From positions 248,001 to 312,000 of the forward strand of contig CALHGZ010000008.1 of the NCBI GenBank assembly GCA_938031175.1: a stretch of DNA of 64,000 nucleotides. The letters run 5' to 3'. Positions within the stretch are counted from its first letter, which is position 1. Each line of letters starts with the position of its first letter. Under the pieces are notes generated by a model. That model was not told the DNA's origin. It did no database searches and saw only the letters and a list, made by a program, of their open reading frames with translations. Of the stretch, positions 1 through 64,000 are shown in pieces. A program made the translations under genes and the position numbers. This DNA is from Candidatus Kapaibacterium sp. (GTDB lineage: Bacteria > Bacteroidota > Ignavibacteria > Kapaibacteriales > UBA2268).

Positions 1-312
1 CTGGGCTAATGTTACTGTTGCAATTTTTTTCTTATTCGGTTCAGGGGAGCCTTTCTCGATGTTAGCTGCTTTTAATAGTAATACAGAAGCGGGAGGTGAT
101 TTAATTATGAATGTGAAGGATTTGTCAGAGTAATATGTAATCAGGCAAGGTAGGATCATCCCAACTTGCTTTGCTGTTTTTGCATTGAATTGCTTGACAA
201 ATTCCATTCCATTTAGTCCTCTTTGCCCAAATGCAGGACCTACTGGTGGAGCCATTGTCGCTTCGCCAGCTTTTAACTGCAATTTGAAAGTTCCAACTAT
301 TTTCTTTGCCAT
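1..312 (-). CDS. rplK: 50S ribosomal protein L11, partial (C-terminus outside window)
   Basis: The first 104 codons of ribosomal protein L11, which binds 23S rRNA at the GTPase-associated centre. The start ATG is at 312; the reading frame stays open to the window edge. It begins [16 protein letters not shown] and contains the proline-rich [11 protein letters not shown] segment, the [11 protein letters not shown] stretch and the [12 protein letters not shown] region that are hallmarks of L11. It follows nusG by 35 bases on the same strand, the usual nusG-rplK-rplA order, so it is probably co-transcribed from the tRNA-secE-nusG unit. The identification is firm; only the end is missing. Confidence 0.96.
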
Positions 313-347
313 TTTTATCTACTCTATTTAGTTAAATAATTATCAAA

Positions 348-920
348 TCAATGATTTTCTAATTCAACTTGACTGAAATCAAGTTCGACAGGTGTTTTTC
401 GTCCTAATATACCAACTTCAACTTTCAATTTTTGTTTTTCGTAATTTACTTCCCTAACCGTCCCATTGAAATTTGTAAACGGTCCGTCAATAACCCTGAC
501 AGGATCGCCTAAGGCAAACGAAGTAACTATTCTTGAAACCCCTTTTCGTTCCTCGACTCTGCCTATTATTCTTTCAACTTCTTGTGGCTGAAGCGGTACG
601 GGATCTTTCTTTCTACCGACAAAACTTACCACAGATGGGATATTATTCAACAAATCCTGTATTTTCTTTGTTAAACAAACTTGCACTAATATGTAGCCCG
701 GTAGAAATGTTTTTTCTTTAGTTTTTTTCTTACCACCACGAACCTCAAATACAGTTTCCTTTGGTATAACAACTTCAAGGACATAGTCCTGTATATTGAG
801 TCGTTTAACTTCAGCCTCAATTGATTTTTTTACCTTTTCTTCATGCCCGGTGTATGTTCTTAAAGCATACCATTTAGGCTCAGGTTTTTTGTCTTTATGT
901 TCGTCGTAATCGTAAATCAT
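348..920 (-). CDS. nusG: Transcription termination/antitermination protein NusG
   Basis: NusG, 190 aa, couples RNA polymerase to Rho, ribosomes and antitermination factors. The N-terminal NGN domain starts with PKWYALRTYTGHEEKV and has the LPGYILVQV core; the C-terminal KOW domain is visible as GDPVRVIDGPFTNFNG. An upstream in-frame start at 974 would overlap secE by 44 bases, so I place the start at the ATG at 920 (MIYDYDEHKD), 10 bases after the secE stop. The order secE-nusG-rplK is standard. The short charged N-terminal extension before the NGN domain is common in this group. Confidence 0.95.
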   Translation of the reverse strand: MIYDYDEHKDKKPEPKWYALRTYTGHEEKVKKSIEAEVKRLNIQDYVLEVVIPKETVFEVRGGKKKTKEKTFLPGYILVQVCLTKKIQDLLNNIPSVVSFVGRKKDPVPLQPQEVERIIGRVEERKGVSRIVTSFALGDPVRVIDGPFTNFNGTVREVNYEKQKLKVEVGILGRKTPVELDFSQVELENH

Positions 921-930
921 AAAAGCCGAA

Positions 931-1122
931 CTATGAGAATAATGCAGTAATGATTTTTGTAAAAACAGTATCAAATAGCCAAGTTATGGCGGTAATAATA
1001 ATAGTAACCACAATAACTACTACAGTTGATTCACGGAGTTGTTCCTTCGTAGGCCAGGAAACTTTTTTCATTTCCGCTACAACATCAGAGGCAAAATTTT
1101 TGATTTTTTTAATCATAACCAT
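931..1122 (-). CDS. secE: Preprotein translocase subunit SecE
   Basis: SecE, 63 aa, is the small essential subunit of the SecYEG translocon in the inner membrane. The cytoplasmic amphipathic part contains AEMKKVSWPTKEQLRES, the conserved SecE signature, followed by one transmembrane helix of about 22 hydrophobic residues (VVVIVVTIIITAITWLF). The length is typical of single-span SecE. It lies directly downstream of tRNA-Trp (20 bases) and upstream of nusG. Two starts are possible, ATG at 1122 or ATG at 1116 (MIKK); no clear Shine-Dalgarno sequence decides between them. Confidence 0.94.
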   Translation of the reverse strand: MVMIKKIKNFASDVVAEMKKVSWPTKEQLRESTVVVIVVTIIITAITWLFDTVFTKIITALFS

Positions 1123-1141
1123 TCACTTTTGTTTTACTAAG

Positions 1142-1214
1142 CAGGGGCGGCAGGAATCGAACCCGCAGCCTACGGTTTTGGAGACCGTCGCTCTGCCAAT
1201 TGAGCTACGCCCCT
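1142..1214 (-). tRNA. tRNA-Trp(CCA)
   Basis: A 73-base cloverleaf with a 7-bp acceptor stem (AGGGGCG/CGCCCCT), discriminator G73 and anticodon CCA in a CTCCAAA loop. The last position is not followed by an encoded CCA. It sits between tRNA-Thr (10 bases away) and secE. Confidence 0.97.
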
Positions 1215-1224
1215 AAATTTGCAG

Positions 1225-1297
<73 letters not shown>

Positions 1298-1308
1298 TTT
1301 AATTAACG

Positions 1309-1381
1309 AGCGGGAAACGGGGATCGAACCCGCGACCCTCAGCTTGGGAAGCTGATGCTCTACCAACTGAGCTACTCCCGC
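1309..1381 (-). tRNA. tRNA-Gly(CCC)
   Basis: A 73-base cloverleaf; acceptor GCGGGAG/TTCCCGC with one G-U pair, anticodon stem TCAGC/GCTGA, loop TTCCCAA, anticodon CCC. Nearly the same sequence as the neighbouring tRNA-Gly(TCC), which suggests tandem duplication followed by anticodon change. Confidence 0.95.
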
Positions 1382-1467
1382 TTAGCGTTTATTTAGCTCA
1401 GGTCTAACTATAACATTTCCCAAAACCCGATGCGCCCGCTGTTTATTCCACTTTTCAAAATACTATG

Positions 1468-1540
1468 AGCGGGAGACGAGACTCGAACCCGCGACCCTCA
1501 GCTTGGAAGGCTGATGCTCTACCAACTGAGCTACTCCCGC
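1468..1540 (-). tRNA. tRNA-Gly(TCC)
   Basis: A 73-base cloverleaf; acceptor GCGGGAG/CTCCCGC, anticodon loop CTTCCAA, anticodon TCC. It differs from the downstream tRNA-Gly(CCC) mainly in the anticodon loop and the 3' side of the T arm. An 86-base spacer of no evident content separates the two. Confidence 0.96.
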
Positions 1541-1546
1541 ATTCTG

Positions 1547-1630
1547 TGGGCAGGGAAGGATTCGAACCTCCGTAGGGTGTTACCCAGCAGATTTACAGTC
1601 TGCCCCGTTTAACCGCTTCGGTACCTGCCC
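1547..1630 (-). tRNA. tRNA-Tyr(GTA)
   Basis: An 84-base class II tRNA with a long variable arm; acceptor GGGCAGG/CCTGCCC, discriminator A, anticodon GTA in ACTGTAAAT. It is the first gene of the tRNA-secE-nusG-rplK unit and lies just downstream of a clear promoter. Confidence 0.97.
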
Positions 1631-1644
1631 CAAAGTTTAGCTTA

Positions 1645-1675
1645 CAAATTTAATAAATTGTTTACAAATAACAAA
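1645..1675 (-). promoter_or_regulatory. Bacteroidota-type promoter of the tRNA-Tyr/secE/nusG unit
   Basis: On the minus strand TTTG (1672-1675) is followed after 19 bases by TAAATTTG (1645-1652), the TTTG / TAnnTTTG pair known for the primary sigma factor of Bacteroidota. A start about 7 bases further on would fall near 1637, just before tRNA-Tyr at 1630. Confidence 0.75.
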
Positions 1676-1889
1676 AATTATTATTTAATTATTTAAATTT
1701 TATTAAAAAAACTATTTTTTATTTCTGGCTATTTCATATTGCATTAAAATAAATTTTTCCAATTGTTACATCCAATTCACATAATTAATTTACTCATTCT
1801 AAATATTATTTTCATCAATATATAAATACCGAAATTTTTTATCTTTGCATAATTGAAATTTATTGAATTAAAACAGGAGTTTTTAGTCA

Positions 1890-2690
1890 ATGTCGGAATC
1901 ACCTTATAATGCAACTATAACTGGTAAAATTTTAATCACACCTGACTTAATGATTTTGAGAATCCGTACTGATGAACCTCGAAAAGAATTCAAAGCTGGT
2001 CAATATACTTCAATTGGTCTTTTAGCTTCAGAATCTCGTTCCCCTAACTCAGTTATGCCACTTGAACAACTTCCCCCTGATGAATTAATAATACGTCCAT
2101 ATTCAATAGCCTCTGCAAAACATGAGACACAGGATTTCGAATTTTATATCAGTCAAGTCAAATCTGGTCAACTAACTCCTAGATTGTTTAATTTATCATT
2201 AGGCAGAAGAATATGGTTGGATACAAAAATTCTTGGCATTTTTACCTTAAACCAAACCCCAAAAGGTAAGAATATTGTTATGGTTGCTACTGGAACAGGT
2301 TTAGCACCTTACATAAGCTTCTTGCGTTCTCATATAAATGAACATCGCGATATTAAAATGGCTGTTCTTCACGGAGCTGGTTACCCTTGGGATTTAGGAT
2401 ATTATAGCGAACTAACCTTTTTAGATAGTATATTCCAAAATTTCTATTATTTCCCTACATTGATCAAAGCCAATGATTCCTGGACTGGTTTGCGTGGCTA
2501 TATACAAGAACATTTAGAGAATAATTTACTCGAAAAAGTTGCAGGAATACCTATTGATCCTGAAAAAACACATTTCTACCTGTGTGGAAATCCTAAAATG
2601 GTTGCATCTGTTTCAGAGTTTCTCTCTAAATTCAATTACAAAAAACATACCTCTAAAAAACCCGGTTCATTGCATATAGAAGAATATTAA
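1890..2690 (+). CDS. fpr: Ferredoxin/flavodoxin--NADP+ reductase (FAD-dependent)
   Basis: A 266-aa flavoprotein of the bacterial Fpr type that moves electrons between NADPH and ferredoxin or flavodoxin. Visible motifs: the FAD-binding RPYSIAS at residues 69-75, the NADP phosphate-binding GTGLAPY at 135-141, CGNPKM at 232-237, and a C-terminus ending in an aromatic residue (IEEY), as in this family. The start ATG has the ribosome-binding site CAGGAG 12 bases upstream. A TATCTTTG -7-like element lies at 1840-1847. The next gene starts within the stop codon, so the two are translationally coupled. The bulge LASESRSPNSVMPLEQ before RPYS is longer than in E. coli Fpr. Confidence 0.88.
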   Translation: MSESPYNATITGKILITPDLMILRIRTDEPRKEFKAGQYTSIGLLASESRSPNSVMPLEQLPPDELIIRPYSIASAKHETQDFEFYISQVKSGQLTPRLFNLSLGRRIWLDTKILGIFTLNQTPKGKNIVMVATGTGLAPYISFLRSHINEHRDIKMAVLHGAGYPWDLGYYSELTFLDSIFQNFYYFPTLIKANDSWTGLRGYIQEHLENNLLEKVAGIPIDPEKTHFYLCGNPKMVASVSEFLSKFNYKKHTSKKPGSLHIEEY

Positions 2691-3313
2691 TGTTGATGCC
2701 GAAATTCCTTTACATATTAGTTTTTCTTTGTTTATTTATGTTAAGCTCTTGCATTATTGTGAAATACGAAGATCAGGAGCAAATTAGTCCCAGAATTGTA
2801 TTATCTGAAAAACCTGAAATTGAACTATCTGACGAAATCATTCGATCACGTATGGGTGATATGATTGCTTTTATACCTAAGGGCTGGATGCTTATTGATG
2901 TCGAAGATAAAGTTTCCTCCGATGTTTTTTGCATTGCTGTCAATAAGGAACATACTCTTAGTATTGTATTTTCCGTTATAAGGAAGAACGAACTTGTAAA
3001 TTCTGTATTCGAGAAAGAAGGGTTAATGGGATTGGCACGATTGAGCTTTTCTAAAAAAGACAAAAAAACTTCCGGAACATTAAAACAAGTTGGTAAATTT
3101 ATGCAAATCGAAATTGGTAATAATGTTTTTGTTAAATATGATTATCTTACACCATCAAATTCTTTTGTTACACGGGTTGCTGTTTTCGCATCTTCAATAA
3201 ATGAATTTTATGAATTTTCACTTATACCACTAGATATTTTAAATAATCAACGTCCCAAAAGTGATGAAATTGATAAAATCTTCCGTTCTGTTTTAACAGC
3301 TATAAAGTATTAA
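2690..3313 (+). CDS. Putative lipoprotein of unknown function
   Basis: A 207-aa protein with an N-terminal hydrophobic stretch ending in the lipobox LSSC (Cys at residue 21), so it is probably a lipid-anchored envelope protein. I do not recognise the mature domain; it is a mixed alpha/beta sequence (MGDMIAFIPKGWMLIDVED and later FVKYDYLTP), superficially like PsbP/PrsW-type small domains, but this is not an assignment. It overlaps the fpr stop by one base and is followed after 1 base by another unknown gene, so the three form one transcription unit. The true start may be the second ATG at 2696. Confidence 0.75.
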   Translation: MLMPKFLYILVFLCLFMLSSCIIVKYEDQEQISPRIVLSEKPEIELSDEIIRSRMGDMIAFIPKGWMLIDVEDKVSSDVFCIAVNKEHTLSIVFSVIRKNELVNSVFEKEGLMGLARLSFSKKDKKTSGTLKQVGKFMQIEIGNNVFVKYDYLTPSNSFVTRVAVFASSINEFYEFSLIPLDILNNQRPKSDEIDKIFRSVLTAIKY

Positions 3314-3314
3314 T

Positions 3315-3749
3315 ATGAATCTATCAGATGATACACAGAAAGTTATACAATTTTTAGAATACCTTGGCGTTCAGCTTCGTAAGAAAAACGACTTCGCTCT
3401 AATTCTTGAAATATCAGCTACCTATAATTTAATTGATGAATTAACAAAATTGATTTTCTCATCGGCTTCGGTCTGGAATTTATCAAAGACATTGAAAAAG
3501 GTAGCTGGTAATCCAAATGCTTTGCTCCTCGAAAATGAACTACACAAAGGAATCGAAGAATTGCTCAATTCATTGAGAGAAATAATAGATTCCGCCGAAG
3601 TCGAATATGTTAAACGCTTTCAAAACATTTATTTCCAAAATACTGATGGCGCTATTAGAAACTTAATAGATTTAGCACACGATTTTTCAGCTTTCAAAGA
3701 TATTCAAAATCAAAGTAAAAAAATTTCTAAATCAAATACTAAAAATTAA
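3315..3749 (+). CDS. Hypothetical protein, helical, downstream of fpr
   Basis: A 144-aa protein without signal peptide or membrane span. It is predicted mainly helical (for example LLLENELHKGIEELLNSLRE and YVKRFQNIYF). I recognise no family. The start follows the stop of the preceding lipoprotein by one base, so it belongs to the fpr unit. Its last four bases overlap the end of the convergent ABC transporter gene. The charged C-terminus (KKISKSNTKN) looks disordered. Confidence 0.7.
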   Translation: MNLSDDTQKVIQFLEYLGVQLRKKNDFALILEISATYNLIDELTKLIFSSASVWNLSKTLKKVAGNPNALLLENELHKGIEELLNSLREIIDSAEVEYVKRFQNIYFQNTDGAIRNLIDLAHDFSAFKDIQNQSKKISKSNTKN

Positions 3750-5608
3750 TTTTCAATGGTTTTTTCCTGGCGAGAAAATTGAATTTCATATAGTTTTCTG
3801 TAAAGTCCATTGTTTGACATTAATTCTAGGTGATTTCCTTTCTCAACGATTTTCCCCTTGTCGAAAACGATGATTTCATCGCAATCAATTATTGTTGAAA
3901 GGCGATGAGCTACAATAATTGCAGTTCTGTCTTTTAATGCCTCATTAATTGCTTCTTGTACGACTTTTTCGGACTCAGCATCCAGAGCTGATGTTGCCTC
4001 GTCAAAGATAATTATTTCAGGATTTCGTACCAAAGCCCGGGCAATCGAAATTCTTTGCTTTTCACCACCGGACAGTAATACGCCTCGGTCGCCGATGTTT
4101 GTATCAAATCCAGAGGGTAATTTCATAATAAATTCATAAGCATTTGCATATTTAGCGGCTCGTTCAATTTCTTCGAATTTAACATCGCCATAACCAAAAC
4201 TTATATTATTTGTAATACTATCATTAAATAACATGCTCTCCTGAGCTACAATACCAAATTTGGAGCGGTATTGAGCTATGTTTAAATTGCGAATATCTGA
4301 ACCATCAATTAGAATTGTACCATTAGTTGGGTCATAAAATCGAATAAGTAAATCTAAAACAGTAGATTTGCCACTTCCACTTGGTCCTACAAGAGCAACT
4401 TTTTTCCCTTTTGGAATCTTAAAGGAAACATCTTTGAGTACAGGTATTTTATCATAAGAAAAACTAACTTTTCGAAATTCAATTTGATCATTAAACTCAA
4501 AATCTTTTATTTCACCGGATTCGATTGAGGATTTTGCATTCAAAATTTTGCTTACTCTTCCTGCAGCTATTAAACCCCTTTGCCATTGAGCAATTGAATT
4601 TATAACAGTTGTAATTGGGCTCATAATTGCAAATAGAAAGAACAAAAAAGCCATCAAATTATCGGGTGCCATTAACCCGCTTATTACTTCTTGACCACCG
4701 ACAACAAGCACAATAGAAAGAGCAGATATTGCTAATATTTCGCTCATTGACGGTATAAGAGATATAATTTTTTGATGTTTTATTGCCGACTTTACATATT
4801 TGTCTGTATCTTTAAAAAATCGTTTTTTAGATAATTCTTCGGCATTATAAGCCTTGACAACTCGAATACCAGAGACCGTTTCCTGAATTGTACTTGTATA
4901 ATCAGCCATCGCTGTTTGCATTCGGGATGCATATCGGCGTAAAAATTTTATCGAATAACGAATCAATACAAAACTAATAATACTTGTACTAAATGCTATC
5001 AAAGTAAGCTTTATTGAAATACCAAGCAGAAGAATTAAAAATAATAGTATCTGAATGAATTCCCTCCATAAAATCGTCAATGAGGAAATTGTTGTACTGT
5101 TTAAAGTCAAAACATCATTGGAAATTATTGAAATAAGTGAGCCTTCTTTGTTTTTTGTAAAAAAATCAACCGATAAAGAAGTCAGATTACTGAAAACTTT
5201 ATCTCTGATATACTTTATTATACCCTCTTCTAACTTGACGTTATATACTGAACCCAGATATTTAAAAAAATTTTTAAGAATAAAAACAAAAATGATGAGA
5301 AAACTTAAATTAAGCAAAGTATAATCTAAACCCTTTTCAGAGCTAATTAATTGCTTGATAAAATCATAAAAATTAGCTTGTAGATTTTCTAAAAAATTTA
5401 GATCTTCTGTCTCGACTTGATTTTCGACATTAAAGATAATTGAAAATATTGGTTTTACAAGACCAATCGAAATTGCATTCAGGAATGAAAAAATACCATT
5501 CAAAATTATGGTTAATAGTAACAATACTTTGAATGGTTTAATGAATTGTACAATAAGCTTTAATAGAACCGCAAAATTTATTTTTTCATCTTCAGAGGAT
5601 TCTATCAT
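3746..5608 (-). CDS. ABC exporter, fused membrane and ATPase domains (MsbA-like)
   Basis: A 620-aa half-transporter expected to work as a homodimer in the inner membrane. Residues 1-350 hold about six hydrophobic helices; residues 370-610 are the ATPase: Walker A GPSGSGKST (408-416), Q-loop VAQES, signature LSGGE (512-516), Walker B IIIFDEATSALD (532-543) and the H-loop His at 568. The layout and length match MsbA/lipid or drug exporters; the substrate cannot be told from sequence. It follows the thioredoxin gene by 16 bases on the same strand, probably one operon. It ends in a 4-base overlap with the convergent gene. Confidence 0.9.
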   Translation of the reverse strand: MIESSEDEKINFAVLLKLIVQFIKPFKVLLLLTIILNGIFSFLNAISIGLVKPIFSIIFNVENQVETEDLNFLENLQANFYDFIKQLISSEKGLDYTLLNLSFLIIFVFILKNFFKYLGSVYNVKLEEGIIKYIRDKVFSNLTSLSVDFFTKNKEGSLISIISNDVLTLNSTTISSLTILWREFIQILLFLILLLGISIKLTLIAFSTSIISFVLIRYSIKFLRRYASRMQTAMADYTSTIQETVSGIRVVKAYNAEELSKKRFFKDTDKYVKSAIKHQKIISLIPSMSEILAISALSIVLVVGGQEVISGLMAPDNLMAFLFFLFAIMSPITTVINSIAQWQRGLIAAGRVSKILNAKSSIESGEIKDFEFNDQIEFRKVSFSYDKIPVLKDVSFKIPKGKKVALVGPSGSGKSTVLDLLIRFYDPTNGTILIDGSDIRNLNIAQYRSKFGIVAQESMLFNDSITNNISFGYGDVKFEEIERAAKYANAYEFIMKLPSGFDTNIGDRGVLLSGGEKQRISIARALVRNPEIIIFDEATSALDAESEKVVQEAINEALKDRTAIIVAHRLSTIIDCDEIIVFDKGKIVEKGNHLELMSNNGLYRKLYEIQFSRQEKTIEN

Positions 5609-5624
5609 TTTATATTATAGTTGT

Positions 5625-6143
5625 TTATTTATTGCTTTCAGCAATTAACTTTTTAATTTGATTATATAACTCCTTTTCATCACCGGGGGCATAACCGTTG
5701 TGTTCCCAAACTATTTCTCCTTTCCCATTGACTAAAAAAGTATGCGGTGGATTATTTACATTCAAAGCACGTCTCAAATCTCCATTCTCGTCTAATAATA
5801 CTTCATATTTCCATCCACGTCCTTTCACAAAAGGTGCTACCTTTCTGCTGTTTCTGGAATCGTCGATCGAAATTGCAAATATTTTAACGCCTGTTTCTGA
5901 TTGCCAACTATTATAAACATCTTTAATCGTATTCAATTCCAAAATACATGGTTTACACCAGGTTGCCCAAAAATTGAGCACGAATGGTTTCCCATCATTA
6001 TGTAGATTTTTAATGTTAACCGTTTCGCCACGAATATTTTTTATGTTAACTGAGGGAAGTGTCTTTTTTTCTAATGCTATGACATTAGTTGCAAATACAA
6101 AATTTAAACCAATCAGCAAAGTTGTTAATAAGATACGTTTCAT
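5625..6143 (-). CDS. TlpA-family exported thioredoxin-like protein
   Basis: A 172-aa protein with a cleavable signal peptide (residues 1 to about 23) and a thioredoxin fold of the TlpA/ResA class. The redox site is W62-C-K-P-C66 in NFWATWCKPCILEL; the cis-proline region is visible as NNPPHTFLV. Such proteins reduce disulfides in the periplasm, for example in cytochrome c maturation. The downstream gene is an ABC exporter, 16 bases away; whether the two act together is unknown. Confidence 0.9.
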   Translation of the reverse strand: MKRILLTTLLIGLNFVFATNVIALEKKTLPSVNIKNIRGETVNIKNLHNDGKPFVLNFWATWCKPCILELNTIKDVYNSWQSETGVKIFAISIDDSRNSRKVAPFVKGRGWKYEVLLDENGDLRRALNVNNPPHTFLVNGKGEIVWEHNGYAPGDEKELYNQIKKLIAESNK

Positions 6144-6240
6144 ATTAGCCTATTTAGAGAAATTGTAACATTAACAAAGTTTTTTATTAATTTGAATACG
6201 ATTAATTAACAAAATTAATTTATTACTGGAGATTTAGAAA

Positions 6241-6966
6241 ATGAATAAAGCAAATCTATCAATTATAATAATTATTATACTCTTGTTATCTCAAGTTCAT
6301 TCCTATTCAAAAAGTCTTTCTTTGTTAATCCCATACGGCTCTGATACTACAATTATTGCTAATCCTAATGAAGAATTCGTTAAATTCATTCATAAAATTC
6401 AAAATAATGGTTTGGCAAGCATAAATGTAAAAACAATGGTAAAGGTAATCGAAATTACTGAAGGACATCTGTATAGTTTCTGTGATTTAAACCAGTGCTA
6501 TCCCTTCACAAATCAGGATTTTGAGCCTTCATTGCCTTTTTCTCTCGGTGGATTAGAAGCAACTGATGATTATTTCTATATTGAGATAAAAACTAATGAT
6601 ATTGCTGGCAAAACTATACTGCATATAACTTTTTATAATGAAGCTGATATAAGCGATTCAGTTGGATATACTTTAACTTTTGATGTTGCTACCTCAATCG
6701 CGGAAATATCCCTTCCTATGGAAATTTCTATCTTCCCCAATCCAGTAAAGGAAATTTTATTATTTGATTTATCAAATTTACCATCAGAACTTAAAAGTTT
6801 GCGAATTTATAATTATACCGGAGCAATTATATTTTCAAATGAAAAAATTGCACACTCTTCTTTAATACAATTAAGAGTTGATAATTTATCGCAGGGATTA
6901 TACTTTTATGAGCTTAAAACTAAAAATGGGAGCAGATTTAATGGTAAATTCATTATCTCCAGATAA
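6241..6966 (+). CDS. Secreted protein with type A C-terminal sorting (T9SS) domain
   Basis: A 241-aa exported protein with an N-terminal signal peptide (about residues 1-22). The last 80 residues form a Por secretion type A tail: the opening ISIFPNPVKEILLFDL, the middle LRIYNYTGAIIF, then LSQGLYFYELKT and a basic end (KFIISR). The N-terminal 160 residues resemble no family I know; they contain a beta-rich segment with two cysteines (CDLNQC). It is a likely type IX cargo exported to the surface. The last 14 bases overlap the end of a small convergent gene. Confidence 0.82.
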   Translation: MNKANLSIIIIIILLLSQVHSYSKSLSLLIPYGSDTTIIANPNEEFVKFIHKIQNNGLASINVKTMVKVIEITEGHLYSFCDLNQCYPFTNQDFEPSLPFSLGGLEATDDYFYIEIKTNDIAGKTILHITFYNEADISDSVGYTLTFDVATSIAEISLPMEISIFPNPVKEILLFDLSNLPSELKSLRIYNYTGAIIFSNEKIAHSSLIQLRVDNLSQGLYFYELKTKNGSRFNGKFIISR

Positions 6967-7132
6967 TTCGATTCATATAGTGCATTTTTAAAGGTCTTTT
7001 GCGTCCATAAACTGGAAGCTCTTCTATCTCAAATATAATCGGAATCTGTCTTCGATATGTAGTGCTTGTATTATTAGCCGAAAGCATTGCAAGAGTTATT
7101 GAAATAAATATGGCAAGGAGTAGTTTCTTCAA
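6953..7132 (-). CDS. Small exported peptide (59 aa), TTG start coupled to GT-C gene
   Basis: An unannotated-looking short gene. The start TTG (7130-7132) overlaps the TGA stop of the upstream GT-C gene in a TTGA arrangement, as in the familiar ATGA coupling. The product begins MKKLLLAIFISITLAML, a good signal peptide with Ala-rich end, followed by a 40-residue tail rich in basic residues (TYRRQIPIIFEIEELPVYG, then RKRPLK). The frame is open for 60 codons to TAA at 6953. The stop lies inside the end of the convergent T9SS gene. I know no family for it. The combination of coupling, signal peptide and lack of other content in the gap makes it a plausible real gene, but the non-ATG start is a caution. 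Confidence 0.6.
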   Translation of the reverse strand: MKKLLLAIFISITLAMLSANNTSTTYRRQIPIIFEIEELPVYGRKRPLKMHYMNRIIWR

Positions 7133-8694
7133 TTTTTATCCCTTGATAGTTTCCACATTGCTATTTTTGGTATTCCATCGCAACTAATAACATCATCGAA
7201 TTTAACAATTAATTCCAAATCATCAACGCAAATTTGCCCAACCTCTTTCTTATAAAGAGACGAATATATTCTAAATTCTAATTTACCATCAAAGCGATAA
7301 TAATTTTCATAACCCATCAATTTCTGTGAAAACAACTCATAAGGTGCTATAAAATATTCAAGATTATTAATTCTAATGTATTTATCAATCCCATAATTAA
7401 CTAAATCATCTTGAAATTTGAAATCATTCATCAAACCATCAATTGGCACAATTTTCATATCTGAGAAATAAGCAATCAACCCGGGCCATTCGTAAATCAT
7501 TATTCTGCTATCCGCTGGTAAATTTTCTTTCAACCACTTACCAACATAAATTAACCAACGACAATTATTAGTACTCTTAAATTGGAAAGGATTGAAACCT
7601 CTTGCCTCGGGATTAAAGTATTCTGACCAGCTACGGCTTATACCAAGAAACGAAATTATAATTGTTACAATTATTGTAAAATATTGAAATTTATATCCAA
7701 ATTGTAGTTTATCTTCTATTTTATCAACAATCAATGGCAAAAAAAAGGCTATTGTAATTACACCCGTTACATAATACCAAGCCCAATTTGTATGATGATC
7801 TGTGAAAATAACAACATACAGCGATGAGATTAAACTTGATGATGACAATATAAAAAGTAAATTCCCTTTATTATCTTTAATTTTCATCATAAATATTGAT
7901 AAAAAGCAAATTAATACAATAAACGTAACTAATTGACCAAATGTTCCAAGAGAATTTATGTCAAATGTTGCTGTTGGAAAGATACTTTTAATAGCTCCGC
8001 TAATTGGAACTATATGTCCCCAGTTTTGGTAGTTATAATATAAATATGGTAAAACAATAATAAATGAAAAAAATGCTGAAATCAAAATATATTTAAAATT
8101 AATTTTTTTATCTTCTGTAATAAATGTATAATAAATTAGAATGATTGTGATGAAGAATAAATTATCGAGGCGTGAAAGAAACAAAATTCCCAAAATTAAT
8201 CCAAGTAATATTGAACTCTTTATGTTTAATGTATTATTTTTTAAAATAAATAATAATGTAATAAAATGCATCAATCCATTTATATGGGCTTCAGAAGCAT
8301 AATTACCGATTGACAAAAAATAACTTGCTATAATTGGCACAGAGATATAAAAATTACGAATCGAAAGTATTTTAGATATTTCATAAAAAATATAAATAAT
8401 CAGCAGAAATATAATTGCTTGGGAAAATACAACATATTTAAGTAAAAGTAGTTTATCATTATCGGCAATTAAAGCAAGAACGATGCATATCCCCATCCAT
8501 AATGGATGATATCCATTTGTCGTTGTAATTTGATTGAATGTACTACCATTGCCTGCAACAATATTATGAGCTACTTGAAGATAGAAAAATGAATCATCAG
8601 ATGGAAACTGCCAGGGTTTCAAAATAGCAGGAAGGACTAACAGAATAAACCCTATTATCCATAATATAGATGTAAATTTTATTTGCTTTAACAT
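7129..8694 (-). CDS. Multi-span membrane protein, GT-C (GT39-like) glycosyltransferase family
   Basis: A 521-aa polytopic inner-membrane protein with about ten to eleven hydrophobic helices and a soluble C-terminal region of about 110 residues. The first periplasmic loop has the PSDDSFFY motif with acidic pair D33-D34, then VAHNIVAGNGSTFN and TNGYHPLWMG, the pattern of GT-C enzymes that use polyprenyl-phosphate sugars as donors. The acceptor is unknown; protein or lipid glycosylation are options. The stop codon overlaps the TTG start of a 59-aa exported peptide. Confidence 0.75.
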   Translation of the reverse strand: MLKQIKFTSILWIIGFILLVLPAILKPWQFPSDDSFFYLQVAHNIVAGNGSTFNQITTTNGYHPLWMGICIVLALIADNDKLLLLKYVVFSQAIIFLLIIYIFYEISKILSIRNFYISVPIIASYFLSIGNYASEAHINGLMHFITLLFILKNNTLNIKSSILLGLILGILFLSRLDNLFFITIILIYYTFITEDKKINFKYILISAFFSFIIVLPYLYYNYQNWGHIVPISGAIKSIFPTATFDINSLGTFGQLVTFIVLICFLSIFMMKIKDNKGNLLFILSSSSLISSLYVVIFTDHHTNWAWYYVTGVITIAFFLPLIVDKIEDKLQFGYKFQYFTIIVTIIISFLGISRSWSEYFNPEARGFNPFQFKSTNNCRWLIYVGKWLKENLPADSRIMIYEWPGLIAYFSDMKIVPIDGLMNDFKFQDDLVNYGIDKYIRINNLEYFIAPYELFSQKLMGYENYYRFDGKLEFRIYSSLYKKEVGQICVDDLELIVKFDDVISCDGIPKIAMWKLSRDKN

Positions 8695-8864
8695 TTTTCA
8701 GCCATACAATTATATTTATTATCATATTTAAAGATTGAGCAATAAAAAAATATCTTGCATTAACAAAATTTTATCATTAATTTGCATACAAATATATTGC
8801 AAATTTTGGATTGTTACAGTTATTTTCATCAGTTCCAGACACATTGATTTCCCAATTTTTGGTT

Positions 8865-8894
8865 TTGAATTCACAATCACTTTGACAGGGGGAT
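8865..8894. repeat. Left arm of 30-bp inverted repeat around the RRM gene
   Basis: Read on the minus strand this arm starts ATCCCCCTGTCAAAGTGATT and matches 28 of 30 bases with the plus strand at 9226-9255. Mismatches are at the 21st and 28th positions. The arm lies in the leader of the RRM gene. Confidence 0.85.
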
Positions 8895-8899
8895 TGTGA
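8871..8899. repeat. 8-bp dyad in the RRM gene leader
   Basis: TCACAATC (8871-8878) and GATTGTGA (8892-8899) are perfect inverted repeats separated by 13 bases. It overlaps the left arm of the longer inverted repeat. It could be an operator or an mRNA hairpin. Confidence 0.55.
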
Positions 8900-8939
8900 T
8901 TATTTTTTTGTTTTATCTAATTTTTCAAAGGTTTTTATT

Positions 8940-9182
8940 ATGATTCTTTATGTTGGAAATTTGCCTTTTAGCTGCACCGAGCAGCAAGTCCGATCTGTTT
9001 TTGAACAGTTCGGTCCAGTTCATTCTATAAAATTAGTTACAGATCGAGACACCGGACGCAAAAAAGGTTACGGTTTTATCGAAATGGACCCCGAAGATGG
9101 AGCACGTGCTATTGAAAATCTAAATCAAAAAGAATTTGGCGGAAGAAACTTAAAAGTTAACGAAGCCCGCCAACGCGATTAA
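8940..9182 (+). CDS. RNA-binding protein with one RRM domain
   Basis: An 80-aa protein that is almost entirely one RNA recognition motif. RNP2 is LYVGNL (residues 3-8) and RNP1 is KGYGFIEM (42-49), with aromatic residues Tyr4, Tyr44 and Phe46 in the RNA-contact positions. Small RRM proteins of this type in cyanobacteria and Bacteroidota bind single-stranded RNA and are often cold-induced; no direct regulatory evidence is visible here. The gene stands alone and is enclosed by a 30-bp inverted repeat, one arm in its leader and the other across the 3' end of the convergent murE gene. The 245-base upstream gap suggests a long leader. Confidence 0.93.
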   Translation: MILYVGNLPFSCTEQQVRSVFEQFGPVHSIKLVTDRDTGRKKGYGFIEMDPEDGARAIENLNQKEFGGRNLKVNEARQRD

Positions 9183-9225
9183 ATCTGCATTTTTAGCAAT
9201 AATATTGCTTGCGTATTATATGGTT

Positions 9226-9255
9226 ATCCCCCTGTCAAAGTGATTTTGAATTTAA
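9226..9255. repeat. Right arm of 30-bp inverted repeat, overlapping the 3' end of murE
   Basis: This arm covers the murE stop codon (9235-9237) and its last six codons. Its partner lies at 8865-8894 in the RRM gene leader. The two could pair in a transcript running through the RRM gene. Confidence 0.85.
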
Positions 9256-10743
9256 TAAATTCGAATAGTATTCAACCCGCTCTTTGTCATCAAATGGAAA
9301 TTTTTGAGTTCCAATTATCTGATACCGCTCGTGACCTTTGCCAGCTATCAATATTATTGTATCATTATCTGAATTTTCGACTGCATAACGAATTGCTTCA
9401 TCACGATTTGTTATACAGATTGCTCTAAGACGTGATTCGTTATTGAGCCCTTTGTAAATATCTTCTATTATTTTATCTGGTTCTTCTGTTCTTGGATTAT
9501 CACTTGTTATAATTACACCATCGGCAAGTTCGCCAGCAATTTTGCCCATAATTTTTCTCTTCGATTTATCACGGTCTCCGCCACAACCAAATACACATAA
9601 TATCCTCTTATCGTTTTTTGCAATTTCCCTCAAAGTCAAAAGAGCTTTCTCAAGTGCGTCAGGGGTATGGGCATAATCAATAAATGCTATTGCACCATTT
9701 TTAAGTTCCAATTTATCCATTCTACCCGGTGCACCTTTGACATTTTTGATAAGATCTATCAATTTTTCTAACGGAAGACCATTATATAATGATTGTGCAA
9801 TTGCAATCGCTAAATTTTCAATATTAAATCTCCCTGTTAATTGAGAATTTATTTCTATTTCTTGGAAATTGAAGAAATCGCTGTTATTAATTAGTGTAAA
9901 CTGTACAAAATTGATTCCGAGTTTCTCATTGGCAATTATCAAATGATTGGATTTCTTCCAGCCAACATTTATTATAACCTTAGCGATGCAATTCTCAACA
10001 ATTTTCCCGCTAAAAGATGAATCCCCATTAAGTATTGCAATTGAATTCTCATTAAGACTATCGAACAAAATTTTTTTCGCACTTAAATAATTATCCAAAT
10101 TTATATGATAATCCAGGTGGTCTTGTGTAAGATTGGTAAATAATGCATAATCAAAATCAATGCCGATTACTCTGCCTTGTTTTAGTGCATGAGAAGAAAC
10201 CTCCATAAATATGTTAGTTACACTACTTTTGTTCATTTTATCAAAATAAGAAAATAAATCCTTTGACTCTGGGGTTGTGTTAATCGTATCTATATGATTT
10301 TCACCATAAATGACGCCTGTTGTACCAATTATACCAGATTTAATCCCTGTAGATTCATATATTTGATGAAGTATATAGGTAAGAGTAGTTTTTCCATTTG
10401 TACCCGTTACACCGGTTAAATTTATTTTATTTTTGGGATAATCATAAAACCAATTCGAAATTGATGATAATGCTTTTCTGCTATTTTCAACTTGAATATA
10501 AACAATGTTATTAGGTAATATTAATTCCTTGAAATCCATTTCACCAACTATTATCCCAGCATTTCCTTTTATTGCTGCCGGAATATAATTATGTCCATCT
10601 ATTGTCTCGCCTTTTATAGCCACAAATACTGAACCTTGCCGACATTTGCGGGAATCATATTCAATTGAGACAATTTCATAATCGCGTTCATTATAAAATT
10701 TTGCATTCTGTAATAACTTCTTTAATTCTGATAATTTTTTCAT
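9235..10743 (-). CDS. murE: UDP-N-acetylmuramoyl-tripeptide synthetase (meso-DAP adding)
   Basis: A 502-aa Mur ligase that adds the third amino acid of the peptidoglycan peptide. The ATP-binding motif GVTGTNGKTT is at residues 111-120, followed by the ligase core with FTNLTQDHLDYH. The DNPRTEEP motif near residue 415 is the one that binds meso-diaminopimelate, so the product is the DAP tripeptide. It is a single gene, not in the usual dcw cluster. The last codons overlap one arm of the inverted repeat that encloses the RRM gene. Confidence 0.95.
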   Translation of the reverse strand: MKKLSELKKLLQNAKFYNERDYEIVSIEYDSRKCRQGSVFVAIKGETIDGHNYIPAAIKGNAGIIVGEMDFKELILPNNIVYIQVENSRKALSSISNWFYDYPKNKINLTGVTGTNGKTTLTYILHQIYESTGIKSGIIGTTGVIYGENHIDTINTTPESKDLFSYFDKMNKSSVTNIFMEVSSHALKQGRVIGIDFDYALFTNLTQDHLDYHINLDNYLSAKKILFDSLNENSIAILNGDSSFSGKIVENCIAKVIINVGWKKSNHLIIANEKLGINFVQFTLINNSDFFNFQEIEINSQLTGRFNIENLAIAIAQSLYNGLPLEKLIDLIKNVKGAPGRMDKLELKNGAIAFIDYAHTPDALEKALLTLREIAKNDKRILCVFGCGGDRDKSKRKIMGKIAGELADGVIITSDNPRTEEPDKIIEDIYKGLNNESRLRAICITNRDEAIRYAVENSDNDTIILIAGKGHERYQIIGTQKFPFDDKERVEYYSNLLNSKSL

Positions 10744-10858
10744 GTAATGAATATGAAAATTTCAAAGAAGCGAAATTATGAATATGATTCTTAACAAAAA
10801 AGAGAGTTCGGAGAATACGATAACATTAGCTTGTAATAATTTATTTTCCCGTTATCGC

Positions 10859-11347
10859 TCATTCCATAAATAAAAAAGGTTTCCAGGAATTTTCAATAGT
10901 TCCAAGATATTGCTTTATAAACAAAATGTGATGGGGCTTTGATGGTTTAGAAATTAATTTCATACCTGCTTCCTCTGGTGTTCTATTGCCTTTCTTATTG
11001 TTGCAGCTAATACAGGCAGACACAAGATTATCCCATGAATCTGCTCCTCCGCGTGATTTGGGAATTACATGGTCAATAGTTAAAGTTGTTGCCTTCTTAC
11101 CGCAATATTGACAACGATAATTATCCCGCCGATGAATGTTTTTGCGTGATAATTCTACCTTTTTATGTGGAAATCGTACATACGAAGCTAAACGAATAAC
11201 GCTTGGGTAAGGAAAAGATTGATTTACAGTTCTAATTAATTTACCTTCTTTCTTTTCCACTAAGTCAGCTTTCATCAAAAGAAGTAAAATTATAGCTTTC
11301 TTAGCGCTACAAATGGAAATTGGCTCATAACTTTGATTTAACATCAA
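10859..11347 (-). CDS. HNH endonuclease family protein
   Basis: A 162-aa protein with an HNH nuclease core: Cys79 and Cys82 (CQYC), Asp92-His93 (IDHVIPKSRGG), Asn107, then Cys112 and Cys115 with Asn116 (CISCNN). This family (VLMLNQSYEPIS start, HNH at the end) is widespread in Bacteroidota and Chlorobi as a lone housekeeping gene of unknown role. The start is uncertain: TTG at 11347 or ATG at 11344 give a protein starting at the conserved LNQ segment, but the frame is open upstream to about 11475 without ATG, GTG or TTG, and a perfect AAAGGAGG ribosome-binding site lies at 11440-11447. Confidence 0.85.
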   Translation of the reverse strand: MMLNQSYEPISICSAKKAIILLLLMKADLVEKKEGKLIRTVNQSFPYPSVIRLASYVRFPHKKVELSRKNIHRRDNYRCQYCGKKATTLTIDHVIPKSRGGADSWDNLVSACISCNNKKGNRTPEEAGMKLISKPSKPHHILFIKQYLGTIENSWKPFLFME

Positions 11348-13178
<1,831 letters not shown>

Positions 13179-13196
13179 AACATCGGGGTATAAAGT

Positions 13197-13592
13197 ATGT
13201 TGAAAGTCGAAATAGTTGCACCTCACGAAAAAATTTTCGAAGGTGATGCCGAAATTGTATCTGTACCAGGTTCTAAATCTCCATTTCAGATATTAAAAAA
13301 TCATGCCCCAATTGTATCTGCTCTTGATTCTGGAATTATTGAAATCAAAAACGGCAATCTCAATAATATCTTCGTTATAAGCTCTGGATTCATCGAAGTT
13401 TTAAACAATAAAGTCATTATCCTTGTGGATTATGCAATTAATGCAGAAGACCTAATCCAATCCGAAATTCTGGAACAAATTAAAATGCTCGATGAAAATA
13501 TTTTAAAAGCTAAAAATAAACTGGAAATTGAGGAGTTTCAAAAACAATTAAAATTTGCCAAAATCAAATTAAAGGCGATTGATAAAAAATAG
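13197..13592 (+). CDS. atpC: ATP synthase F1 subunit epsilon
   Basis: A 131-aa epsilon subunit of F1, part of the central stalk and a regulator of ATP hydrolysis. The N-terminal beta sandwich is visible in MLKVEIVAPHEKIFEGDAE and VSVPGSKSPFQILKNHAPIV; the C-terminal half is the two-helix hairpin (LIQSEILEQIKMLDENILK). It is 18 bases downstream of atpD and its final gene. The next gene is convergent, across a 250-base gap with DnaA-box-like sites. Confidence 0.94.
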   Translation: MLKVEIVAPHEKIFEGDAEIVSVPGSKSPFQILKNHAPIVSALDSGIIEIKNGNLNNIFVISSGFIEVLNNKVIILVDYAINAEDLIQSEILEQIKMLDENILKAKNKLEIEEFQKQLKFAKIKLKAIDKK

Positions 13593-13696
13593 TTAAGATT
13601 ATCTAAATTTATTGTACTTCAATAATTACCCCAAATTAAAATTTCAATGAATCTTAATTAATTTTGGAAGCAGTGAAATATTTTTTTTATAAAAAT

Positions 13697-13767
13697 TGTG
13701 GAAAACGCTGTGGAAAATTGGTAAAAATGTTGATAACTTCAAATTTTTTAAAGTTATATTCACCACA
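13697..13767. promoter_or_regulatory. Cluster of DnaA-box-like 9-mers
   Basis: Three plus-strand 9-mers, TGTGGAAAA (13697-13705), TGTGGAAAA (13709-13717) and TGTTGATAA (13728-13736), each differ by one base from the DnaA box TGTGGATAA. A fourth, weaker one on the other strand is TTCACCACA (13759-13767, two mismatches). The 253-base gap is between convergent genes and is very AT-rich. It may be a DnaA-binding region or chance in AT-rich DNA. Confidence 0.4.
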
Positions 13768-13845
13768 ATCAATACATTTGAATGCTAGTATTTTCAAATT
13801 TAGGCACAATTTTTTCATAGTATCTTAACACAATACAAACAATTT

Positions 13846-14349
13846 TTATTTTGAATGAGAAAATCGTTCGCTTAATTTTAATCTGACATACGGAATTAAG
13901 CCTCCAGCATCAATAATAGCTTGGTGTGCTTTCGGAAGTGGCTTGATATTAAATGTAGAATTATTAGTAACATTGACAATTTTATCACTTTCAATAATCA
14001 GTTCATCATCTTTTTCAGCTTCAATTTCAGGACAAATAATTATTTTCAACCCTAAATTTATTGCATTCTGCAAAAATATTCTTGCAAAATCCTTTGCAAT
14101 GATAATTAAATTATGCCCTTTCAATGTCGAAACTGCTTGTTCCCTTGATGAACCACAGCCAAAATTCTTACCAGCTACGATAATATCGCCTTCTACCGAT
14201 GCGTCTTGATTTAGTAATCGATTTAATTCTGGAATATCAGCAAAAGCAAATTGTGGTGTCTCAGTAGGTAAAACAGTTGCCATATACCTTCCAGGATAAA
14301 TTATATCAGTTGATATATCATCACCAAACTTCCATAATACTTTTGCCAT
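13846..14349 (-). CDS. leuD: LeuD-type hydro-lyase small subunit (isopropylmalate/citramalate family)
   Basis: A 167-aa small (swivel) subunit of the aconitase superfamily. The substrate-binding GKNFGCGSSREQA is at about residues 60-72, and ISTDIIYPGRYM is the usual N-terminal segment. It pairs with the large subunit one base upstream. The family covers 3-isopropylmalate isomerases in leucine synthesis and related citraconate, mesaconate or dimethylmalate hydratases. leuA and leuB are not nearby; instead a CoA-transferase and an HMG-CoA-lyase-like gene lie upstream on the same strand, so a catabolic role is possible. Confidence 0.8.
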   Translation of the reverse strand: MAKVLWKFGDDISTDIIYPGRYMATVLPTETPQFAFADIPELNRLLNQDASVEGDIIVAGKNFGCGSSREQAVSTLKGHNLIIIAKDFARIFLQNAINLGLKIIICPEIEAEKDDELIIESDKIVNVTNNSTFNIKPLPKAHQAIIDAGGLIPYVRLKLSERFSHSK

Positions 14350-14350
14350 T

Positions 14351-15643
14351 TTAATTCGCTCCTTTCTTTGGATGAGTTATAACACCAGTAATTGCACTTG
14401 CAGCTGCAACGGCTGGTGAACACAAATAAACTTCAGAATTTGGATTACCCATTCTTCCTTTAAAATTTCTATTTGTTGTCGATAAGGCACGTTCTCCATC
14501 GCCAAGAGCTCCTTGATGTATTCCAAGACAAGGTCCACAGCCAGGATTCATTACTAAAGCCCCAGCTTTGGTAAATACAGAAATGTAACCCAAATCCAAT
14601 GCTTGATTATATATTTTTGCTGAAGCCGGAAATATTAACATTCTTGTATTAGGAGATACTTTTCGATCTTGAAGAATTTCAGCAGCTACTTTTAAATCAT
14701 CAAGACGACCATTTGTACAGGAGCCTATAACAATTTGCTGTACTGGAATCCCTTCAACTTCGCCAATCGGCTTTACGTTATCAACTGTATGAGGACAGGC
14801 AATTTGCGGTTCGAGCTTGCTTACATCTATTTCAATTATTCTCTCATAATCAGCGTTTGCATCAGATTCAATGAATTCAATTTCACCAGTATAACCTGCC
14901 TCATCCCTTAAAAATCTAACTGTTTCATTGTCAGGAGCGACTATTCCTGCTGTTGCACCTGCTTCAACACTCATATTACAAATTGTTAACCTACCAGAAG
15001 TCTTCATTTTGGAAATAGTTTCTCCACAAAACTCCAATACTTTGTAATTTGCTCCTTCAGCACTAATTTGCCCAATTAAGTATAATATTAAATCTTTTGG
15101 AAAGACGTATGGAGGAAAATCACCATTTACAATAACTTTAATCGAAGCCGGCACCTCAACGTTGAGAATACGTCCCAATGCCCAGACAGCAGCCATTTCA
15201 GTAGCACCAATACCAAAAGCAAATGCACCTAAAGCTCCATGACTTGTTGTGTGGCTATCTGTTCCAACAATTACTTTTCCAGGTTGTATATATCCATATT
15301 CCGGCAATATTTGATGGCAAATTCCCCCTAAATCTCCACGTATATCGTGGAATTTACTTATACCTTGTTTGTTTACAAATTCACGGACCTTTTTCTGATT
15401 AGTTGCAGTTTTGCTGCTCTCTGCTGGCACGCGGTGGTCAAATATTATCGCTATTTTATCCGGGTCCCATACCAATGGCTCATAAGTTGTTCCTTTAAAA
15501 ATTTCGAGGAATTGATTTATAACAAGCGCAGCATTTTCGTGAGACATTGCCAAATCTACTTTAGGTTCTAAAATTTCGCCTATCTCAACATAAGGTTTAT
15601 CAACGGATTTAGCCAGGATCTTTTGCACTAATGTCTGAGACAT
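14351..15643 (-). CDS. leuC: LeuC-type hydro-lyase large subunit (4Fe-4S)
   Basis: A 430-aa large subunit of the aconitase superfamily. The three cluster-binding cysteines are visible in the SCTNGRLDD and NPGCGPCLG motifs, together with the VGTDSHTTSHGALGAF region. The start ATG at 15643 gives MSQTLVQKILA, a normal family beginning; a longer frame starts at 15691. The stop is one base before leuD, so the two are coupled. This two-subunit form is that of type 2 isopropylmalate isomerases, homoaconitases and related hydratases; the substrate cannot be settled by eye. Confidence 0.85.
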   Translation of the reverse strand: MSQTLVQKILAKSVDKPYVEIGEILEPKVDLAMSHENAALVINQFLEIFKGTTYEPLVWDPDKIAIIFDHRVPAESSKTATNQKKVREFVNKQGISKFHDIRGDLGGICHQILPEYGYIQPGKVIVGTDSHTTSHGALGAFAFGIGATEMAAVWALGRILNVEVPASIKVIVNGDFPPYVFPKDLILYLIGQISAEGANYKVLEFCGETISKMKTSGRLTICNMSVEAGATAGIVAPDNETVRFLRDEAGYTGEIEFIESDANADYERIIEIDVSKLEPQIACPHTVDNVKPIGEVEGIPVQQIVIGSCTNGRLDDLKVAAEILQDRKVSPNTRMLIFPASAKIYNQALDLGYISVFTKAGALVMNPGCGPCLGIHQGALGDGERALSTTNRNFKGRMGNPNSEVYLCSPAVAAASAITGVITHPKKGAN

Positions 15644-15748
15644 ATTTACTCCAAATTTATGACTTGACTTAAATAAAATTACCAATATCAATTCAAATAA
15701 ACTGCAGCAAAAGTAAATCTGTAAAAAAATTTTGGATTAATTCTAAAA

Positions 15749-16243
15749 TTATTGCTTTGGATGATTACTCTCTGAATCGCTTGTACGCAATTTCTGAAAT
15801 ATTTCAGGATTTATAGCTTCTTTTATTTTATTAAATAATGTTTCCTGTGTAAATGGTTTTGCGATATAACCTAAAGCACCACTTTTGAATGTATTACTAA
15901 CAATATCAACGTTTAGATTTCCTGACAAAATTATAACTGGTATCTCAGAAGTTATATCAATTGCTTTCAACATTCTTAGCAATACATCGCCTTTTATTTC
16001 CGGCAAAACTATATCTAACAAAATCAGGATTGGTTTGATTTTAATAGCTTTGGAAATTCCATCTATTGCATCTAAAGCAGATATAGGAGTAAAACCCCAG
16101 CTTTGTAAATAGTGCCCAATGACTCTGTGTATCCAATTATCATCATCAATAATTAGAATTGGCAACAAGTCTTGCCCAGACTCTTTTGTAATTTTACCAG
16201 ATTCAGATAACAATGGATTATCAACCAAAATTTTACCCGGCAT
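15749..16243 (-). CDS. Single-domain response regulator
   Basis: A 164-aa receiver protein without an output domain. The acidic pocket is Asp33-Asp34-Asp35, the phosphorylation site Asp77 in LILLDIVLP, the conserved Ser in ILSGN and Lys129 in IAKPF. A 28-residue leader and a 30-residue tail flank the receiver. The partner kinase is not in the window. It lies between the CaiB-type gene (72 bases upstream) and leuC (105 bases downstream) on the same strand. Confidence 0.88.
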   Translation of the reverse strand: MPGKILVDNPLLSESGKITKESGQDLLPILIIDDDNWIHRVIGHYLQSWGFTPISALDAIDGISKAIKIKPILILLDIVLPEIKGDVLLRMLKAIDITSEIPVIILSGNLNVDIVSNTFKSGALGYIAKPFTQETLFNKIKEAINPEIFQKLRTSDSESNHPKQ

Positions 16244-16315
16244 TGTAAAATAATATTTTGTTCAAAATAATATGAAATCATTTTGGATTTATTATCGACA
16301 ACTAAATGAAAAAAT

Positions 16316-17503
16316 TTAAATTATTCCATTCTGTTTAAAATTATCAATATCTTCATCACTATAGCCAATTTCAATTAAAATTTCTTTTGTATGCTGAGAA
16401 AGAATTGGTGGTGGTGTAACTATTCCGTTTTCAAATTTTTCAAATTTAGCTGTCATATTGAAAAGGGGTATTTTACCGATATTCGGCACCTCAATTTCAG
16501 TAAAAGTTTTCCTGTGCTTAATTTGAGGCTGATTCAAAGCTTCTTCGAGGGAAAGAATTTCTCCTGAAGGCACCCCTGCTTCATTCAACTTCTCAACCCA
16601 ATATTTTGTAGGTTTTTGAACTAATTTTTCTTCCAAAATCTTTGTTAATTCTTTACGATTTAACTTTCTATTATCCCGTTCCTTAAACCTTGGGTCCTCT
16701 TTTAATTCGGATAATTCAAGAATATCGGCAACTGCTTCCCATTGCTCCTGCTTATTAGCTGCGATATTTATATATCCATCTTGTGTTATAAAAGTACCCG
16801 AAGGTGCAGCTGTAAAATTATCATTTCCCAACAAAACGGGCTTTTGTTTCCCAATCATTAAATTTGCAGCTACCCAGCCCATCAATGGCATAATTGAATC
16901 GAGCAATGCAATATCAATAAATTGGCCTTCACCTGTTTTCTCCCGATAATATAATGCTGCCATAATCGCAAATGCCGCATTTAAACCACCTACAGTATCA
17001 CATAATGGAAATCCTGCACGAAGAGGATTTAAACGCTCGTCACCATTAATAGCCATTACACCGCTCAAACCTTGTATTATCTGGTCATATGCAGGCTTCA
17101 TTGAATCTGGCCCTGTTTGACCGAATCCAGATATTGCACAGTATATTAGCCTTGGATTATGTCCTTTTAACACCTCATAACCTAAACCAAGCTTATCCAT
17201 TACTCTTGGACGAAAATTCTCAACTAAAATATCCGAAGTTTTTACTAATGAAATGAAAATTTCTTTGCCTTTTTCTTCTTTCAAATTCAGAGTTACAGAC
17301 TTTTTATTAGCATTTTGAGCCAAAAAGCTAGTTCCCATTAGCATGTTGTTATATTCATTAACACAGCCTAATTTTCGAGCTAAATCTCCATCCTTTGGAT
17401 TTTCAATTTTTATAACTTCGGCACCAAGCCAAGCAAGGTGTAGCGTGGCAAATGGTCCTGATAGTACATTTGTTAAATCCAATACTCTTATACCTTCAAG
17501 CAT
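16316..17503 (-). CDS. Class III (CaiB/BaiF) CoA-transferase
   Basis: A 395-aa family III CoA-transferase that moves CoA between carboxylic acids. The N-terminal LEGIRVLDLTNVLSGPFAT and GAEVIKIENPKDGDLAR are typical, and the catalytic Asp is in PAYDQIIQGLSG. A neighbouring HMG-CoA-lyase-like gene, 12 bases away, and LeuCD-type subunits suggest a succinyl-CoA:citramalate or itaconate CoA-transferase, as the sct/rcl pair of Chloroflexus. That substrate is inference; the fold assignment is firm. Confidence 0.85.
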   Translation of the reverse strand: MLEGIRVLDLTNVLSGPFATLHLAWLGAEVIKIENPKDGDLARKLGCVNEYNNMLMGTSFLAQNANKKSVTLNLKEEKGKEIFISLVKTSDILVENFRPRVMDKLGLGYEVLKGHNPRLIYCAISGFGQTGPDSMKPAYDQIIQGLSGVMAINGDERLNPLRAGFPLCDTVGGLNAAFAIMAALYYREKTGEGQFIDIALLDSIMPLMGWVAANLMIGKQKPVLLGNDNFTAAPSGTFITQDGYINIAANKQEQWEAVADILELSELKEDPRFKERDNRKLNRKELTKILEEKLVQKPTKYWVEKLNEAGVPSGEILSLEEALNQPQIKHRKTFTEIEVPNIGKIPLFNMTAKFEKFENGIVTPPPILSQHTKEILIEIGYSDEDIDNFKQNGII

Positions 17504-17515
17504 AAATAAACCTAT

Positions 17516-18382
17516 TTATTTATTAAAATAAAATTTCACAATTCTAGATATTCCAATAATTTTTTCCATGTCAAATTTTTTCTTGATCCCTTTTGCCTGC
17601 AACAATTGTACAAGTGATTCCGTTGATATATTACCAACAGGAGATTTAGTAAAGGGACAACCGCCAAGACCAGCAAATGCAGATTCGAAATACTTCACCC
17701 CGCAAGATAGTGCTATACTGCTATTGGCAAGCCCCATTCCATAGGTATTATGAAAATGACAAGCTAATACCACCGTATCGTCAAGCTCTTTTATTTTATC
17801 GAAAATTCTCTTGACCTGATTTGGTTTGCCCATTCCAGCTGTATCAGCTAAACTGATGTTTTTCAAACCTGCATCGATATATTCTTTAACGATTGAAATT
17901 ACTTTCTCTTCAGATACTGGTCCTTCGTAACCACAACCAAAAGCTGATTGAACTGAAACTTGCACTTTCTTGCCAGCTGATAAAGCCTGCTTTGCCATAG
18001 TAATTATTCTTTTTCTTGCTTCCTCTATTGTCATTCCTGTATTTTTCATACTATGGGTCTCACTGGCTGAAACTCCCATACAGAACATATCAACACCACA
18101 GGCTAAACCACGTTCCAAGCCTTTTTCGTTTAGCACAAGAGCAGAGAAAACTATATTATCGGGCTTCTTACCGGGCTTTGAAAAATATTCGAATAACTTC
18201 TCCGTATCAGCCATTTGTGGCACTTTGGTAGGATTAACAAAGGAACCGAGTTGAATGATATCAATTCCACTATCAAACAAAATTTCTACCCACTGAATTT
18301 TTATTTCTGTCGGTACTATTTTTGATTCCATCTGCAGACCATCCCTCAGTCCCACTTCGTGAATAAATACATCTTCCATCAT
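17516..18382 (-). CDS. HMG-CoA lyase family protein (possible citramalyl-CoA lyase)
   Basis: A 288-aa DRE-TIM metallolyase. The signature is EVGLRDGLQMESKIVP at the N-terminus, followed by QLGSFVNPTKVPQMAD, HFHNTYGMGLAN with the metal-binding histidines and GLGGCPFTKSPVGNISTE with the catalytic Cys and the family glycine-rich loop. HMG-CoA lyase cleaves HMG-CoA in leucine breakdown; the same family includes the R-citramalyl-CoA lyase of Chloroflexus. The CoA-transferase downstream (12 bases) and LeuCD-type genes favour the second option. Which acyl-CoA is cleaved cannot be told from sequence. Confidence 0.85.
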   Translation of the reverse strand: MMEDVFIHEVGLRDGLQMESKIVPTEIKIQWVEILFDSGIDIIQLGSFVNPTKVPQMADTEKLFEYFSKPGKKPDNIVFSALVLNEKGLERGLACGVDMFCMGVSASETHSMKNTGMTIEEARKRIITMAKQALSAGKKVQVSVQSAFGCGYEGPVSEEKVISIVKEYIDAGLKNISLADTAGMGKPNQVKRIFDKIKELDDTVVLACHFHNTYGMGLANSSIALSCGVKYFESAFAGLGGCPFTKSPVGNISTESLVQLLQAKGIKKKFDMEKIIGISRIVKFYFNK

Positions 18383-18400
18383 TTTGCCTAATTTTAAAAT

Positions 18401-19231
18401 TTAAATTAATTTTATATCGTTTTCATTTTTAAATCTTTCCAAAATCATTTGCCAGAATAGATCCTCGGTTTTACTTCGCTCAAAATTTTTACAAGCATAA
18501 CGAATCTCGAAAATCACCTTACCATCTTTCAATCGCATTCGAACAAATGGCTCAATATTATGAAACATCAACTCTTCAGTTTTTGCTCTTATATCAAAAA
18601 GCTCTTGTTCAGAGAACTTATAACTTAATTGATTTGCAATTTCCTGCAAAATAGTTTTTGCTTTTTGTAAATTACTGTCTAAACTAACTTCTACAATCAA
18701 GTCATTCCAGATAACTGAAAGCCCTTTTGAATAATTGGCAACAGGTGTAGTCAGAACTAAGCTGTTTGGAATTTTTATAATTCTTGCAGTATGCTCATCA
18801 GATTTAACCCAATTACCAATTTCAGCTAAGGTAAAAAATATCGGTCCAGTTGCAATTACATCGCCAGAATGTTCACCGATGTGGATTCTATCACCTATAT
18901 CAAATAAACCACGCCAAATAATCACTGAATTCGCTATTAAGTTTAGTATTAATTCCTTTGACACAATTGTTAATGCAGCTCCAACAAAACTAAGTACTGT
19001 AACAATTGAGCTAAAATAACGCCTCCACAATAAAATTACTAAAATAGCAACAGAAAATAAAAAAACATAATTAATAAATTGACGCCAAAAAAAACGTCGT
19101 CCCGGATCTTTAACTCTTTTATTGATGAACTTTCGAAAATACTGCCTCAGAAAATGAAACAACAATATTCCAATAAAACTTAACAGTAATTTTAATTCTA
19201 AAACTTCCAATAATTCACTTAAAAAATGCAT
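18401..19231 (-). CDS. MscS-family mechanosensitive ion channel
   Basis: A 276-aa membrane protein of the small-conductance mechanosensitive channel family. Three hydrophobic segments in the first 110 residues end in the pore-lining helix ALTIVSKELILNLIANSVII, followed by the beta domain FDIGDRIHIGEHSGDVI and the alpha/beta C-terminal domain. It relieves hypo-osmotic stress by opening in a stretched membrane. The pore helix is less glycine/alanine-rich than in E. coli MscS. The HMG-CoA-lyase-like gene follows after 18 bases. Confidence 0.82.
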   Translation of the reverse strand: MHFLSELLEVLELKLLLSFIGILLFHFLRQYFRKFINKRVKDPGRRFFWRQFINYVFLFSVAILVILLWRRYFSSIVTVLSFVGAALTIVSKELILNLIANSVIIWRGLFDIGDRIHIGEHSGDVIATGPIFFTLAEIGNWVKSDEHTARIIKIPNSLVLTTPVANYSKGLSVIWNDLIVEVSLDSNLQKAKTILQEIANQLSYKFSEQELFDIRAKTEELMFHNIEPFVRMRLKDGKVIFEIRYACKNFERSKTEDLFWQMILERFKNENDIKLI

Positions 19232-19296
19232 GTGTAAAGCCTTTATTTATCATAATAAAAAGTAATATTAATAGTTTTACTTATTAATAAACTAAT

Positions 19297-19328
19297 TTTG
19301 AACATTTATTTTATTCAAATTAAATTTG
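19297..19328 (+). promoter_or_regulatory. Bacteroidota-type promoter of the M28 peptidase gene
   Basis: TTTG (19297-19300) and TAAATTTG (19321-19328) are 20 bases apart. A start near 19335 would give a 43-base leader. Confidence 0.75.
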
Positions 19329-19377
19329 ACTATTAAAATAACACAAAATTAGGAATCAATTTATTTTTGAGGTAATA

Positions 19378-21237
19378 ATGAAAAATCCCCAAAAAATCAA
19401 AACACTATTATTATTGATTTTCCTATTATTCATCAATTTTCTATATTCACAAACAGATGTCAAAAGTCTAGAGGAACTTCTCAAATCCCACGTTAGATTT
19501 TTGGCATCCGATGAACTCGAAGGAAGGTATCCCGGAACCAGGGGAATAGCTGAAGCAGCAAACTTTATTGAAGAGCAATTTAAATTAATTGGTGTCGAAC
19601 CAATAAACAATTCGTATCGCCAGCGATTCCCTGTTACAATTGGCTATGATATCAATGATAACAATAAAGTTAGTTTTGAAGTTGTAGTGCCAAAAATTGG
19701 CGTGCCGCCCGAAAAACTCAAACCTATGTCCCGTTCTTGGCAGGTCAAAACTGATTGGATGCCAGCTCATTTCAGTGATGATGGTAGTATAAGTGGTGAA
19801 ATGGTTTTTGTAGGTTATGGAATTACGGCAAAAGATCTCAATTATGATGATTACGACGGAATAGATGTAAAAGGAAAAATTGTTATACTATTAACAGATA
19901 CTCCCGACGGAGACGATCCCAATAGTAAATTTGCACCTTATGCTAAACTCCGCACTAAATTAATAAATGCACGTGAAAAAGGTGCTGTCGGTATGATTAT
20001 AGTTAAAATTAATAGTGATTCCGCTAATGTATTTGAGCCACTTATTTATGAACCTGCTGCGAGAAATTCTGGTATGATTGCAATACAAGCCAATAGAAAT
20101 AGCATTGCTAAATTCTTCCCACGAGAAAGTAATTTATTCCCTACTGAACTAGAAATTAACAAAACAAAAAAACCAAAAAGCTTTCCCATACCAAATGCAA
20201 AAGTTTTTATCACTGTTGAACTAACAAATAAAAATGTTATGACTGACAATATAGTCGGTATAATCCGCGGAAGGAATTCAGCAAATCATCATTTTGTAAT
20301 CGGTGCACATTACGATCATTTAGGTTGGGGGGGACCTACATCTTTACACGTCGAAAGAAAAAATGTTTATGGCGGTAAAATAAAAGAAATTCATAGAGGT
20401 GCAGATGACAACGCCTCGGGCGTTGCTGGTTTAATTGAATTAGCTAAAATATTTAAAGAGAATCCTACAAATCGTGATATTCTGCTCATTTCATTCTCTG
20501 CCGAGGAACTTGGATTGAAAGGTTCTCAATATTACGTTGATAATCCCCTCTTACCGCTCGACAACTTAGACTTTATGATTAATTTGGATATGATTGGCAG
20601 ATTAAGAGATAATAATCTAAATGTTTTTGGTGCCGGCACAAGCCCTCTCTTCAATGGTTTACTCGACTCATTATCAATTGTCGATTCAATCCGAATCACG
20701 CGTTCTCAGGGTGGATTTGGACCGAGCGACCATTCCTCTTTTTATAAAAAAGATATTCCTGTATTAATGTTTATCACCGGTGTCCACGAAGACTACCATA
20801 AACCATCTGATACCTGGGACAAAATCAATTATAAGGGGATGGTACACGTTTTAAGATTTATTGAGTCAATGATTCGCAATATTGACAAAACACCCGGCAA
20901 ATTACCATTCACTCAAACTGATGATGTTGCTGAAAACACTCAACGCCAGCACAGTGCTTATAGCAATGCACCCTGGTTTGGAATTATACCAAATTTTGAG
21001 GATTCCCCACTTGGTTGCAAAATTAGTGGAACAAGTCCAGGTAGCCCTGCTCACAAAGCTGGATTGTCCGAAAATGATATCATAACAAAATTCGGCAACA
21101 CAACCGTTAAAAATCTACACGATCTAACTTATTCCCTCAGACAGTACAAAGCAGGCGATAAAGTACTTGTCAAATATATAAAAGCATCGGATAATAAGGA
21201 ATATACAGTCGAAGTCCAGCTTACAGAAAGGAAATAG
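19378..21237 (+). CDS. Exported M28-family aminopeptidase with PA and PDZ domains
   Basis: A 619-aa exported zinc peptidase. A signal peptide (about residues 1-24) leads into an N-terminal helix, a PA-like insert (residues 130-280), the M28 catalytic core and a C-terminal PDZ domain (about 530-615, with the GIIPNF start and SPAHKAGLSENDII). Zinc ligands: His311 (HYDHLG), Asp343 (GADDNASG), Glu377 (SAEELG), Asp404 (NLDMIG) and His474 (YHKPSD). Such enzymes trim peptides in the periplasm or outside. A good promoter is seen upstream. The next gene starts 6 bases after the stop. Confidence 0.9.
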   Translation: MKNPQKIKTLLLLIFLLFINFLYSQTDVKSLEELLKSHVRFLASDELEGRYPGTRGIAEAANFIEEQFKLIGVEPINNSYRQRFPVTIGYDINDNNKVSFEVVVPKIGVPPEKLKPMSRSWQVKTDWMPAHFSDDGSISGEMVFVGYGITAKDLNYDDYDGIDVKGKIVILLTDTPDGDDPNSKFAPYAKLRTKLINAREKGAVGMIIVKINSDSANVFEPLIYEPAARNSGMIAIQANRNSIAKFFPRESNLFPTELEINKTKKPKSFPIPNAKVFITVELTNKNVMTDNIVGIIRGRNSANHHFVIGAHYDHLGWGGPTSLHVERKNVYGGKIKEIHRGADDNASGVAGLIELAKIFKENPTNRDILLISFSAEELGLKGSQYYVDNPLLPLDNLDFMINLDMIGRLRDNNLNVFGAGTSPLFNGLLDSLSIVDSIRITRSQGGFGPSDHSSFYKKDIPVLMFITGVHEDYHKPSDTWDKINYKGMVHVLRFIESMIRNIDKTPGKLPFTQTDDVAENTQRQHSAYSNAPWFGIIPNFEDSPLGCKISGTSPGSPAHKAGLSENDIITKFGNTTVKNLHDLTYSLRQYKAGDKVLVKYIKASDNKEYTVEVQLTERK

Positions 21238-21243
21238 TAATAA

Positions 21244-22098
21244 ATGCTCAATGAAATAACTAATCAAAAAAAACATAGCTTTGTGCTATATAACAAATTA
21301 AATGAACAAATTAAATGTGATCTATACTTTACTGAACCTCAACAGCCTGCGCCAATTATTATTTTACTCCACGGCTTCAAAGGCTTTAAGGATTGGGGAT
21401 TTTTACCAACTTTAGCAGAAAAATTGGCATTAGCAGGCAATATTGTTATCAATTTTGATTTTTCCAGAAATGGGATTATTGATAAACAAAAAATGATTTA
21501 CAATGCTGAAATCTTTGCTTCTAATTTAATATCAATAGAGATCGACGATGCTTTTACCATTATTAAATCAATACATTCTAATCAAATACCCGGCTACAAC
21601 TTAGAAAGTAATTGGAATAATAAAATTTATTTAGCAGGCTTTTCGAGGGGAGCTGGAATATCTATTTTATTATCAAATCTTACTCAGATTGATAAATTGG
21701 CTCTACTGGCACCCATATCAACATTCAATAGATATACCAAAAGACAAATTGAAAATTGGAGAAATACAGGAAAATTAATTTTCAAAAATTATCTGACAAA
21801 TCAGAATTTATATATTAACTATTCGTATATAGAAGAAATATTAGTAAACTCTGAAAAATATGATTTAATAATTTCAATTTCAAAATTAAAAATGCCGATA
21901 TTAATTATACATGGTTTAGCTGATTTAACCGTTAATGTGAAAGAAAGCAAAATGTTGTTCGAAGCTATAAATAGCGTACAAAAATATTTGATTTTAATTG
22001 AAAATGCCGGGCATACATTCAATGCCCAGCATCCATATTTTGAGGAAAGAAAAGAAATTAATGACATTATTCAACATTTGATAAAATTTTTCACATAA
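21244..22098 (+). CDS. Alpha/beta hydrolase
   Basis: A 284-aa alpha/beta hydrolase without signal peptide. The oxyanion-hole segment is LLHGFKGFKDWGF, the nucleophile is Ser134 in AGFSRGAG, an acid residue is in IHGLADLTV (about 226) and the catalytic His is in NAGHTFNAQHP (about 263). This is the dienelactone hydrolase/acetyl-xylan esterase-like type; the substrate is unknown. It lies 6 bases downstream of the M28 peptidase and 2 bases before a lipoprotein gene, so the three are likely co-transcribed. Confidence 0.8.
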   Translation: MLNEITNQKKHSFVLYNKLNEQIKCDLYFTEPQQPAPIIILLHGFKGFKDWGFLPTLAEKLALAGNIVINFDFSRNGIIDKQKMIYNAEIFASNLISIEIDDAFTIIKSIHSNQIPGYNLESNWNNKIYLAGFSRGAGISILLSNLTQIDKLALLAPISTFNRYTKRQIENWRNTGKLIFKNYLTNQNLYINYSYIEEILVNSEKYDLIISISKLKMPILIIHGLADLTVNVKESKMLFEAINSVQKYLILIENAGHTFNAQHPYFEERKEINDIIQHLIKFFT

Positions 22099-22100
22099 TT

Positions 22101-22508
22101 ATGAAAAACATTATATTCATTTTGGTTTCAATGGAGATACTTACCTCTTGTGAATTGATTGTAATAGGAACAAAACGACAAGAAATTTTCGAAATTAATC
22201 AAAACTCACCAATTGGTACGATTTTCCTGTTCAAAGCCGAACTTGATAGCAGCAATATTCACGCTGCCTCACAATTATTAGCTCACCCAAATGGTATGAA
22301 ATACCTTGCATACGAAAAATACGAACTATTTGATGACATTACTCGCTTAAAGAACATTATTTCTCATAAGCCTGTAACTTTAGTTAAAGCTGACACAATT
22401 TCAGTCAACCATTGTAAGGTTACTGTTGAATTGGACTATCTCAAAACATTACAATTCACAACCTCAAAACTTGATGACAAGTGGTTTATAACAAGCATCC
22501 CAGAATAA
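22101..22508 (+). CDS. Putative lipoprotein, unknown function
   Basis: A 135-aa protein with an N-terminal hydrophobic segment and the lipobox LTSC (Cys17), so probably lipid-anchored. The mature part resembles small NTF2-like (DUF4878-type) exported domains in its pattern (FLFKAELDSSNIHAASQLLAHP, then a C-terminal WFITSIPE), but this is a weak likeness. It starts 2 bases after the hydrolase stop and is followed after 23 bases by the pirin gene. Confidence 0.7.
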   Translation: MKNIIFILVSMEILTSCELIVIGTKRQEIFEINQNSPIGTIFLFKAELDSSNIHAASQLLAHPNGMKYLAYEKYELFDDITRLKNIISHKPVTLVKADTISVNHCKVTVELDYLKTLQFTTSKLDDKWFITSIPE

Positions 22509-22531
22509 ATTATTAACTTAAAAGGACACAG

Positions 22532-23284
22532 ATGGCAATATTTATTCTACCACGCGAAGAGCAAGTCGAAAGTGATTTTAATAATGGTGAAATTTTTGAA
22601 AATAAACCATTAGGATTCCCTAATGAAGGTGGTGTTTTAAAACCTTATTCAAATCTCTTCTACTGGGCAAATGCTTGGTCTGATAAAGGAAGTCTTCTGA
22701 AAGAACACCGACATCAGGGATTCGAAATTTTGTCATTTGTTTTGCAAGGTAAGATTGAACACTTTGATAATAAATCAAATATTTGGACACCCCTTACTGC
22801 AGGCGATGTACAAATACTTTTCGCTGGTAAAGGTATAAACCATGCGGAAAACTTTTTCCCCGGTTCAAGAATTTTTCAGATATGGTTCGACCCAGGTGTC
22901 CAAAAAAACCTCAAAATGGAGCCTAATTACAATAACTTTAAAAGTGAACTATTCCCAACAATTGAATATGACAATTTTTTTATCAAAGTTTACAAGGGAG
23001 AAAATGCACCAATACATATGTTCTCAGAAAAAGTTGAAATTTTCGGAATGAATTTTAAAAAAGGACTTAGTAATATTAAAATTAATCCTGAAAAAATTTA
23101 TTCTGGATATTTAATAACTGGGTCAATTCTCATTAATGGATACGTATTAAAACAGGATGATTTTTTTATAGCTCAAGATGAAGAAATTATAACTATTGAA
23201 GCCAATACCCATGGCAATTTATTTATTGTAGCAACTCCTGCAAAAATAAGCTACAAAACTTATTTTCAAATATATCTTAAATAA
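22532..23284 (+). CDS. Pirin-family bicupin protein
   Basis: A 250-aa pirin-like protein with two cupin domains. The metal-binding residues of the N-terminal cupin are His59 and His61 (KEHRHQGFE), His104 and Glu106 (GINHAENF), in the exact spacing known from pirins (two ligands, 45 residues, two ligands). Pirins are iron-binding; some act as quercetin 2,3-dioxygenases and some as regulators. The C-terminal cupin lacks these ligands, as is usual. It is the last gene of the run that starts at the M28 peptidase. Confidence 0.88.
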   Translation: MAIFILPREEQVESDFNNGEIFENKPLGFPNEGGVLKPYSNLFYWANAWSDKGSLLKEHRHQGFEILSFVLQGKIEHFDNKSNIWTPLTAGDVQILFAGKGINHAENFFPGSRIFQIWFDPGVQKNLKMEPNYNNFKSELFPTIEYDNFFIKVYKGENAPIHMFSEKVEIFGMNFKKGLSNIKINPEKIYSGYLITGSILINGYVLKQDDFFIAQDEEIITIEANTHGNLFIVATPAKISYKTYFQIYLK

Positions 23285-23424
23285 AGTCGCAAATTATTCA
23301 TTTCATAAATGATTGAACAATATATCATAATTTTGGATTTGTTCATTATTTTTATTTCATTTAAATATAAAATAAATATATATTTGAGTAATACTTTATG
23401 AAAATTTGGAGATAAACTAAAAAT

Positions 23425-24204
23425 ATGTTAGCATTAATATTATCAATTATTTTGTTTTCAACAAATATATCTACTAAGGAAATACGCAAGGATTTTGATA
23501 AGCTTTTCAGAATAAGCGTTAAATACGAAAAAAACGTGAGATATGTAATAGCAGAGCCAATTCTTCCACCCAAAAATCATATTCTACACGAACTATTTTT
23601 ATATAACCGTTTTTATTTTGAGTATCTGATAAAAAATGCGGTTGATTATAGAAATATACAGGATTTTGCCGATGATACAACTATCCTCAAATCCGAATTT
23701 CTGACAAGATTAGATACTTCCAAATCCTTCAATAGTTTGTTTTTTAGAACAGTTCATCATTATCTACAACAACATAACATCGAATTAAAAGATTTCAAAT
23801 CCCAACCCGAAGAAGTATTGCTTGAGCAATTGCTTTTGATTGCAGTCAGATTTTTTGAGCCTTACCGAATAGATGATAATGGAATAATTCTATCTAATAT
23901 AATCAATAATATTACATCTATGAGTGATTATGAATTAAGCCGAAACTATATCATCGAAGCATTTTGTTATCAGGCATTAATTAATGAAATGCATATCAAA
24001 AAACATAATTTAAACATTACATTTGCACGATTAATTCAGGAATTGAACCAATTCCCCTTTTCAATAGATGAAGACTTAAAAATCAAAAGATTACAAGGTG
24101 CCCTGTGGTATCTATTTTCCAAAGATAATAATTTGAAAAAAGTTATTGCTGACGAATATCAGAGATCAAAAAAATGGCTACCTATCTCGATTGTTAATTT
24201 TTAA
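23425..24204 (+). CDS. Hypothetical protein
   Basis: A 259-aa protein that I do not recognise. The first 18 residues are hydrophobic (MLALILSIILFSTNIS), possibly a signal anchor, but the rest has no obvious export or enzyme motif; it is mainly helical with a few long charged stretches. A TATATTTG element at 23379-23386 could be its -7 region. The next gene (msrC-like) starts 13 bases after the stop. The gene has the codon usage of its neighbours. Confidence 0.65.
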   Translation: MLALILSIILFSTNISTKEIRKDFDKLFRISVKYEKNVRYVIAEPILPPKNHILHELFLYNRFYFEYLIKNAVDYRNIQDFADDTTILKSEFLTRLDTSKSFNSLFFRTVHHYLQQHNIELKDFKSQPEEVLLEQLLLIAVRFFEPYRIDDNGIILSNIINNITSMSDYELSRNYIIEAFCYQALINEMHIKKHNLNITFARLIQELNQFPFSIDEDLKIKRLQGALWYLFSKDNNLKKVIADEYQRSKKWLPISIVNF

Positions 24205-24217
24205 TTATGAGAAAGCT

Positions 24218-24715
24218 ATGATTCATAAACATTCAATATCTAGTAAAGAGGATATCATTCAAACAATAAATCAATCAATTATCGATAAGACCCACATTAT
24301 TTCTTGTTTAGCAAATGTTGCATCTATTATTTATCACAGTTTAGAGAATATAAACTGGGCTGGCTTTTATTTCAGAAATAACTATGAATTACTTTTAGGA
24401 CCATTTTGTGGTAAACCAGCATGCGAGAGAATTTTAATTGATAACGGAGTATGCGGTTATTCTGCTAAAATAAAAAAAACAGTTATCATTCCAAATGTTG
24501 ATAATTTTGAAAATCACATTGCCTGCGATCCTAACTCAAAATCAGAAATCGTCATACCTCTTTTGAAAAACTCAATTTTATATGGCGTTCTGGATATTGA
24601 TAGTCCCAAAATAGACAGATTTAACGCTGATGATAAATTATTTTTTGAAAAAATTACTGAATTGATAATGAAGCACCCTGACATAGATTTATTGAAAAAC
24701 ATTTATAAAATATGA
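24218..24715 (+). CDS. msrC: Free methionine-(R)-sulfoxide reductase (GAF domain)
   Basis: A 165-aa GAF-fold enzyme that repairs free methionine-R-sulfoxide. The three active-site cysteines known from E. coli fRMsr (84, 94, 118) match here Cys69 (KPACER), Cys79 (GVCGYS) and Cys103 (IACDPN), with the same spacing. The family core WAGFYF, LGPFCGKPA and SEIVIPLL are all present. The frame extends upstream to 24146, but the ATG at 24218 starts in the usual place, 13 bases after the previous gene. The next gene starts four bases before the stop, hence coupled. Confidence 0.9.
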   Translation: MIHKHSISSKEDIIQTINQSIIDKTHIISCLANVASIIYHSLENINWAGFYFRNNYELLLGPFCGKPACERILIDNGVCGYSAKIKKTVIIPNVDNFENHIACDPNSKSEIVIPLLKNSILYGVLDIDSPKIDRFNADDKLFFEKITELIMKHPDIDLLKNIYKI

Positions 24716-26397
24716 TCAAATTCTATTTATTCATTTTCTTCCTATCATTTAATAGCTTACAAGCAATTCCGTATATAATTATCAACGAAATCCAACCGGC
24801 ACCAGTTGGGGATGAACCAGAATGGATTGAATTGTACAATCCTTCCGATACTGATATAATACTGATTAACGCCTATATTACTGATGCTGTCTCGTCTATC
24901 AAAATCGAAAAAATTGAAATTAATGCTAAATCATATACTATAATTACACGTGATTCTACTACACTATTGAAGAAAAGGATGCTGCCAGAATCCGCTAAAA
25001 TTTTTGAAGCAAAAATTCCTATTTATAATAATACAACTGATCTTGCAACCTTGAGAAATTCAGATTCAACTCTTATAGATTCCTTATATTATAATATGTC
25101 ATGGGGTAAAACTGGAATTTCCTTAGAGAGAGTTGATCCATTCTTGCCTGCTACAAGTAAGGAGAACCTAAAACCTTCTCTTTCACCCGATAGTGCAACA
25201 ATGGGCTATGCTAATAGCCACTCTATACCTGAATTTGATTTAGCAGTTAACTTTTATTATGGTGGTAACTTAGAAAATACACTGGAATTAATCGTTACAA
25301 ACAGCGGTCAAAATGCGGTTAACGAAATCAAAATTGAGCTTGGTTACGACCGAAATCAAAATGCAATCTTTGATCACGATGAATTAATATTTAGCCATTA
25401 TGTCGATAAAATCTCTATCGGTGAAGATTATACGCTCAGCTTTTCTACCAGTAATTTAATTGAAAACACAGGAAAAAGTGGGTATATCCATTTATTTGCA
25501 AGAATCTACTCAAAATACGACAAGAATAGCAGCAATGATTCGATTTATTTTATGTTTTACGTACCCTATTTAAATACAATAATTTACATTAATGAAATAA
25601 TGTATGACACAAGCCCTAATGTAGCTGAATTTGTTGAACTTTATAATAATTCATCGGACACAATCTCCCTCTTTAATTGGTCAATCAACGATCGAAGAGC
25701 AAAATCATCAAAAGATTTTCTATTTTTTGATAATCCTGAATTTGTAATTTACCCATTTGGATATGCTATAGTAGCTTGGAATGATAATTTCTTTGTGAAT
25801 TATCCCGAATATAGAAACTATAAAAATGTTTTTGTTAAGAAAAAATCTATGAATTTAAATCAAAGTAATGATGATGTATTACTACGTACACCTAATGGCT
25901 TCATACACGATTCGGTTTCTTATTATAATGATTGGCATTTAACTTCACTTCCAAATACTAAAGACTTAAGTTTAGAAAAACGTGCACCAACTCTCCCATC
26001 AAATTTAAGAGATTCCTGGTCAACTTGCACCGACCAACGCAAAGCTACTCCACTGGAATCTAATAGTATATTCAAGCAAATTGACACAAATATCGACTTA
26101 TCAGCAACACCAAATCCATTTTCTCCAATCAGCAAAAATCAAATCTGCATAATTAATTATACCATACCTTTTGAATTCTCAAATCTAAGTGCTAGTATTT
26201 ATGATAAAAATGGTCTTATTATCAGAAAAATAAAGAATAACGAATTGACTGCACGTAAAGGGTTTTTTCTATGGGATGGCAAAAACGAAAAAGGATTCTA
26301 CCAACAAAGCGGTCAATATATATTGCTCATCGAAGCCAAAGATATAAATAGCAATCATATTTATGTTTCCAAGCTCGTATTAGTTGTAGCTAATTGA
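24712..26397 (+). CDS. Exported protein with two lamin-tail domains and FlgD-like C-terminus
   Basis: A 561-aa exported protein. A signal peptide (residues 1-18) is followed by a lamin-tail domain (LTD) at about 22-130 (NEIQPAPVGDEPEWIELYNPS), an Ig-like region, a second LTD at about 290-430 (INEIMYDTSPNVAEFVELYNN) and a C-terminal FlgD-like Ig domain (NPFSPISKN ... FFLWDGKNEKG). LTD proteins are cell-surface or calcium-binding; the FlgD-like tail is frequent on type IX secreted proteins of this group. It starts four bases before the msrC stop and is convergent with the next gene, two bases apart. Confidence 0.85.
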   Translation: MIKFYLFIFFLSFNSLQAIPYIIINEIQPAPVGDEPEWIELYNPSDTDIILINAYITDAVSSIKIEKIEINAKSYTIITRDSTTLLKKRMLPESAKIFEAKIPIYNNTTDLATLRNSDSTLIDSLYYNMSWGKTGISLERVDPFLPATSKENLKPSLSPDSATMGYANSHSIPEFDLAVNFYYGGNLENTLELIVTNSGQNAVNEIKIELGYDRNQNAIFDHDELIFSHYVDKISIGEDYTLSFSTSNLIENTGKSGYIHLFARIYSKYDKNSSNDSIYFMFYVPYLNTIIYINEIMYDTSPNVAEFVELYNNSSDTISLFNWSINDRRAKSSKDFLFFDNPEFVIYPFGYAIVAWNDNFFVNYPEYRNYKNVFVKKKSMNLNQSNDDVLLRTPNGFIHDSVSYYNDWHLTSLPNTKDLSLEKRAPTLPSNLRDSWSTCTDQRKATPLESNSIFKQIDTNIDLSATPNPFSPISKNQICIINYTIPFEFSNLSASIYDKNGLIIRKIKNNELTARKGFFLWDGKNEKGFYQQSGQYILLIEAKDINSNHIYVSKLVLVVAN

Positions 26398-26399
26398 AT

Positions 26400-28649
26400 T
26401 TAATTTCTATTTATAACAGCGATTTTAGTATAAGATGAATTACCTGTTTTTGCAGATGTGGTTAAAATTAGATAAACACCACTATCTACTATCCTACCAC
26501 TACTGTCCCTACCATCCCATACAGCAACACTACCTGATGCTTTAATTGTGCGGACGTATTCGCCATTAATTGTAACTATTCTAATATCAGAGTCAGCTTC
26601 AAGCCCTTCAATAATCATATCACCTTCAATAACAGGATTAAATGGTTGTGGATAGCAATTCAAACTATATTCGCTGAGAGGAATAACCGACAAACTTTGA
26701 GCTTCAGATATACCGAATCGTGTACCAAAATATATTTTACCGGTTTTTATATCACTTGCAAGGCAACGCACATCATTAGATAACAATGGACTATTAGCAG
26801 TTGTTAAAATTTCAATTGTTACACCATCTGGATCAAGCACAAACACTCCATTCGTTGTAGCTATCCATTTGTTATTCAATGCGTCAACAATAATATCATT
26901 TACAAAAATATTCCTAAGGTCTCTAATTTCTTTTCTAATTACAATCTGAGAATTAGTAATTGCTGCTAATGGATTCATGATAACAGAAATGCCCGTTGGA
27001 GTTCCGACCCAAATCAAACCATTCCTATCAATAGCAAGAGCAGTACAATTATTATCAAGCAAAGATGAATTAGAAGTTGTAAGCATTCCAGCTATATCAT
27101 CATTAGGATCATCAGGAGTATTGTTTTCGTTAAAGTAATAGATACCTCCCGAATATCCATTGTCAGAAGCAAGCCATTTTGTATTCCAGTTGTCTATTAC
27201 AAGATGAATAAATGAACGCTGATTCGGAACAATACGATTTACAAAGGCCCTGAAATTGTACTCTGTATCGAATGATAATAAATTGGGTCCACTTGACATT
27301 GCACCAAATTGAGGCATCCAGATTGTTCCTTTGTTATCAATTGCTGTTTTACCTACAACTGTAAAACCATTGCCTACAAATGGAGCATTACTTTCATCGT
27401 AAACAGCCAATTCAAACTTATTGCCTATATTTTTAGCTAAAATTAAACCGTTGCCCTTTGTACTTAAAATAATATCTCCTTTAGGATGTACATTAATTAG
27501 ATAAGCCGAGCGCAACTTGCTACCAATTTCCCCAAAGTCGAATGGAGTAAAATTTTGCCATTTGCCTCCAGATAAAACCATAAAACCAGTTCCAAAGCTT
27601 GTTCCGTCTGAACATGCCCACAATTGACCTTTATTATCTACAATTAGAGATTTTATATTATTTGAAGATGGTGTGGGTGGTAAAAAATGTTTAGAAGAAT
27701 TACCATCAAAAACAGCAAATCCATAATTCTGATAAAAAGCTATTGTAATATTCTCGTTATCATTAAAGTAACTAATATGACCAATTATTTTATGTGGATA
27801 TGAACCGAAATAATTATCTCGAGTTAATGATTTAAAGAAAAATTCTGTGGAAAAGAATAATTCATTTCCATCTGTTGAAAAATTGAGTACCTCTGTGTCT
27901 AAAATTTGCTCAAAATTATTATCAACTAATTTGAAAATACCTTTGTCAGTTGAAGCATATAGTGAATTTTGATAAATAATCAAATCTTTAATTATTGTAG
28001 CATACAAACCTTCGGAATATGAATAATTTATCCATGCATCCCGAGGTGCAAGAGGTTTATCTAGCTCTGCATGAGCTATACCCGCATCAGTTGCTAACCA
28101 AATTTTATTTTGATGAATCAGTATTTTATTTACTGCAACATTTGGGGGGAAATTGCCAATATTAAGTGCATCTTCTATAAATACTTTTCTATCTGTATCG
28201 AATACCGTCAAACCAAAAGCACAGGCGATGAAAGCCTTATTCTCGAAAAATTCTATATCTTTTATTTTAGGATTTGTAAATCCTGCCCTTTTTATATCTA
28301 AAATGTGTTCCCATTGATTTCCTGCTTTCAAAATCTCAAGAATACCATCCGCTGTACCAATGTAAATATCACCATTAGCCGGATTTATAGCAATAGTAGT
28401 TAAATCTAAACTAATCAACTCATTAATATTAGTGAACAAAGTGAATGAAGAATCAACCAAGTTAAATTTAAATAAACCGCCGTCGCTTGCTGCCCAAAAA
28501 TTTTTTTCTTTATCAATTACACCTGCATTGATATTCCACTTTGAAGTATGCGATTTCCAATTCTCCAGACGAAATTGATTTTTCGAGTATAAGTTAAAAG
28601 TAAATATAATTAAAAGATAAATGTAAAGACAAACAGCTGTTTTTGTCAT
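26400..28649 (-). CDS. Exported beta-propeller protein with FlgD-like sorting tail
   Basis: A 749-aa exported protein with signal peptide and about ten repeated two-component-propeller-like units (recurrent LWVGTPTGI, KIYFGTRFGI, LYASTDKGIF, GDIYIGTADGIL), a fold that forms one or two beta propellers. The last 90 residues are a FlgD-like/T9SS-type tail (NCYPQPFNPVIEGDM, then VAVWDGRDSSGRIVDSGVY). The usual histidine kinase partner domains are absent. It resembles the exported sensors and adhesins of Bacteroidota. It ends two bases from the convergent LTD protein. Confidence 0.82.
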   Translation of the reverse strand: MTKTAVCLYIYLLIIFTFNLYSKNQFRLENWKSHTSKWNINAGVIDKEKNFWAASDGGLFKFNLVDSSFTLFTNINELISLDLTTIAINPANGDIYIGTADGILEILKAGNQWEHILDIKRAGFTNPKIKDIEFFENKAFIACAFGLTVFDTDRKVFIEDALNIGNFPPNVAVNKILIHQNKIWLATDAGIAHAELDKPLAPRDAWINYSYSEGLYATIIKDLIIYQNSLYASTDKGIFKLVDNNFEQILDTEVLNFSTDGNELFFSTEFFFKSLTRDNYFGSYPHKIIGHISYFNDNENITIAFYQNYGFAVFDGNSSKHFLPPTPSSNNIKSLIVDNKGQLWACSDGTSFGTGFMVLSGGKWQNFTPFDFGEIGSKLRSAYLINVHPKGDIILSTKGNGLILAKNIGNKFELAVYDESNAPFVGNGFTVVGKTAIDNKGTIWMPQFGAMSSGPNLLSFDTEYNFRAFVNRIVPNQRSFIHLVIDNWNTKWLASDNGYSGGIYYFNENNTPDDPNDDIAGMLTTSNSSLLDNNCTALAIDRNGLIWVGTPTGISVIMNPLAAITNSQIVIRKEIRDLRNIFVNDIIVDALNNKWIATTNGVFVLDPDGVTIEILTTANSPLLSNDVRCLASDIKTGKIYFGTRFGISEAQSLSVIPLSEYSLNCYPQPFNPVIEGDMIIEGLEADSDIRIVTINGEYVRTIKASGSVAVWDGRDSSGRIVDSGVYLILTTSAKTGNSSYTKIAVINRN

Positions 28650-28690
28650 AATGTATTAAATAAATTGAACTAACAGCAATGACGAAACTA

Positions 28691-29167
28691 TTATTTTTTT
28701 TGTTTTAAAGATTCAAAAAGTGAAGCCATTTCTAAAGCAGATTGAGCAGCTTCGAAACCTTTGTTACCCGATTTACTCCCAGCTCTTTCGATAGCCTGCT
28801 CAATTGTGTCTGTTGTAAGGACCCCCAAGATGCAGGGGATACCTGTTTCAAGCGAAACATTTGCTACTCCTTTTACCACTTCGGTTGCTATATATTCAAA
28901 ATGAGGAGTTGCACCTCTTATTACAGCTCCGAGAGCAATAACTGCATCAAATTGCCTCGTTTCAGCTAACTTTTTAACTGTTATTGGTATTTCGAAAGAA
29001 CCAGGACAATAAACAATAGTTATCCCATCATCACTAACATTGTGTCGCCTGAAAGCATCCAAAGCTCCATCAAGCATTTTTTGGACAATAAACTGATTCC
29101 AGCGTGATACTACAATAGCAAAAGATTTACCCTTGCCGTCATAATTACCTTCAATTATTTTCAACAT
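28691..29167 (-). CDS. ribH: 6,7-dimethyl-8-ribityllumazine synthase
   Basis: A 158-aa lumazine synthase, the penultimate step of riboflavin synthesis; it assembles into 60-mers or pentamers. Motifs: VVSRWNQFIVQKMLDGA, CPGSFEIPITVKKLA, ALGAVIRGATPHFEYIA with the catalytic His in TPHFEY, and the GVLTTDTIEQAIERAGSKSGNKG end. The length is typical. No ribB, ribE or ribD is nearby and no FMN riboswitch is seen in the leader. The start ATG has AAGAGGG upstream. Confidence 0.95.
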   Translation of the reverse strand: MLKIIEGNYDGKGKSFAIVVSRWNQFIVQKMLDGALDAFRRHNVSDDGITIVYCPGSFEIPITVKKLAETRQFDAVIALGAVIRGATPHFEYIATEVVKGVANVSLETGIPCILGVLTTDTIEQAIERAGSKSGNKGFEAAQSALEMASLFESLKQKK

Positions 29168-29309
29168 TTTACCCTCTTATTTTATGAAATTTCAAAATAT
29201 AAAATTATTAAAAAAATTCTCGAAATAAGAAAAAAATTATTATTCGTATTTATAATATTTATAATTTTGAAACTTATAAATTAACAATTTTTGAATTAAG
29301 GAGTTAAAT

Positions 29310-30020
29310 ATGCTTATGCGAGGAATAATTACATTAACAATTATCATAATTTTGATAGCTTGCTCAGCTGAATCAAAGCAGGTAGAATTAAAGAATCATC
29401 AGGATTCAATATCTTACGCACTCGGCTTACAACTAGGAATTAATTTTACGAAAGACTCTGTATATTTAAATACAGAAGCCTTTCGCGCAGGTATGCACCA
29501 AGCTATGTACGGCGATACAAATATGGCGCAAATAACAATGCTTGAACAAAAACAATTATTATTAAATTTCCAAAATGAAATGCAACAAAAATTGCAGCAA
29601 AGACAAACCTCAAACCTTGCTAACAATAAGCTTGCTGGTTCACAATTTTTAGAAAAGAACAAAACTCAAACCGGTGTAAAAGTCACCAAAAGCGGTTTAC
29701 AATACAAAGTCATCGAAGAGGGAGATGGGTTAACACCTACAGCTCAAGACACTGTTATAGTCCATTACAAAGGGACTTTAATTGATGGTACCGTTTTCGA
29801 TAGTTCAATAGAAAGAGGTCAACCTGCTAAATTCCCTGTTGGGGGCGTTATTCCTGGTTGGATTGAAGGTTTGCAATTAATGAAAGAAGGTGGTAAATAC
29901 ATGCTTTATATTCCATCAGATTTAGCTTATGGCGACAGACAAGCCGGACCATCTATACCCCCCGGATCTACTCTAATTTTCGAAGTAAATTTGATTAAAG
30001 TTATCAAATCAAAAAATTAA
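29310..30020 (+). CDS. FKBP-type peptidyl-prolyl isomerase, lipoprotein (FkpA/Mip-like)
   Basis: A 236-aa lipoprotein with lipobox LIAC (Cys18). The N-terminal helical dimerisation segment (residues 28-110) is of the Mip/FkpA kind, and the C-terminal FKBP domain has VHYKGTLIDGTVFDSS, GVIPGWIEGLQLMKEG and the usual YGDRQAGPSIPPGSTL. It assists protein folding in the envelope. Upstream are AAGGAG and TAATTTTG (29272-29279). It ends with a strong hairpin terminator. Confidence 0.92.
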   Translation: MLMRGIITLTIIIILIACSAESKQVELKNHQDSISYALGLQLGINFTKDSVYLNTEAFRAGMHQAMYGDTNMAQITMLEQKQLLLNFQNEMQQKLQQRQTSNLANNKLAGSQFLEKNKTQTGVKVTKSGLQYKVIEEGDGLTPTAQDTVIVHYKGTLIDGTVFDSSIERGQPAKFPVGGVIPGWIEGLQLMKEGGKYMLYIPSDLAYGDRQAGPSIPPGSTLIFEVNLIKVIKSKN

Positions 30021-30039
30021 TTCACTCAAGTAATTTGAA

Positions 30040-30069
30040 TTAAAGACGGGTTACATTGCCCGTCTTTAA
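30040..30069 (+). terminator. Hairpin terminator after the FKBP gene
   Basis: Perfect 11-bp inverted repeat, left arm TTAAAGACGGG and right arm CCCGTCTTTAA, with an 8-base loop. It follows the FKBP gene by 19 bases. There is no long T run, only TTTAAAATTA. Confidence 0.7.
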
Positions 30070-30096
30070 AATTATAATGTGCAATAAAATTTTAAT

Positions 30097-30597
30097 ATGA
30101 TTAAAAAATATTTGTTAAATATACTCATTCTCTCTATTACCTTTATTAGTGGTTGCAATCAGAAAGAATCACCCATCCAACCACCTTATGAACCAGAAAT
30201 AATCGCATACATATCCGGCGAGGTTGATTTGAAATATGAAGCACAGGGTTGGGTAACTCAGAGTTTAGATAAAAAATCCCTATTTTTTAGCAGTATAGCA
30301 AAAATTAATCAATACAAATGTGGATTAGCATTTCTTGTAAATTTCAAAGATTCAATTCAAACCGGCACCTACGTTTTTGCCAACAGTAATACAAAACCTG
30401 ATACAACTTATGCAGTAGCTGCATTTGAAATTGAAAAAGATGATTTTAAAATAACATTCTTTTCACATTCTGGTCTAATTCAAATTAAAGATGTTAGCGG
30501 TACAAAATTTTTTGCTGACTTCCAATTTTCTGCCTCAGACAACGATAGCTTAAAGTACATAACAGTAAAAAATGGCATCCTACAAGCTTTACACTGA
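30097..30597 (+). CDS. Putative lipoprotein, unknown function
   Basis: A 166-aa protein with signal peptide and lipobox ISGC (Cys20), thus probably lipid-anchored in the envelope. The rest is beta-rich, with a possible DUF6252-like pattern, but I recognise no family. It starts 27 bases after the hairpin terminator of the FKBP gene. It is convergent with the Fe-S/P-loop gene, nine bases apart. Confidence 0.68.
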   Translation: MIKKYLLNILILSITFISGCNQKESPIQPPYEPEIIAYISGEVDLKYEAQGWVTQSLDKKSLFFSSIAKINQYKCGLAFLVNFKDSIQTGTYVFANSNTKPDTTYAVAAFEIEKDDFKITFFSHSGLIQIKDVSGTKFFADFQFSASDNDSLKYITVKNGILQALH

Positions 30598-30606
30598 AAC
30601 TAAACT

Positions 30607-31479
30607 TTATACTTCAACTTGGTGGGAGGTATTGGAATTGATTATCTCAATAATTTTTCGGGTTAGACCACTTTCTTTTATTTTCTCGGTAATCATATCA
30701 ACAAGTTCAAGTTTACTACCACTTATGAAATTATTAATAATAAATGTGTACTCATTTGGTAAAAAGTCGATCAATGTATTTTTATCAAAATTCTCACTTG
30801 CTCTATTAACTATGAAAATCACATGAGACGCATCTTTTTTATCAATTATTTTACTTGCATAGATTAAATCGCTTGTATCGGGATTATATAAAATCACCAT
30901 AAATAAATCGCTTATACCAAGTAGATACAGCAACTTTTTTTGATCTTCAATTAAAGTATTTACAATAACAATACCATCATCATCTCCCACCAAATCTTTT
31001 GCAGTCAAAATTGCAAATTTCATTAAATGAATATCAATTTCGCCTGCAAATGAATTAGTTTTCAAAATTAAACCTTCTTCTGATTCATAAACAGTAACGC
31101 GACCTTTCCCAAAATCTTTAAAAGTAATTGCTTCAAGTGGGCAAGCCGTTTGACATTCTCCACAGCCTTCACATATTTCTGAATTGACTACAAATTTCAT
31201 ATTTCTCATAAATATAGCCTGATATTTGCAATTTTCTTTACAAATGCCACAATGAATACAAATTTCACTGTCAATCCTTGCGATTTTATGACCTTCATAT
31301 TCAAAACTTGCTATAGATTTAAATTTATTGAAATACCATAAGTAATCATTATTTTCCTTGAAATCAACAAAAACCACTTTAGTTTTATTTTGAGCAAAAT
31401 AATTCATTAAAACCTTCGAAATCAAAGTTTTACCAGTTTCTTGTTCCCAACTACTTATAGAAATTATTTTTGCACTCAT
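30607..31479 (-). CDS. MinD-superfamily P-loop protein with inserted 2x4Fe-4S ferredoxin domain
   Basis: A 290-aa protein of the MinD-like family that carries an inserted bacterial ferredoxin. Eight cysteines for two 4Fe-4S clusters are at 74, 77, 80, 84 (CIHCGICKENC) and 103, 106, 109, 113 (CEGCGECQTAC). The P-loop is degenerate: the usual KGGTGKT is here EQETGKT, and the PPG segment after the ferredoxin is replaced by VNTLIED. The start ATG at 31479 gives MSAKIISIS; a GTG frame begins 15 bases earlier. Family members often serve nitrogen fixation or metal-cofactor assembly, but no such genes are nearby. It precedes an exported gene by 29 bases. Confidence 0.7.
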   Translation of the reverse strand: MSAKIISISSWEQETGKTLISKVLMNYFAQNKTKVVFVDFKENNDYLWYFNKFKSIASFEYEGHKIARIDSEICIHCGICKENCKYQAIFMRNMKFVVNSEICEGCGECQTACPLEAITFKDFGKGRVTVYESEEGLILKTNSFAGEIDIHLMKFAILTAKDLVGDDDGIVIVNTLIEDQKKLLYLLGISDLFMVILYNPDTSDLIYASKIIDKKDASHVIFIVNRASENFDKNTLIDFLPNEYTFIINNFISGSKLELVDMITEKIKESGLTRKIIEIINSNTSHQVEV

Positions 31480-31508
31480 CTGTTTTAAACTCACGGATCA
31501 ATAAATTA

Positions 31509-32300
31509 TTAAGGTATCAAAATTCTTTTCCTTATAAACTTTTGTTTACCAATTCTTAGCTCAGCAACATAATCTCCTGCTGGAACTTTCCGACCTTTAT
31601 CATCTCTGCCATTCCAAGTAATCGTATAATTGCCGGCAGGCTGAACTCCTTCAAATAGAGTAGCTACAAGTACTGCATTTAATGAATAAACTACGATTTC
31701 CACCTCAACAGCATAATCGAGCTTATAATTAATGACTGGCGAAACATCTTCGGTTAAACCCAATACAGTTCCAATATCAGATAAAGGCACTCTAAAACCC
31801 AAATCCGATGGATTACTAATAAAAGGAACTGTTTGAGACATTTTTAAATTATAATCGTATTGAAACTTTTCTGTTGCAGAAGGAATAAATAGCTCCCTCG
31901 GAATTGAAGCAAGATTGCTTTGAGCTGCAAAAAAACCTTTTGATTGATCTGCTAAAATGCGTTCCATGATTTTGCGACTATGTAAATCTAAACTAAATTC
32001 TATGCGTGATGAAATAGGAATACTTAGACGTAAATCATTGAAATATGCACTGTCTTGTTCCGGTGTGAAAATTTCTAAAGCTCCTCCGGGAAGTGCCGTG
32101 CGTGAATCTATTGATCGGTCGTTTGCAAGTGTATCACCTGTTATTACTTGCAATGGGCTTATTTCTTTAGGGCGTTTGATTAATATATCATCGCTGTAAT
32201 GTGAGAATAAATAATTTGTATTAATAATTGGTAATAATAAAAATAGTAAAATTTTTACAGTGTTTTGATTATCTTTTATATTAAAAATTGTATTTATCAA
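31509..32300 (-). CDS. Exported protein with FlgD-like C-terminal tail
   Basis: A 263-aa exported protein. The first ~40 residues hold a hydrophobic stretch (ILLFLLLPIINTNYLF), probably a signal peptide. The middle part is not recognised; it has the repeated word LSDIGTVLGLTEDVS in a likely beta-rich context. The last 80 residues are a FlgD-like Ig tail (VEIVVYSLNAVLVATL, then TITWNGRDDKGRKVPAGDY), common on exported proteins of this group. The gene is convergent with nothing nearby; the S1-protein gene lies upstream on the same strand. Confidence 0.68.
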   Translation of the reverse strand: MINTIFNIKDNQNTVKILLFLLLPIINTNYLFSHYSDDILIKRPKEISPLQVITGDTLANDRSIDSRTALPGGALEIFTPEQDSAYFNDLRLSIPISSRIEFSLDLHSRKIMERILADQSKGFFAAQSNLASIPRELFIPSATEKFQYDYNLKMSQTVPFISNPSDLGFRVPLSDIGTVLGLTEDVSPVINYKLDYAVEVEIVVYSLNAVLVATLFEGVQPAGNYTITWNGRDDKGRKVPAGDYVAELRIGKQKFIRKRILIP

Positions 32301-32362
32301 ACTATTTTATAAATAATATCCATCAAAAAATTTTACTGACAAGACGATTTAAAATTAATTTA

Positions 32363-32396
32363 AATAAAAAAAGCCGTTCTAATTAATTGAACGGCT
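32363..32396 (-). terminator. Rho-independent terminator of the S1-protein gene
   Basis: Inverted repeat AGCCGTTC (32372-32379) and GAACGGCT (32389-32396) with a 9-base loop; on the minus strand it is followed by a run of T residues. It lies 19 bases after the S1-protein stop. Confidence 0.9.
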
Positions 32397-32414
32397 ATAA
32401 CAGGTAATATTTTA

Positions 32415-33938
32415 TTAGGAAACTGTATCAATCAAAGAATCTTTGTCCTTATCAGAAATAATATCCATAATAGTAAATGAACCTGGATTTGTCGTCGTTG
32501 ATTCAGTTGTCTGCTTTTTTGTATTTTGTTTACGTTGATATTCTGTTTCAGTCACTTCTTCTTCTAAAATCGGTGCTAAAATTAGAGATTCATCCTCAGG
32601 AATTAAATCAGCTATTGTTACATTAACTTTATCGCCTACCTTAAATGGTATCTTATTTCCCTTCATAAGTGGCTTAATTTTACTTCTCGGCATAAATCCA
32701 TCAACTTCACTATCTAATGATATAATAGCACCTTGAGGTACTATCTGCGAAACCGTTCCTTCATATTCACTACCAACAGGATATTTCTCAGCTAATTTAG
32801 GCCATGGGCTCGCTTGAGTACGCTTCAGACTAAGGGTAATTGCTTGTTTCTCTTCCGATACAGACATTATATAAACTTGTATTTTTTCGCCTGGTGTTAA
32901 AACTTCGGAGGGTGATTTTATACGTTTAGTCCAAGATAATTCCGTATTTCTCAAAAGACCATCTACTCCGGGCTTTAACTCGACATAAGCTCCAAAATCA
33001 GTTAATCTTCGTACAATACCGCTATAGATATTACCCACAACAAATTCTGATTCAACATTCACCCATGGCGATTCTTCAAGTTCTTTTCTACTAAGGGCTA
33101 TTCTACTCTTTTGCCTGTCTATATCAATAACAACACAGCGTATTGTTTGCCCTTTTTCGAAAACTTTTCGCGGGTCTCCGATTGGGTATTGTGATAATCT
33201 GGATACATGAATTAGTCCTTCGACAATACCTAAATCGACAAATACCCCAAAACTTGCAACAGATGATATCTTGCCTTCTACTATATCACCTTCTTTTATA
33301 TTCTCCCAGAAATCATTTTCTAAAATCTTTTTCCTACTTACAATTACAGTTTTCCTGCCTTGATCGTCAACTTGAAGTTCATGTATCTTAACTTTTATTG
33401 TTTTACCTAATACTTTTTGTAGTTCCTCTTCCGAGGGATTCCTTTTAACTGAAAAATGAGAAGAAGGTAAAAACAATTCCATATCTTCGTAAACAACTCT
33501 TAATCCACCTCGGATCCTACTTTTCACTTTAACATCAATACTTTCGCCATTAGCGTGTACCTCAAGCAATTTTTTAAATGTTTCTTCAACCTTTTGAGCC
33601 TGTAATTCTTTTTCTTTCTTATCTTCAAACTTCTCGAGGTCAATTTTTTCTACCTTATTTTTCTCTTCTTCAATATCAACGGGTTTTTGCTCCACTTGAG
33701 ATACTTGTTCTTCAGCAGAACTCGTTTCCTCTTGGACCAGTGGTGCTTTAGCTGATTCAATATCATTGACAAGCTCTTTGTTTGCTACTTTATCAGAAAC
33801 TGTTGATTCCTCTACAGGTTCGTCGAGATTTTGAATTTCACTTTGTTTTTGTACTTCAAGGGTATCCATGTTCTGAGTGTCCGGTTTTACCGTCTCGGAT
33901 TCCTGCTGTGTTTGTTGAATGATTTCTTCATTTGCCAT
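32415..33938 (-). CDS. Ribosomal protein S1-like protein, four S1 domains
   Basis: A 507-aa S1-type protein that binds mRNA and helps translation start. Four S1 RNA-binding domains lie at about residues 130-203, 215-285, 300-373 and 388-456; the second and third have the classical GVFVDLGIVEGLIHVS and GAYVELKPGVDGLLRN. The first 110 residues are acidic and Glu-rich, probably unstructured. Typical Bacteroidota RpsA has six domains; here there are four, and the C-terminus is a low-complexity tail. It is divergent from rpsF with a 366-base gap. Confidence 0.82.
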   Translation of the reverse strand: MANEEIIQQTQQESETVKPDTQNMDTLEVQKQSEIQNLDEPVEESTVSDKVANKELVNDIESAKAPLVQEETSSAEEQVSQVEQKPVDIEEEKNKVEKIDLEKFEDKKEKELQAQKVEETFKKLLEVHANGESIDVKVKSRIRGGLRVVYEDMELFLPSSHFSVKRNPSEEELQKVLGKTIKVKIHELQVDDQGRKTVIVSRKKILENDFWENIKEGDIVEGKISSVASFGVFVDLGIVEGLIHVSRLSQYPIGDPRKVFEKGQTIRCVVIDIDRQKSRIALSRKELEESPWVNVESEFVVGNIYSGIVRRLTDFGAYVELKPGVDGLLRNTELSWTKRIKSPSEVLTPGEKIQVYIMSVSEEKQAITLSLKRTQASPWPKLAEKYPVGSEYEGTVSQIVPQGAIISLDSEVDGFMPRSKIKPLMKGNKIPFKVGDKVNVTIADLIPEDESLILAPILEEEVTETEYQRKQNTKKQTTESTTTNPGSFTIMDIISDKDKDSLIDTVS

Positions 33939-34304
33939 ATTTCACACCGTTTTAAATAATACTTATTTTTTAAACTGCCCTGCGGCATTTTGTTGCAAGA
34001 TTTTGCTAATTTGAAAATTTAAAGAACTTAAATATATAAAATTTATGTCAAATTTCAATGTAAATATTGTAAAAAATTTATCTTAAAAATTAAAATTTCA
34101 ACTAATAATCAAATCAAATTTTATTCCGATCAAATTTACCATTAATTGAAATTTAAAGCTAGTAACAGGCTAATTATAATATAACATCCTGCAGAATGTA
34201 TTTTTTTATGATTTTTTTTGCTAATAAGAAAAAAAATAATAAATTTGTATTTTGTTTTAACCAAATATTTATTTTTTTATTGAAGTCAGAATATAGGAGA
34301 TTAT
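33939..34304. other. Intergenic region between S1-protein and rpsF genes
   Basis: 366 bases, AT-rich. It holds the rpsF promoter at 34217-34247. On the minus strand, toward the S1 gene, I see no clear TTTG/TAnnTTTG pair. No small gene is supported. Confidence 0.6.
34217..34247 (+). promoter_or_regulatory. Bacteroidota-type promoter of rpsF
   Basis: TTTG (34217-34220) and TAAATTTG (34240-34247) are 19 bases apart. The transcription start would be near 34254, about 50 bases before rpsF. Confidence 0.75.
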
Positions 34305-34757
34305 ATGAGCGTTCGCCGTGAATATGAATCAGTCGTAATTATCAATGCTGCTTTGGAGGATGAAGACATTGAAAATGTGATCCAGAAGATTACTATATAC
34401 ATCGAAAATCACGGCGGTGTTATAAAAGAAATAAACCGATGGGGAAGACGCAGACTGGCTTATCCAATTAACAAAAAGTATAATGGATTTTATGTTCACA
34501 TTGTATTTGAAGCATTCTCCAATACAATACCTGTAATTGAAAGATTTCTTATTCTCGAGGATACCGTTTTAAGGCATTTGACCAAAATCCTACCCAAAAA
34601 GGTTAAGGATTTCCGTCAAAAGCGTGCAACTGAACAAGGCAAACTCGCTATGCCTCAACCACAGGAAGAAGTAAAAGGATCAAACAAATCTGAAGAAAAT
34701 GTCAATGCCGAAGATAATCAAGCCGAAACTATTGAAAATATAACTGCTAATGAATAA
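34305..34757 (+). CDS. rpsF: 30S ribosomal protein S6
   Basis: Ribosomal protein S6, 150 aa. The core is YESVVIINAALEDEDIE, WGRRRLAYPINKKYNGFY and VLRHLTKILPKKVK. It has a long acidic C-terminal tail (residues 115-150, Glu/Asn-rich), seen in some S6 proteins. In most bacteria rpsF is followed by ssb or rpsR and then rplI; here rplI follows directly after 27 bases. Confidence 0.96.
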   Translation: MSVRREYESVVIINAALEDEDIENVIQKITIYIENHGGVIKEINRWGRRRLAYPINKKYNGFYVHIVFEAFSNTIPVIERFLILEDTVLRHLTKILPKKVKDFRQKRATEQGKLAMPQPQEEVKGSNKSEENVNAEDNQAETIENITANE

Positions 34758-34784
34758 TTTTTGGAATTAACTCGGTAAATAAAT

Positions 34785-35231
34785 ATGAAAGTAATTCTAA
34801 GACAAGAAATACCAACTTTAGGAAAAGTTGGAGATATTGTTAACGTCAAAGATGGATATGCCCGAAATTATCTTATTCCACGCGATTTTGCATTCATAGC
34901 TACCCCCGGCGCAATTAAAGCTATTGAAATCGAAAAAAAGCGTCATATGAAAAAACTCGAAAAAGAACGTGAAAAAGCCGAAGCTCTTGCAAAAGAATTA
35001 GCCGAATTAACAATCAGCATTCCAATGAAAGTCGGTGAAGAAGGCAAATTATATGGCTCTGTAACAGCTCAGCTGATTGCTCAAGAACTTCAAATAAGAA
35101 ACTACGATATCGATAAAAAGAACATATACCTCGAGGAATCAATTAAAACATTAGGCATATTCGATGTAAACATTAAGCTACATCCGGAAGTTACTGCAAC
35201 AATTAAAATCTGGGTAATAAGCGAAGAATAG
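34785..35231 (+). CDS. rplI: 50S ribosomal protein L9
   Basis: Ribosomal protein L9, 148 aa, with two globular domains on a long helix. The N-terminal RNA-binding domain is MKVILRQEIPTLGKVGDIVN and DGYARNYLIPRDFA; the long helix is RHMKKLEKEREKAEALAKELA; the C-terminal domain starts near SIPMKVGEEGKLYGSVTA. It lies 27 bases after rpsF, with no rpsR or ssb between. Confidence 0.97.
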   Translation: MKVILRQEIPTLGKVGDIVNVKDGYARNYLIPRDFAFIATPGAIKAIEIEKKRHMKKLEKEREKAEALAKELAELTISIPMKVGEEGKLYGSVTAQLIAQELQIRNYDIDKKNIYLEESIKTLGIFDVNIKLHPEVTATIKIWVISEE

Positions 35232-35250
35232 AAATTCAATACTTTTATAT

Positions 35251-36159
35251 ATGAATAACCTTGCCTTGATCATCGGTGCCACTGGATTTATCGGTGGCAA
35301 TTTAGGCAATGAACTAAAAAAAAATAACTGGGATATAATCTCTGTCTCAAGAGATATTGATAAATCTAAAAAATACGTAACCTTCGCAAATGAGCATATC
35401 AACATTACTGCACTAAACCCCGATTTAATATCCAAAGCTGATGGAGTTTTTATATTTGCTGGTGCTCCTATTGCCTCTAAACCATTAACAAAAAATTATT
35501 ATAAAATTGTTTACGACAGTAGAATCAATCTAACAAAAAAAATTGCAAAGTTAATCGAAGACGCTCCAAGAAAACCTAAAATTGTAATAAGTGCCTCTGG
35601 TACAAATTATTATGGCAATTTAAATGAGCTAATAGCAACTGAAAGTACAACACAGGGATTATCCCCTCTTGCTATATTATGCGGAGATTGGGAGCGAGCT
35701 GCTTCACCTATCAGCAATCATTCGAGACTTATAATTGCAAGAATTGGGATGGTACTTGATGATAAAAACGGTGCTTTACCAAAAATGATCCTTCCATTCA
35801 AATTTTTTCTCGGCGGCAAAATAGGAAATGGCAATAATTGGATACCCTGGATTCATCGCGAAGACTTAATCAATGCACTAATGTTCTGCATTACAAATGA
35901 TATAATAAATGGACCAGTTAATTTCGTTGCACCAAATTCTGTCAGAATGGGCGAATTTATCAAAATTTTAGCTCAATCATTAAATAGACCCGCGATTTTC
36001 AAAATACCAAGCCCTCTTATCAAACTGATAATGAGAGGAGGAAGCGAAGTTCTACTCAGCAGTATAAAAGCAGTACCACAAAAATTAATTATCACAGGTT
36101 TCCAGTTTAAATATAAAAACATACGCGAGGCACTCAATTCATTGCTTACAAATCAATAA
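35251..36159 (+). CDS. SDR-family epimerase (YfcH/TIGR01777 type)
   Basis: A 302-aa extended short-chain dehydrogenase of the YfcH-type. The NAD-binding GATGFIGGNL is at residues 9-18; PKIVISASGTNYYGN and the DWERAA segment match the TIGR01777 proteins, where the usual tyrosine-lysine pair is changed. Its function is not known; homologues are widespread. It starts 19 bases after rplI and is probably read through from that operon. Confidence 0.78.
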   Translation: MNNLALIIGATGFIGGNLGNELKKNNWDIISVSRDIDKSKKYVTFANEHINITALNPDLISKADGVFIFAGAPIASKPLTKNYYKIVYDSRINLTKKIAKLIEDAPRKPKIVISASGTNYYGNLNELIATESTTQGLSPLAILCGDWERAASPISNHSRLIIARIGMVLDDKNGALPKMILPFKFFLGGKIGNGNNWIPWIHREDLINALMFCITNDIINGPVNFVAPNSVRMGEFIKILAQSLNRPAIFKIPSPLIKLIMRGGSEVLLSSIKAVPQKLIITGFQFKYKNIREALNSLLTNQ

Positions 36160-36307
36160 TTCTTCTTGAACAAGATTTATTATTTCAAAGTCAAAATCTC
36201 ATTTTTATTAAAAAATTCCTCCCAATTTATTAATTTTCCAAAAAAGTTAATATATTTCAGCAATTACCGAAATAAATAAAATGAATATTAACAATAATTG
36301 AACTAAA

Positions 36308-38803
36308 ATGGACCAATCAAAAGAAACAATTTTTTTCACTGATACGCAGGACCCCGAATCCTATTCATTAGAAAATCAAATAGCAGAACATTTGGAATTC
36401 AGATTAGCCAAAGACAAAATAACCGTAACACCAAGAGATACTTATACCGCTCTTGCCTTATCAATAAGAGACAGAATGATTCGAAGGTGGTTACGAACTC
36501 AACATGTTTATATTCAACAAAACGTAAAAAAGGTTTATTATCTTTCCCTCGAATATTTAATGGGCAGATTACTCAGCAATGCTCTTATTAATCTTAACTA
36601 TTATGATAAATGCAAGGAAATACTCAAAGGTATTGGCTACGAGCTTGAAGATATAATTGAAATTGAACACGATATGGGACTTGGAAATGGTGGATTGGGA
36701 AGGTTAGCAGCTTGTTTTCTCGATTCTATGGCAACTCTTGAGTTGCCCGCTTTTGGTTATGGAATCCGATATGAATATGGAATATTTACACAAGACTTTG
36801 AAAACGGTTATCAGGTGGAAAAACCTGACAATTGGCTTAGTTACGGAAATCCATGGGAAATTATGCGTCCCGAACATACATACAGAGTTAAATTCTATGG
36901 GCATGAAGTGATGACAACCGATAAACGTGGAAGACTACGTTTCGACTGGGTCAATACCGATGATGTACTCGCTATTGCATACGATATACCTATTCCCGGA
37001 TATCGGAATAATACAGTTAATAATTTGAGACTTTGGCAAGCTAAATCAACTAATGAATTTAATTTCACTGATTTCAATCTCGGAAATTATATTAAGGCAG
37101 TGGAGGATAAAAACCGTTCCGAAAATATTTCGAAGGTTTTATATCCAAATGACAATGTTGAAGCTGGAAAGGAATTGCGACTAATGCAACAATATTTCTT
37201 CGTCTCTGCTACTCTGCAAGATATTATTAGAAAATTTAAAATAAATAACAGCGATTTTAGGGATTTCCCTAATAAAAATGCAATCCATTTAAACGACACC
37301 CACCCGGCTGTTGCCATACCCGAACTTATGCGATTACTCATGGACGAGGAAGAATTGCCCTGGGATCTTGCATGGGAAATCACCACCAATACTTTTGCTT
37401 ATACTAATCACACTGTTCTTACTGAAGCACTTGAAAAATGGCCTGTAATGATGTTCCAAAGAATGCTTCCACGGCATCTGCAAATCATATATGAAATAAA
37501 CTACCGATTTTTAGAAGGCGTAAAATGGTATTTCAATAACGACCTGCAAAAGTTAAGAAATATGTCAATCATTGAAGAAGAACCCGAAAAACAGCTCAGA
37601 ATGGCTAATTTATGTATAATCGGTAGCTACTCTGTTAACGGCGTTGCTGAATTACATACTGAAATAATTAAAAATAAAGTCTTCAAGGATTTCTATGAAT
37701 ATCAACCACATAAATTTAATTGCAAAACAAATGGTATTACACAAAGAAGATGGCTCAAAAGGGCAAACCCACCACTGGCTAATTTAATTACCGATGCTAT
37801 TGGTCCTGAATGGGTGACTGACCTTTATCAACTAAAAAAACTTGAACAATTTCAAAATGATAGCTCATTCATCGAACAATTACTGATTGCAAAAAAGCAA
37901 AACAAAGAAAACCTAATTAAATACATTTACGACAACTACGGCTTAAAAATCGACAACGAATCAATGATAGATTCTCAAATTAAAAGAATGCACGAATACA
38001 AAAGACAACTCTTGAATGCTCTGAATGTTATAACAATGTACCTGTTTTTAAAGGATAACAAAAATGCCGAATTTGTACCTCGAACAGTCATATTTGCTGG
38101 TAAAGCCGCCCCGGGTTATTATATGTCTAAACTAATTATTAAATTGATTAATTCAATATCGAATGTAATTAACAATGATCCTGACACAAAAGACAAACTC
38201 AAAGTTATTTTCCTAAAAAACTATTCAGTAACCTTAGCAGAACTAATTATTCCAGCATCAGACTTATCCGAACAAATATCTACAGCAGGCTACGAGGCTT
38301 CCGGGACTGGAAATATGAAATTCCAACTAAACGGAGCTTTGACTATTGGTACTCTCGATGGAGCTAATATCGAAATTATGCAAGAAGTTGGTCAGGAAAA
38401 TATCTTTATTTTTGGTTTAACAGTTGACCAAATAGCCGAACTAAAAAACAATGGATACAATTCATATTTTTACTACGATAATAATCCTCAATTGAAGCGT
38501 GTTTTGGACTTAATCAACTCAGATTATTTCTGTACATTTGAACCACAAATTTTCAAACCTATTTTCGACGCTTTAGTTTATCACGGTGATAAATATTGCC
38601 TACTTGCTGACTATGATTCCTATGTTAACAAACAAAAAGAAGTTAGCCAGAACTTCCTCGATAAATATGATTGGCATAAAAAAGCACTTTTCAATATTGC
38701 CAGAAGCGGAAAATTTTCCAGTGATAGAACAATCCGTCAATATGCTGATGAAATTTGGAATGTAAAAAGCGTGCCTATCCCAACGAGCGATTACAACTTT
38801 TAA
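36308..38803 (+). CDS. glgP: Glycogen/starch alpha-glucan phosphorylase
   Basis: An 831-aa GT35 enzyme that breaks alpha-1,4-glucan with phosphate to glucose-1-phosphate. The PLP-binding Lys671 is in GTGNMKFQLNGALTIGTLDGANIEI-type context, and the N-terminal GLGNGGLGRLAACFLDSMA is the family signature. The length matches E. coli GlgP/MalP. No other glycogen genes are nearby. A strong hairpin terminator lies 8 bases past the stop. Confidence 0.96.
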   Translation: MDQSKETIFFTDTQDPESYSLENQIAEHLEFRLAKDKITVTPRDTYTALALSIRDRMIRRWLRTQHVYIQQNVKKVYYLSLEYLMGRLLSNALINLNYYDKCKEILKGIGYELEDIIEIEHDMGLGNGGLGRLAACFLDSMATLELPAFGYGIRYEYGIFTQDFENGYQVEKPDNWLSYGNPWEIMRPEHTYRVKFYGHEVMTTDKRGRLRFDWVNTDDVLAIAYDIPIPGYRNNTVNNLRLWQAKSTNEFNFTDFNLGNYIKAVEDKNRSENISKVLYPNDNVEAGKELRLMQQYFFVSATLQDIIRKFKINNSDFRDFPNKNAIHLNDTHPAVAIPELMRLLMDEEELPWDLAWEITTNTFAYTNHTVLTEALEKWPVMMFQRMLPRHLQIIYEINYRFLEGVKWYFNNDLQKLRNMSIIEEEPEKQLRMANLCIIGSYSVNGVAELHTEIIKNKVFKDFYEYQPHKFNCKTNGITQRRWLKRANPPLANLITDAIGPEWVTDLYQLKKLEQFQNDSSFIEQLLIAKKQNKENLIKYIYDNYGLKIDNESMIDSQIKRMHEYKRQLLNALNVITMYLFLKDNKNAEFVPRTVIFAGKAAPGYYMSKLIIKLINSISNVINNDPDTKDKLKVIFLKNYSVTLAELIIPASDLSEQISTAGYEASGTGNMKFQLNGALTIGTLDGANIEIMQEVGQENIFIFGLTVDQIAELKNNGYNSYFYYDNNPQLKRVLDLINSDYFCTFEPQIFKPIFDALVYHGDKYCLLADYDSYVNKQKEVSQNFLDKYDWHKKALFNIARSGKFSSDRTIRQYADEIWNVKSVPIPTSDYNF

Positions 38804-38811
38804 TTAATTAA

Positions 38812-38844
38812 TAGTAGAGACGTTGAACTTCATCGTCTCTACTA
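38812..38844 (+). terminator. Hairpin terminator after glgP
   Basis: Inverted repeat TAGTAGAGACG (38812-38822) and CGTCTCTACTA (38834-38844) with an 11-base loop, then AATCTTTTC. The stem resembles short GTAGAGACG palindromes that I recall as scattered in various bacterial genomes; that part is from memory. Confidence 0.75.
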
Positions 38845-39046
38845 AATCTTTTCTATTTACTCTTACATTTTGGCGTATTTATAAAGTATTGATAAATCAT
38901 TTCCAATTATTTAGCCAATTATATACTTTAACAATTTTTTTTTTATTCAAAATTTTATTATTTTATCACGTTTTCATTTCGAATACAAATTAACTTTCTT
39001 AGCTATCTTACAACTTTAAAAAATTTAAAACAATTCAAGGTACTTT

Positions 39047-40066
39047 ATGGAAAGGCTTCACAGATTACTAAGGATTGAGGATCGCAATTTAATTTTGATT
39101 CTATTTTTATGCCCCTTTATCTGCTTATTAATATCATCTTGCGGTACAACACAAAAGATTATTACCTGGAATGTAGAATTAAAAGAAACAGAACTTCCCA
39201 TCACTGATAGATGCAATCCTGAGGTAAAGCTTACTGCAATTAAATCTGGCGATAAGCCAGTTCTTATTCCTGAAAGCGAAGAAAGAGAAGCAAGAGTCAG
39301 AGTACTTGGGATGCCCTGTTTCGAAGGAGAGGACCCACCTGTTTATGATCTACCAATCAGCAGAATTAAAAGGATTACCTATGTCAGCGACCCCTTGCTA
39401 CCTCCGGTTTCACTTGATGTTTCTGAATTAGATATTTTAGAGGGTTGCTGTAGGCAAAGAACCGGATTCTTGTTTTTCGATAAATTTGAAATTCGAGGGT
39501 GTATAGGCTATAGAGGCTCGAAAGATAGTGTTGCATATCCAACACCAACAGGTGAAGAGATTTACCGCTCATCATTTATCAATTTTGACAGAGGTGGTTC
39601 TTCAATGATATTTAAATTTGAAATATCCGGCTTTTGGAATCTGCCGTTCATAGACAAAACTAATCGCCTTCAAGCTGGTATATTGACTGGACTCTGGCCT
39701 ACTGACGAATCCTTTTTCATTCCTATAGGTTTAAATCTAAGATATACATTAAATCAGATGCCTGCAAGATTTTCTGATAATTGTAATTCCTGGTATATGT
39801 ATGCAACTGCAGGATTACCTCTTGATTTTCAAACTAATGCCCCTCTTTTTGCTACTAATGCTAAATATCAGCGTATATTTTATGGTTTAGGCATTGGGTA
39901 TGATATTGCAATAACTTGCTTTATGGACTTTTCGATCGATTTAGGGTATCGATATATGAATCTTCCTCTCCCTGAAATTCTTTGCTGTCCCTCAACACCA
40001 AACGATCAAAGAAATCCATTTAGAAGTTCAAATTCAATATTATTAAGATTTGGACTAACATTTTAA
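39047..40066 (+). CDS. Cysteine-rich putative outer-membrane lipoprotein
   Basis: A 339-aa exported protein. A charged N-terminus leads into a hydrophobic stretch ending in lipobox ISSC (residue 32), so it may be lipid-anchored. The first half has many cysteines (MPCFEG, EGCCRQRTG, RGCIGY), the second half alternates hydrophobic residues like a small beta barrel, with a final Phe (RFGLTF). I know no family. It opens a four-gene run on the plus strand, spaced 33, 6 and 29 bases. Confidence 0.68.
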   Translation: MERLHRLLRIEDRNLILILFLCPFICLLISSCGTTQKIITWNVELKETELPITDRCNPEVKLTAIKSGDKPVLIPESEEREARVRVLGMPCFEGEDPPVYDLPISRIKRITYVSDPLLPPVSLDVSELDILEGCCRQRTGFLFFDKFEIRGCIGYRGSKDSVAYPTPTGEEIYRSSFINFDRGGSSMIFKFEISGFWNLPFIDKTNRLQAGILTGLWPTDESFFIPIGLNLRYTLNQMPARFSDNCNSWYMYATAGLPLDFQTNAPLFATNAKYQRIFYGLGIGYDIAITCFMDFSIDLGYRYMNLPLPEILCCPSTPNDQRNPFRSSNSILLRFGLTF

Positions 40067-40099
40067 TATGGGATGTAAAACAATAAGAGATATATAAAA

Positions 40100-42208
40100 A
40101 TGAGTAAAAATTCTAATCCAATATTATTTCTACTAATACCGATAACAATCATTATATTTTCTGTTTATTCCTGTATGGAATCGAATCAACCTGATTCAGA
40201 GGGCAATTATAACTTAACTGTTCGCGTGATTCAAATTGACCCAACCCAACCCAATACAACCACACCTCTGGCTAATGTCAATGTAAAAGTTAATCCAAGC
40301 GATGGTTCAGCACAACAAATTGAACAAATCACTGATTTTCAGGGTATAGCAAGGTTTACTCTACATTTACCAATTTTTGGAAAAAACTTTGATATAATTG
40401 CTCAACATAATAACCGTTTTCAAATTAAATCAAATATTTTAATCTGCCGTGACACCTTAGTTATATTTGTTTTTGATACTTCAAGCATTCCTTCCCTCGA
40501 TTGCAATATCATTGGCTCCCAAGACTCAGTCATTTTTATTGATGATAATTTTTCCAGGGAATTGCAACAAAATACTCCCCTAAATACTAATTATTATACA
40601 CAATGCAAAAGTTTTATCAATTTATCCCAAAATCAAGAAACACTCTTAATTCGTTTACCACAGCTTAATTCAAATGAATTTTTCATAAGTTCTATAAGTA
40701 TAAATGGTAATTTAATATATCCATTTCCCTCCGAGATCAATTTAGCTTATGGACAGGTTCTAACGATCTGTTTTGGTGCTAGGACAAACGTAACCCCCAA
40801 CATATACAATTATAGATTCATAATTAACGTAACCTGCGATAACCAACAACAACAGATTATATTAGATTTAAATTCAAAAATCGTAGCACCGACATGCACA
40901 TGCGATGATATAAGAAATAATGTTTATGAATTTAATCTTACCCAGCGCGTTGAAGTCGGAACTTCAACTGATCATCAAGAGAATGTCTTTACCAATAATA
41001 CCACTTGCATGATCAGTGTTTCACAAGAATCTTTTGAGGGGAATAACGCCTGGTCAATCCTATTTCCTTCATTTCCATTAGTGCTAAAACCAGGAGAAAG
41101 TCTAAATTTGCGAGCAAGATTCTCTCCCAAGAATTCAATTCCTACTACAGGTATACTCCGGCTTAAACTAAGATTTGATGGTACAACTCAGGATTGTCCC
41201 TTTGAGGTAAGACTAAACGGAAATGGCTGTTCGCCTGCCTGCCCTTTAATTAGTAAAACAAGATCATTTTTCAGACCATTTGGTACACGGTTAAATGAAT
41301 ATATTGATACCCTCTCAAATCGTGATGACAGACGTGTTTTACTCAGATTACCCGGACAATTATCTGACCAATATACAAGTGCAGCAGCTACATACTACAT
41401 ACTCAATCCTGATACAGCTTGTAATGAAATCATTGTTAATCTAAGTGTAACCCCGCAAGATGCTGATGCAGCAAGATTTTTCAGAGTATCACCATCTATT
41501 TTGAGATTAGCCCCCGGAGAAATCGGTGCAATTGAAGTAACTTTTATTTCACCTACTTTTGATGAATTTACGCAAATTTACCAAAGACGGGGTGGACAAC
41601 AACGCTTAATTGACAGTCTTTTCAAAATAGTCATCAATCTAACTTCTTTAAGCTGTAATCATCGCATTGAAGATATAGCAGTGGTTTCAAAATATCCCGA
41701 CATAAGCCCAATAATCAACTTACGCGCCTATGCACAAAGAACCCCACAAAAATCTGAACCTGAAAATGAAGTTTATTTCTTTGGTGCATTATCACGAACT
41801 ATTCTTAAAACTCCCGATGGACAAGCAGGACCATATCCACCTGATAAAGGCGATATTTGGGTTGATGTCTTAAATAACAACCCTTCAGCAAATCCACCTC
41901 AAGAACCGATTTTGAAATCCGTTAATAATACAATTGGAATGAAAATATGGCAAAGAAACTACATTGAAGAAGACTTTTCAAAAGTATTCAATGTATATAA
42001 CCAATTTATGAGCGATCCGAATCATAGTTTGGGCTATAGTACAGCACCATTAACTGGCCTTCAGGTCGGTGATGTTGTTGCTTTCAAACTTAATAATTTT
42101 GTATATGCGCTGATTTACATAAGACGTATTGATAATGGAACAGAAAATACATCCAGCAAACAATCTGGTATAGAATTCCGTTCAATTTTCCCAATTGTTG
42201 AAGAATAA
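40100..42208 (+). CDS. Large exported protein with Ig-like/choice-of-anchor-D domains
   Basis: A 702-aa lipoprotein with lipobox VYSC (Cys25). The N-terminal region has a carboxypeptidase-regulatory-like Ig fold (TTPLANVNVKVNPSDG), followed by Ig-like units with the FTNNTTCMISVS and LVLKPGESLNLRARFSP phrases typical of choice-of-anchor D/ASPM-type domains, and a second similar unit near LRLAPGEIGAIEVTF. It has many paired cysteines (SPACPL, TCTCDD). The C-terminal 150 residues are not recognised. It sits 33 bases after the previous exported gene and 6 before the PD40 protein. Confidence 0.7.
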   Translation: MSKNSNPILFLLIPITIIIFSVYSCMESNQPDSEGNYNLTVRVIQIDPTQPNTTTPLANVNVKVNPSDGSAQQIEQITDFQGIARFTLHLPIFGKNFDIIAQHNNRFQIKSNILICRDTLVIFVFDTSSIPSLDCNIIGSQDSVIFIDDNFSRELQQNTPLNTNYYTQCKSFINLSQNQETLLIRLPQLNSNEFFISSISINGNLIYPFPSEINLAYGQVLTICFGARTNVTPNIYNYRFIINVTCDNQQQQIILDLNSKIVAPTCTCDDIRNNVYEFNLTQRVEVGTSTDHQENVFTNNTTCMISVSQESFEGNNAWSILFPSFPLVLKPGESLNLRARFSPKNSIPTTGILRLKLRFDGTTQDCPFEVRLNGNGCSPACPLISKTRSFFRPFGTRLNEYIDTLSNRDDRRVLLRLPGQLSDQYTSAAATYYILNPDTACNEIIVNLSVTPQDADAARFFRVSPSILRLAPGEIGAIEVTFISPTFDEFTQIYQRRGGQQRLIDSLFKIVINLTSLSCNHRIEDIAVVSKYPDISPIINLRAYAQRTPQKSEPENEVYFFGALSRTILKTPDGQAGPYPPDKGDIWVDVLNNNPSANPPQEPILKSVNNTIGMKIWQRNYIEEDFSKVFNVYNQFMSDPNHSLGYSTAPLTGLQVGDVVAFKLNNFVYALIYIRRIDNGTENTSSKQSGIEFRSIFPIVEE

Positions 42209-42214
42209 GAGGAA

Positions 42215-44779
42215 ATGGCTATGAAAAAAATTGTAATTTTATTATTAATGTCATTCAATATAGAAATGGCACTATCCTCTAATGATATACATGGTGGTAT
42301 TTTAGACAAAAACGTAAATTCCAATGATGAAGATTATGCTTCTTATGTTATTTATGGCACAACAACAGACACTTTGTTTTTTACAAGTTCACGACCAATA
42401 CCCGATAGAAGGCCAATAGCGCTTCCTGCTGAAATGTTTTTTTCGACTCGTCCATCTTCCGATCGATTAATCCCCGGAAAAAAAATAAATGAAGGGTGGT
42501 TACCTGCTAAAAGAATAACAGCTGATGCATCTCGTATAGCTGAATTCACAAGAGGTTCTCAAACATTAAGCTCCGATCGAATTATCTTTGCTGCAGAACG
42601 TGACCTTTCTACAACTACAGCAAGAGGCACAAGCTATTTGTTTGATTTATGGGAAATGACAAGAACAGCCGATGGCTTCAGTTTACCACAACCAATATCT
42701 GAAATAAATGAAAGAGATGCCTGGGATTCCCAACCCGCTCTATCTCCTGATGGTAAAATCCTTTATTTTGTTAGCAATCGCAATGGTGGTAAAGGCGGAT
42801 TAGATATTTGGTATTCAGTCCGCGATGCAACAGGTAGATGGCAAAAACCTAAACTTGTGCCAAATATTAATACACCCGGCGATGAACTCTCACCACATTG
42901 CGGTGCTGATGGAAAATTCTACTATGCGAGTAACTGGGATTATGAAAAAAATGAAATTGGCAAAACCGGTCGTGATATTTATCGTGCTGACTATATTGAT
43001 GTTAATGGTATTCCATTACCTATCAACCCATTAAAATTAGATGAAGCATTTGCACGTGATGCCAAATTATATGGTGTCAAAATACCACCTGATATTAAAT
43101 ATAATTCAGATAGCGATGACGAATTTCCTTTCATTTCACCTGACCGAAATTTTATATTTCTAACTTCCAACAGAAAAGCTGAATTTGGAAAAAGAAACAT
43201 TTACGCATTTTCTATGCCAAAATCAAGAATTCAACTACAGGTAAATGTAAGAGAAAGAATATTAGATGAAAATGGTATCGAAGTTCAATCAGCATCACCA
43301 AAAGTTGGATTACCTCTTTCATTAGTCGATCTAAAAACTGGCGTAACAAAAGAAATAACTTCCGGTTTACCTTACGAAGTCGATAGTGATAAATCATACC
43401 AGATTCAATTCACAAAATTTGTCGAACAGGAATGTTATCAGAACAAAATCGAAGGACCAAACCAATTACAAATCACAACCAAAAAACCATTTGCTTATGA
43501 CACAACTTATTACCTTGACGCTTTAATTACACGCCAAAAACTCTCGATTGAGCCTATTATATTTTATTCAACTGAAAAGATTCCATACTTTATTACAGGT
43601 TATTGGTATCCCAACACAAGTGATAATCTTGCTATTTTCCGCCAACGCGAAGCTTCAGGATTTTTCGATCAAACTGGATTTATTGATTCTACAGGATATG
43701 ATTATGAAAATATTGCAAAAATCATTGACCAATCATTTGAAGAAAGATTATATAAACCATTGCTTGAGATACTACCTTCTTTTCAGGATTTTTGTTTAGA
43801 TACACTATACCTAAAAATTACAATACATGGATATACCGATCCGCGTAGTTTATCAGCAGGAAATGAACACCCCTACCGTCCCCAGTCACGATATAAAAGA
43901 ATTTACCCCGATGAAACAGTTACAGTTGGAATAGATGAACGGGGAAATCCGGTTACAATCCAACAGGGTATGGATATGTTTCGCTCAAGCTGGCAAAATG
44001 ATCCTAATAATAAACAATCATATTGGATTAAACTACCAAATGAAGGCGAGGAAGGAAATATCCTACTATCTAAGCTCAGAGCTTATTACACTTTTGTTAC
44101 GTTTGACAAAAAAATGATCGAAAAATCCCCAATTTATGCACAATTACGCAATCAAGGCAGAATTTTACTCGATATCGAGGGCTTCGGAATTGATAAGGAA
44201 GGTTACAAAATACGAAAATTACGCGATGACCCAGAAAGTCGGCGAATAGAAATTTATCTTGATATAATCAGACCAAATGAAGTTAATACTCATAAAAGAT
44301 TAATGGGGGGTAAACTAAAAATAGTAAAACCTAAAGTAGCAACTGAAATCGCTATAGGCGATGAAGAACAACCACAGATGAAACCATTGCAAGCTCAAGA
44401 CATTGGAAAGAATGATCAGGCGATCAATCAAACACAAGAGACATTAGTACATCAACAATCCTATGAAATGATACAAACAAAAAATTTGCCCAAGCCTATT
44501 GAAACACCAGTTAAAGAGAATTTTGAATTCGATTGCTTTGCAATTCAATACGATACTTATGACGAACGAAAAGAAGCAGAAGCAATGGAAAAAATTTTAA
44601 ATGAAAATGGCATCTTAGACACAAAAATTCTTGATTATTTTGATGCATTTGGGAATAGATTCTTCCGCTTGCGATCAGGCTGCTATGAAACTGCCCAGAT
44701 TGCTTCTGATAAACTTAATGACTATCTTGATATTTTACGTGCAATCGGAATTAAAAGAAAACCAATGATTGTCAAATAA
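42215..44779 (+). CDS. PD40 / OmpA-like / SPOR exported protein (PorE-like layout)
   Basis: An 854-aa exported protein (signal peptide about 1-21). PD40 beta-propeller repeats appear at about 170-200 (DSQPALSPDGKILYFVSNR) and 300-320 (FPFISPDRNFIFLTSNR). A carboxypeptidase-regulatory-like region follows at 345-410. A degenerate OmpA-like domain spans about 534-685, with HGYTDPRSLS, a large insert, ILLSKLRAYYTF and the end DDPESRRIEIYLDI. The last ~85 residues look like a SPOR peptidoglycan-binding domain (FAIQYDTYDERKEAEAMEK, FFRLRSGCY). PorE of the type IX system has TPR-PD40-CRD-OmpA; here TPR is absent and SPOR is added. Confidence 0.75.
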   Translation: MAMKKIVILLLMSFNIEMALSSNDIHGGILDKNVNSNDEDYASYVIYGTTTDTLFFTSSRPIPDRRPIALPAEMFFSTRPSSDRLIPGKKINEGWLPAKRITADASRIAEFTRGSQTLSSDRIIFAAERDLSTTTARGTSYLFDLWEMTRTADGFSLPQPISEINERDAWDSQPALSPDGKILYFVSNRNGGKGGLDIWYSVRDATGRWQKPKLVPNINTPGDELSPHCGADGKFYYASNWDYEKNEIGKTGRDIYRADYIDVNGIPLPINPLKLDEAFARDAKLYGVKIPPDIKYNSDSDDEFPFISPDRNFIFLTSNRKAEFGKRNIYAFSMPKSRIQLQVNVRERILDENGIEVQSASPKVGLPLSLVDLKTGVTKEITSGLPYEVDSDKSYQIQFTKFVEQECYQNKIEGPNQLQITTKKPFAYDTTYYLDALITRQKLSIEPIIFYSTEKIPYFITGYWYPNTSDNLAIFRQREASGFFDQTGFIDSTGYDYENIAKIIDQSFEERLYKPLLEILPSFQDFCLDTLYLKITIHGYTDPRSLSAGNEHPYRPQSRYKRIYPDETVTVGIDERGNPVTIQQGMDMFRSSWQNDPNNKQSYWIKLPNEGEEGNILLSKLRAYYTFVTFDKKMIEKSPIYAQLRNQGRILLDIEGFGIDKEGYKIRKLRDDPESRRIEIYLDIIRPNEVNTHKRLMGGKLKIVKPKVATEIAIGDEEQPQMKPLQAQDIGKNDQAINQTQETLVHQQSYEMIQTKNLPKPIETPVKENFEFDCFAIQYDTYDERKEAEAMEKILNENGILDTKILDYFDAFGNRFFRLRSGCYETAQIASDKLNDYLDILRAIGIKRKPMIVK

Positions 44780-44808
44780 AATTTTGTCTAATACAAATCT
44801 TTGAAATT

Positions 44809-45390
44809 ATGAAATCAATTTACATATTTTTAGTTGTTTTAGCTATTACTTCCTGCAAAACATATCAGTATAAACAATGGACTTATGAAAGCGAGGAAAA
44901 ACAAATTCATGTAGAAATAACACCATCACAAAGCGTTAGTATTCCAAGCGATGGCTCTGCTCCTATCGCTGGATTAAAACCTAAGGATAAAGTTGATAAA
45001 GTAATTACCTTCACACAGGTAGGAGAAAAATTTGAACTAAAAAATGGTCAATCAGCCAATTTCATTTATGATGGTATATCACCTGAAGAAACATATATAA
45101 TTTATGAACAAACACTTGATGGCTACATCCTTCAATTGGCATACCGCAATGAAAAAGTACATTTATCTTTCTCAAGATTATGCCAAATTTATATAGTGGC
45201 AAATCCCGCACTTGTTACAACTGAAGTCCCACAAAACTTAAGATATGAGCAAATTATTTGGACTCCACGAGCTGACGGCACTTGGGAAGTAAGAATCGGT
45301 ACAACTGAAAGAGGATGCAAAAGTCCTGCATTAGACGACATCAAAAAACTAAGGACGAAAACTTATGAAAGCCAAATACCCAAAAGGTAG
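44809..45390 (+). CDS. Putative lipoprotein, unknown function
   Basis: A 193-aa lipoprotein with lipobox ITSC (Cys16). The mature part is not recognised; it is beta-rich with one phrase of SIPSDGSAPIAGLKP. It is the last gene of the run 39047-45390 (29 bases after the PD40 protein), and so is a candidate partner of that envelope cluster. No repeats or catalytic motifs are visible. Confidence 0.68.
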   Translation: MKSIYIFLVVLAITSCKTYQYKQWTYESEEKQIHVEITPSQSVSIPSDGSAPIAGLKPKDKVDKVITFTQVGEKFELKNGQSANFIYDGISPEETYIIYEQTLDGYILQLAYRNEKVHLSFSRLCQIYIVANPALVTTEVPQNLRYEQIIWTPRADGTWEVRIGTTERGCKSPALDDIKKLRTKTYESQIPKR

Positions 45391-45526
45391 ATAACTAAAA
45401 TCTGTTTTAAAAAGTATTTTAAACTCTAATTTGACTAAAGAATTATGAAAATTATTTTATTTTTAATTTAAATTTTATTTAAATTTGCTAAATTTCTATT
45501 TATTAAGTAAGATCAAATAACAAAAT

Positions 45527-47854
45527 ATGAAATATAAATTCCTAAATACCATAATTATAATATTTTTATTATTAGTCATTAAACTCAATGCAGAAAAAAC
45601 ATTTTTTACAATTTCCGGTGTAGTTACCGATAAAATAAGTGGTGAGTATGTCATTGGTCTCAATATAGCAATTTTACCAACTGATACAACCTCACAAACT
45701 CCAGTCGCAGGAACTTTCACAAATAAATTCGGATTTTATTCTATCCCAAGAATCAAAACAGGTTCATATATTCTACGCGTAACTGGTATTGGATACCAAC
45801 CATTTTTTCAGAAAATAACCGGCAGAAGCAATGAAGAATTGAAAATTGATATCGCACTTGAAAAAGTTGATATTAAACTCGAAGAAATTCAAGTTGAAGC
45901 AGAACGTTACATTTCTTCAACAAGCACCATTTCAACCGTCAGTATCAATCCGATGTTCATTACCAAAGTTCCTTCACTTGGAAGCGAGATAGATATTTTT
46001 CGGACATTGCAATTACTGCCCGGCGTTAGCAGTTCCTCTGAATTAAACAGCGGATTATATATCAGAGGTGGTTCACCTGATCAAAATCTCATACTTTTAG
46101 ATGGAGTTATTGTATACAATCCGAACCATCTTTTTGGTTTTCTCAGTACATTCAACAACGACGCTATAAAAGATATAAAATTAATCAAAGGTGGATTTCC
46201 CGCTGAATATGGCGGTCGGCTTTCAAGCGTTCTGGATCTCAATATGAAAGAAGGTACAAAAGAAAAATTTAGTGGAAGCGCTGGTATCAGTCTGATAAGT
46301 TCCAGGCTGACACTCGAAGGACCTATTACCGAAAACTCTACATTTATGGTATCAGGCCGAAGAATGTATCTCGATGTCATTACATCTCTTTTGTATCCAA
46401 ATAGTAACGATATACCTTCATACTATTTCTATGATTTAAATGCCAAAATCAATTATAAATTAGATAAATCCAACCACTTATTTTTAAGTGGCTTTTTCTG
46501 CCGTGATGTTTTTGCTACACCTGAACAAAAAAATGAAGATAATTTCAATATTAAATGGGGAAATGCTACCGGTAATTTTAGATGGATGCATATCTTTTCC
46601 CCACAGATTTTCTCTAATTTTTCACTAATTTATACACACTATAAATTCAATTCCGACTTTAATACTGCTGATTCATTAATCCCTAATTTTTCTACACTCT
46701 CTGGAATTGAAGATTTTACATTTCGTGGAGAATTTCAATATTTTTTAAATACAGACTTTACAATTAAATCAGGTATAGAAGCAACAAATCACCGCTTCGA
46801 GGCAAGAGCCAATGAGTGGCTAATCAACTTAATCAATGAAGAATGGGGATTAGATTACAAAAGTAGTAACATAATTAATTCGCTCGATGCAGCATTCTAC
46901 ATACAAAATGAATGGAAAATCAATCCCTTTGTCGAAACTAATTTTGGCGGCCGTTTGTACTATTTTCAGGAAGCTAAATATTGGTCATTCGAACCCAGAT
47001 TTCTTATGACCACCAAAATTAATGAACAGTCACTAATAAAGACATCTTTATCCCTTGCTCACCAATTTCTACATTTAATAACCCGTAATGATTTCAATTT
47101 ACCTACCGATCTATGGTTCCCATCAACAGAAACCATAAAACCCGGAATAAGTTGGCAAGTAATTTTCGGTTATGAAACTACTTTACTTGGAGGTGATTAT
47201 CTAATTTCAGCCGAAATCTACTACAAAGATATGTTCAATTTATATGAATATAAAGACGATGCCGAATTCTCTTTCGGCATACCTTTAGAAACACAGTTCA
47301 CAAAGGGAAAAGGTTGGGCTTATGGGCTTGAGATATTCCTGAATAAACGATTTGGTAAATTTACAGGCTGGATCGGTTATACATTAGCTTGGACTAAACG
47401 TGTATTCAATGAATTAAACGAAGGCAGAACATTTTATCCAAGATATGATCGCCGTCACGATATTAATTTAGTCTTAACTACAGATTTAAGCGATGATTTC
47501 GAAATAGGAGTCACTTGGATTTATGGAACAGGACAGGCATTTACTATGCCCACAGGTGTCTATGGTTTTTATGACTATAATTCCGGTTTTACATCATTTT
47601 ATACCAAATATCACTTCAGCGAAAGAAACGGATACCGCATTCCTGCATATCATAGAATGGATTTAAACTTAATATATAAATTCCAAATGTTCAATTTACC
47701 ATTTCAATTATCACTCAATGTATATAACCTGTATAGTAGAAAAAACACTTTTTCAATGTATGTCAGTTATAGTGAAGAGCATCAACGCTATGCATTGAAA
47801 AAAATTACCCTGTTCCCTATCATACCAACACTTGGTTTAAGTTTTAAATTCTAA
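45527..47854 (+). CDS. TonB-dependent outer-membrane receptor with carboxypeptidase-regulatory domain
   Basis: A 775-aa TonB-dependent transporter. A signal peptide (about 1-22) precedes a CarboxypepD_reg-like domain (GVVTDKISGEYVIGLNIAI), then the plug (residues 130-250; LYIRGGSPDQNLILLDGVIVYNPNH and GGFPAEYGGRLSS) and a 22-strand-like barrel ending in LSFKF. The barrel end is a terminal Phe. The ligand is unknown. A TAAATTTG element lies at 45480-45487. The next gene starts at the final base of this one, and is the usual DUF4249-type partner. Confidence 0.92.
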   Translation: MKYKFLNTIIIIFLLLVIKLNAEKTFFTISGVVTDKISGEYVIGLNIAILPTDTTSQTPVAGTFTNKFGFYSIPRIKTGSYILRVTGIGYQPFFQKITGRSNEELKIDIALEKVDIKLEEIQVEAERYISSTSTISTVSINPMFITKVPSLGSEIDIFRTLQLLPGVSSSSELNSGLYIRGGSPDQNLILLDGVIVYNPNHLFGFLSTFNNDAIKDIKLIKGGFPAEYGGRLSSVLDLNMKEGTKEKFSGSAGISLISSRLTLEGPITENSTFMVSGRRMYLDVITSLLYPNSNDIPSYYFYDLNAKINYKLDKSNHLFLSGFFCRDVFATPEQKNEDNFNIKWGNATGNFRWMHIFSPQIFSNFSLIYTHYKFNSDFNTADSLIPNFSTLSGIEDFTFRGEFQYFLNTDFTIKSGIEATNHRFEARANEWLINLINEEWGLDYKSSNIINSLDAAFYIQNEWKINPFVETNFGGRLYYFQEAKYWSFEPRFLMTTKINEQSLIKTSLSLAHQFLHLITRNDFNLPTDLWFPSTETIKPGISWQVIFGYETTLLGGDYLISAEIYYKDMFNLYEYKDDAEFSFGIPLETQFTKGKGWAYGLEIFLNKRFGKFTGWIGYTLAWTKRVFNELNEGRTFYPRYDRRHDINLVLTTDLSDDFEIGVTWIYGTGQAFTMPTGVYGFYDYNSGFTSFYTKYHFSERNGYRIPAYHRMDLNLIYKFQMFNLPFQLSLNVYNLYSRKNTFSMYVSYSEEHQRYALKKITLFPIIPTLGLSFKF

Positions 47855-48684
47855 TGAGTAAAAGTATGAGAAAAATATTAATTTTAATACTTACATTTAT
47901 AATTATCTCTTGCGAGGAATACGTAATAGTTGATGATTTACCCTTTGTAGAGACTTTAGTTGTACAAGGTATAATCCAACATAATAAAAATGTAGATTCT
48001 ATAAAAATCTCCCGCACTCTACATCCCTTACGTCAATATTCCGAAGATTCCGCTTTGATTATAGACGCAGAAGCGATACTTGATGCTGGAGGTAGAATTT
48101 ACAGATTAATTTATGACCCCAAAACTAAAGCATACAAATTCGAAGGTTTGAAAGGAATAAAAGGAATTGAATACAAATTAACCGTCAAATGGAAAAACTA
48201 CAGAACCGATGCGAGAACCTTTATTCCAGATACTACAATCATTGATTCAGTCTATAAAGTAATACAAAAATCTGATGAAAATAACTTTAATTATACAATA
48301 AAAGTTTATGCAAGGTTTAAACCGAGGAATAATTGTGTTTACCTTGGCGGATTTTATGACAACACTTCACTAGATAGATTCTATAAATCATATCCATTTT
48401 CTATCTATAGAAGCAGTGATACAGCTAAAGATGGTAAGATTCAGATTCCTTTATTAGAATGGATTACAAACAATCTTGCCGATACTATTAGATTAAAAAA
48501 TAATTTCCACTATTATATTGATGTTTACGATCAACAATTTTATGAATACTATTTATCAAGGCATCAAGGCGAACCTACCGAGGACATTTTCGGAACAAGC
48601 GGAAGAAACATTAAGGGCAACGTAACTGGAAATGGTTTTGGTATATTTTACGGCAAAAATGAAACCATTATAAAACTTAAATAA
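47854..48684 (+). CDS. DUF4249-like lipoprotein, partner of the TonB receptor
   Basis: A 276-aa lipoprotein with lipobox ISCE (Cys20), an N-terminal Ig-like part (FVETLVVQGIIQHNKNVDSIKISRT-type pattern, shortened here) and a beta-rich C-terminus ending in GNGFGIFYGKNETIIKL. The layout matches the DUF4249 proteins that are encoded next to TonB receptors in Bacteroidota. It overlaps the receptor stop by one base. Function is not known; surface capture of substrate is a guess. Confidence 0.75.
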   Translation: MSKSMRKILILILTFIIISCEEYVIVDDLPFVETLVVQGIIQHNKNVDSIKISRTLHPLRQYSEDSALIIDAEAILDAGGRIYRLIYDPKTKAYKFEGLKGIKGIEYKLTVKWKNYRTDARTFIPDTTIIDSVYKVIQKSDENNFNYTIKVYARFKPRNNCVYLGGFYDNTSLDRFYKSYPFSIYRSSDTAKDGKIQIPLLEWITNNLADTIRLKNNFHYYIDVYDQQFYEYYLSRHQGEPTEDIFGTSGRNIKGNVTGNGFGIFYGKNETIIKLK

Positions 48685-48822
48685 TTGATAATAAAATTCC
48701 TTTATTCCAAATATTATTCTTTTGGTTTACATACCATCTATAATCTTATCTACTTTCAAAAAATTCAAAGAGAATAATATATTTCTTAAATTTGTAACTT
48801 TAACTAATTATTATTAGGACAA

Positions 48823-50592
48823 ATGCAATTTAGACAAAGAACCCATAAATGCGGAGAGCTTAGAGAAATCCATATTGGTAAAAACGTAATTCTTAACGGT
48901 TGGATTTCACGCATAAGAGATTTAGGCGGACTTATTTTTATAGATTTACGTGATAGATGGGGTATTGCTCAATTAGTAATTTTACCTGAAACTCATCCAC
49001 ATCTTGCTGAAAAAGCCAAAGAACTACATTCAGAATATGTCATCTGGGCTGCTGGCAGCATTAGGTCAAGAGAAAATCCAAACCCAAATATACCAACTGG
49101 CTTTATTGAGGTTCTACTCGATGATTTCGAAGTTATCAACAAATCTGAATTACCTCCTTTCGAAATTATTGATGATTTACAAACAAGCGAGGAAATACGT
49201 CTAAAATACAGATATTTAGATCTGAGAAGACCTTCGCTACAAAAGAATTTAATCACTCGTCATCGCGTTTATCAAATAATACACCAATATTTTGACGAAA
49301 ATGAATTTGTTGAAATCGAAACACCAGTGCTAATGAAATCTACACCCGAAGGTGCAAGAGATTTTCTCGTACCGAGTAGATTAAATAAAGGCAAATTCTA
49401 TGCACTTCCACAATCTCCACAAATTTTCAAACAAATCCTTATGATATCTGGATTCGATAGATATGTACAAATTGTTAAATGCTTTCGTGATGAAGACCTT
49501 CGATCAGACCGTCAACCTGAATTCACTCAAATCGATTTGGAAATGTCTTTCATAAAACGTGAAGATATTTTCTCACTCATCGAAGGTCTGATGAAACGCT
49601 TATGGAAGGAAATTCTAAATATTGATATTATCACACCTTTCCAAAAAATCAAATACGAATACGCAATGAATACATTCGGTAGTGATAAACCAGATCTAAG
49701 ATTCGGTTTAGAAATTAAAGACATAACTGAAATTGTAAAAAATTCAGGATTTAAAGTCTTTACCGATACATTTAATAAAAATGGGAAAATAGCACTCATT
49801 AATGCCAAAAAATGTGGAAATTTCTCACGTAAGCAAATTGATGAATTACAAGATTTTACTAAAAAATATGGTGCCAAAGGTTTAGCAACTATAAAATATC
49901 AAAACGGCGAAATTTTTTCCCCGATCGCTAAATTTCTTAATGAAGCAGAGATAAATCAAATCTTCGAAATTGCAGAAGTAGAAGAAAACGATTTACTATT
50001 AATCATAGCTGATGAAAAGCATAAATGCCTGTCTGCTCTCGGTGCTTTAAGACTTGAAATAGCCCGTAGAACTGGTATTCTTTATAATTTGGAAAATATT
50101 TATAATTTCTGTTGGATCATTGACTTCCCACTTTTTGAATGGGATTCAACGGAAAACCGGCTAAGTCCAATGCACCATCCATTTACTTCCCCTAATATCG
50201 AAGACTTACAATTACTCGATACCGATCCTTTAAAGGTACGAGCCTATGCATATGACTTAGTAATAAATGGAGCCGAAATTGGCGGAGGTAGTATCAGAAT
50301 ATATGACAATGAAATCCAGCAAAAGATTTTCAAATTGCTTGGCTTAGGCGAAGATGATGCAAATGAAAAATTTGGATTTCTACTCGATGCTCTCCGATAT
50401 GGTGCACCACCTCACGGCGGTATAGCCTTAGGACTAGATAGATTGGTAATGACTCTTGTAGGCACTGAAAATATTCGGAATGTCATTGCATTTCCAAAAA
50501 CAACAAGCGGATTATCTCTTATGGATGGCTCTCCATCATTTGTTGATAAAAAACAACTCGATGAACTCGGAATTCAATTAATCAAGGAATAG
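48823..50592 (+). CDS. aspS: Aspartyl-tRNA synthetase (bacterial type)
   Basis: A 589-aa class IIb synthetase. An N-terminal OB-fold anticodon-binding domain (VILNGWISRIRDLGGLIFIDLRD) leads into the catalytic core with motif 2 FRDEDLRSDRQPEFTQ and motif 3 GGIALGLDRLVM; the bacterial GAD insert lies between. The length is typical. TAAATTTG at 48787-48794 may be the -7 element, without a clear -33 box. tRNA-Ala and tRNA-Gln follow. Whether it charges tRNA-Asn too depends on GatCAB, which is not in the window. Confidence 0.96.
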   Translation: MQFRQRTHKCGELREIHIGKNVILNGWISRIRDLGGLIFIDLRDRWGIAQLVILPETHPHLAEKAKELHSEYVIWAAGSIRSRENPNPNIPTGFIEVLLDDFEVINKSELPPFEIIDDLQTSEEIRLKYRYLDLRRPSLQKNLITRHRVYQIIHQYFDENEFVEIETPVLMKSTPEGARDFLVPSRLNKGKFYALPQSPQIFKQILMISGFDRYVQIVKCFRDEDLRSDRQPEFTQIDLEMSFIKREDIFSLIEGLMKRLWKEILNIDIITPFQKIKYEYAMNTFGSDKPDLRFGLEIKDITEIVKNSGFKVFTDTFNKNGKIALINAKKCGNFSRKQIDELQDFTKKYGAKGLATIKYQNGEIFSPIAKFLNEAEINQIFEIAEVEENDLLLIIADEKHKCLSALGALRLEIARRTGILYNLENIYNFCWIIDFPLFEWDSTENRLSPMHHPFTSPNIEDLQLLDTDPLKVRAYAYDLVINGAEIGGGSIRIYDNEIQQKIFKLLGLGEDDANEKFGFLLDALRYGAPPHGGIALGLDRLVMTLVGTENIRNVIAFPKTTSGLSLMDGSPSFVDKKQLDELGIQLIKE

Positions 50593-50603
50593 TAGGAATA
50601 TTA

Positions 50604-50635
50604 TTTGAATATGAAAATAAATTTTGCTAAATTTG
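50604..50635 (+). promoter_or_regulatory. Bacteroidota-type promoter of tRNA-Ala/tRNA-Gln
   Basis: TTTG (50604-50607) and TAAATTTG (50628-50635) are 20 bases apart. The start would be about 50642, four bases before tRNA-Ala. Confidence 0.8.
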
Positions 50636-50645
50636 TGAACCTACT

Positions 50646-50718
<73 letters not shown>

Positions 50719-50728
50719 CGACTAAATT

Positions 50729-50801
50729 TGCCCCGTGGTGTAATTGGCAACACGTCTGACTCTGGATCAGAAAAGTCCAGGTTCGAGCCCTGGCGGGGCA
50801 G
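50729..50801 (+). tRNA. tRNA-Gln(CTG)
   Basis: A 73-base cloverleaf; acceptor TGCCCCG/CGGGGCA, discriminator G, anticodon stem TCTGA/TCAGA with loop CTCTGGA, anticodon CTG. It is 10 bases after tRNA-Ala and shares its promoter. Confidence 0.96.
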
Positions 50802-50885
50802 CAAAAAATAAAAATTTGGGACTTATTCTATATCCACCCCATCAAAATACATTCATCGGCTTATTTATATAAATTAATACAATTA

Positions 50886-51287
50886 TCACTTCCTTTTTAA
50901 AATATCCCTAATTTCTTCAAGGACAATTTCCTGATTGCTTTTCGTCGCTGGAGCTGGTGGTAATACCTCTTCTTTACGTTTCATGCTATTAATTCCCTTT
51001 ATTACCAAAAAAATTGCAATAGCAACAATCAGAAAATCTACAATATTGTTTATAAAAATTCCGTATCTAATCATTACAGCTCCACTTGTCTCAGTTGCAT
51101 CTTTTAATGGTACAGCCAGATTACTGAAATCCATATTGCCAAGTAGCAATCCGATTGGTGGCATAATCACATCATTTACAAAAGAGCTTACTATTTTTCC
51201 AAAAGCTCCACCTATGATTATACCAATAGCGAGATCTATTACATTGCCTCGCATTGCAAATTCTTTGAATTCTTTAAAAAAAGACAC
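50886..51287 (-). CDS. mscL: Large-conductance mechanosensitive channel MscL
   Basis: A 133-aa channel that opens under severe membrane tension. Two transmembrane helices (residues about 10-45 and 68-95), with the pore helix [25 protein letters not shown]. The frame extends to ATG at 51302, but AGGAGGT lies just before the in-frame GTG at 51287, which gives the family start [15 protein letters not shown] choose the GTG. The C-terminal bundle (EEIRDILKR) is normal. The gene follows a DUF3078-like gene by 23 bases. Confidence 0.9.
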
Positions 51288-51310
51288 GTTACCTCCTGTC
51301 AATTATTATG

Positions 51311-52168
51311 TTAGAAAATATTATAAGTTATACCTAATTGCAATGCCTCTTTAATCTGTGTTCTTAAAGATTGTTGTTTTTCATATACTACAAGAAAATT
51401 TAAATTGACATTAAGATATTTATTGATTTTTGCTGTAATTAAATTATCCCACCTGACATCCCATACATCGAGGCTGTTGAAACGTGAGAAAAGCCTAATT
51501 TTTGTTTGATAAAACAAATTATCATCTATGGGCAGTTCGAGTTCAGAGACAGATTCAATACCGGTATCAAATTTAAATGCTTCAGTTTTATCTGAAGTTT
51601 TTGGGTCATCCGTGTATTGCCGGAATCGGTTTGTAAATGTTTCCTGCAATCCCATTCCTAATCTCCATTTAAAAAATTTTTCAATTGAATAAGCAAATCC
51701 AAGTGATTGAGAAATATATCCAGGGTCAAAAAAACCAGCAATTTGAGTTTCAGGCGTTGTTTTATAATCATAGCCATTTGCAATAATGGTTCTGACTGTG
51801 TTACTAAAATACGGGTCGGCAAACCATCCTAATGTGCGGATTAAAACACTTTCGAAATACAATTCATTATCAGTTGTTCTGAAATCAGCATCACCTAATT
51901 TATTCATACCGAACGATGTCTTCAGTTTATTTTTGAATGACCAGTTTTTCGAGCTGTACTCAAGCCCGAAATTACCGATCAAAGCCCAAGCAATTGAATT
52001 ATCACCCCCTTGTGACCAATCCTGAAACGCAATCTGACTCAAGTTTAGCCCTATTATTCCAAGAGGTTTCCAATATGATTCATTTTCCTCAGTTTCACTT
52101 TCCTGACTGTAAGCAAAAGTTAAGCTTATCAAAGCAACTACAGCTGAAAAAACAAATTTTTTGAACAT
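51311..52168 (-). CDS. DUF3078-like outer-membrane protein
   Basis: A 285-aa exported protein. A signal peptide (about 1-20) precedes a beta-barrel-like sequence starting WKPLGIIGLNLSQIAFQDWSQGG, the DUF3078 hallmark, and ending with a terminal Phe (LQLGITYNIF). DUF3078 proteins are Bacteroidota outer-membrane proteins without known function. It lies upstream of mscL, 23 bases, on the same strand; a perfect hairpin separates it from the dnaK end. Confidence 0.82.
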   Translation of the reverse strand: MFKKFVFSAVVALISLTFAYSQESETEENESYWKPLGIIGLNLSQIAFQDWSQGGDNSIAWALIGNFGLEYSSKNWSFKNKLKTSFGMNKLGDADFRTTDNELYFESVLIRTLGWFADPYFSNTVRTIIANGYDYKTTPETQIAGFFDPGYISQSLGFAYSIEKFFKWRLGMGLQETFTNRFRQYTDDPKTSDKTEAFKFDTGIESVSELELPIDDNLFYQTKIRLFSRFNSLDVWDVRWDNLITAKINKYLNVNLNFLVVYEKQQSLRTQIKEALQLGITYNIF

Positions 52169-52202
52169 AATAAATCCATCTAGTGAAAAAAAATATAAAA
52201 AT

Positions 52203-52241
52203 AAAAAAAACCGATTATAATTACAAAATTATAATCGGTTT
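52203..52241 (-). terminator. Rho-independent terminator of dnaK
   Basis: Perfect 15-bp inverted repeat, arms AAACCGATTATAATT and AATTATAATCGGTTT, 4-base loop; on the minus strand it ends in eight T residues. It lies 23 bases past the dnaK stop. Confidence 0.92.
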
Positions 52242-52264
52242 AAATTCGATATTAGTTGAAAACC

Positions 52265-54172
52265 CTATTTTTTGTCATCATCAACTACTGTATAATCAGC
52301 TTCTTCATAAGGGGCTCCATCCTGAGACTTTTGCGATTCATTTGGGGTGGCTGTTTGCTGAGCCTGTTGAGAAGATTGCTGATAAATATATTGCGAAGCT
52401 TCACTCCATGCCTGATTTAATGCATCCATTGCAGATCGAAGATCAGCGGAGTTCTCCTTTATTGCTTTATTAACTCTCTCCTTTGCTTCTTCGATTTTTT
52501 GCCTATTTGTAGCAGGAATTTTATCACCAAGCTCTTTCAGTTGCTTCTCTGTTGAATAGACAAGATTGTCTGCCTGATTCTTTAATTCGATTTCTTGCTT
52601 TTTCTTCTTATCTTCGGCTTCGTACATTTTAGCTTCATTTTTCATTTTTTCGATCTCTTCTTTCGTTAATCCGCTTGAAGCTTCGATTCTTATATTCTGC
52701 TCTTTACCAGTTGCTTTATCTTTTGCGGTAACACCGAGTATCCCATTGGCATCAATATCGAATGTAACTTCAATTTGAGGAATACCCCTAGGTGCCGGAG
52801 GAATACCATCGAGATGGAATCTACCGAGCGAACGATTATCCCGTGCCATTGGTCGCTCTCCCTGTAATATATGTATTTCAACTGAGGTCTGATTATCGGC
52901 TGCTGTAGAGAATATCTCTGTTTTTTTTGTTGGGATAATTGTACCGGCTTGAATCATTGGAGTCATTACTCCTCCAAGTGTCTCGATACCCAATGTCAAT
53001 GGTGTTATATCAAGTAATAATATATCTTTTACATCCCCGGATAATACTCCACCCTGTATTGCTGCACCAACTGCCACAACTTCATCGGGATTAACGCCTT
53101 TTGATGGCTCCTTGCCGAAATAATTTCTAACTAATTCCTGTATTTTAGGTATTCTTGTGGAACCACCGACTAAGATTACCTCGTCAATTTGCTGTGGAGT
53201 TAATTTAGCATCCATCATAGCTTTTTCAACAGGTTTCAATGTCTTTTCAAATAAATCCTGGCATAGACTTTCAAATTTAGCCCTTGTTATATTGATGTTT
53301 AAGTGTTTCGGTCCATCGGCGGTTGCTGTAATGAACGGAAGATTGACATCAGTTTGAAGCATTTGCGAAAGTTCCATCTTTGCTTTTTCTGCAGCTTCCC
53401 TTAATCTTTGTAAAGCCATTGGATCTTTGCGTAAATCTATACCTTCCATTTTATAAAATTCATCAGCTAAGTAATCTATCAATCTTTGATCGAAATTATC
53501 ACCGCCTAAGTGAGTATCTCCATTTGTCGCTTTTACTTCGACAGCACCTTCTGCTATTTCCAGAATAGAAATATCAAAAGTTCCACCACCGAGGTCATAA
53601 ACAGCTACAGTTTTGTTCTTTCCTTTTTTATCTAATCCATAAGCTAAAGCAGCAGCTGTCGGTTCATTGATTATTCTCAATACTTTCAGACCGGCAATCT
53701 CACCAGCATCTTTTGTAGCTTGACGTTGCGCATCATTAAAATATGCAGGCACTGTTATAACAGCTTCCTCAACCTTTTGACCTAAATAATCTTCGGCAGT
53801 CTGCTTCATTTTTTGTAAAATCATAGCTGATATTTCAGGCGGTGAATACAATCTACCGTCAATGTTGACTCTGACTGAATTGCCATCTTGTGCCGGAACG
53901 ATTTCATATGGTACCATTGAGATTTCTTCCGGCACTTCGTCGAAACGTCTTCCCATAAATCTTTTTATAGAATAAATCGTATTTTTGGGATTGGTTATTG
54001 CCTGACGTTTTGCTGCCTGACCGACAAGCCTTTCTCCACTTTTGGTAAATGCTACCATCGAAGGGGTTGTTCTCTGCCCTTCGCTATTTGCTATTACAAC
54101 AGGTGTTGTACCTTCCATTACTGCTACACAGGAATTTGTAGTTCCTAAATCAATTCCTATTACTTTGCCCAT
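52265..54172 (-). CDS. dnaK: Chaperone protein DnaK (Hsp70)
   Basis: A 635-aa Hsp70. The ATPase domain has GIDLGTTNS at residues 5-13, [14 protein letters not shown] and [11 protein letters not shown]; the substrate-binding domain starts near [14 protein letters not shown]-like [14 protein letters not shown], and the C-terminal lid ends in [10 protein letters not shown]. The start has a strong Shine-Dalgarno AAAGGAGG. grpE, dnaJ and hrcA are not adjacent; two small heat-shock proteins lie upstream on the same strand. A hairpin and a perfect palindrome separate it from hsp20. Confidence 0.98.
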
Positions 54173-54218
54173 ATTTGAACCTCCTTTATGTTAATATTAA
54201 TTTTCTAAATCTTATTCA

Positions 54219-54259
54219 ATAAAAATGCACCGAATTTCAATGAAGAAACCCGAGTGCAT
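54219..54259 (-). terminator. Possible terminator/attenuator between hsp20 and dnaK
   Basis: On the minus strand, arms ATGCACTCGGGTTTC and GAAATTCGGTGCAT pair over about 14 positions with one bulge, loop TTCATT, and are followed by TTTTTATT. It could stop most hsp20 transcripts before dnaK or act as an mRNA-processing site. It is not a CIRCE element: the arms are different and the spacing is wrong. Confidence 0.55.
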
Positions 54260-54306
54260 CTAAAATTCATATTTAATTTAATTTTAATTAGCAATTTTAA
54301 TTTTTT

Positions 54307-54332
54307 TAACTCCCCCTAAATCGGGGGAGTTA
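54307..54332. repeat. Perfect 10-bp palindrome after hsp20
   Basis: TAACTCCCCC (54307-54316) and GGGGGAGTTA (54323-54332) with a 6-base loop, starting 8 bases after the hsp20 stop on the minus strand. On that strand it is followed by A residues, so it is not a classical terminator. GC-rich in an AT-rich genome, it looks like a short mobile palindromic repeat. Confidence 0.7.
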
Positions 54333-54339
54333 GAAATAA

Positions 54340-54777
54340 TTACGAAATAGATATTTCAACTTCTTTAGGTTTAACCGGCTCGACTTTTTCAAAGCTAATA
54401 TTCAATACACCATTTTCAAATTTGGCATTAATACTATCTTTCTTGACATTATCCGGTAGTAAGAAGGAACGAGTAAATTCACCGAAGCATCGTTCAGCAC
54501 GGATAAATGACTTATCCTCAACTTTGTACTCGCGTTTCTTGCTGCCTTTAATAACAAGCAAATCATTATCGTTAATCGTTACTTTTATGTCTTCCTTCTT
54601 CAAACCGGGTAATTCAACAGCAAAATAAAGCCCTTTTTCATCTTCAGTTATATCAACTCGTGGGGTCAAATTGCCCATCTCAATCGAAAAGCCCTGGTCA
54701 AAAGTGCTCATAATATCACTCATTCTTCGGGCTAAACTCTCGAATCCTCGCAATGGATCAAATTTGATGAGTGCCAT
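54340..54777 (-). CDS. Small heat-shock protein Hsp20 (second copy)
   Basis: A 145-aa alpha-crystallin-type small heat-shock protein that holds unfolded proteins. The alpha-crystallin domain runs over about residues 40-130 (PRVDITEDEKGLYFAVELPGLKKEDIKVTI) and the terminal motif EVEIS is the shortened I/L-x-I. The start ATG has AAAGGAGG 5 bases upstream. It follows a paralogue by 31 bases; the two have the same length and are clear duplicates. Confidence 0.95.
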   Translation of the reverse strand: MALIKFDPLRGFESLARRMSDIMSTFDQGFSIEMGNLTPRVDITEDEKGLYFAVELPGLKKEDIKVTINDNDLLVIKGSKKREYKVEDKSFIRAERCFGEFTRSFLLPDNVKKDSINAKFENGVLNISFEKVEPVKPKEVEISIS

Positions 54778-54808
54778 AGTTACCTCCTTTTAATTAGTTA
54801 TACATAAT

Positions 54809-55246
54809 TTATTCAATATTAATATCTATTTCTTTTGGTTTCTCGGGTTCCTTCTTTTTAATTGTAATATTTAGTAAACCATCATTATAGTTAGCTACAA
54901 CATTATTAATATCAAGGTTTTCAGGTAGAACAAAGGAACGATCGAAGCTCCCGAATATTCTTTCATTTCTGATTGAAGTTTTATTTTCGCCGTCACTTTG
55001 AACTTTTTTCTCTCCTTTCAAAGTTAAAATATTGTCTTCACTGATAGTAACTTTTACATCTCCTTTAGGAATACCAGGTATTTCTGCTACCAAATACAGA
55101 TTATCATTGTCTTCGAAAATATCAACTCTCGGCGTAAAGCTGCCTGTTTCAATATTTATGCCTTTTTCAAATTCATTAATAAACTGATTCATTCTCTTGA
55201 ACATCGTTTCGAAGCTACGATAGGGTTCAAATCTTAGTAGTGTCAT
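54809..55246 (-). CDS. Small heat-shock protein Hsp20 (first copy)
   Basis: A 145-aa alpha-crystallin small heat-shock protein, paralogue of the next gene (the same MTLLRF/MALIKF start, PRVDIFEDNDNLYLVAEIPG core and terminal EIDINIE). The longer frame to 55297 is not used: ATG at 55246 has AGGAGGG just upstream. It is the first gene of the hsp20-hsp20-dnaK run. The 228-base gap to the divergent murQ holds two sigma-54-type elements for the other strand; the promoter for this strand is not obvious. Confidence 0.95.
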   Translation of the reverse strand: MTLLRFEPYRSFETMFKRMNQFINEFEKGINIETGSFTPRVDIFEDNDNLYLVAEIPGIPKGDVKVTISEDNILTLKGEKKVQSDGENKTSIRNERIFGSFDRSFVLPENLDINNVVANYNDGLLNITIKKKEPEKPKEIDINIE

Positions 55247-55357
55247 TTTTATTCCCTCCTTTCTTTTTGAAAATAAATTTTTAAATTCTGAAATCATATA
55301 ATGAAAAACCGTGCCAAATTGATAATTACTGCCAATTTGACATATATATTGTTCCTA

Positions 55358-55374
55358 TTGGCAAATTCGTTGCA
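55358..55374 (+). promoter_or_regulatory. Sigma-54-type -24/-12 element, distal
   Basis: TTGGCAAATTCGTTGCA matches YTGGCACGNNNNTTGCW in TGGCA-N6-TTGC with the required 10 bases between GG and GC. A start near 55385 would serve murQ, 90 bases downstream. Confidence 0.6.
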
Positions 55375-55429
55375 CCTCCCACTGTCATAATGACATGTAT
55401 TGCTTGATTTGACAGCTAAACAGATAATT

Positions 55430-55446
55430 CTGGCATAATAATTGCG
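55430..55446 (+). promoter_or_regulatory. Sigma-54-type -24/-12 element, proximal to murQ
   Basis: CTGGCATAATAATTGCG again has TGGCA-N6-TTGC with the exact 10-base GG to GC spacing. A start near 55457 would be 18 bases before the murQ ATG, leaving a short leader with TAAGG. Confidence 0.65.
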
Positions 55447-55474
55447 TGCTTTGTCAGAGTTGTAAGGCTTCGGT

Positions 55475-56413
55475 ATGTGTGATAATAATATTTTTAATGA
55501 GATCATAAATCTAAGCACGGAGCAAGTCAATCCGAAGACTATTAATATTGATAGTGCTTCCACAATTGAAATCCTCAAGATGATAAATGAGGAAGATAAA
55601 ATAGTTCCCTTTGCTGTCGAAAAAGTTATTCCCGAAATAGCAGTTGCAGTAGAAATAATAGTTAATTCCTTCAAAAACAATGGTAGGCTATTTTACGTGG
55701 GTGCTGGAACGAGCGGTCGTCTTGGTATAATAGACGCAGCTGAGTGTCCTCCAACTTTTGGTACCACCCCTGAAATGGTTCAGGCAATCATTGCAGGTGG
55801 CTGGCAAGCAGTCTTCAAAGCTCAGGAAGGTGCAGAAGATAACTTTTATGACGGTGTTAAAATTATTAAAAAATACAATATCACTCAAAATGATGTTGTA
55901 TGTGGTATCGCAGCCTCTGGAAGAACTCCATTTGTGAAAGGTGCTTTATCTGAAGCAAAATCCAAAGGAATTAAAACAATAATTATTAGTATTTCTTCAA
56001 AGCAAAAAGTAATCGAATTAGGTATCGAAGCTGATGTTTATATTTGTCCTGAAGTTGGTCCGGAAGTTATAGCCGGATCTACTAGAATGAAATCCGGTAC
56101 AGCTCAGAAATTAATTTTAAATATGCTTTCCACAGCCTCTATGATAAAACTAGGCAAAGTTTATAATAATATTATGATTGACCTACAACTTACCAATAAT
56201 AAATTGAAAGAAAGAGCAAAAAATATTATTATGACTCTGTCATCGGTGGATTATGAAAAAGCCACCGAGTTACTCGCATTGAGCAAAGGTAGCGTAAAAA
56301 TAGCATTAATTATGGCTTTGACTAATACTGACTATAATCAAGCTAAAAATCTGTTAGAACAAGCAAATGGATTTGTGAAAAAAGCAGTCGATTTGAATCA
56401 AACAATAAAATAA
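55475..56413 (+). CDS. murQ: N-acetylmuramic acid 6-phosphate etherase
   Basis: A 312-aa MurQ that cleaves the lactyl ether of MurNAc-6-phosphate in cell-wall recycling. SIS-domain motifs: LFYVGAGTSGRLGIIDAAE, PPTFGTTPEMVQAI and EVIAGSTRMKSGTAQKL, all typical; the C-terminal small helical domain is present. No murP, amgK, anmK or nagZ is next to it. The start follows TAAGG by 7 bases. Two sigma-54-like elements upstream suggest that it is regulated. Confidence 0.95.
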   Translation: MCDNNIFNEIINLSTEQVNPKTINIDSASTIEILKMINEEDKIVPFAVEKVIPEIAVAVEIIVNSFKNNGRLFYVGAGTSGRLGIIDAAECPPTFGTTPEMVQAIIAGGWQAVFKAQEGAEDNFYDGVKIIKKYNITQNDVVCGIAASGRTPFVKGALSEAKSKGIKTIIISISSKQKVIELGIEADVYICPEVGPEVIAGSTRMKSGTAQKLILNMLSTASMIKLGKVYNNIMIDLQLTNNKLKERAKNIIMTLSSVDYEKATELLALSKGSVKIALIMALTNTDYNQAKNLLEQANGFVKKAVDLNQTIK

Positions 56414-56418
56414 TCGAG

Positions 56419-57528
56419 CTACTGAGATTTCCCTCTTGCTAAAATTTTCAATTCACCGATAACTTCATTACCATCTACAAGATAACAATAATCAAATAAA
56501 TTCATCACATAGCAAGCATGATTTGGAATTATACGTATTCTTTCACCGATCGTAAATTGTTCATCAGAAAAATAAATTATCCCATGTTCCTCAGAAAGAC
56601 GAACAATTTCAGCTTCTTTATTTTGTATTAATCCAAATCCTTTGATCATTTCGAAACTATGTACACCTTTTTCAATTCCCAAAGATTTGCTCCCTGCATC
56701 AATGATAGCTCTGTCTGATGCGGGAATACTAACGATCTGGGCTAATACAGTTAATGCACAATTTTGAACTTCTGCTGATCCAAGGGATACCTGTATCATA
56801 TCATAGAATATATAATTACCTATTCTCAGCTCAGTAACTGCTCCAAAATCAGTATGGTGCCTGATTTCAGGTGTAGAGCCAATGCTAATTTCAGCAATTT
56901 CAATTCCATCATCTTCGAGTTTTTGCTTCAAGTCAGTCAATATACGAATTTCTGAATTAATAATTTTTTCTGCATCTTCTTTGCTTTTGGCGGAATAAAT
57001 GTGACCTGCGTGACACATTAATCCAACTAATTTTAATTCTTTTGATTGAATTATGAATTTAGCCAACCTGACTATTTCGTCTTCATCTGACAAACCACAG
57101 CGATTAAAACCTGTATCAATTTCGATATAAACATTTATTTTTTTTTCATAACTTGAAATCCTGGCTAATTGATTAGCTACAAAAATAGAATCAACGCAAA
57201 CACTGAGATGTTTACATAATTTGTTTAGTTTCTTTAATCTTTCCAACTTATTCTCTCCAACGATAATATTCGCAATTAAAATATTATCAATCCCAGCTTT
57301 TTGCATAACTTCAGCTTCGCCTAACTTGGCAACAGCAATGCCAGTTGCACCGTGTTCAATCTGAATTTTGGCAAGTTCAGGTATTTTATGTGTTTTAATA
57401 TGTGCTCTCAGTTTTAAATTTTTTGAATTTGCAAATTCTTGCATCCTAATTATATTTTTAAGCATGATATTTCTATCAATTAACAAAGCCGGGGTATCAA
57501 TATTCTTAAACATAGAATATACATCCAT
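56419..57528 (-). CDS. PLP-dependent D-threonine aldolase/D-serine dehydratase-like protein
   Basis: A 369-aa fold-type III PLP enzyme of the DSD1/D-threonine aldolase family. The PLP lysine is Lys45 in AHIKTHK, and the metal site is His337 and Cys339 in IPNHACYV. The substrate phosphate-binding GSTPEIRHH and TELRIGNYIFYD are also typical. It may cleave or dehydrate D-hydroxyamino acids. It is convergent with murQ (6 bases apart) and divergent from a lipoprotein gene. Confidence 0.85.
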   Translation of the reverse strand: MDVYSMFKNIDTPALLIDRNIMLKNIIRMQEFANSKNLKLRAHIKTHKIPELAKIQIEHGATGIAVAKLGEAEVMQKAGIDNILIANIIVGENKLERLKKLNKLCKHLSVCVDSIFVANQLARISSYEKKINVYIEIDTGFNRCGLSDEDEIVRLAKFIIQSKELKLVGLMCHAGHIYSAKSKEDAEKIINSEIRILTDLKQKLEDDGIEIAEISIGSTPEIRHHTDFGAVTELRIGNYIFYDMIQVSLGSAEVQNCALTVLAQIVSIPASDRAIIDAGSKSLGIEKGVHSFEMIKGFGLIQNKEAEIVRLSEEHGIIYFSDEQFTIGERIRIIPNHACYVMNLFDYCYLVDGNEVIGELKILARGKSQ

Positions 57529-57591
57529 TTATTATTGTTAATTTACTCTATGATTAGTATTTTAGGGATTATCAAACAATACAACAGAATA

Positions 57592-58374
57592 ATGAAAGCC
57601 AAATTTAAGCAATACTTATTTATTTCACTAACAATAATTCTCATTTCTTGCGGAAATGATGCCCTTGTTGCACCCCAGCAAAAAAATTTACTGCTACCCC
57701 TTGCTGTTAGCAATTATTGGATTTTCGAAACCTACCATTTGGACTATTCAGGAAGAAATATTCCCAATACACAACGTTTCGATACTTTAATTGCAGAAAA
57801 ACAAATTGATAACAAAATTTGGGAATTTGATTTGTTAAGCAATTCGCAACATACCAAGGAGTATTATTATTTAAACAATAATCAAATCGGATATTTATTC
57901 AATCCAAAAACTTTTGGGATCAATATTGAAAAAAACATTTGGATTAAAATTATCGATTTAGAACTAAGCTCTTATAAAAATTTTGATACAATCATACCAA
58001 ATTATGAATATGTGTTTAATAACGATACTATGTCAGCTAAAATCAATGTCGCTATAAATACATATAAAATGCGTGCTGATACTGGAATAATCAACAATAT
58101 GCGTGTTAAGTTATTTGGTTATGATACAAAAATCGACCGATTAATCAAATTCAAATACAAGTTTCCTGAAGATCCCGATTCAATCGAAGTTACAATAGCT
58201 CATTTGCAGAATTTAAAATATGACTTTGCTGAAAATATCGGATTTTTCAATATAAGGCTCGATCCATCACAAATAAAAATTAGCACATATCCTAAATATC
58301 TATCATATCAAGGCGAAACTATTCAGTTAAATGGTTGGAATTCAAAATTAATTGATTGGTATCTGTCAAAATAA
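57592..58374 (+). CDS. Putative lipoprotein, unknown function
   Basis: A 260-aa lipoprotein with lipobox ISCG (Cys19). The start is placed at the ATG at 57592 (MKAKFKQYLFISLTIILISC) because it directly precedes the signal; the frame is longer upstream by 19 codons. The mature part has a beta-rich pattern with PLAVSNYWIFETYHLD; I recognise no family. It is divergent from the D-threonine-aldolase-like gene. Confidence 0.68.
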   Translation: MKAKFKQYLFISLTIILISCGNDALVAPQQKNLLLPLAVSNYWIFETYHLDYSGRNIPNTQRFDTLIAEKQIDNKIWEFDLLSNSQHTKEYYYLNNNQIGYLFNPKTFGINIEKNIWIKIIDLELSSYKNFDTIIPNYEYVFNNDTMSAKINVAINTYKMRADTGIINNMRVKLFGYDTKIDRLIKFKYKFPEDPDSIEVTIAHLQNLKYDFAENIGFFNIRLDPSQIKISTYPKYLSYQGETIQLNGWNSKLIDWYLSK

Positions 58375-58526
58375 ATATTTTAAATCTAAAAATTATTTAA
58401 AAATCGTAGGGTTAATAATTACCTTCAGAGAATTGAATTACTTATTAAAAATAAATAAATTAAAGTTTGAGAAATAATTACCGCTAAACTCAAATACTAA
58501 TAAATCAAATTATCAAATGAATTATT

Positions 58527-58552
58527 TAAAAAAACCACTTTTCCAAGTGGTT
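58527..58552 (-). terminator. Terminator of tRNA-Thr(TGT)
   Basis: AACCACTT (58533-58540) and AAGTGGTT (58545-58552) with a TTCC loop; on the minus strand the hairpin ends in a run of T residues. It is 5 bases past the tRNA 3' end. Confidence 0.88.
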
Positions 58553-58557
58553 ACTTG

Positions 58558-58630
58558 AGCCACCTACCGGACTCGAACCAGTGACCGGCTGATTACAAAT
58601 CAGCTGCTCTACCAACTGAGCTAAGGTGGC
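58558..58630 (-). tRNA. tRNA-Thr(TGT)
   Basis: A 73-base cloverleaf; acceptor GCCACCT/AGGTGGC, anticodon stem GCTGA/TCAGC, loop TTTGTAA, anticodon TGT. It has its own terminator, and TAATTTTG (58643-58650) with GTTG 20 bases upstream as a promoter. Confidence 0.96.
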
Positions 58631-58642
58631 ATTTACAGATTA

Positions 58643-58674
58643 CAAAATTAACACTTCCTACAAATTTATGCAAC
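58643..58674 (-). promoter_or_regulatory. Bacteroidota-type promoter of tRNA-Thr(TGT)
   Basis: On the minus strand GTTG (58671-58674), then 20 bases, then TAATTTTG (58643-58650). The -33 box has one mismatch. It overlaps the end of the MFS gene. The start would be about 58636. Confidence 0.6.
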
Positions 58675-60099
58675 AGTTTTTTGGCTATATTTTTTCATAA
58701 ATATAAGCATAGCAATAAGTGAAATCAATCCTATAAATACAAATATCAGCCAGAAATTGTATGGAGAATAAGTATTCCACAACAAATCCATTGCTTCTGT
58801 ACGATTTAAACCTGTTTTTTCGCAAAGTAAAGTTAAGGCTTCACTATGATTAATATTAACTTCAAGCATCAAATGATCAAATAAATATCTCTTTGCCAGA
58901 GATGATTTCTCTGCCATTACTTGATAAAGCCAACCACCAAGAAGCGAACCGCCACTGAGACCGATTGCCCAAGCAAGATTCATTATTCCCATAAATGAGG
59001 ATTTTCTTGATTGAGGGGCTATCGAGGCTATATAATCATTGAATTTAGGATTGGTAATCATTTCTCCAAAAGTATAAATTACCATCCCAACGATTAGTAT
59101 AGTACCCGATTGACTGATACCGCTTAAAAATATACCAATTATTGTTAATCCAATTCCGTAAACTATTATTTTTATTTTATTGTATGGCGAAAAAATATGC
59201 GTTAAAAATACAACAAAAGCTACAATTAAACCTGAGCATAAGGCATATAGCCACTCGATTGAAATATACCGTTTACCATCAGCGGAATAAGTCATAAATT
59301 CAGGTAATTTCATTGTACTTACTAACGATGAACTATCCACCCAGTCATGAATAAAATTAGGGAGCGTCTCATAAAATTGCATATAAATAATCGTAAACCC
59401 AGACATTATAATAACAAAAAGAATAATCTTGCCTTCCCTCATTAGCAGAAATACATCTTTTAGAACATTACTATTGCTTTCATTTGCATTAATTCTCAGA
59501 TCAGTTTTTGGAATATTAGTAAATATCAATGGTACAAAATTAATAGCAATCAAAATACTGCACCCTATGAAAAGCATTTGCCAGGAGATTGCTTTTGTTA
59601 TACTGATAAATATTGGTCCAAGGAATAAAATTGTAGCATTTATCAACATTGTATATATACCCCAGCCGACGGATGAATTATTTTCATTAACAGAAGATGC
59701 GATTATCCCTTGCAAAGCTGGTTTGAACATACCTGCACCGAAACCCAAAATTAATGCTCCAATTAAAAATGTTAATAAATTTGTTTGGGTAGCAAATAAC
59801 AAATATCCGGTAATCATCATCAGTAAACCTATTACGATAATTCTTTTCCTTCCGAATTTATCGGCTACCCCACCAGCAATAATTGGTGTCAGATTTTGTA
59901 CTAATGCCCACAGAAAAAAAATTAACCCTTTGGTTGTCTGTTCCCATTGTAAAGTTCCATCTACATCTTTTTGTGCAATATAAATTGGCAGCTGAATCAA
60001 TGCACTCCAAAAAGCGAGTCGCTCGATTGATTGAATAAGATTCATTAACCAGTAAGTTCGTGGAAGTGATTTTACTATTTGATATATATTTCTTGTCAA
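58666..60099 (-). CDS. MFS transporter
   Basis: A 477-aa major facilitator with 12 hydrophobic helices. The loop between helices 2 and 3 has GGVADKFGRKRI and the fifth-helix region LGPIFISITKAISW. There is a helical insert of about 50 residues between helices 11 and 12 (SSLAKRYLFDHLMLEVNIN). The substrate is not clear; the closest general type is drug/peptide MFS. The TATATTTG element at 60129-60136 with TTTG 22 bases upstream may be its promoter. Confidence 0.85.
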   Translation of the reverse strand: MTRNIYQIVKSLPRTYWLMNLIQSIERLAFWSALIQLPIYIAQKDVDGTLQWEQTTKGLIFFLWALVQNLTPIIAGGVADKFGRKRIIVIGLLMMITGYLLFATQTNLLTFLIGALILGFGAGMFKPALQGIIASSVNENNSSVGWGIYTMLINATILFLGPIFISITKAISWQMLFIGCSILIAINFVPLIFTNIPKTDLRINANESNSNVLKDVFLLMREGKIILFVIIMSGFTIIYMQFYETLPNFIHDWVDSSSLVSTMKLPEFMTYSADGKRYISIEWLYALCSGLIVAFVVFLTHIFSPYNKIKIIVYGIGLTIIGIFLSGISQSGTILIVGMVIYTFGEMITNPKFNDYIASIAPQSRKSSFMGIMNLAWAIGLSGGSLLGGWLYQVMAEKSSLAKRYLFDHLMLEVNINHSEALTLLCEKTGLNRTEAMDLLWNTYSPYNFWLIFVFIGLISLIAMLIFMKKYSQKTVA

Positions 60100-60128
60100 A
60101 TTTATTTCCTCGAATTATTTCAATCCTG

Positions 60129-60162
60129 CAAATATAGGGATAATCCAATGAATGGGTTCAAA
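60129..60162 (-). promoter_or_regulatory. Candidate promoter of the MFS gene
   Basis: On the minus strand TTTG (60159-60162), 22 bases, TATATTTG (60129-60136). The spacing is a little long for the class. A start near 60122 would give a 23-base leader. Confidence 0.55.
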
Positions 60163-60332
60163 TAATTGAATAATAGATAAACCTATTAAAAATTATAAAC
60201 GGAAGATTAAATATTGTATATTCAGCAATTGAAACCTACTAAATCATTTCACTAAATAGACTTATAAATTCGGTAAATCGGATCATTGACAAATTTGGCT
60301 TATTCAAATCTGTAATAAATTAGGAGGAATAA

Positions 60333-61790
60333 CTAAACAGGCATTTCACGAGGTACTATCAAATCAAAATCTCCAGAGATCAAACCATCAATTGACAATT
60401 GTTTCAATTCTTCAATATGGTCTTGATTAATTAAAGTCCCTTTCAATATTACAATTCTTCCATATTTTGTTGTTATATCTGAATTTGCAATCATACCAGC
60501 TCTTATTTCATTAAGTGGAAGTCTAGTTTCTAAAGCATCTAATTTCCTAGCTTTCTCAATCTTCTTATTAAGAAATCTTTCGACTGGAACAAAAAACTTT
60601 TCATTTTTGTATTTACTAATGAATTTCTGTTCAATTCTAATAGGTATAATATGATCACCAATGTAAATTGCTTTTAACAATGCGGTATCAGGTAATAAAG
60701 CCGAACATTTTTTATATTTTATCAATTCCTTAAATTTCTCAATCAGTTCAAGATGAAACCAATTTGAACACCTAAAAATAGTCTGGATAGCTTCTGAATG
60801 TCTCTTCATTGTGATTTCCGGAGTTTGTTCAAACTCGGCATAATCATCCATTTCAAGTAATTGTTCCAATGGAATTGTATATACTAAATTATGATACATA
60901 TGTGCCAATGAAATTATTTGAGATTCTATCATCAATTTATCTTTACTTATTCCGAGGGGTAATCCAGTACCATCATAGTGTTCCCAAATTTGAGTAACTA
61001 TCTGACTATAAGGTCTTAAAGCCTCTATCTCATACAAAATATCAAGCTGTCTATTAAAATTTCTTATAAATTCTTTTTTTGCATTACTTTCGAGTAGATT
61101 TGGATCTGTACCAGTAAATTTATCTGGCATTTTGCTCATTACTTTGTGAAATATTAATGCTGAGATTACAATATTGTAATGGTTAATGGGATTCATTTCA
61201 ATACTATCAAGAATAGCTCGGCTTATTTCTATTATTGCTTTTGTGTGGTTGCTGAAATATCCTTTCTCAAATGTTGTGGATAATCTTATTATCTCGGGAA
61301 TTACATTTTCTGCAATTTGTCTTGTGCTTTTTAGTGTATTTAAAAATAATTCATTTCTTTGTGATAATAATTCAATCAATTTATTTTTTTCGCTATTCAT
61401 TTCATAATATTCAAAACAATTTTTGATTGATTGAATTAATTGTACATTATCAAATGGCTTTGTTAAAAATAAATATACTTTGGCTTGATTAATTGCATTA
61501 ATAATTTCTTGTGTATCAAGTGGACTTGTAATTAATACTCGAACAGCATCAGGAACTAATGAAATAGTTTTTTTCAAAAATTCAGCACCACTAATATATG
61601 GCAATCTCAAATCCGATAAAATCACGTTCGGTGTGAATCCTTCTTTAATAATATTTATTGCCTCTATTGCATTTGCCGCATCCTTAACTTCATATATTTT
61701 TTTAAACAAATGAACAAGTAATGCCCGTGTTTCAGTCGAATCCTCGACTATCAAAAGCTTATTATATTCTGTGTTTGTGGACATTTTCAT
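60333..61790 (-). CDS. Response regulator with degenerate HD-GYP domain
   Basis: A 485-aa two-domain protein. The receiver (1-125) has the acidic pair E16-D17, phosphorylation Asp60 (VILSDLRLP) and Lys111 (LFLTKPF). Residues 140-350 look like an HD-GYP domain: HYDGTGLPLG at 271-280 is close to the HHExxDGxGYP motif. However, the HD dyad is lost: HDIGK is replaced by H215-K216-V-M-S-K, and the Gly-Tyr-Pro is Gly-Leu-Pro. So phosphodiesterase activity on cyclic di-GMP is unlikely. The C-terminal 120 residues are not recognised. Confidence 0.78.
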   Translation of the reverse strand: MKMSTNTEYNKLLIVEDSTETRALLVHLFKKIYEVKDAANAIEAINIIKEGFTPNVILSDLRLPYISGAEFLKKTISLVPDAVRVLITSPLDTQEIINAINQAKVYLFLTKPFDNVQLIQSIKNCFEYYEMNSEKNKLIELLSQRNELFLNTLKSTRQIAENVIPEIIRLSTTFEKGYFSNHTKAIIEISRAILDSIEMNPINHYNIVISALIFHKVMSKMPDKFTGTDPNLLESNAKKEFIRNFNRQLDILYEIEALRPYSQIVTQIWEHYDGTGLPLGISKDKLMIESQIISLAHMYHNLVYTIPLEQLLEMDDYAEFEQTPEITMKRHSEAIQTIFRCSNWFHLELIEKFKELIKYKKCSALLPDTALLKAIYIGDHIIPIRIEQKFISKYKNEKFFVPVERFLNKKIEKARKLDALETRLPLNEIRAGMIANSDITTKYGRIVILKGTLINQDHIEELKQLSIDGLISGDFDLIVPREMPV

Positions 61791-61980
61791 TACTTAAAGT
61801 ACTAAAATTAATTTGGGTTATCTATCTTAAGTTTCGGTATCATCACTGAAAAGTTTAGATTTGATAAATATTGGATTTTTTTGATATTGATTTTTAAATT
61901 GATAATAAATAACAACTAATGCTCCTTTTAAATGTTTGAGCTAAAATACTGAGAGCAAAAATTAAATATATCATAATAGC

Positions 61981-62793
61981 TCAAAGACGCAATTTTTTTG
62001 CTTCATTCCATATTGCATCCATCTCTTCAAGCGTCAAATCCTTTAATTTTTTACCTTTTTCCTTAGCTTTGGTTTCTATAAATTTGAATCGGCGGGTAAA
62101 TTTATCGTTTGTGAGTTGTAAAGCTTCTTCAGCAACGACATTTTCAAACCGGGATGCATTTACAATTGAAAAAAGTAAATCCCCTATTTCCTCTGAGATG
62201 TTTTCTTTTTTGTTTAATAGTATTTCCCTTTTTAATTCATTAATTTCTTCAAATACTTTTTCCCATACATCCTTTTTATCTTCCCAATCAAATCCAACCC
62301 TTGAAGCTTTATGTTGAATCCTTTCAGCACGAAGCAAGGAAGGTAAATTTTTTGGTACCCCATCCAGTAGTGAAGCATCATTATTCTCACGACTTTTTAG
62401 TGCTTCCCAATTTCGCATAACCTCATCTTCTCCAGATACATTCACATTACCAAAAACGTGTGGATGACGATTAATCAGTTTAGTCTGGATTTTCTTTATT
62501 ACATCCATCAAACTAAAAGCTCCACGCTCCTCTGCCATAATACTATGCATTATAACGTGAAGCAAGATGTCGCCCAATTCTTTTGAAAAATCATCATCGC
62601 TTTTGTTATGTATTGCATCTATCATTTCATAGGTTTCCTCTATTAAAAGATGTGCTATTGATTCGTTTGTCTGCTTTTTATCCCATGGACAATATTGTCG
62701 CAAAATTTTGATTATTTCAACCAAATTTAAAAATTGAGAAGATAGATCCTCTGGATTTTTTGCCTCAGGGATGGATATTTTTTTATTTTCCAT
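61981..62793 (-). CDS. mazG: Nucleoside triphosphate pyrophosphohydrolase MazG
   Basis: A 270-aa MazG with two MazG domains that hydrolyse non-canonical or excess NTPs. The first has CPWDKKQTN (35-43), EETYEM (52-57) and ELGDILLHV (72-80); the second has FDWEDKKDVWEKVFEE and SEEIGDLLFSIVN. The metal-binding E-E-E-D pattern is intact in both. The length is typical. It is divergent from the enoyl reductase gene. Confidence 0.94.
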   Translation of the reverse strand: MENKKISIPEAKNPEDLSSQFLNLVEIIKILRQYCPWDKKQTNESIAHLLIEETYEMIDAIHNKSDDDFSKELGDILLHVIMHSIMAEERGAFSLMDVIKKIQTKLINRHPHVFGNVNVSGEDEVMRNWEALKSRENNDASLLDGVPKNLPSLLRAERIQHKASRVGFDWEDKKDVWEKVFEEINELKREILLNKKENISEEIGDLLFSIVNASRFENVVAEEALQLTNDKFTRRFKFIETKAKEKGKKLKDLTLEEMDAIWNEAKKLRL

Positions 62794-62980
62794 AAATATA
62801 ATATTTTTTATAATAATAATTTAATTTGACTTTTATAAATTTTTTATATATTAATTGCTAAAAATATCTGTTTTAATCAGAATAAAAAATTCTTTAATTT
62901 TAAAATCTTTTTATTTACAAATTTATAAAATTATCACGAGCTTAATACAATTAGCTTTTTAAAACCATAAGGGACTTATT

Positions 62981-63787
62981 ATGGAAAACAAAAATCACTA
63001 TGCCCTAATTTTAGGAGTATCAAGCGGATTTGGCAAAGAAATAGCAAATGAATTAGCCTTGAAAGGCTTTAATATTATCGGAGTTCATTTCGATTTAGCC
63101 TCAGCCCGAAAACATATCGAAGAACAAATTGCTCACTTAACCAGTCTGGGTGCAAAAACTCTTTTCTTTAATGCTAATGCCGCTGATGATAATAAAAGAA
63201 TAGAAATGATTGAGAGCATTAAAGATTACTTTAAAAATCAAGAAAATCCCAAGTTACGAGTTTTAATCCATTCATTAGCATTCGGTGCTATCAAACCTTT
63301 TTTTGCAAAAAATCGTGATGATATGGTAAATAAAAAGCAAATAGAAATGACTATGGATGTAATGGCTAATAGTCTAGTATATTGGACTCAAGACTTGTTC
63401 TTAGAAGGACTTTTAGCCGAAAATTCCCGAATTTTTGCAATGACCTCTATTGGCTCCTCAAGAGCAATGATAAATTACGGTGCAATTTCAGCTGCCAAAG
63501 CTGCAATCGAAGCATACATCAGGCAAATAGCTGTCGAATTAGCACCTTATCGCATTACCGCAAATGCTATACTTGCAGGATTGACTGATACACCCGCTGC
63601 AAGAAAAATCCCCGGATTCGAAAAAATGCTCTATCACGCTAAAGAGCATAATCCATTTAAACGCAATACAGTACCACAAGATGTTGCAAAAGCTATATCT
63701 TTACTCGTTAGCGAAGATTTTTATTGGATTACCGGACAAGTCATTGGTGTTGACGGCGGAGAAAATATCCTCAATTTTATGGGGTAA
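62981..63787 (+). CDS. SDR enoyl-[acyl-carrier-protein] reductase, FabL-like
   Basis: A 268-aa short-chain dehydrogenase. The catalytic pair is Tyr166 and Lys173 in NYGAISAAK, that is Y-X6-K, as in FabI and FabL and unlike the common Y-X3-K. The nucleotide-binding loop GVSSGFGKE (12-20) is the classical SDR type, as in FabL and unlike FabI. VLIHSLAFGAIKP is the FabI/FabL-type NNAG-like strand. This makes a type III enoyl-ACP reductase of fatty acid synthesis the best guess. An acyl-CoA dehydrogenase follows 46 bases downstream. Confidence 0.78.
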   Translation: MENKNHYALILGVSSGFGKEIANELALKGFNIIGVHFDLASARKHIEEQIAHLTSLGAKTLFFNANAADDNKRIEMIESIKDYFKNQENPKLRVLIHSLAFGAIKPFFAKNRDDMVNKKQIEMTMDVMANSLVYWTQDLFLEGLLAENSRIFAMTSIGSSRAMINYGAISAAKAAIEAYIRQIAVELAPYRITANAILAGLTDTPAARKIPGFEKMLYHAKEHNPFKRNTVPQDVAKAISLLVSEDFYWITGQVIGVDGGENILNFMG

Positions 63788-63833
63788 AAACATTATAATT
63801 ATAGATTGTAAATTTCACTTATGGAGTAGTTTC

Positions 63834-64000
63834 ATGGATTTTAGGTTCACAGAAGAACAAATAATGTTACGAGAAATGGTGCGTGATTTTGCACAGAATG
63901 AACTAAAACCTTTAGCTCGTCAAATTGATGAACAAGAAGAAATTCCTGATGAAATTATTAAAAAAATTGCTGAACTTGGACTGTTGGGTGCTGCATTTCC
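63834..64000 (+). CDS. Acyl-CoA dehydrogenase, partial (N-terminus only)
   Basis: The first 55 codons of an acyl-CoA dehydrogenase, a FAD enzyme of fatty acid or amino acid breakdown. The start MDFRFTEEQIMLREMVRDFA and then ELKPLARQIDEQEEIP and IAELGLLGAAFP are the family N-terminal helices. The ATG has GGAG 9 bases upstream. The gene runs past the window end. Confidence 0.92.
   Translation, partial: MDFRFTEEQIMLREMVRDFAQNELKPLARQIDEQEEIPDEIIKKIAELGLLGAAF

Follow-up and report, generated by a model that had tools for sequence, protein, structure and literature searches.

Why should the gene of a small RNA-binding protein lie between two inverted copies of the same 30 nucleotides? In the window, that is, the whole 64-kb stretch of DNA analysed here, the gene in question occupies positions 8940..9182 of the plus strand and codes an RRM-domain protein of 80 aa (PF00076, RRM_1, E 2.9e-23). 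An earlier note on this DNA had described inverted copies at 8865-8894 and 9226-9255 agreeing at 28 of 30 positions. Our analysis confirmed them as above chance and unique in the genome: the two 30-nt arms are complementary at 28/30 positions (93%) and stand 331 nt apart. Both arms were read on the plus strand. The 5′ arm belongs to the RRM leader. It precedes the likely SD and includes, at 8887-8893, the purine tract AGGGGGA. The 3′ arm belongs to the 3′ flank of the RRM gene. murE runs convergently with that gene, and the arm is antisense to the stop and the six final codons of murE.

How far does this arrangement exceed chance? The arm core, AATCACTTTGACAGGGGGAT, has 20/20 identity between the inverted copies. 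With up to three mismatches allowed, it was found at two places only in the 64-kb window (mean in shuffled sequences 0.01), and a search of the 2.69 Mb genome at the same tolerance gave no copy beyond the two arms, so the core is no dispersed repeat. In the window, no other exact inverted repeat with copies up to 1500 nt apart is as long; the next one (loop of at least 50 nt) has 14 nt, and the longest in 60 windows simulated by a Markov-3 model (loop of at least 50 nt) reached 18 nt against the 20 nt observed. When complementarity between upstream and downstream flanks was scored for 165 ORFs of the genome, the RRM gene included, this gene came first with 63.5 and the runner-up had 42.0. Complementary segments thus flank one coding sequence at a level above chance, which is one of the traits of a bacterial mRNA with 5′UTR-3′UTR pairing of the icaR/hbs kind. 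The exact 20-nt core had 0 matches in the viral_contigs search. A Rfam scan of positions 8000-9700 returned four matches at E<=5, every one under the gathering score, and hence no known RNA family.

We think it reasonably likely, judging from the letters and from folding models, that in the RRM mRNA one arm pairs with the other to form a long-range helix joining the two UTRs, 5′ and 3′, and that this helix probably acts on mRNA stability. The predicted minimum free energy structure of the window locus pairs both arms (-117.1 kcal/mol, z -6.17 against 100 shuffles). The number of leader nucleotides expected to be paired with the 3′ UTR is 31.9, compared with 4.8 when the 3′ UTR is shuffled, and none of 20 shuffles was as high.

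An answer at the level of DNA would be an inverton whose two orientations connect the RRM gene to its own promoter or to the murE transcript. Invertons of Bacteroidota cover a range of arm length and spacing into which the window arms fall. However, PF00239 (serine recombinases) has 0 matches in the genome, and the two matches of PF00589 (tyrosine recombinases), which we take to be perhaps XerC/XerD, both lie on other contigs; the arm has no other copies, and the arms of relatives are shorter and imperfect. With these two recombinase families searched and the arm unique, the invertible segment was rejected as a candidate, and we give it very little credence. The same results, together with the bulges in the arms of relatives, left unsupported the idea that the pair is a scar of the insertion or inversion of a cassette holding the RRM gene.

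What is the part of murE? The gene at 9235..10743 of the minus strand matched the three Mur-ligase Pfam domains, and its identity as murE among the Mur ligases is putative. Reading the sequence bears out the previous description of the right arm as covering the murE stop and last codons: it spans the final six codons and the stop and extends 9 nt further. The earlier note had gone on to see in the left arm an inverted copy of the murE end. This need not be the case, as the murE tail of the window outlasts the proteins of most relatives. After the conserved FDD-like motif it has 16 residues, whereas 26 of 28 other proteins have 7-13 and the two remaining ones 14 and 21 (all counted by eye). The arm therefore lies in a non-conserved tail and need not derive from murE. 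The suggestion that murE mRNA pairs in trans with the RRM leader has the wrong polarity, murE mRNA being of the same sense as the leader arm. From the sequence, the murE transcript could instead compete for the RRM 3′ arm without pairing with the leader arm. A terminator scan of 8600-9400 gave no terminator-like site on the plus strand and a sole one on the minus strand, at 9156-9174, about 60 nt past the murE stop and inside the RRM gene; murE RNA terminated at that site would include the right arm.

The adjacency of the two genes is particular to the window genome. In the relatives examined the best RRM and murE matches never adjoin, the closest pairs being about 5 kb apart (genomes G016 and G025), and a contig search with murE gave one distant locus. 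Elsewhere in the window, the protein coded at 6241-6966 has a C-terminal tail that resembles what we take to be the motif of a type IX secretion sorting domain, which fits an origin in Bacteroidota, as does the type of promoter.

Which part of the leader is transcribed depends on the promoter used. The -7 consensus is TAnnTTTG, and promoter calls of this kind are pattern matches, weak in the window. Promoter-like boxes are present both upstream of the 5′ arm and, in one instance, downstream of it. The first candidate is a -7 box, AATTTTTG, at 8854..8861 of the plus strand with a weak -33 element, directly 5′ of the arm; if it is used, the arm would stand at the 5′ end of the mRNA. The second, TTG-N19-TTAATTTG at 8755..8784 (plus strand, box 8777-8784), was the automatic choice and would put the arm inside the leader. 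The third, TTG-N18-TTTTTTTG, was read from the sequence at 8882..8910 (plus strand). As the sole promoter it would leave the 5′ arm out of the RRM transcript, and the inverted repeat would then want another explanation, most likely a scar. Past the arm, on the same strand, come a U-rich tract at 8900..8926, with like tracts seen by eye 5′ of many relatives' RRM starts, and the likely SD of the gene, AAAGG, at 8927..8931, outside the arm. A 15-codon frame at 8896-8943 follows behind the AGGGGGA tract, and its stop overlaps the RRM start codon (ATGA). As an upstream ORF (GTG 8896 to TGA 8941-8943) it was rejected, having no counterpart by eye in the relatives' genes L074 and L075, where the frame ends early.

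The leader also offers a local fold, TCACAATC/GATTGTGA followed by a U run, at 8871..8899 of the plus strand. It overlaps the 5′ arm and is thus mutually exclusive with the long helix. Could the locus then be an attenuator or antisense switch, in which the hairpin with its U run (8871-8909) stops transcription, and the 3′ arm of another RRM transcript, or a sRNA derived from the 3′ UTR, opens it in trans? The mutual exclusion of the two structures is as such a switch would have it, and a hairpin followed by a U-rich tract is seen by eye in the leaders of several relatives. Against this, the window hairpin is not significant (z -0.91, with 32 of 200 shuffles as good) and was not listed by the terminator scan, and we regard the switch as improbable.

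If the preferred reading, a helix between the two UTRs of one mRNA, is right, then we can ask: Is the pairing kept where the letters have changed? A RRM match was found in 48 of 54 genomes of the family, and family and order together supplied 76 distinct RRM genes with usable flanks. The relatives compared belong to other genera, and the window arms themselves represent one genome of their genus. In genus g18 all three species compared (genes L006, L077 and L078) have exact complementarity between leader and 3′ flank over 13, 14 and 12 nt, respectively, in stretches with differing letters (TTTGAGAATTTTT, GTTTTGGGAAATTT and AGGATTTTTTGC). The distance from the end of the 5′ stretch to the start codon is 54, 69 and 61 nt. 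The 3′ partners begin at 14-17 nt, counting from the stop codon's first base, and the 3′ arm lies by eye between the stop codon and a T-run hairpin. Promoter-like boxes precede the 5′ arm, namely TAAATTTG (TTG at 19), TATATTTT (17) and TATTTTAG (19), and pairing starts 18, 8 and 12 nt after them; a promoter-like box of the TTG-N17 to N20 type stands upstream of the 5′ arm in these three genes and in L010 of lineage g4. No other ORF had an exact stretch as long as that of the RRM gene in the g18 genomes G052 (0/88) and G017 (0/94), and by alignment score one in each reached the RRM value (1/88 and 1/94). For g18 stretches cut around the arms, and so picked after the arms had been seen, p was 0.0014, 5e-5 and 0.0024.

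In the plain MAFFT alignment of the three g18 sequences, both partners have changed in 3 of 15 pairs. Its covariation was matched by 35 of 500 shuffles and its paired share by 41 of 500. Paired cells make up 86.4% of this alignment against 63.6% and 71.1% at slides of -1 and +1, a peak at zero slide that is partly built in, the register being the best of those scanned. The 3′ arms of g18 fit their own 5′ arms better than swapped ones do, except that the L006 5′ arm scored higher with the L078 3′ arm (33.0 vs its own 29.0).

In lineage g39 all three genes (L074, L075 and L076) have a bulged and weaker pairing, AAATAG..TTAGGAT with ATCCTAAGACTATTT, placed before a terminator-like hairpin; by eye, the 3′ arm is followed by a hairpin with a T run. 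The three species are near-identical to one another and count as one case. Here a promoter-like site, TTG-N18-TATTTTTG, lies downstream of the 5′ arm and by eye is a better match than that of the window. In g4, L010 (genome G003) has a leader segment, GCCTAACG-AAAGGGAAGG, that pairs imperfectly with the 3′ flank at distances near those of the window (p 0.004), and the two other g4 genes, L089 and L126, fail at the window position (p 0.74 and 0.73). In L010 a local stem, CTATAGAATTATAAA / TTTATATTCTATAG, is possible with the 3′ arm in its loop, which would leave the arm exposed for pairing. Among the g21 paralogues, L109 pairs over 23 nt, with two G-U and a single mismatch, and in L106, L107 and L113 the pairing is shorter or broken. 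These four paralogues also have a conserved leader block, TGAGCTTAC..AAATAGATTC, after a promoter-like box, and g21 leaders carry a hairpin with a U-rich tail before the SD, resembling a separate kind of structured leader. Taken over all 76 RRM genes, the test at the window position gave p<=0.05 in seven: the window gene, L010, L109, L114, L122, L011 and L096.

These comparisons bear directly on the possibility that the repeat is a functionless scar of template switching or inverted duplication, in which one flank received an inverted copy of about 30 nt from the other. The window match, 28/30, is far cleaner than that of the relatives, as of a recent copy, many RRM genes are without such a pair, and the both-sided changes come from g18 and not from the window's own arms. 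Against a scar stand the complementary arms with other letters at the corresponding places of g18, the similar placement in L010, and the both-sided changes in g18, which are suggestive. The scar is in our estimate unlikely, though it deserves more weight than the inverton or the attenuator. With some relatives that have the same layout and different matching letters, the repeat looks more like an RNA structure than a DNA scar. The stem joining the RRM leader and the 3′ region, which the earlier note had proposed, is supported by the complementarity in g18, g39 and one of the three g4 genes.

Folding predictions for the relatives hint at two kinds of leader. The expected pairing between leader and 3′ UTR, own against shuffled, was 23.0/4.6 nt for L010, 20.8/10.5 for L006 and 20.0/6.0 for L077, and in L005, L004 and L084 it was above 19 of 20 shuffles. 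In L078, L074, L075 and L076, by comparison, the leader pairs equally well with 6, 5, 4 and 6 of 20 shuffled 3′ UTRs. The leaders of g20, of L085 and L086, and of four of the five g8 genes have more local pairing (28-59 nt; L081 only 11). The predicted folds are thus suggestive of leaders that either pair with the 3′ UTR or fold locally, a pattern noted post hoc among 22 selected genes whose leader lengths were fixed manually. In the g8 leaders of L008, L082, L083 and L084, a segment with a GGAT-like core can by eye pair with the upstream leader in place of the 3′ UTR, in letters particular to each species.

Is the pairing then a property of RRM genes in general? In a test of leader/3′-flank complementarity anchored on predicted promoters, 12 of 73 RRM genes and 8 of 301 other ORFs had p<=0.05 (Fisher 4.5e-5); the test was devised after g18 had been seen, and its counts are uncorrected for relatedness. 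The 12 significant genes are non-independent, since they include five orthologues from g18 and g39 and, with L114, a paralogue from g18. At p<=0.01 the counts were 4/73 vs 4/301 (Fisher 0.050). The window RRM gene is outside the 12 because the automatic box at 8777-8784 left its arm beyond the tested stretch. Unanchored, the test gave 8/76 RRM genes vs 13/347 other ORFs at p<=0.05 and 4/76 vs 5/347 at p<=0.01, and the best alignments of L006 and L074 were other AT-rich stretches, not the arms. In all these comparisons control ORFs start at the first ATG/GTG/TTG and RRM genes at starts set by homology, so that some control starts are misplaced. When each 5′ segment was ranked with its own 3′ partner among 73 (row/column), the ranks were 1/1 for L077 and L078, 1/2 for L010, 1/3 for L075 and 2/2 for L006; over 76 genes, without anchoring, the own-partner ranks gave KS p 0.0023, with composition unmatched. 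The comparison with relatives, by which the earlier note had meant to judge the repeat, came out divided: complementarity with other letters is present in g18 (3/3), g39 (3/3) and g4 (1/3), but 61 of 73 RRM genes were non-significant in the anchored test. Given this last count and the several leaders that fold locally, pairing as a trait of all RRM genes was rejected.

How might the helix work? Both arms would be carried in one RRM mRNA, and their pairing would bring its 5′ end and its 3′ UTR together. The helix may keep both ends of the mRNA double-stranded and so set its lifetime, either by end protection or through RNase III processing; a helix with 20 bp perfect and 30 bp near-perfect could be a substrate of RNase III (compare icaR, PMC3868564, in the part of that paper available). 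The likely SD lies outside the helix, which makes an effect on decay likelier than a direct block of the SD. An SD sequestration of the icaR type was rejected as a candidate, as the arm ends at 8894 and the likely SD begins at 8927. Feedback by the RRM protein itself may act through the adjacent U-rich leader, a plausible site between arm and SD. In the window genome, where the 3′ arm reaches the end of the convergent murE, the competition by the murE transcript considered above could come in addition.

A wider proposal, which we put forward tentatively and think doubtful as a whole, is that RRM mRNAs of this Bacteroidota-like family carry a co-evolving helix of 5′ and 3′ UTR by which the mRNA becomes a closed loop. 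Lineages would either pair (the window genus, g18, g39 and one g4 species) or fold locally (g20 and most of g8), with the RRM protein and, in the window genome, the convergent murE transcript modulating the choice. If true, a pairing that persists between species while its letters change would be evolutionary evidence for selected closed-loop mRNAs in bacteria, and the self-dosage control of an RRM-type RNA-binding protein would become testable.

How does the locus compare with systems already described? In the available part of one review, three cases of 5′-3′ UTR pairing within one bacterial mRNA are named: RNAIII, icaR and hbs (PMC7821165). Our narrow literature search turned up no description of RRM mRNAs paired in this way, which is weak evidence of absence. 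A protein to compare is RbpB of Bacteroides thetaiotaomicron, which prefers AU-rich sequences frequent around ribosome-binding sites and has a binding site in its own mRNA (PMC11697453). The likeness is that of an RRM protein of Bacteroidota; the difference is that the available part of that paper reports no 5′-3′ UTR pairing. RNAIII of S. aureus resembles what is proposed for the window locus in the long-range pairing of its 5′ and 3′ UTRs (PMC7821165), but it is a dual-function regulatory RNA.

Closer in letters is icaR of S. aureus, as described in the accessible portions of two papers: UCCCCUG of its 3′ UTR pairs with UAGGGGG of the leader, which is the SD, and RNase III cuts there (PMC3868564), and the pairing motif is absent in S. 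epidermidis (PMC7821165). The window arms would pair AGGGGGA with UCCCCCU. However, the icaR partner is the SD itself, whereas in the window some 46 nt separate the tract from the start, and the likely SD comes after it. The resemblance in sequence is probably a coincidence, since the arms of g18 and g39 are without a run of five G. In hbs of Bacillus subtilis, going by what is available of the source, a 14-nt pairing between the 5′ and 3′ UTR of one mRNA protects the 5′ UTR from cleavage by RNase Y, and orthologues in close relatives do not conserve the 3′ UTR (PMC7821165). With hbs the window locus would have in common that the 5′ and 3′ UTR of one mRNA pair by a short stretch. The two differ in that protection has been reported for hbs and the window locus is known from its sequence, and in that the hbs 3′ UTR is not conserved, whereas the g18 species keep the complementarity with changed letters.
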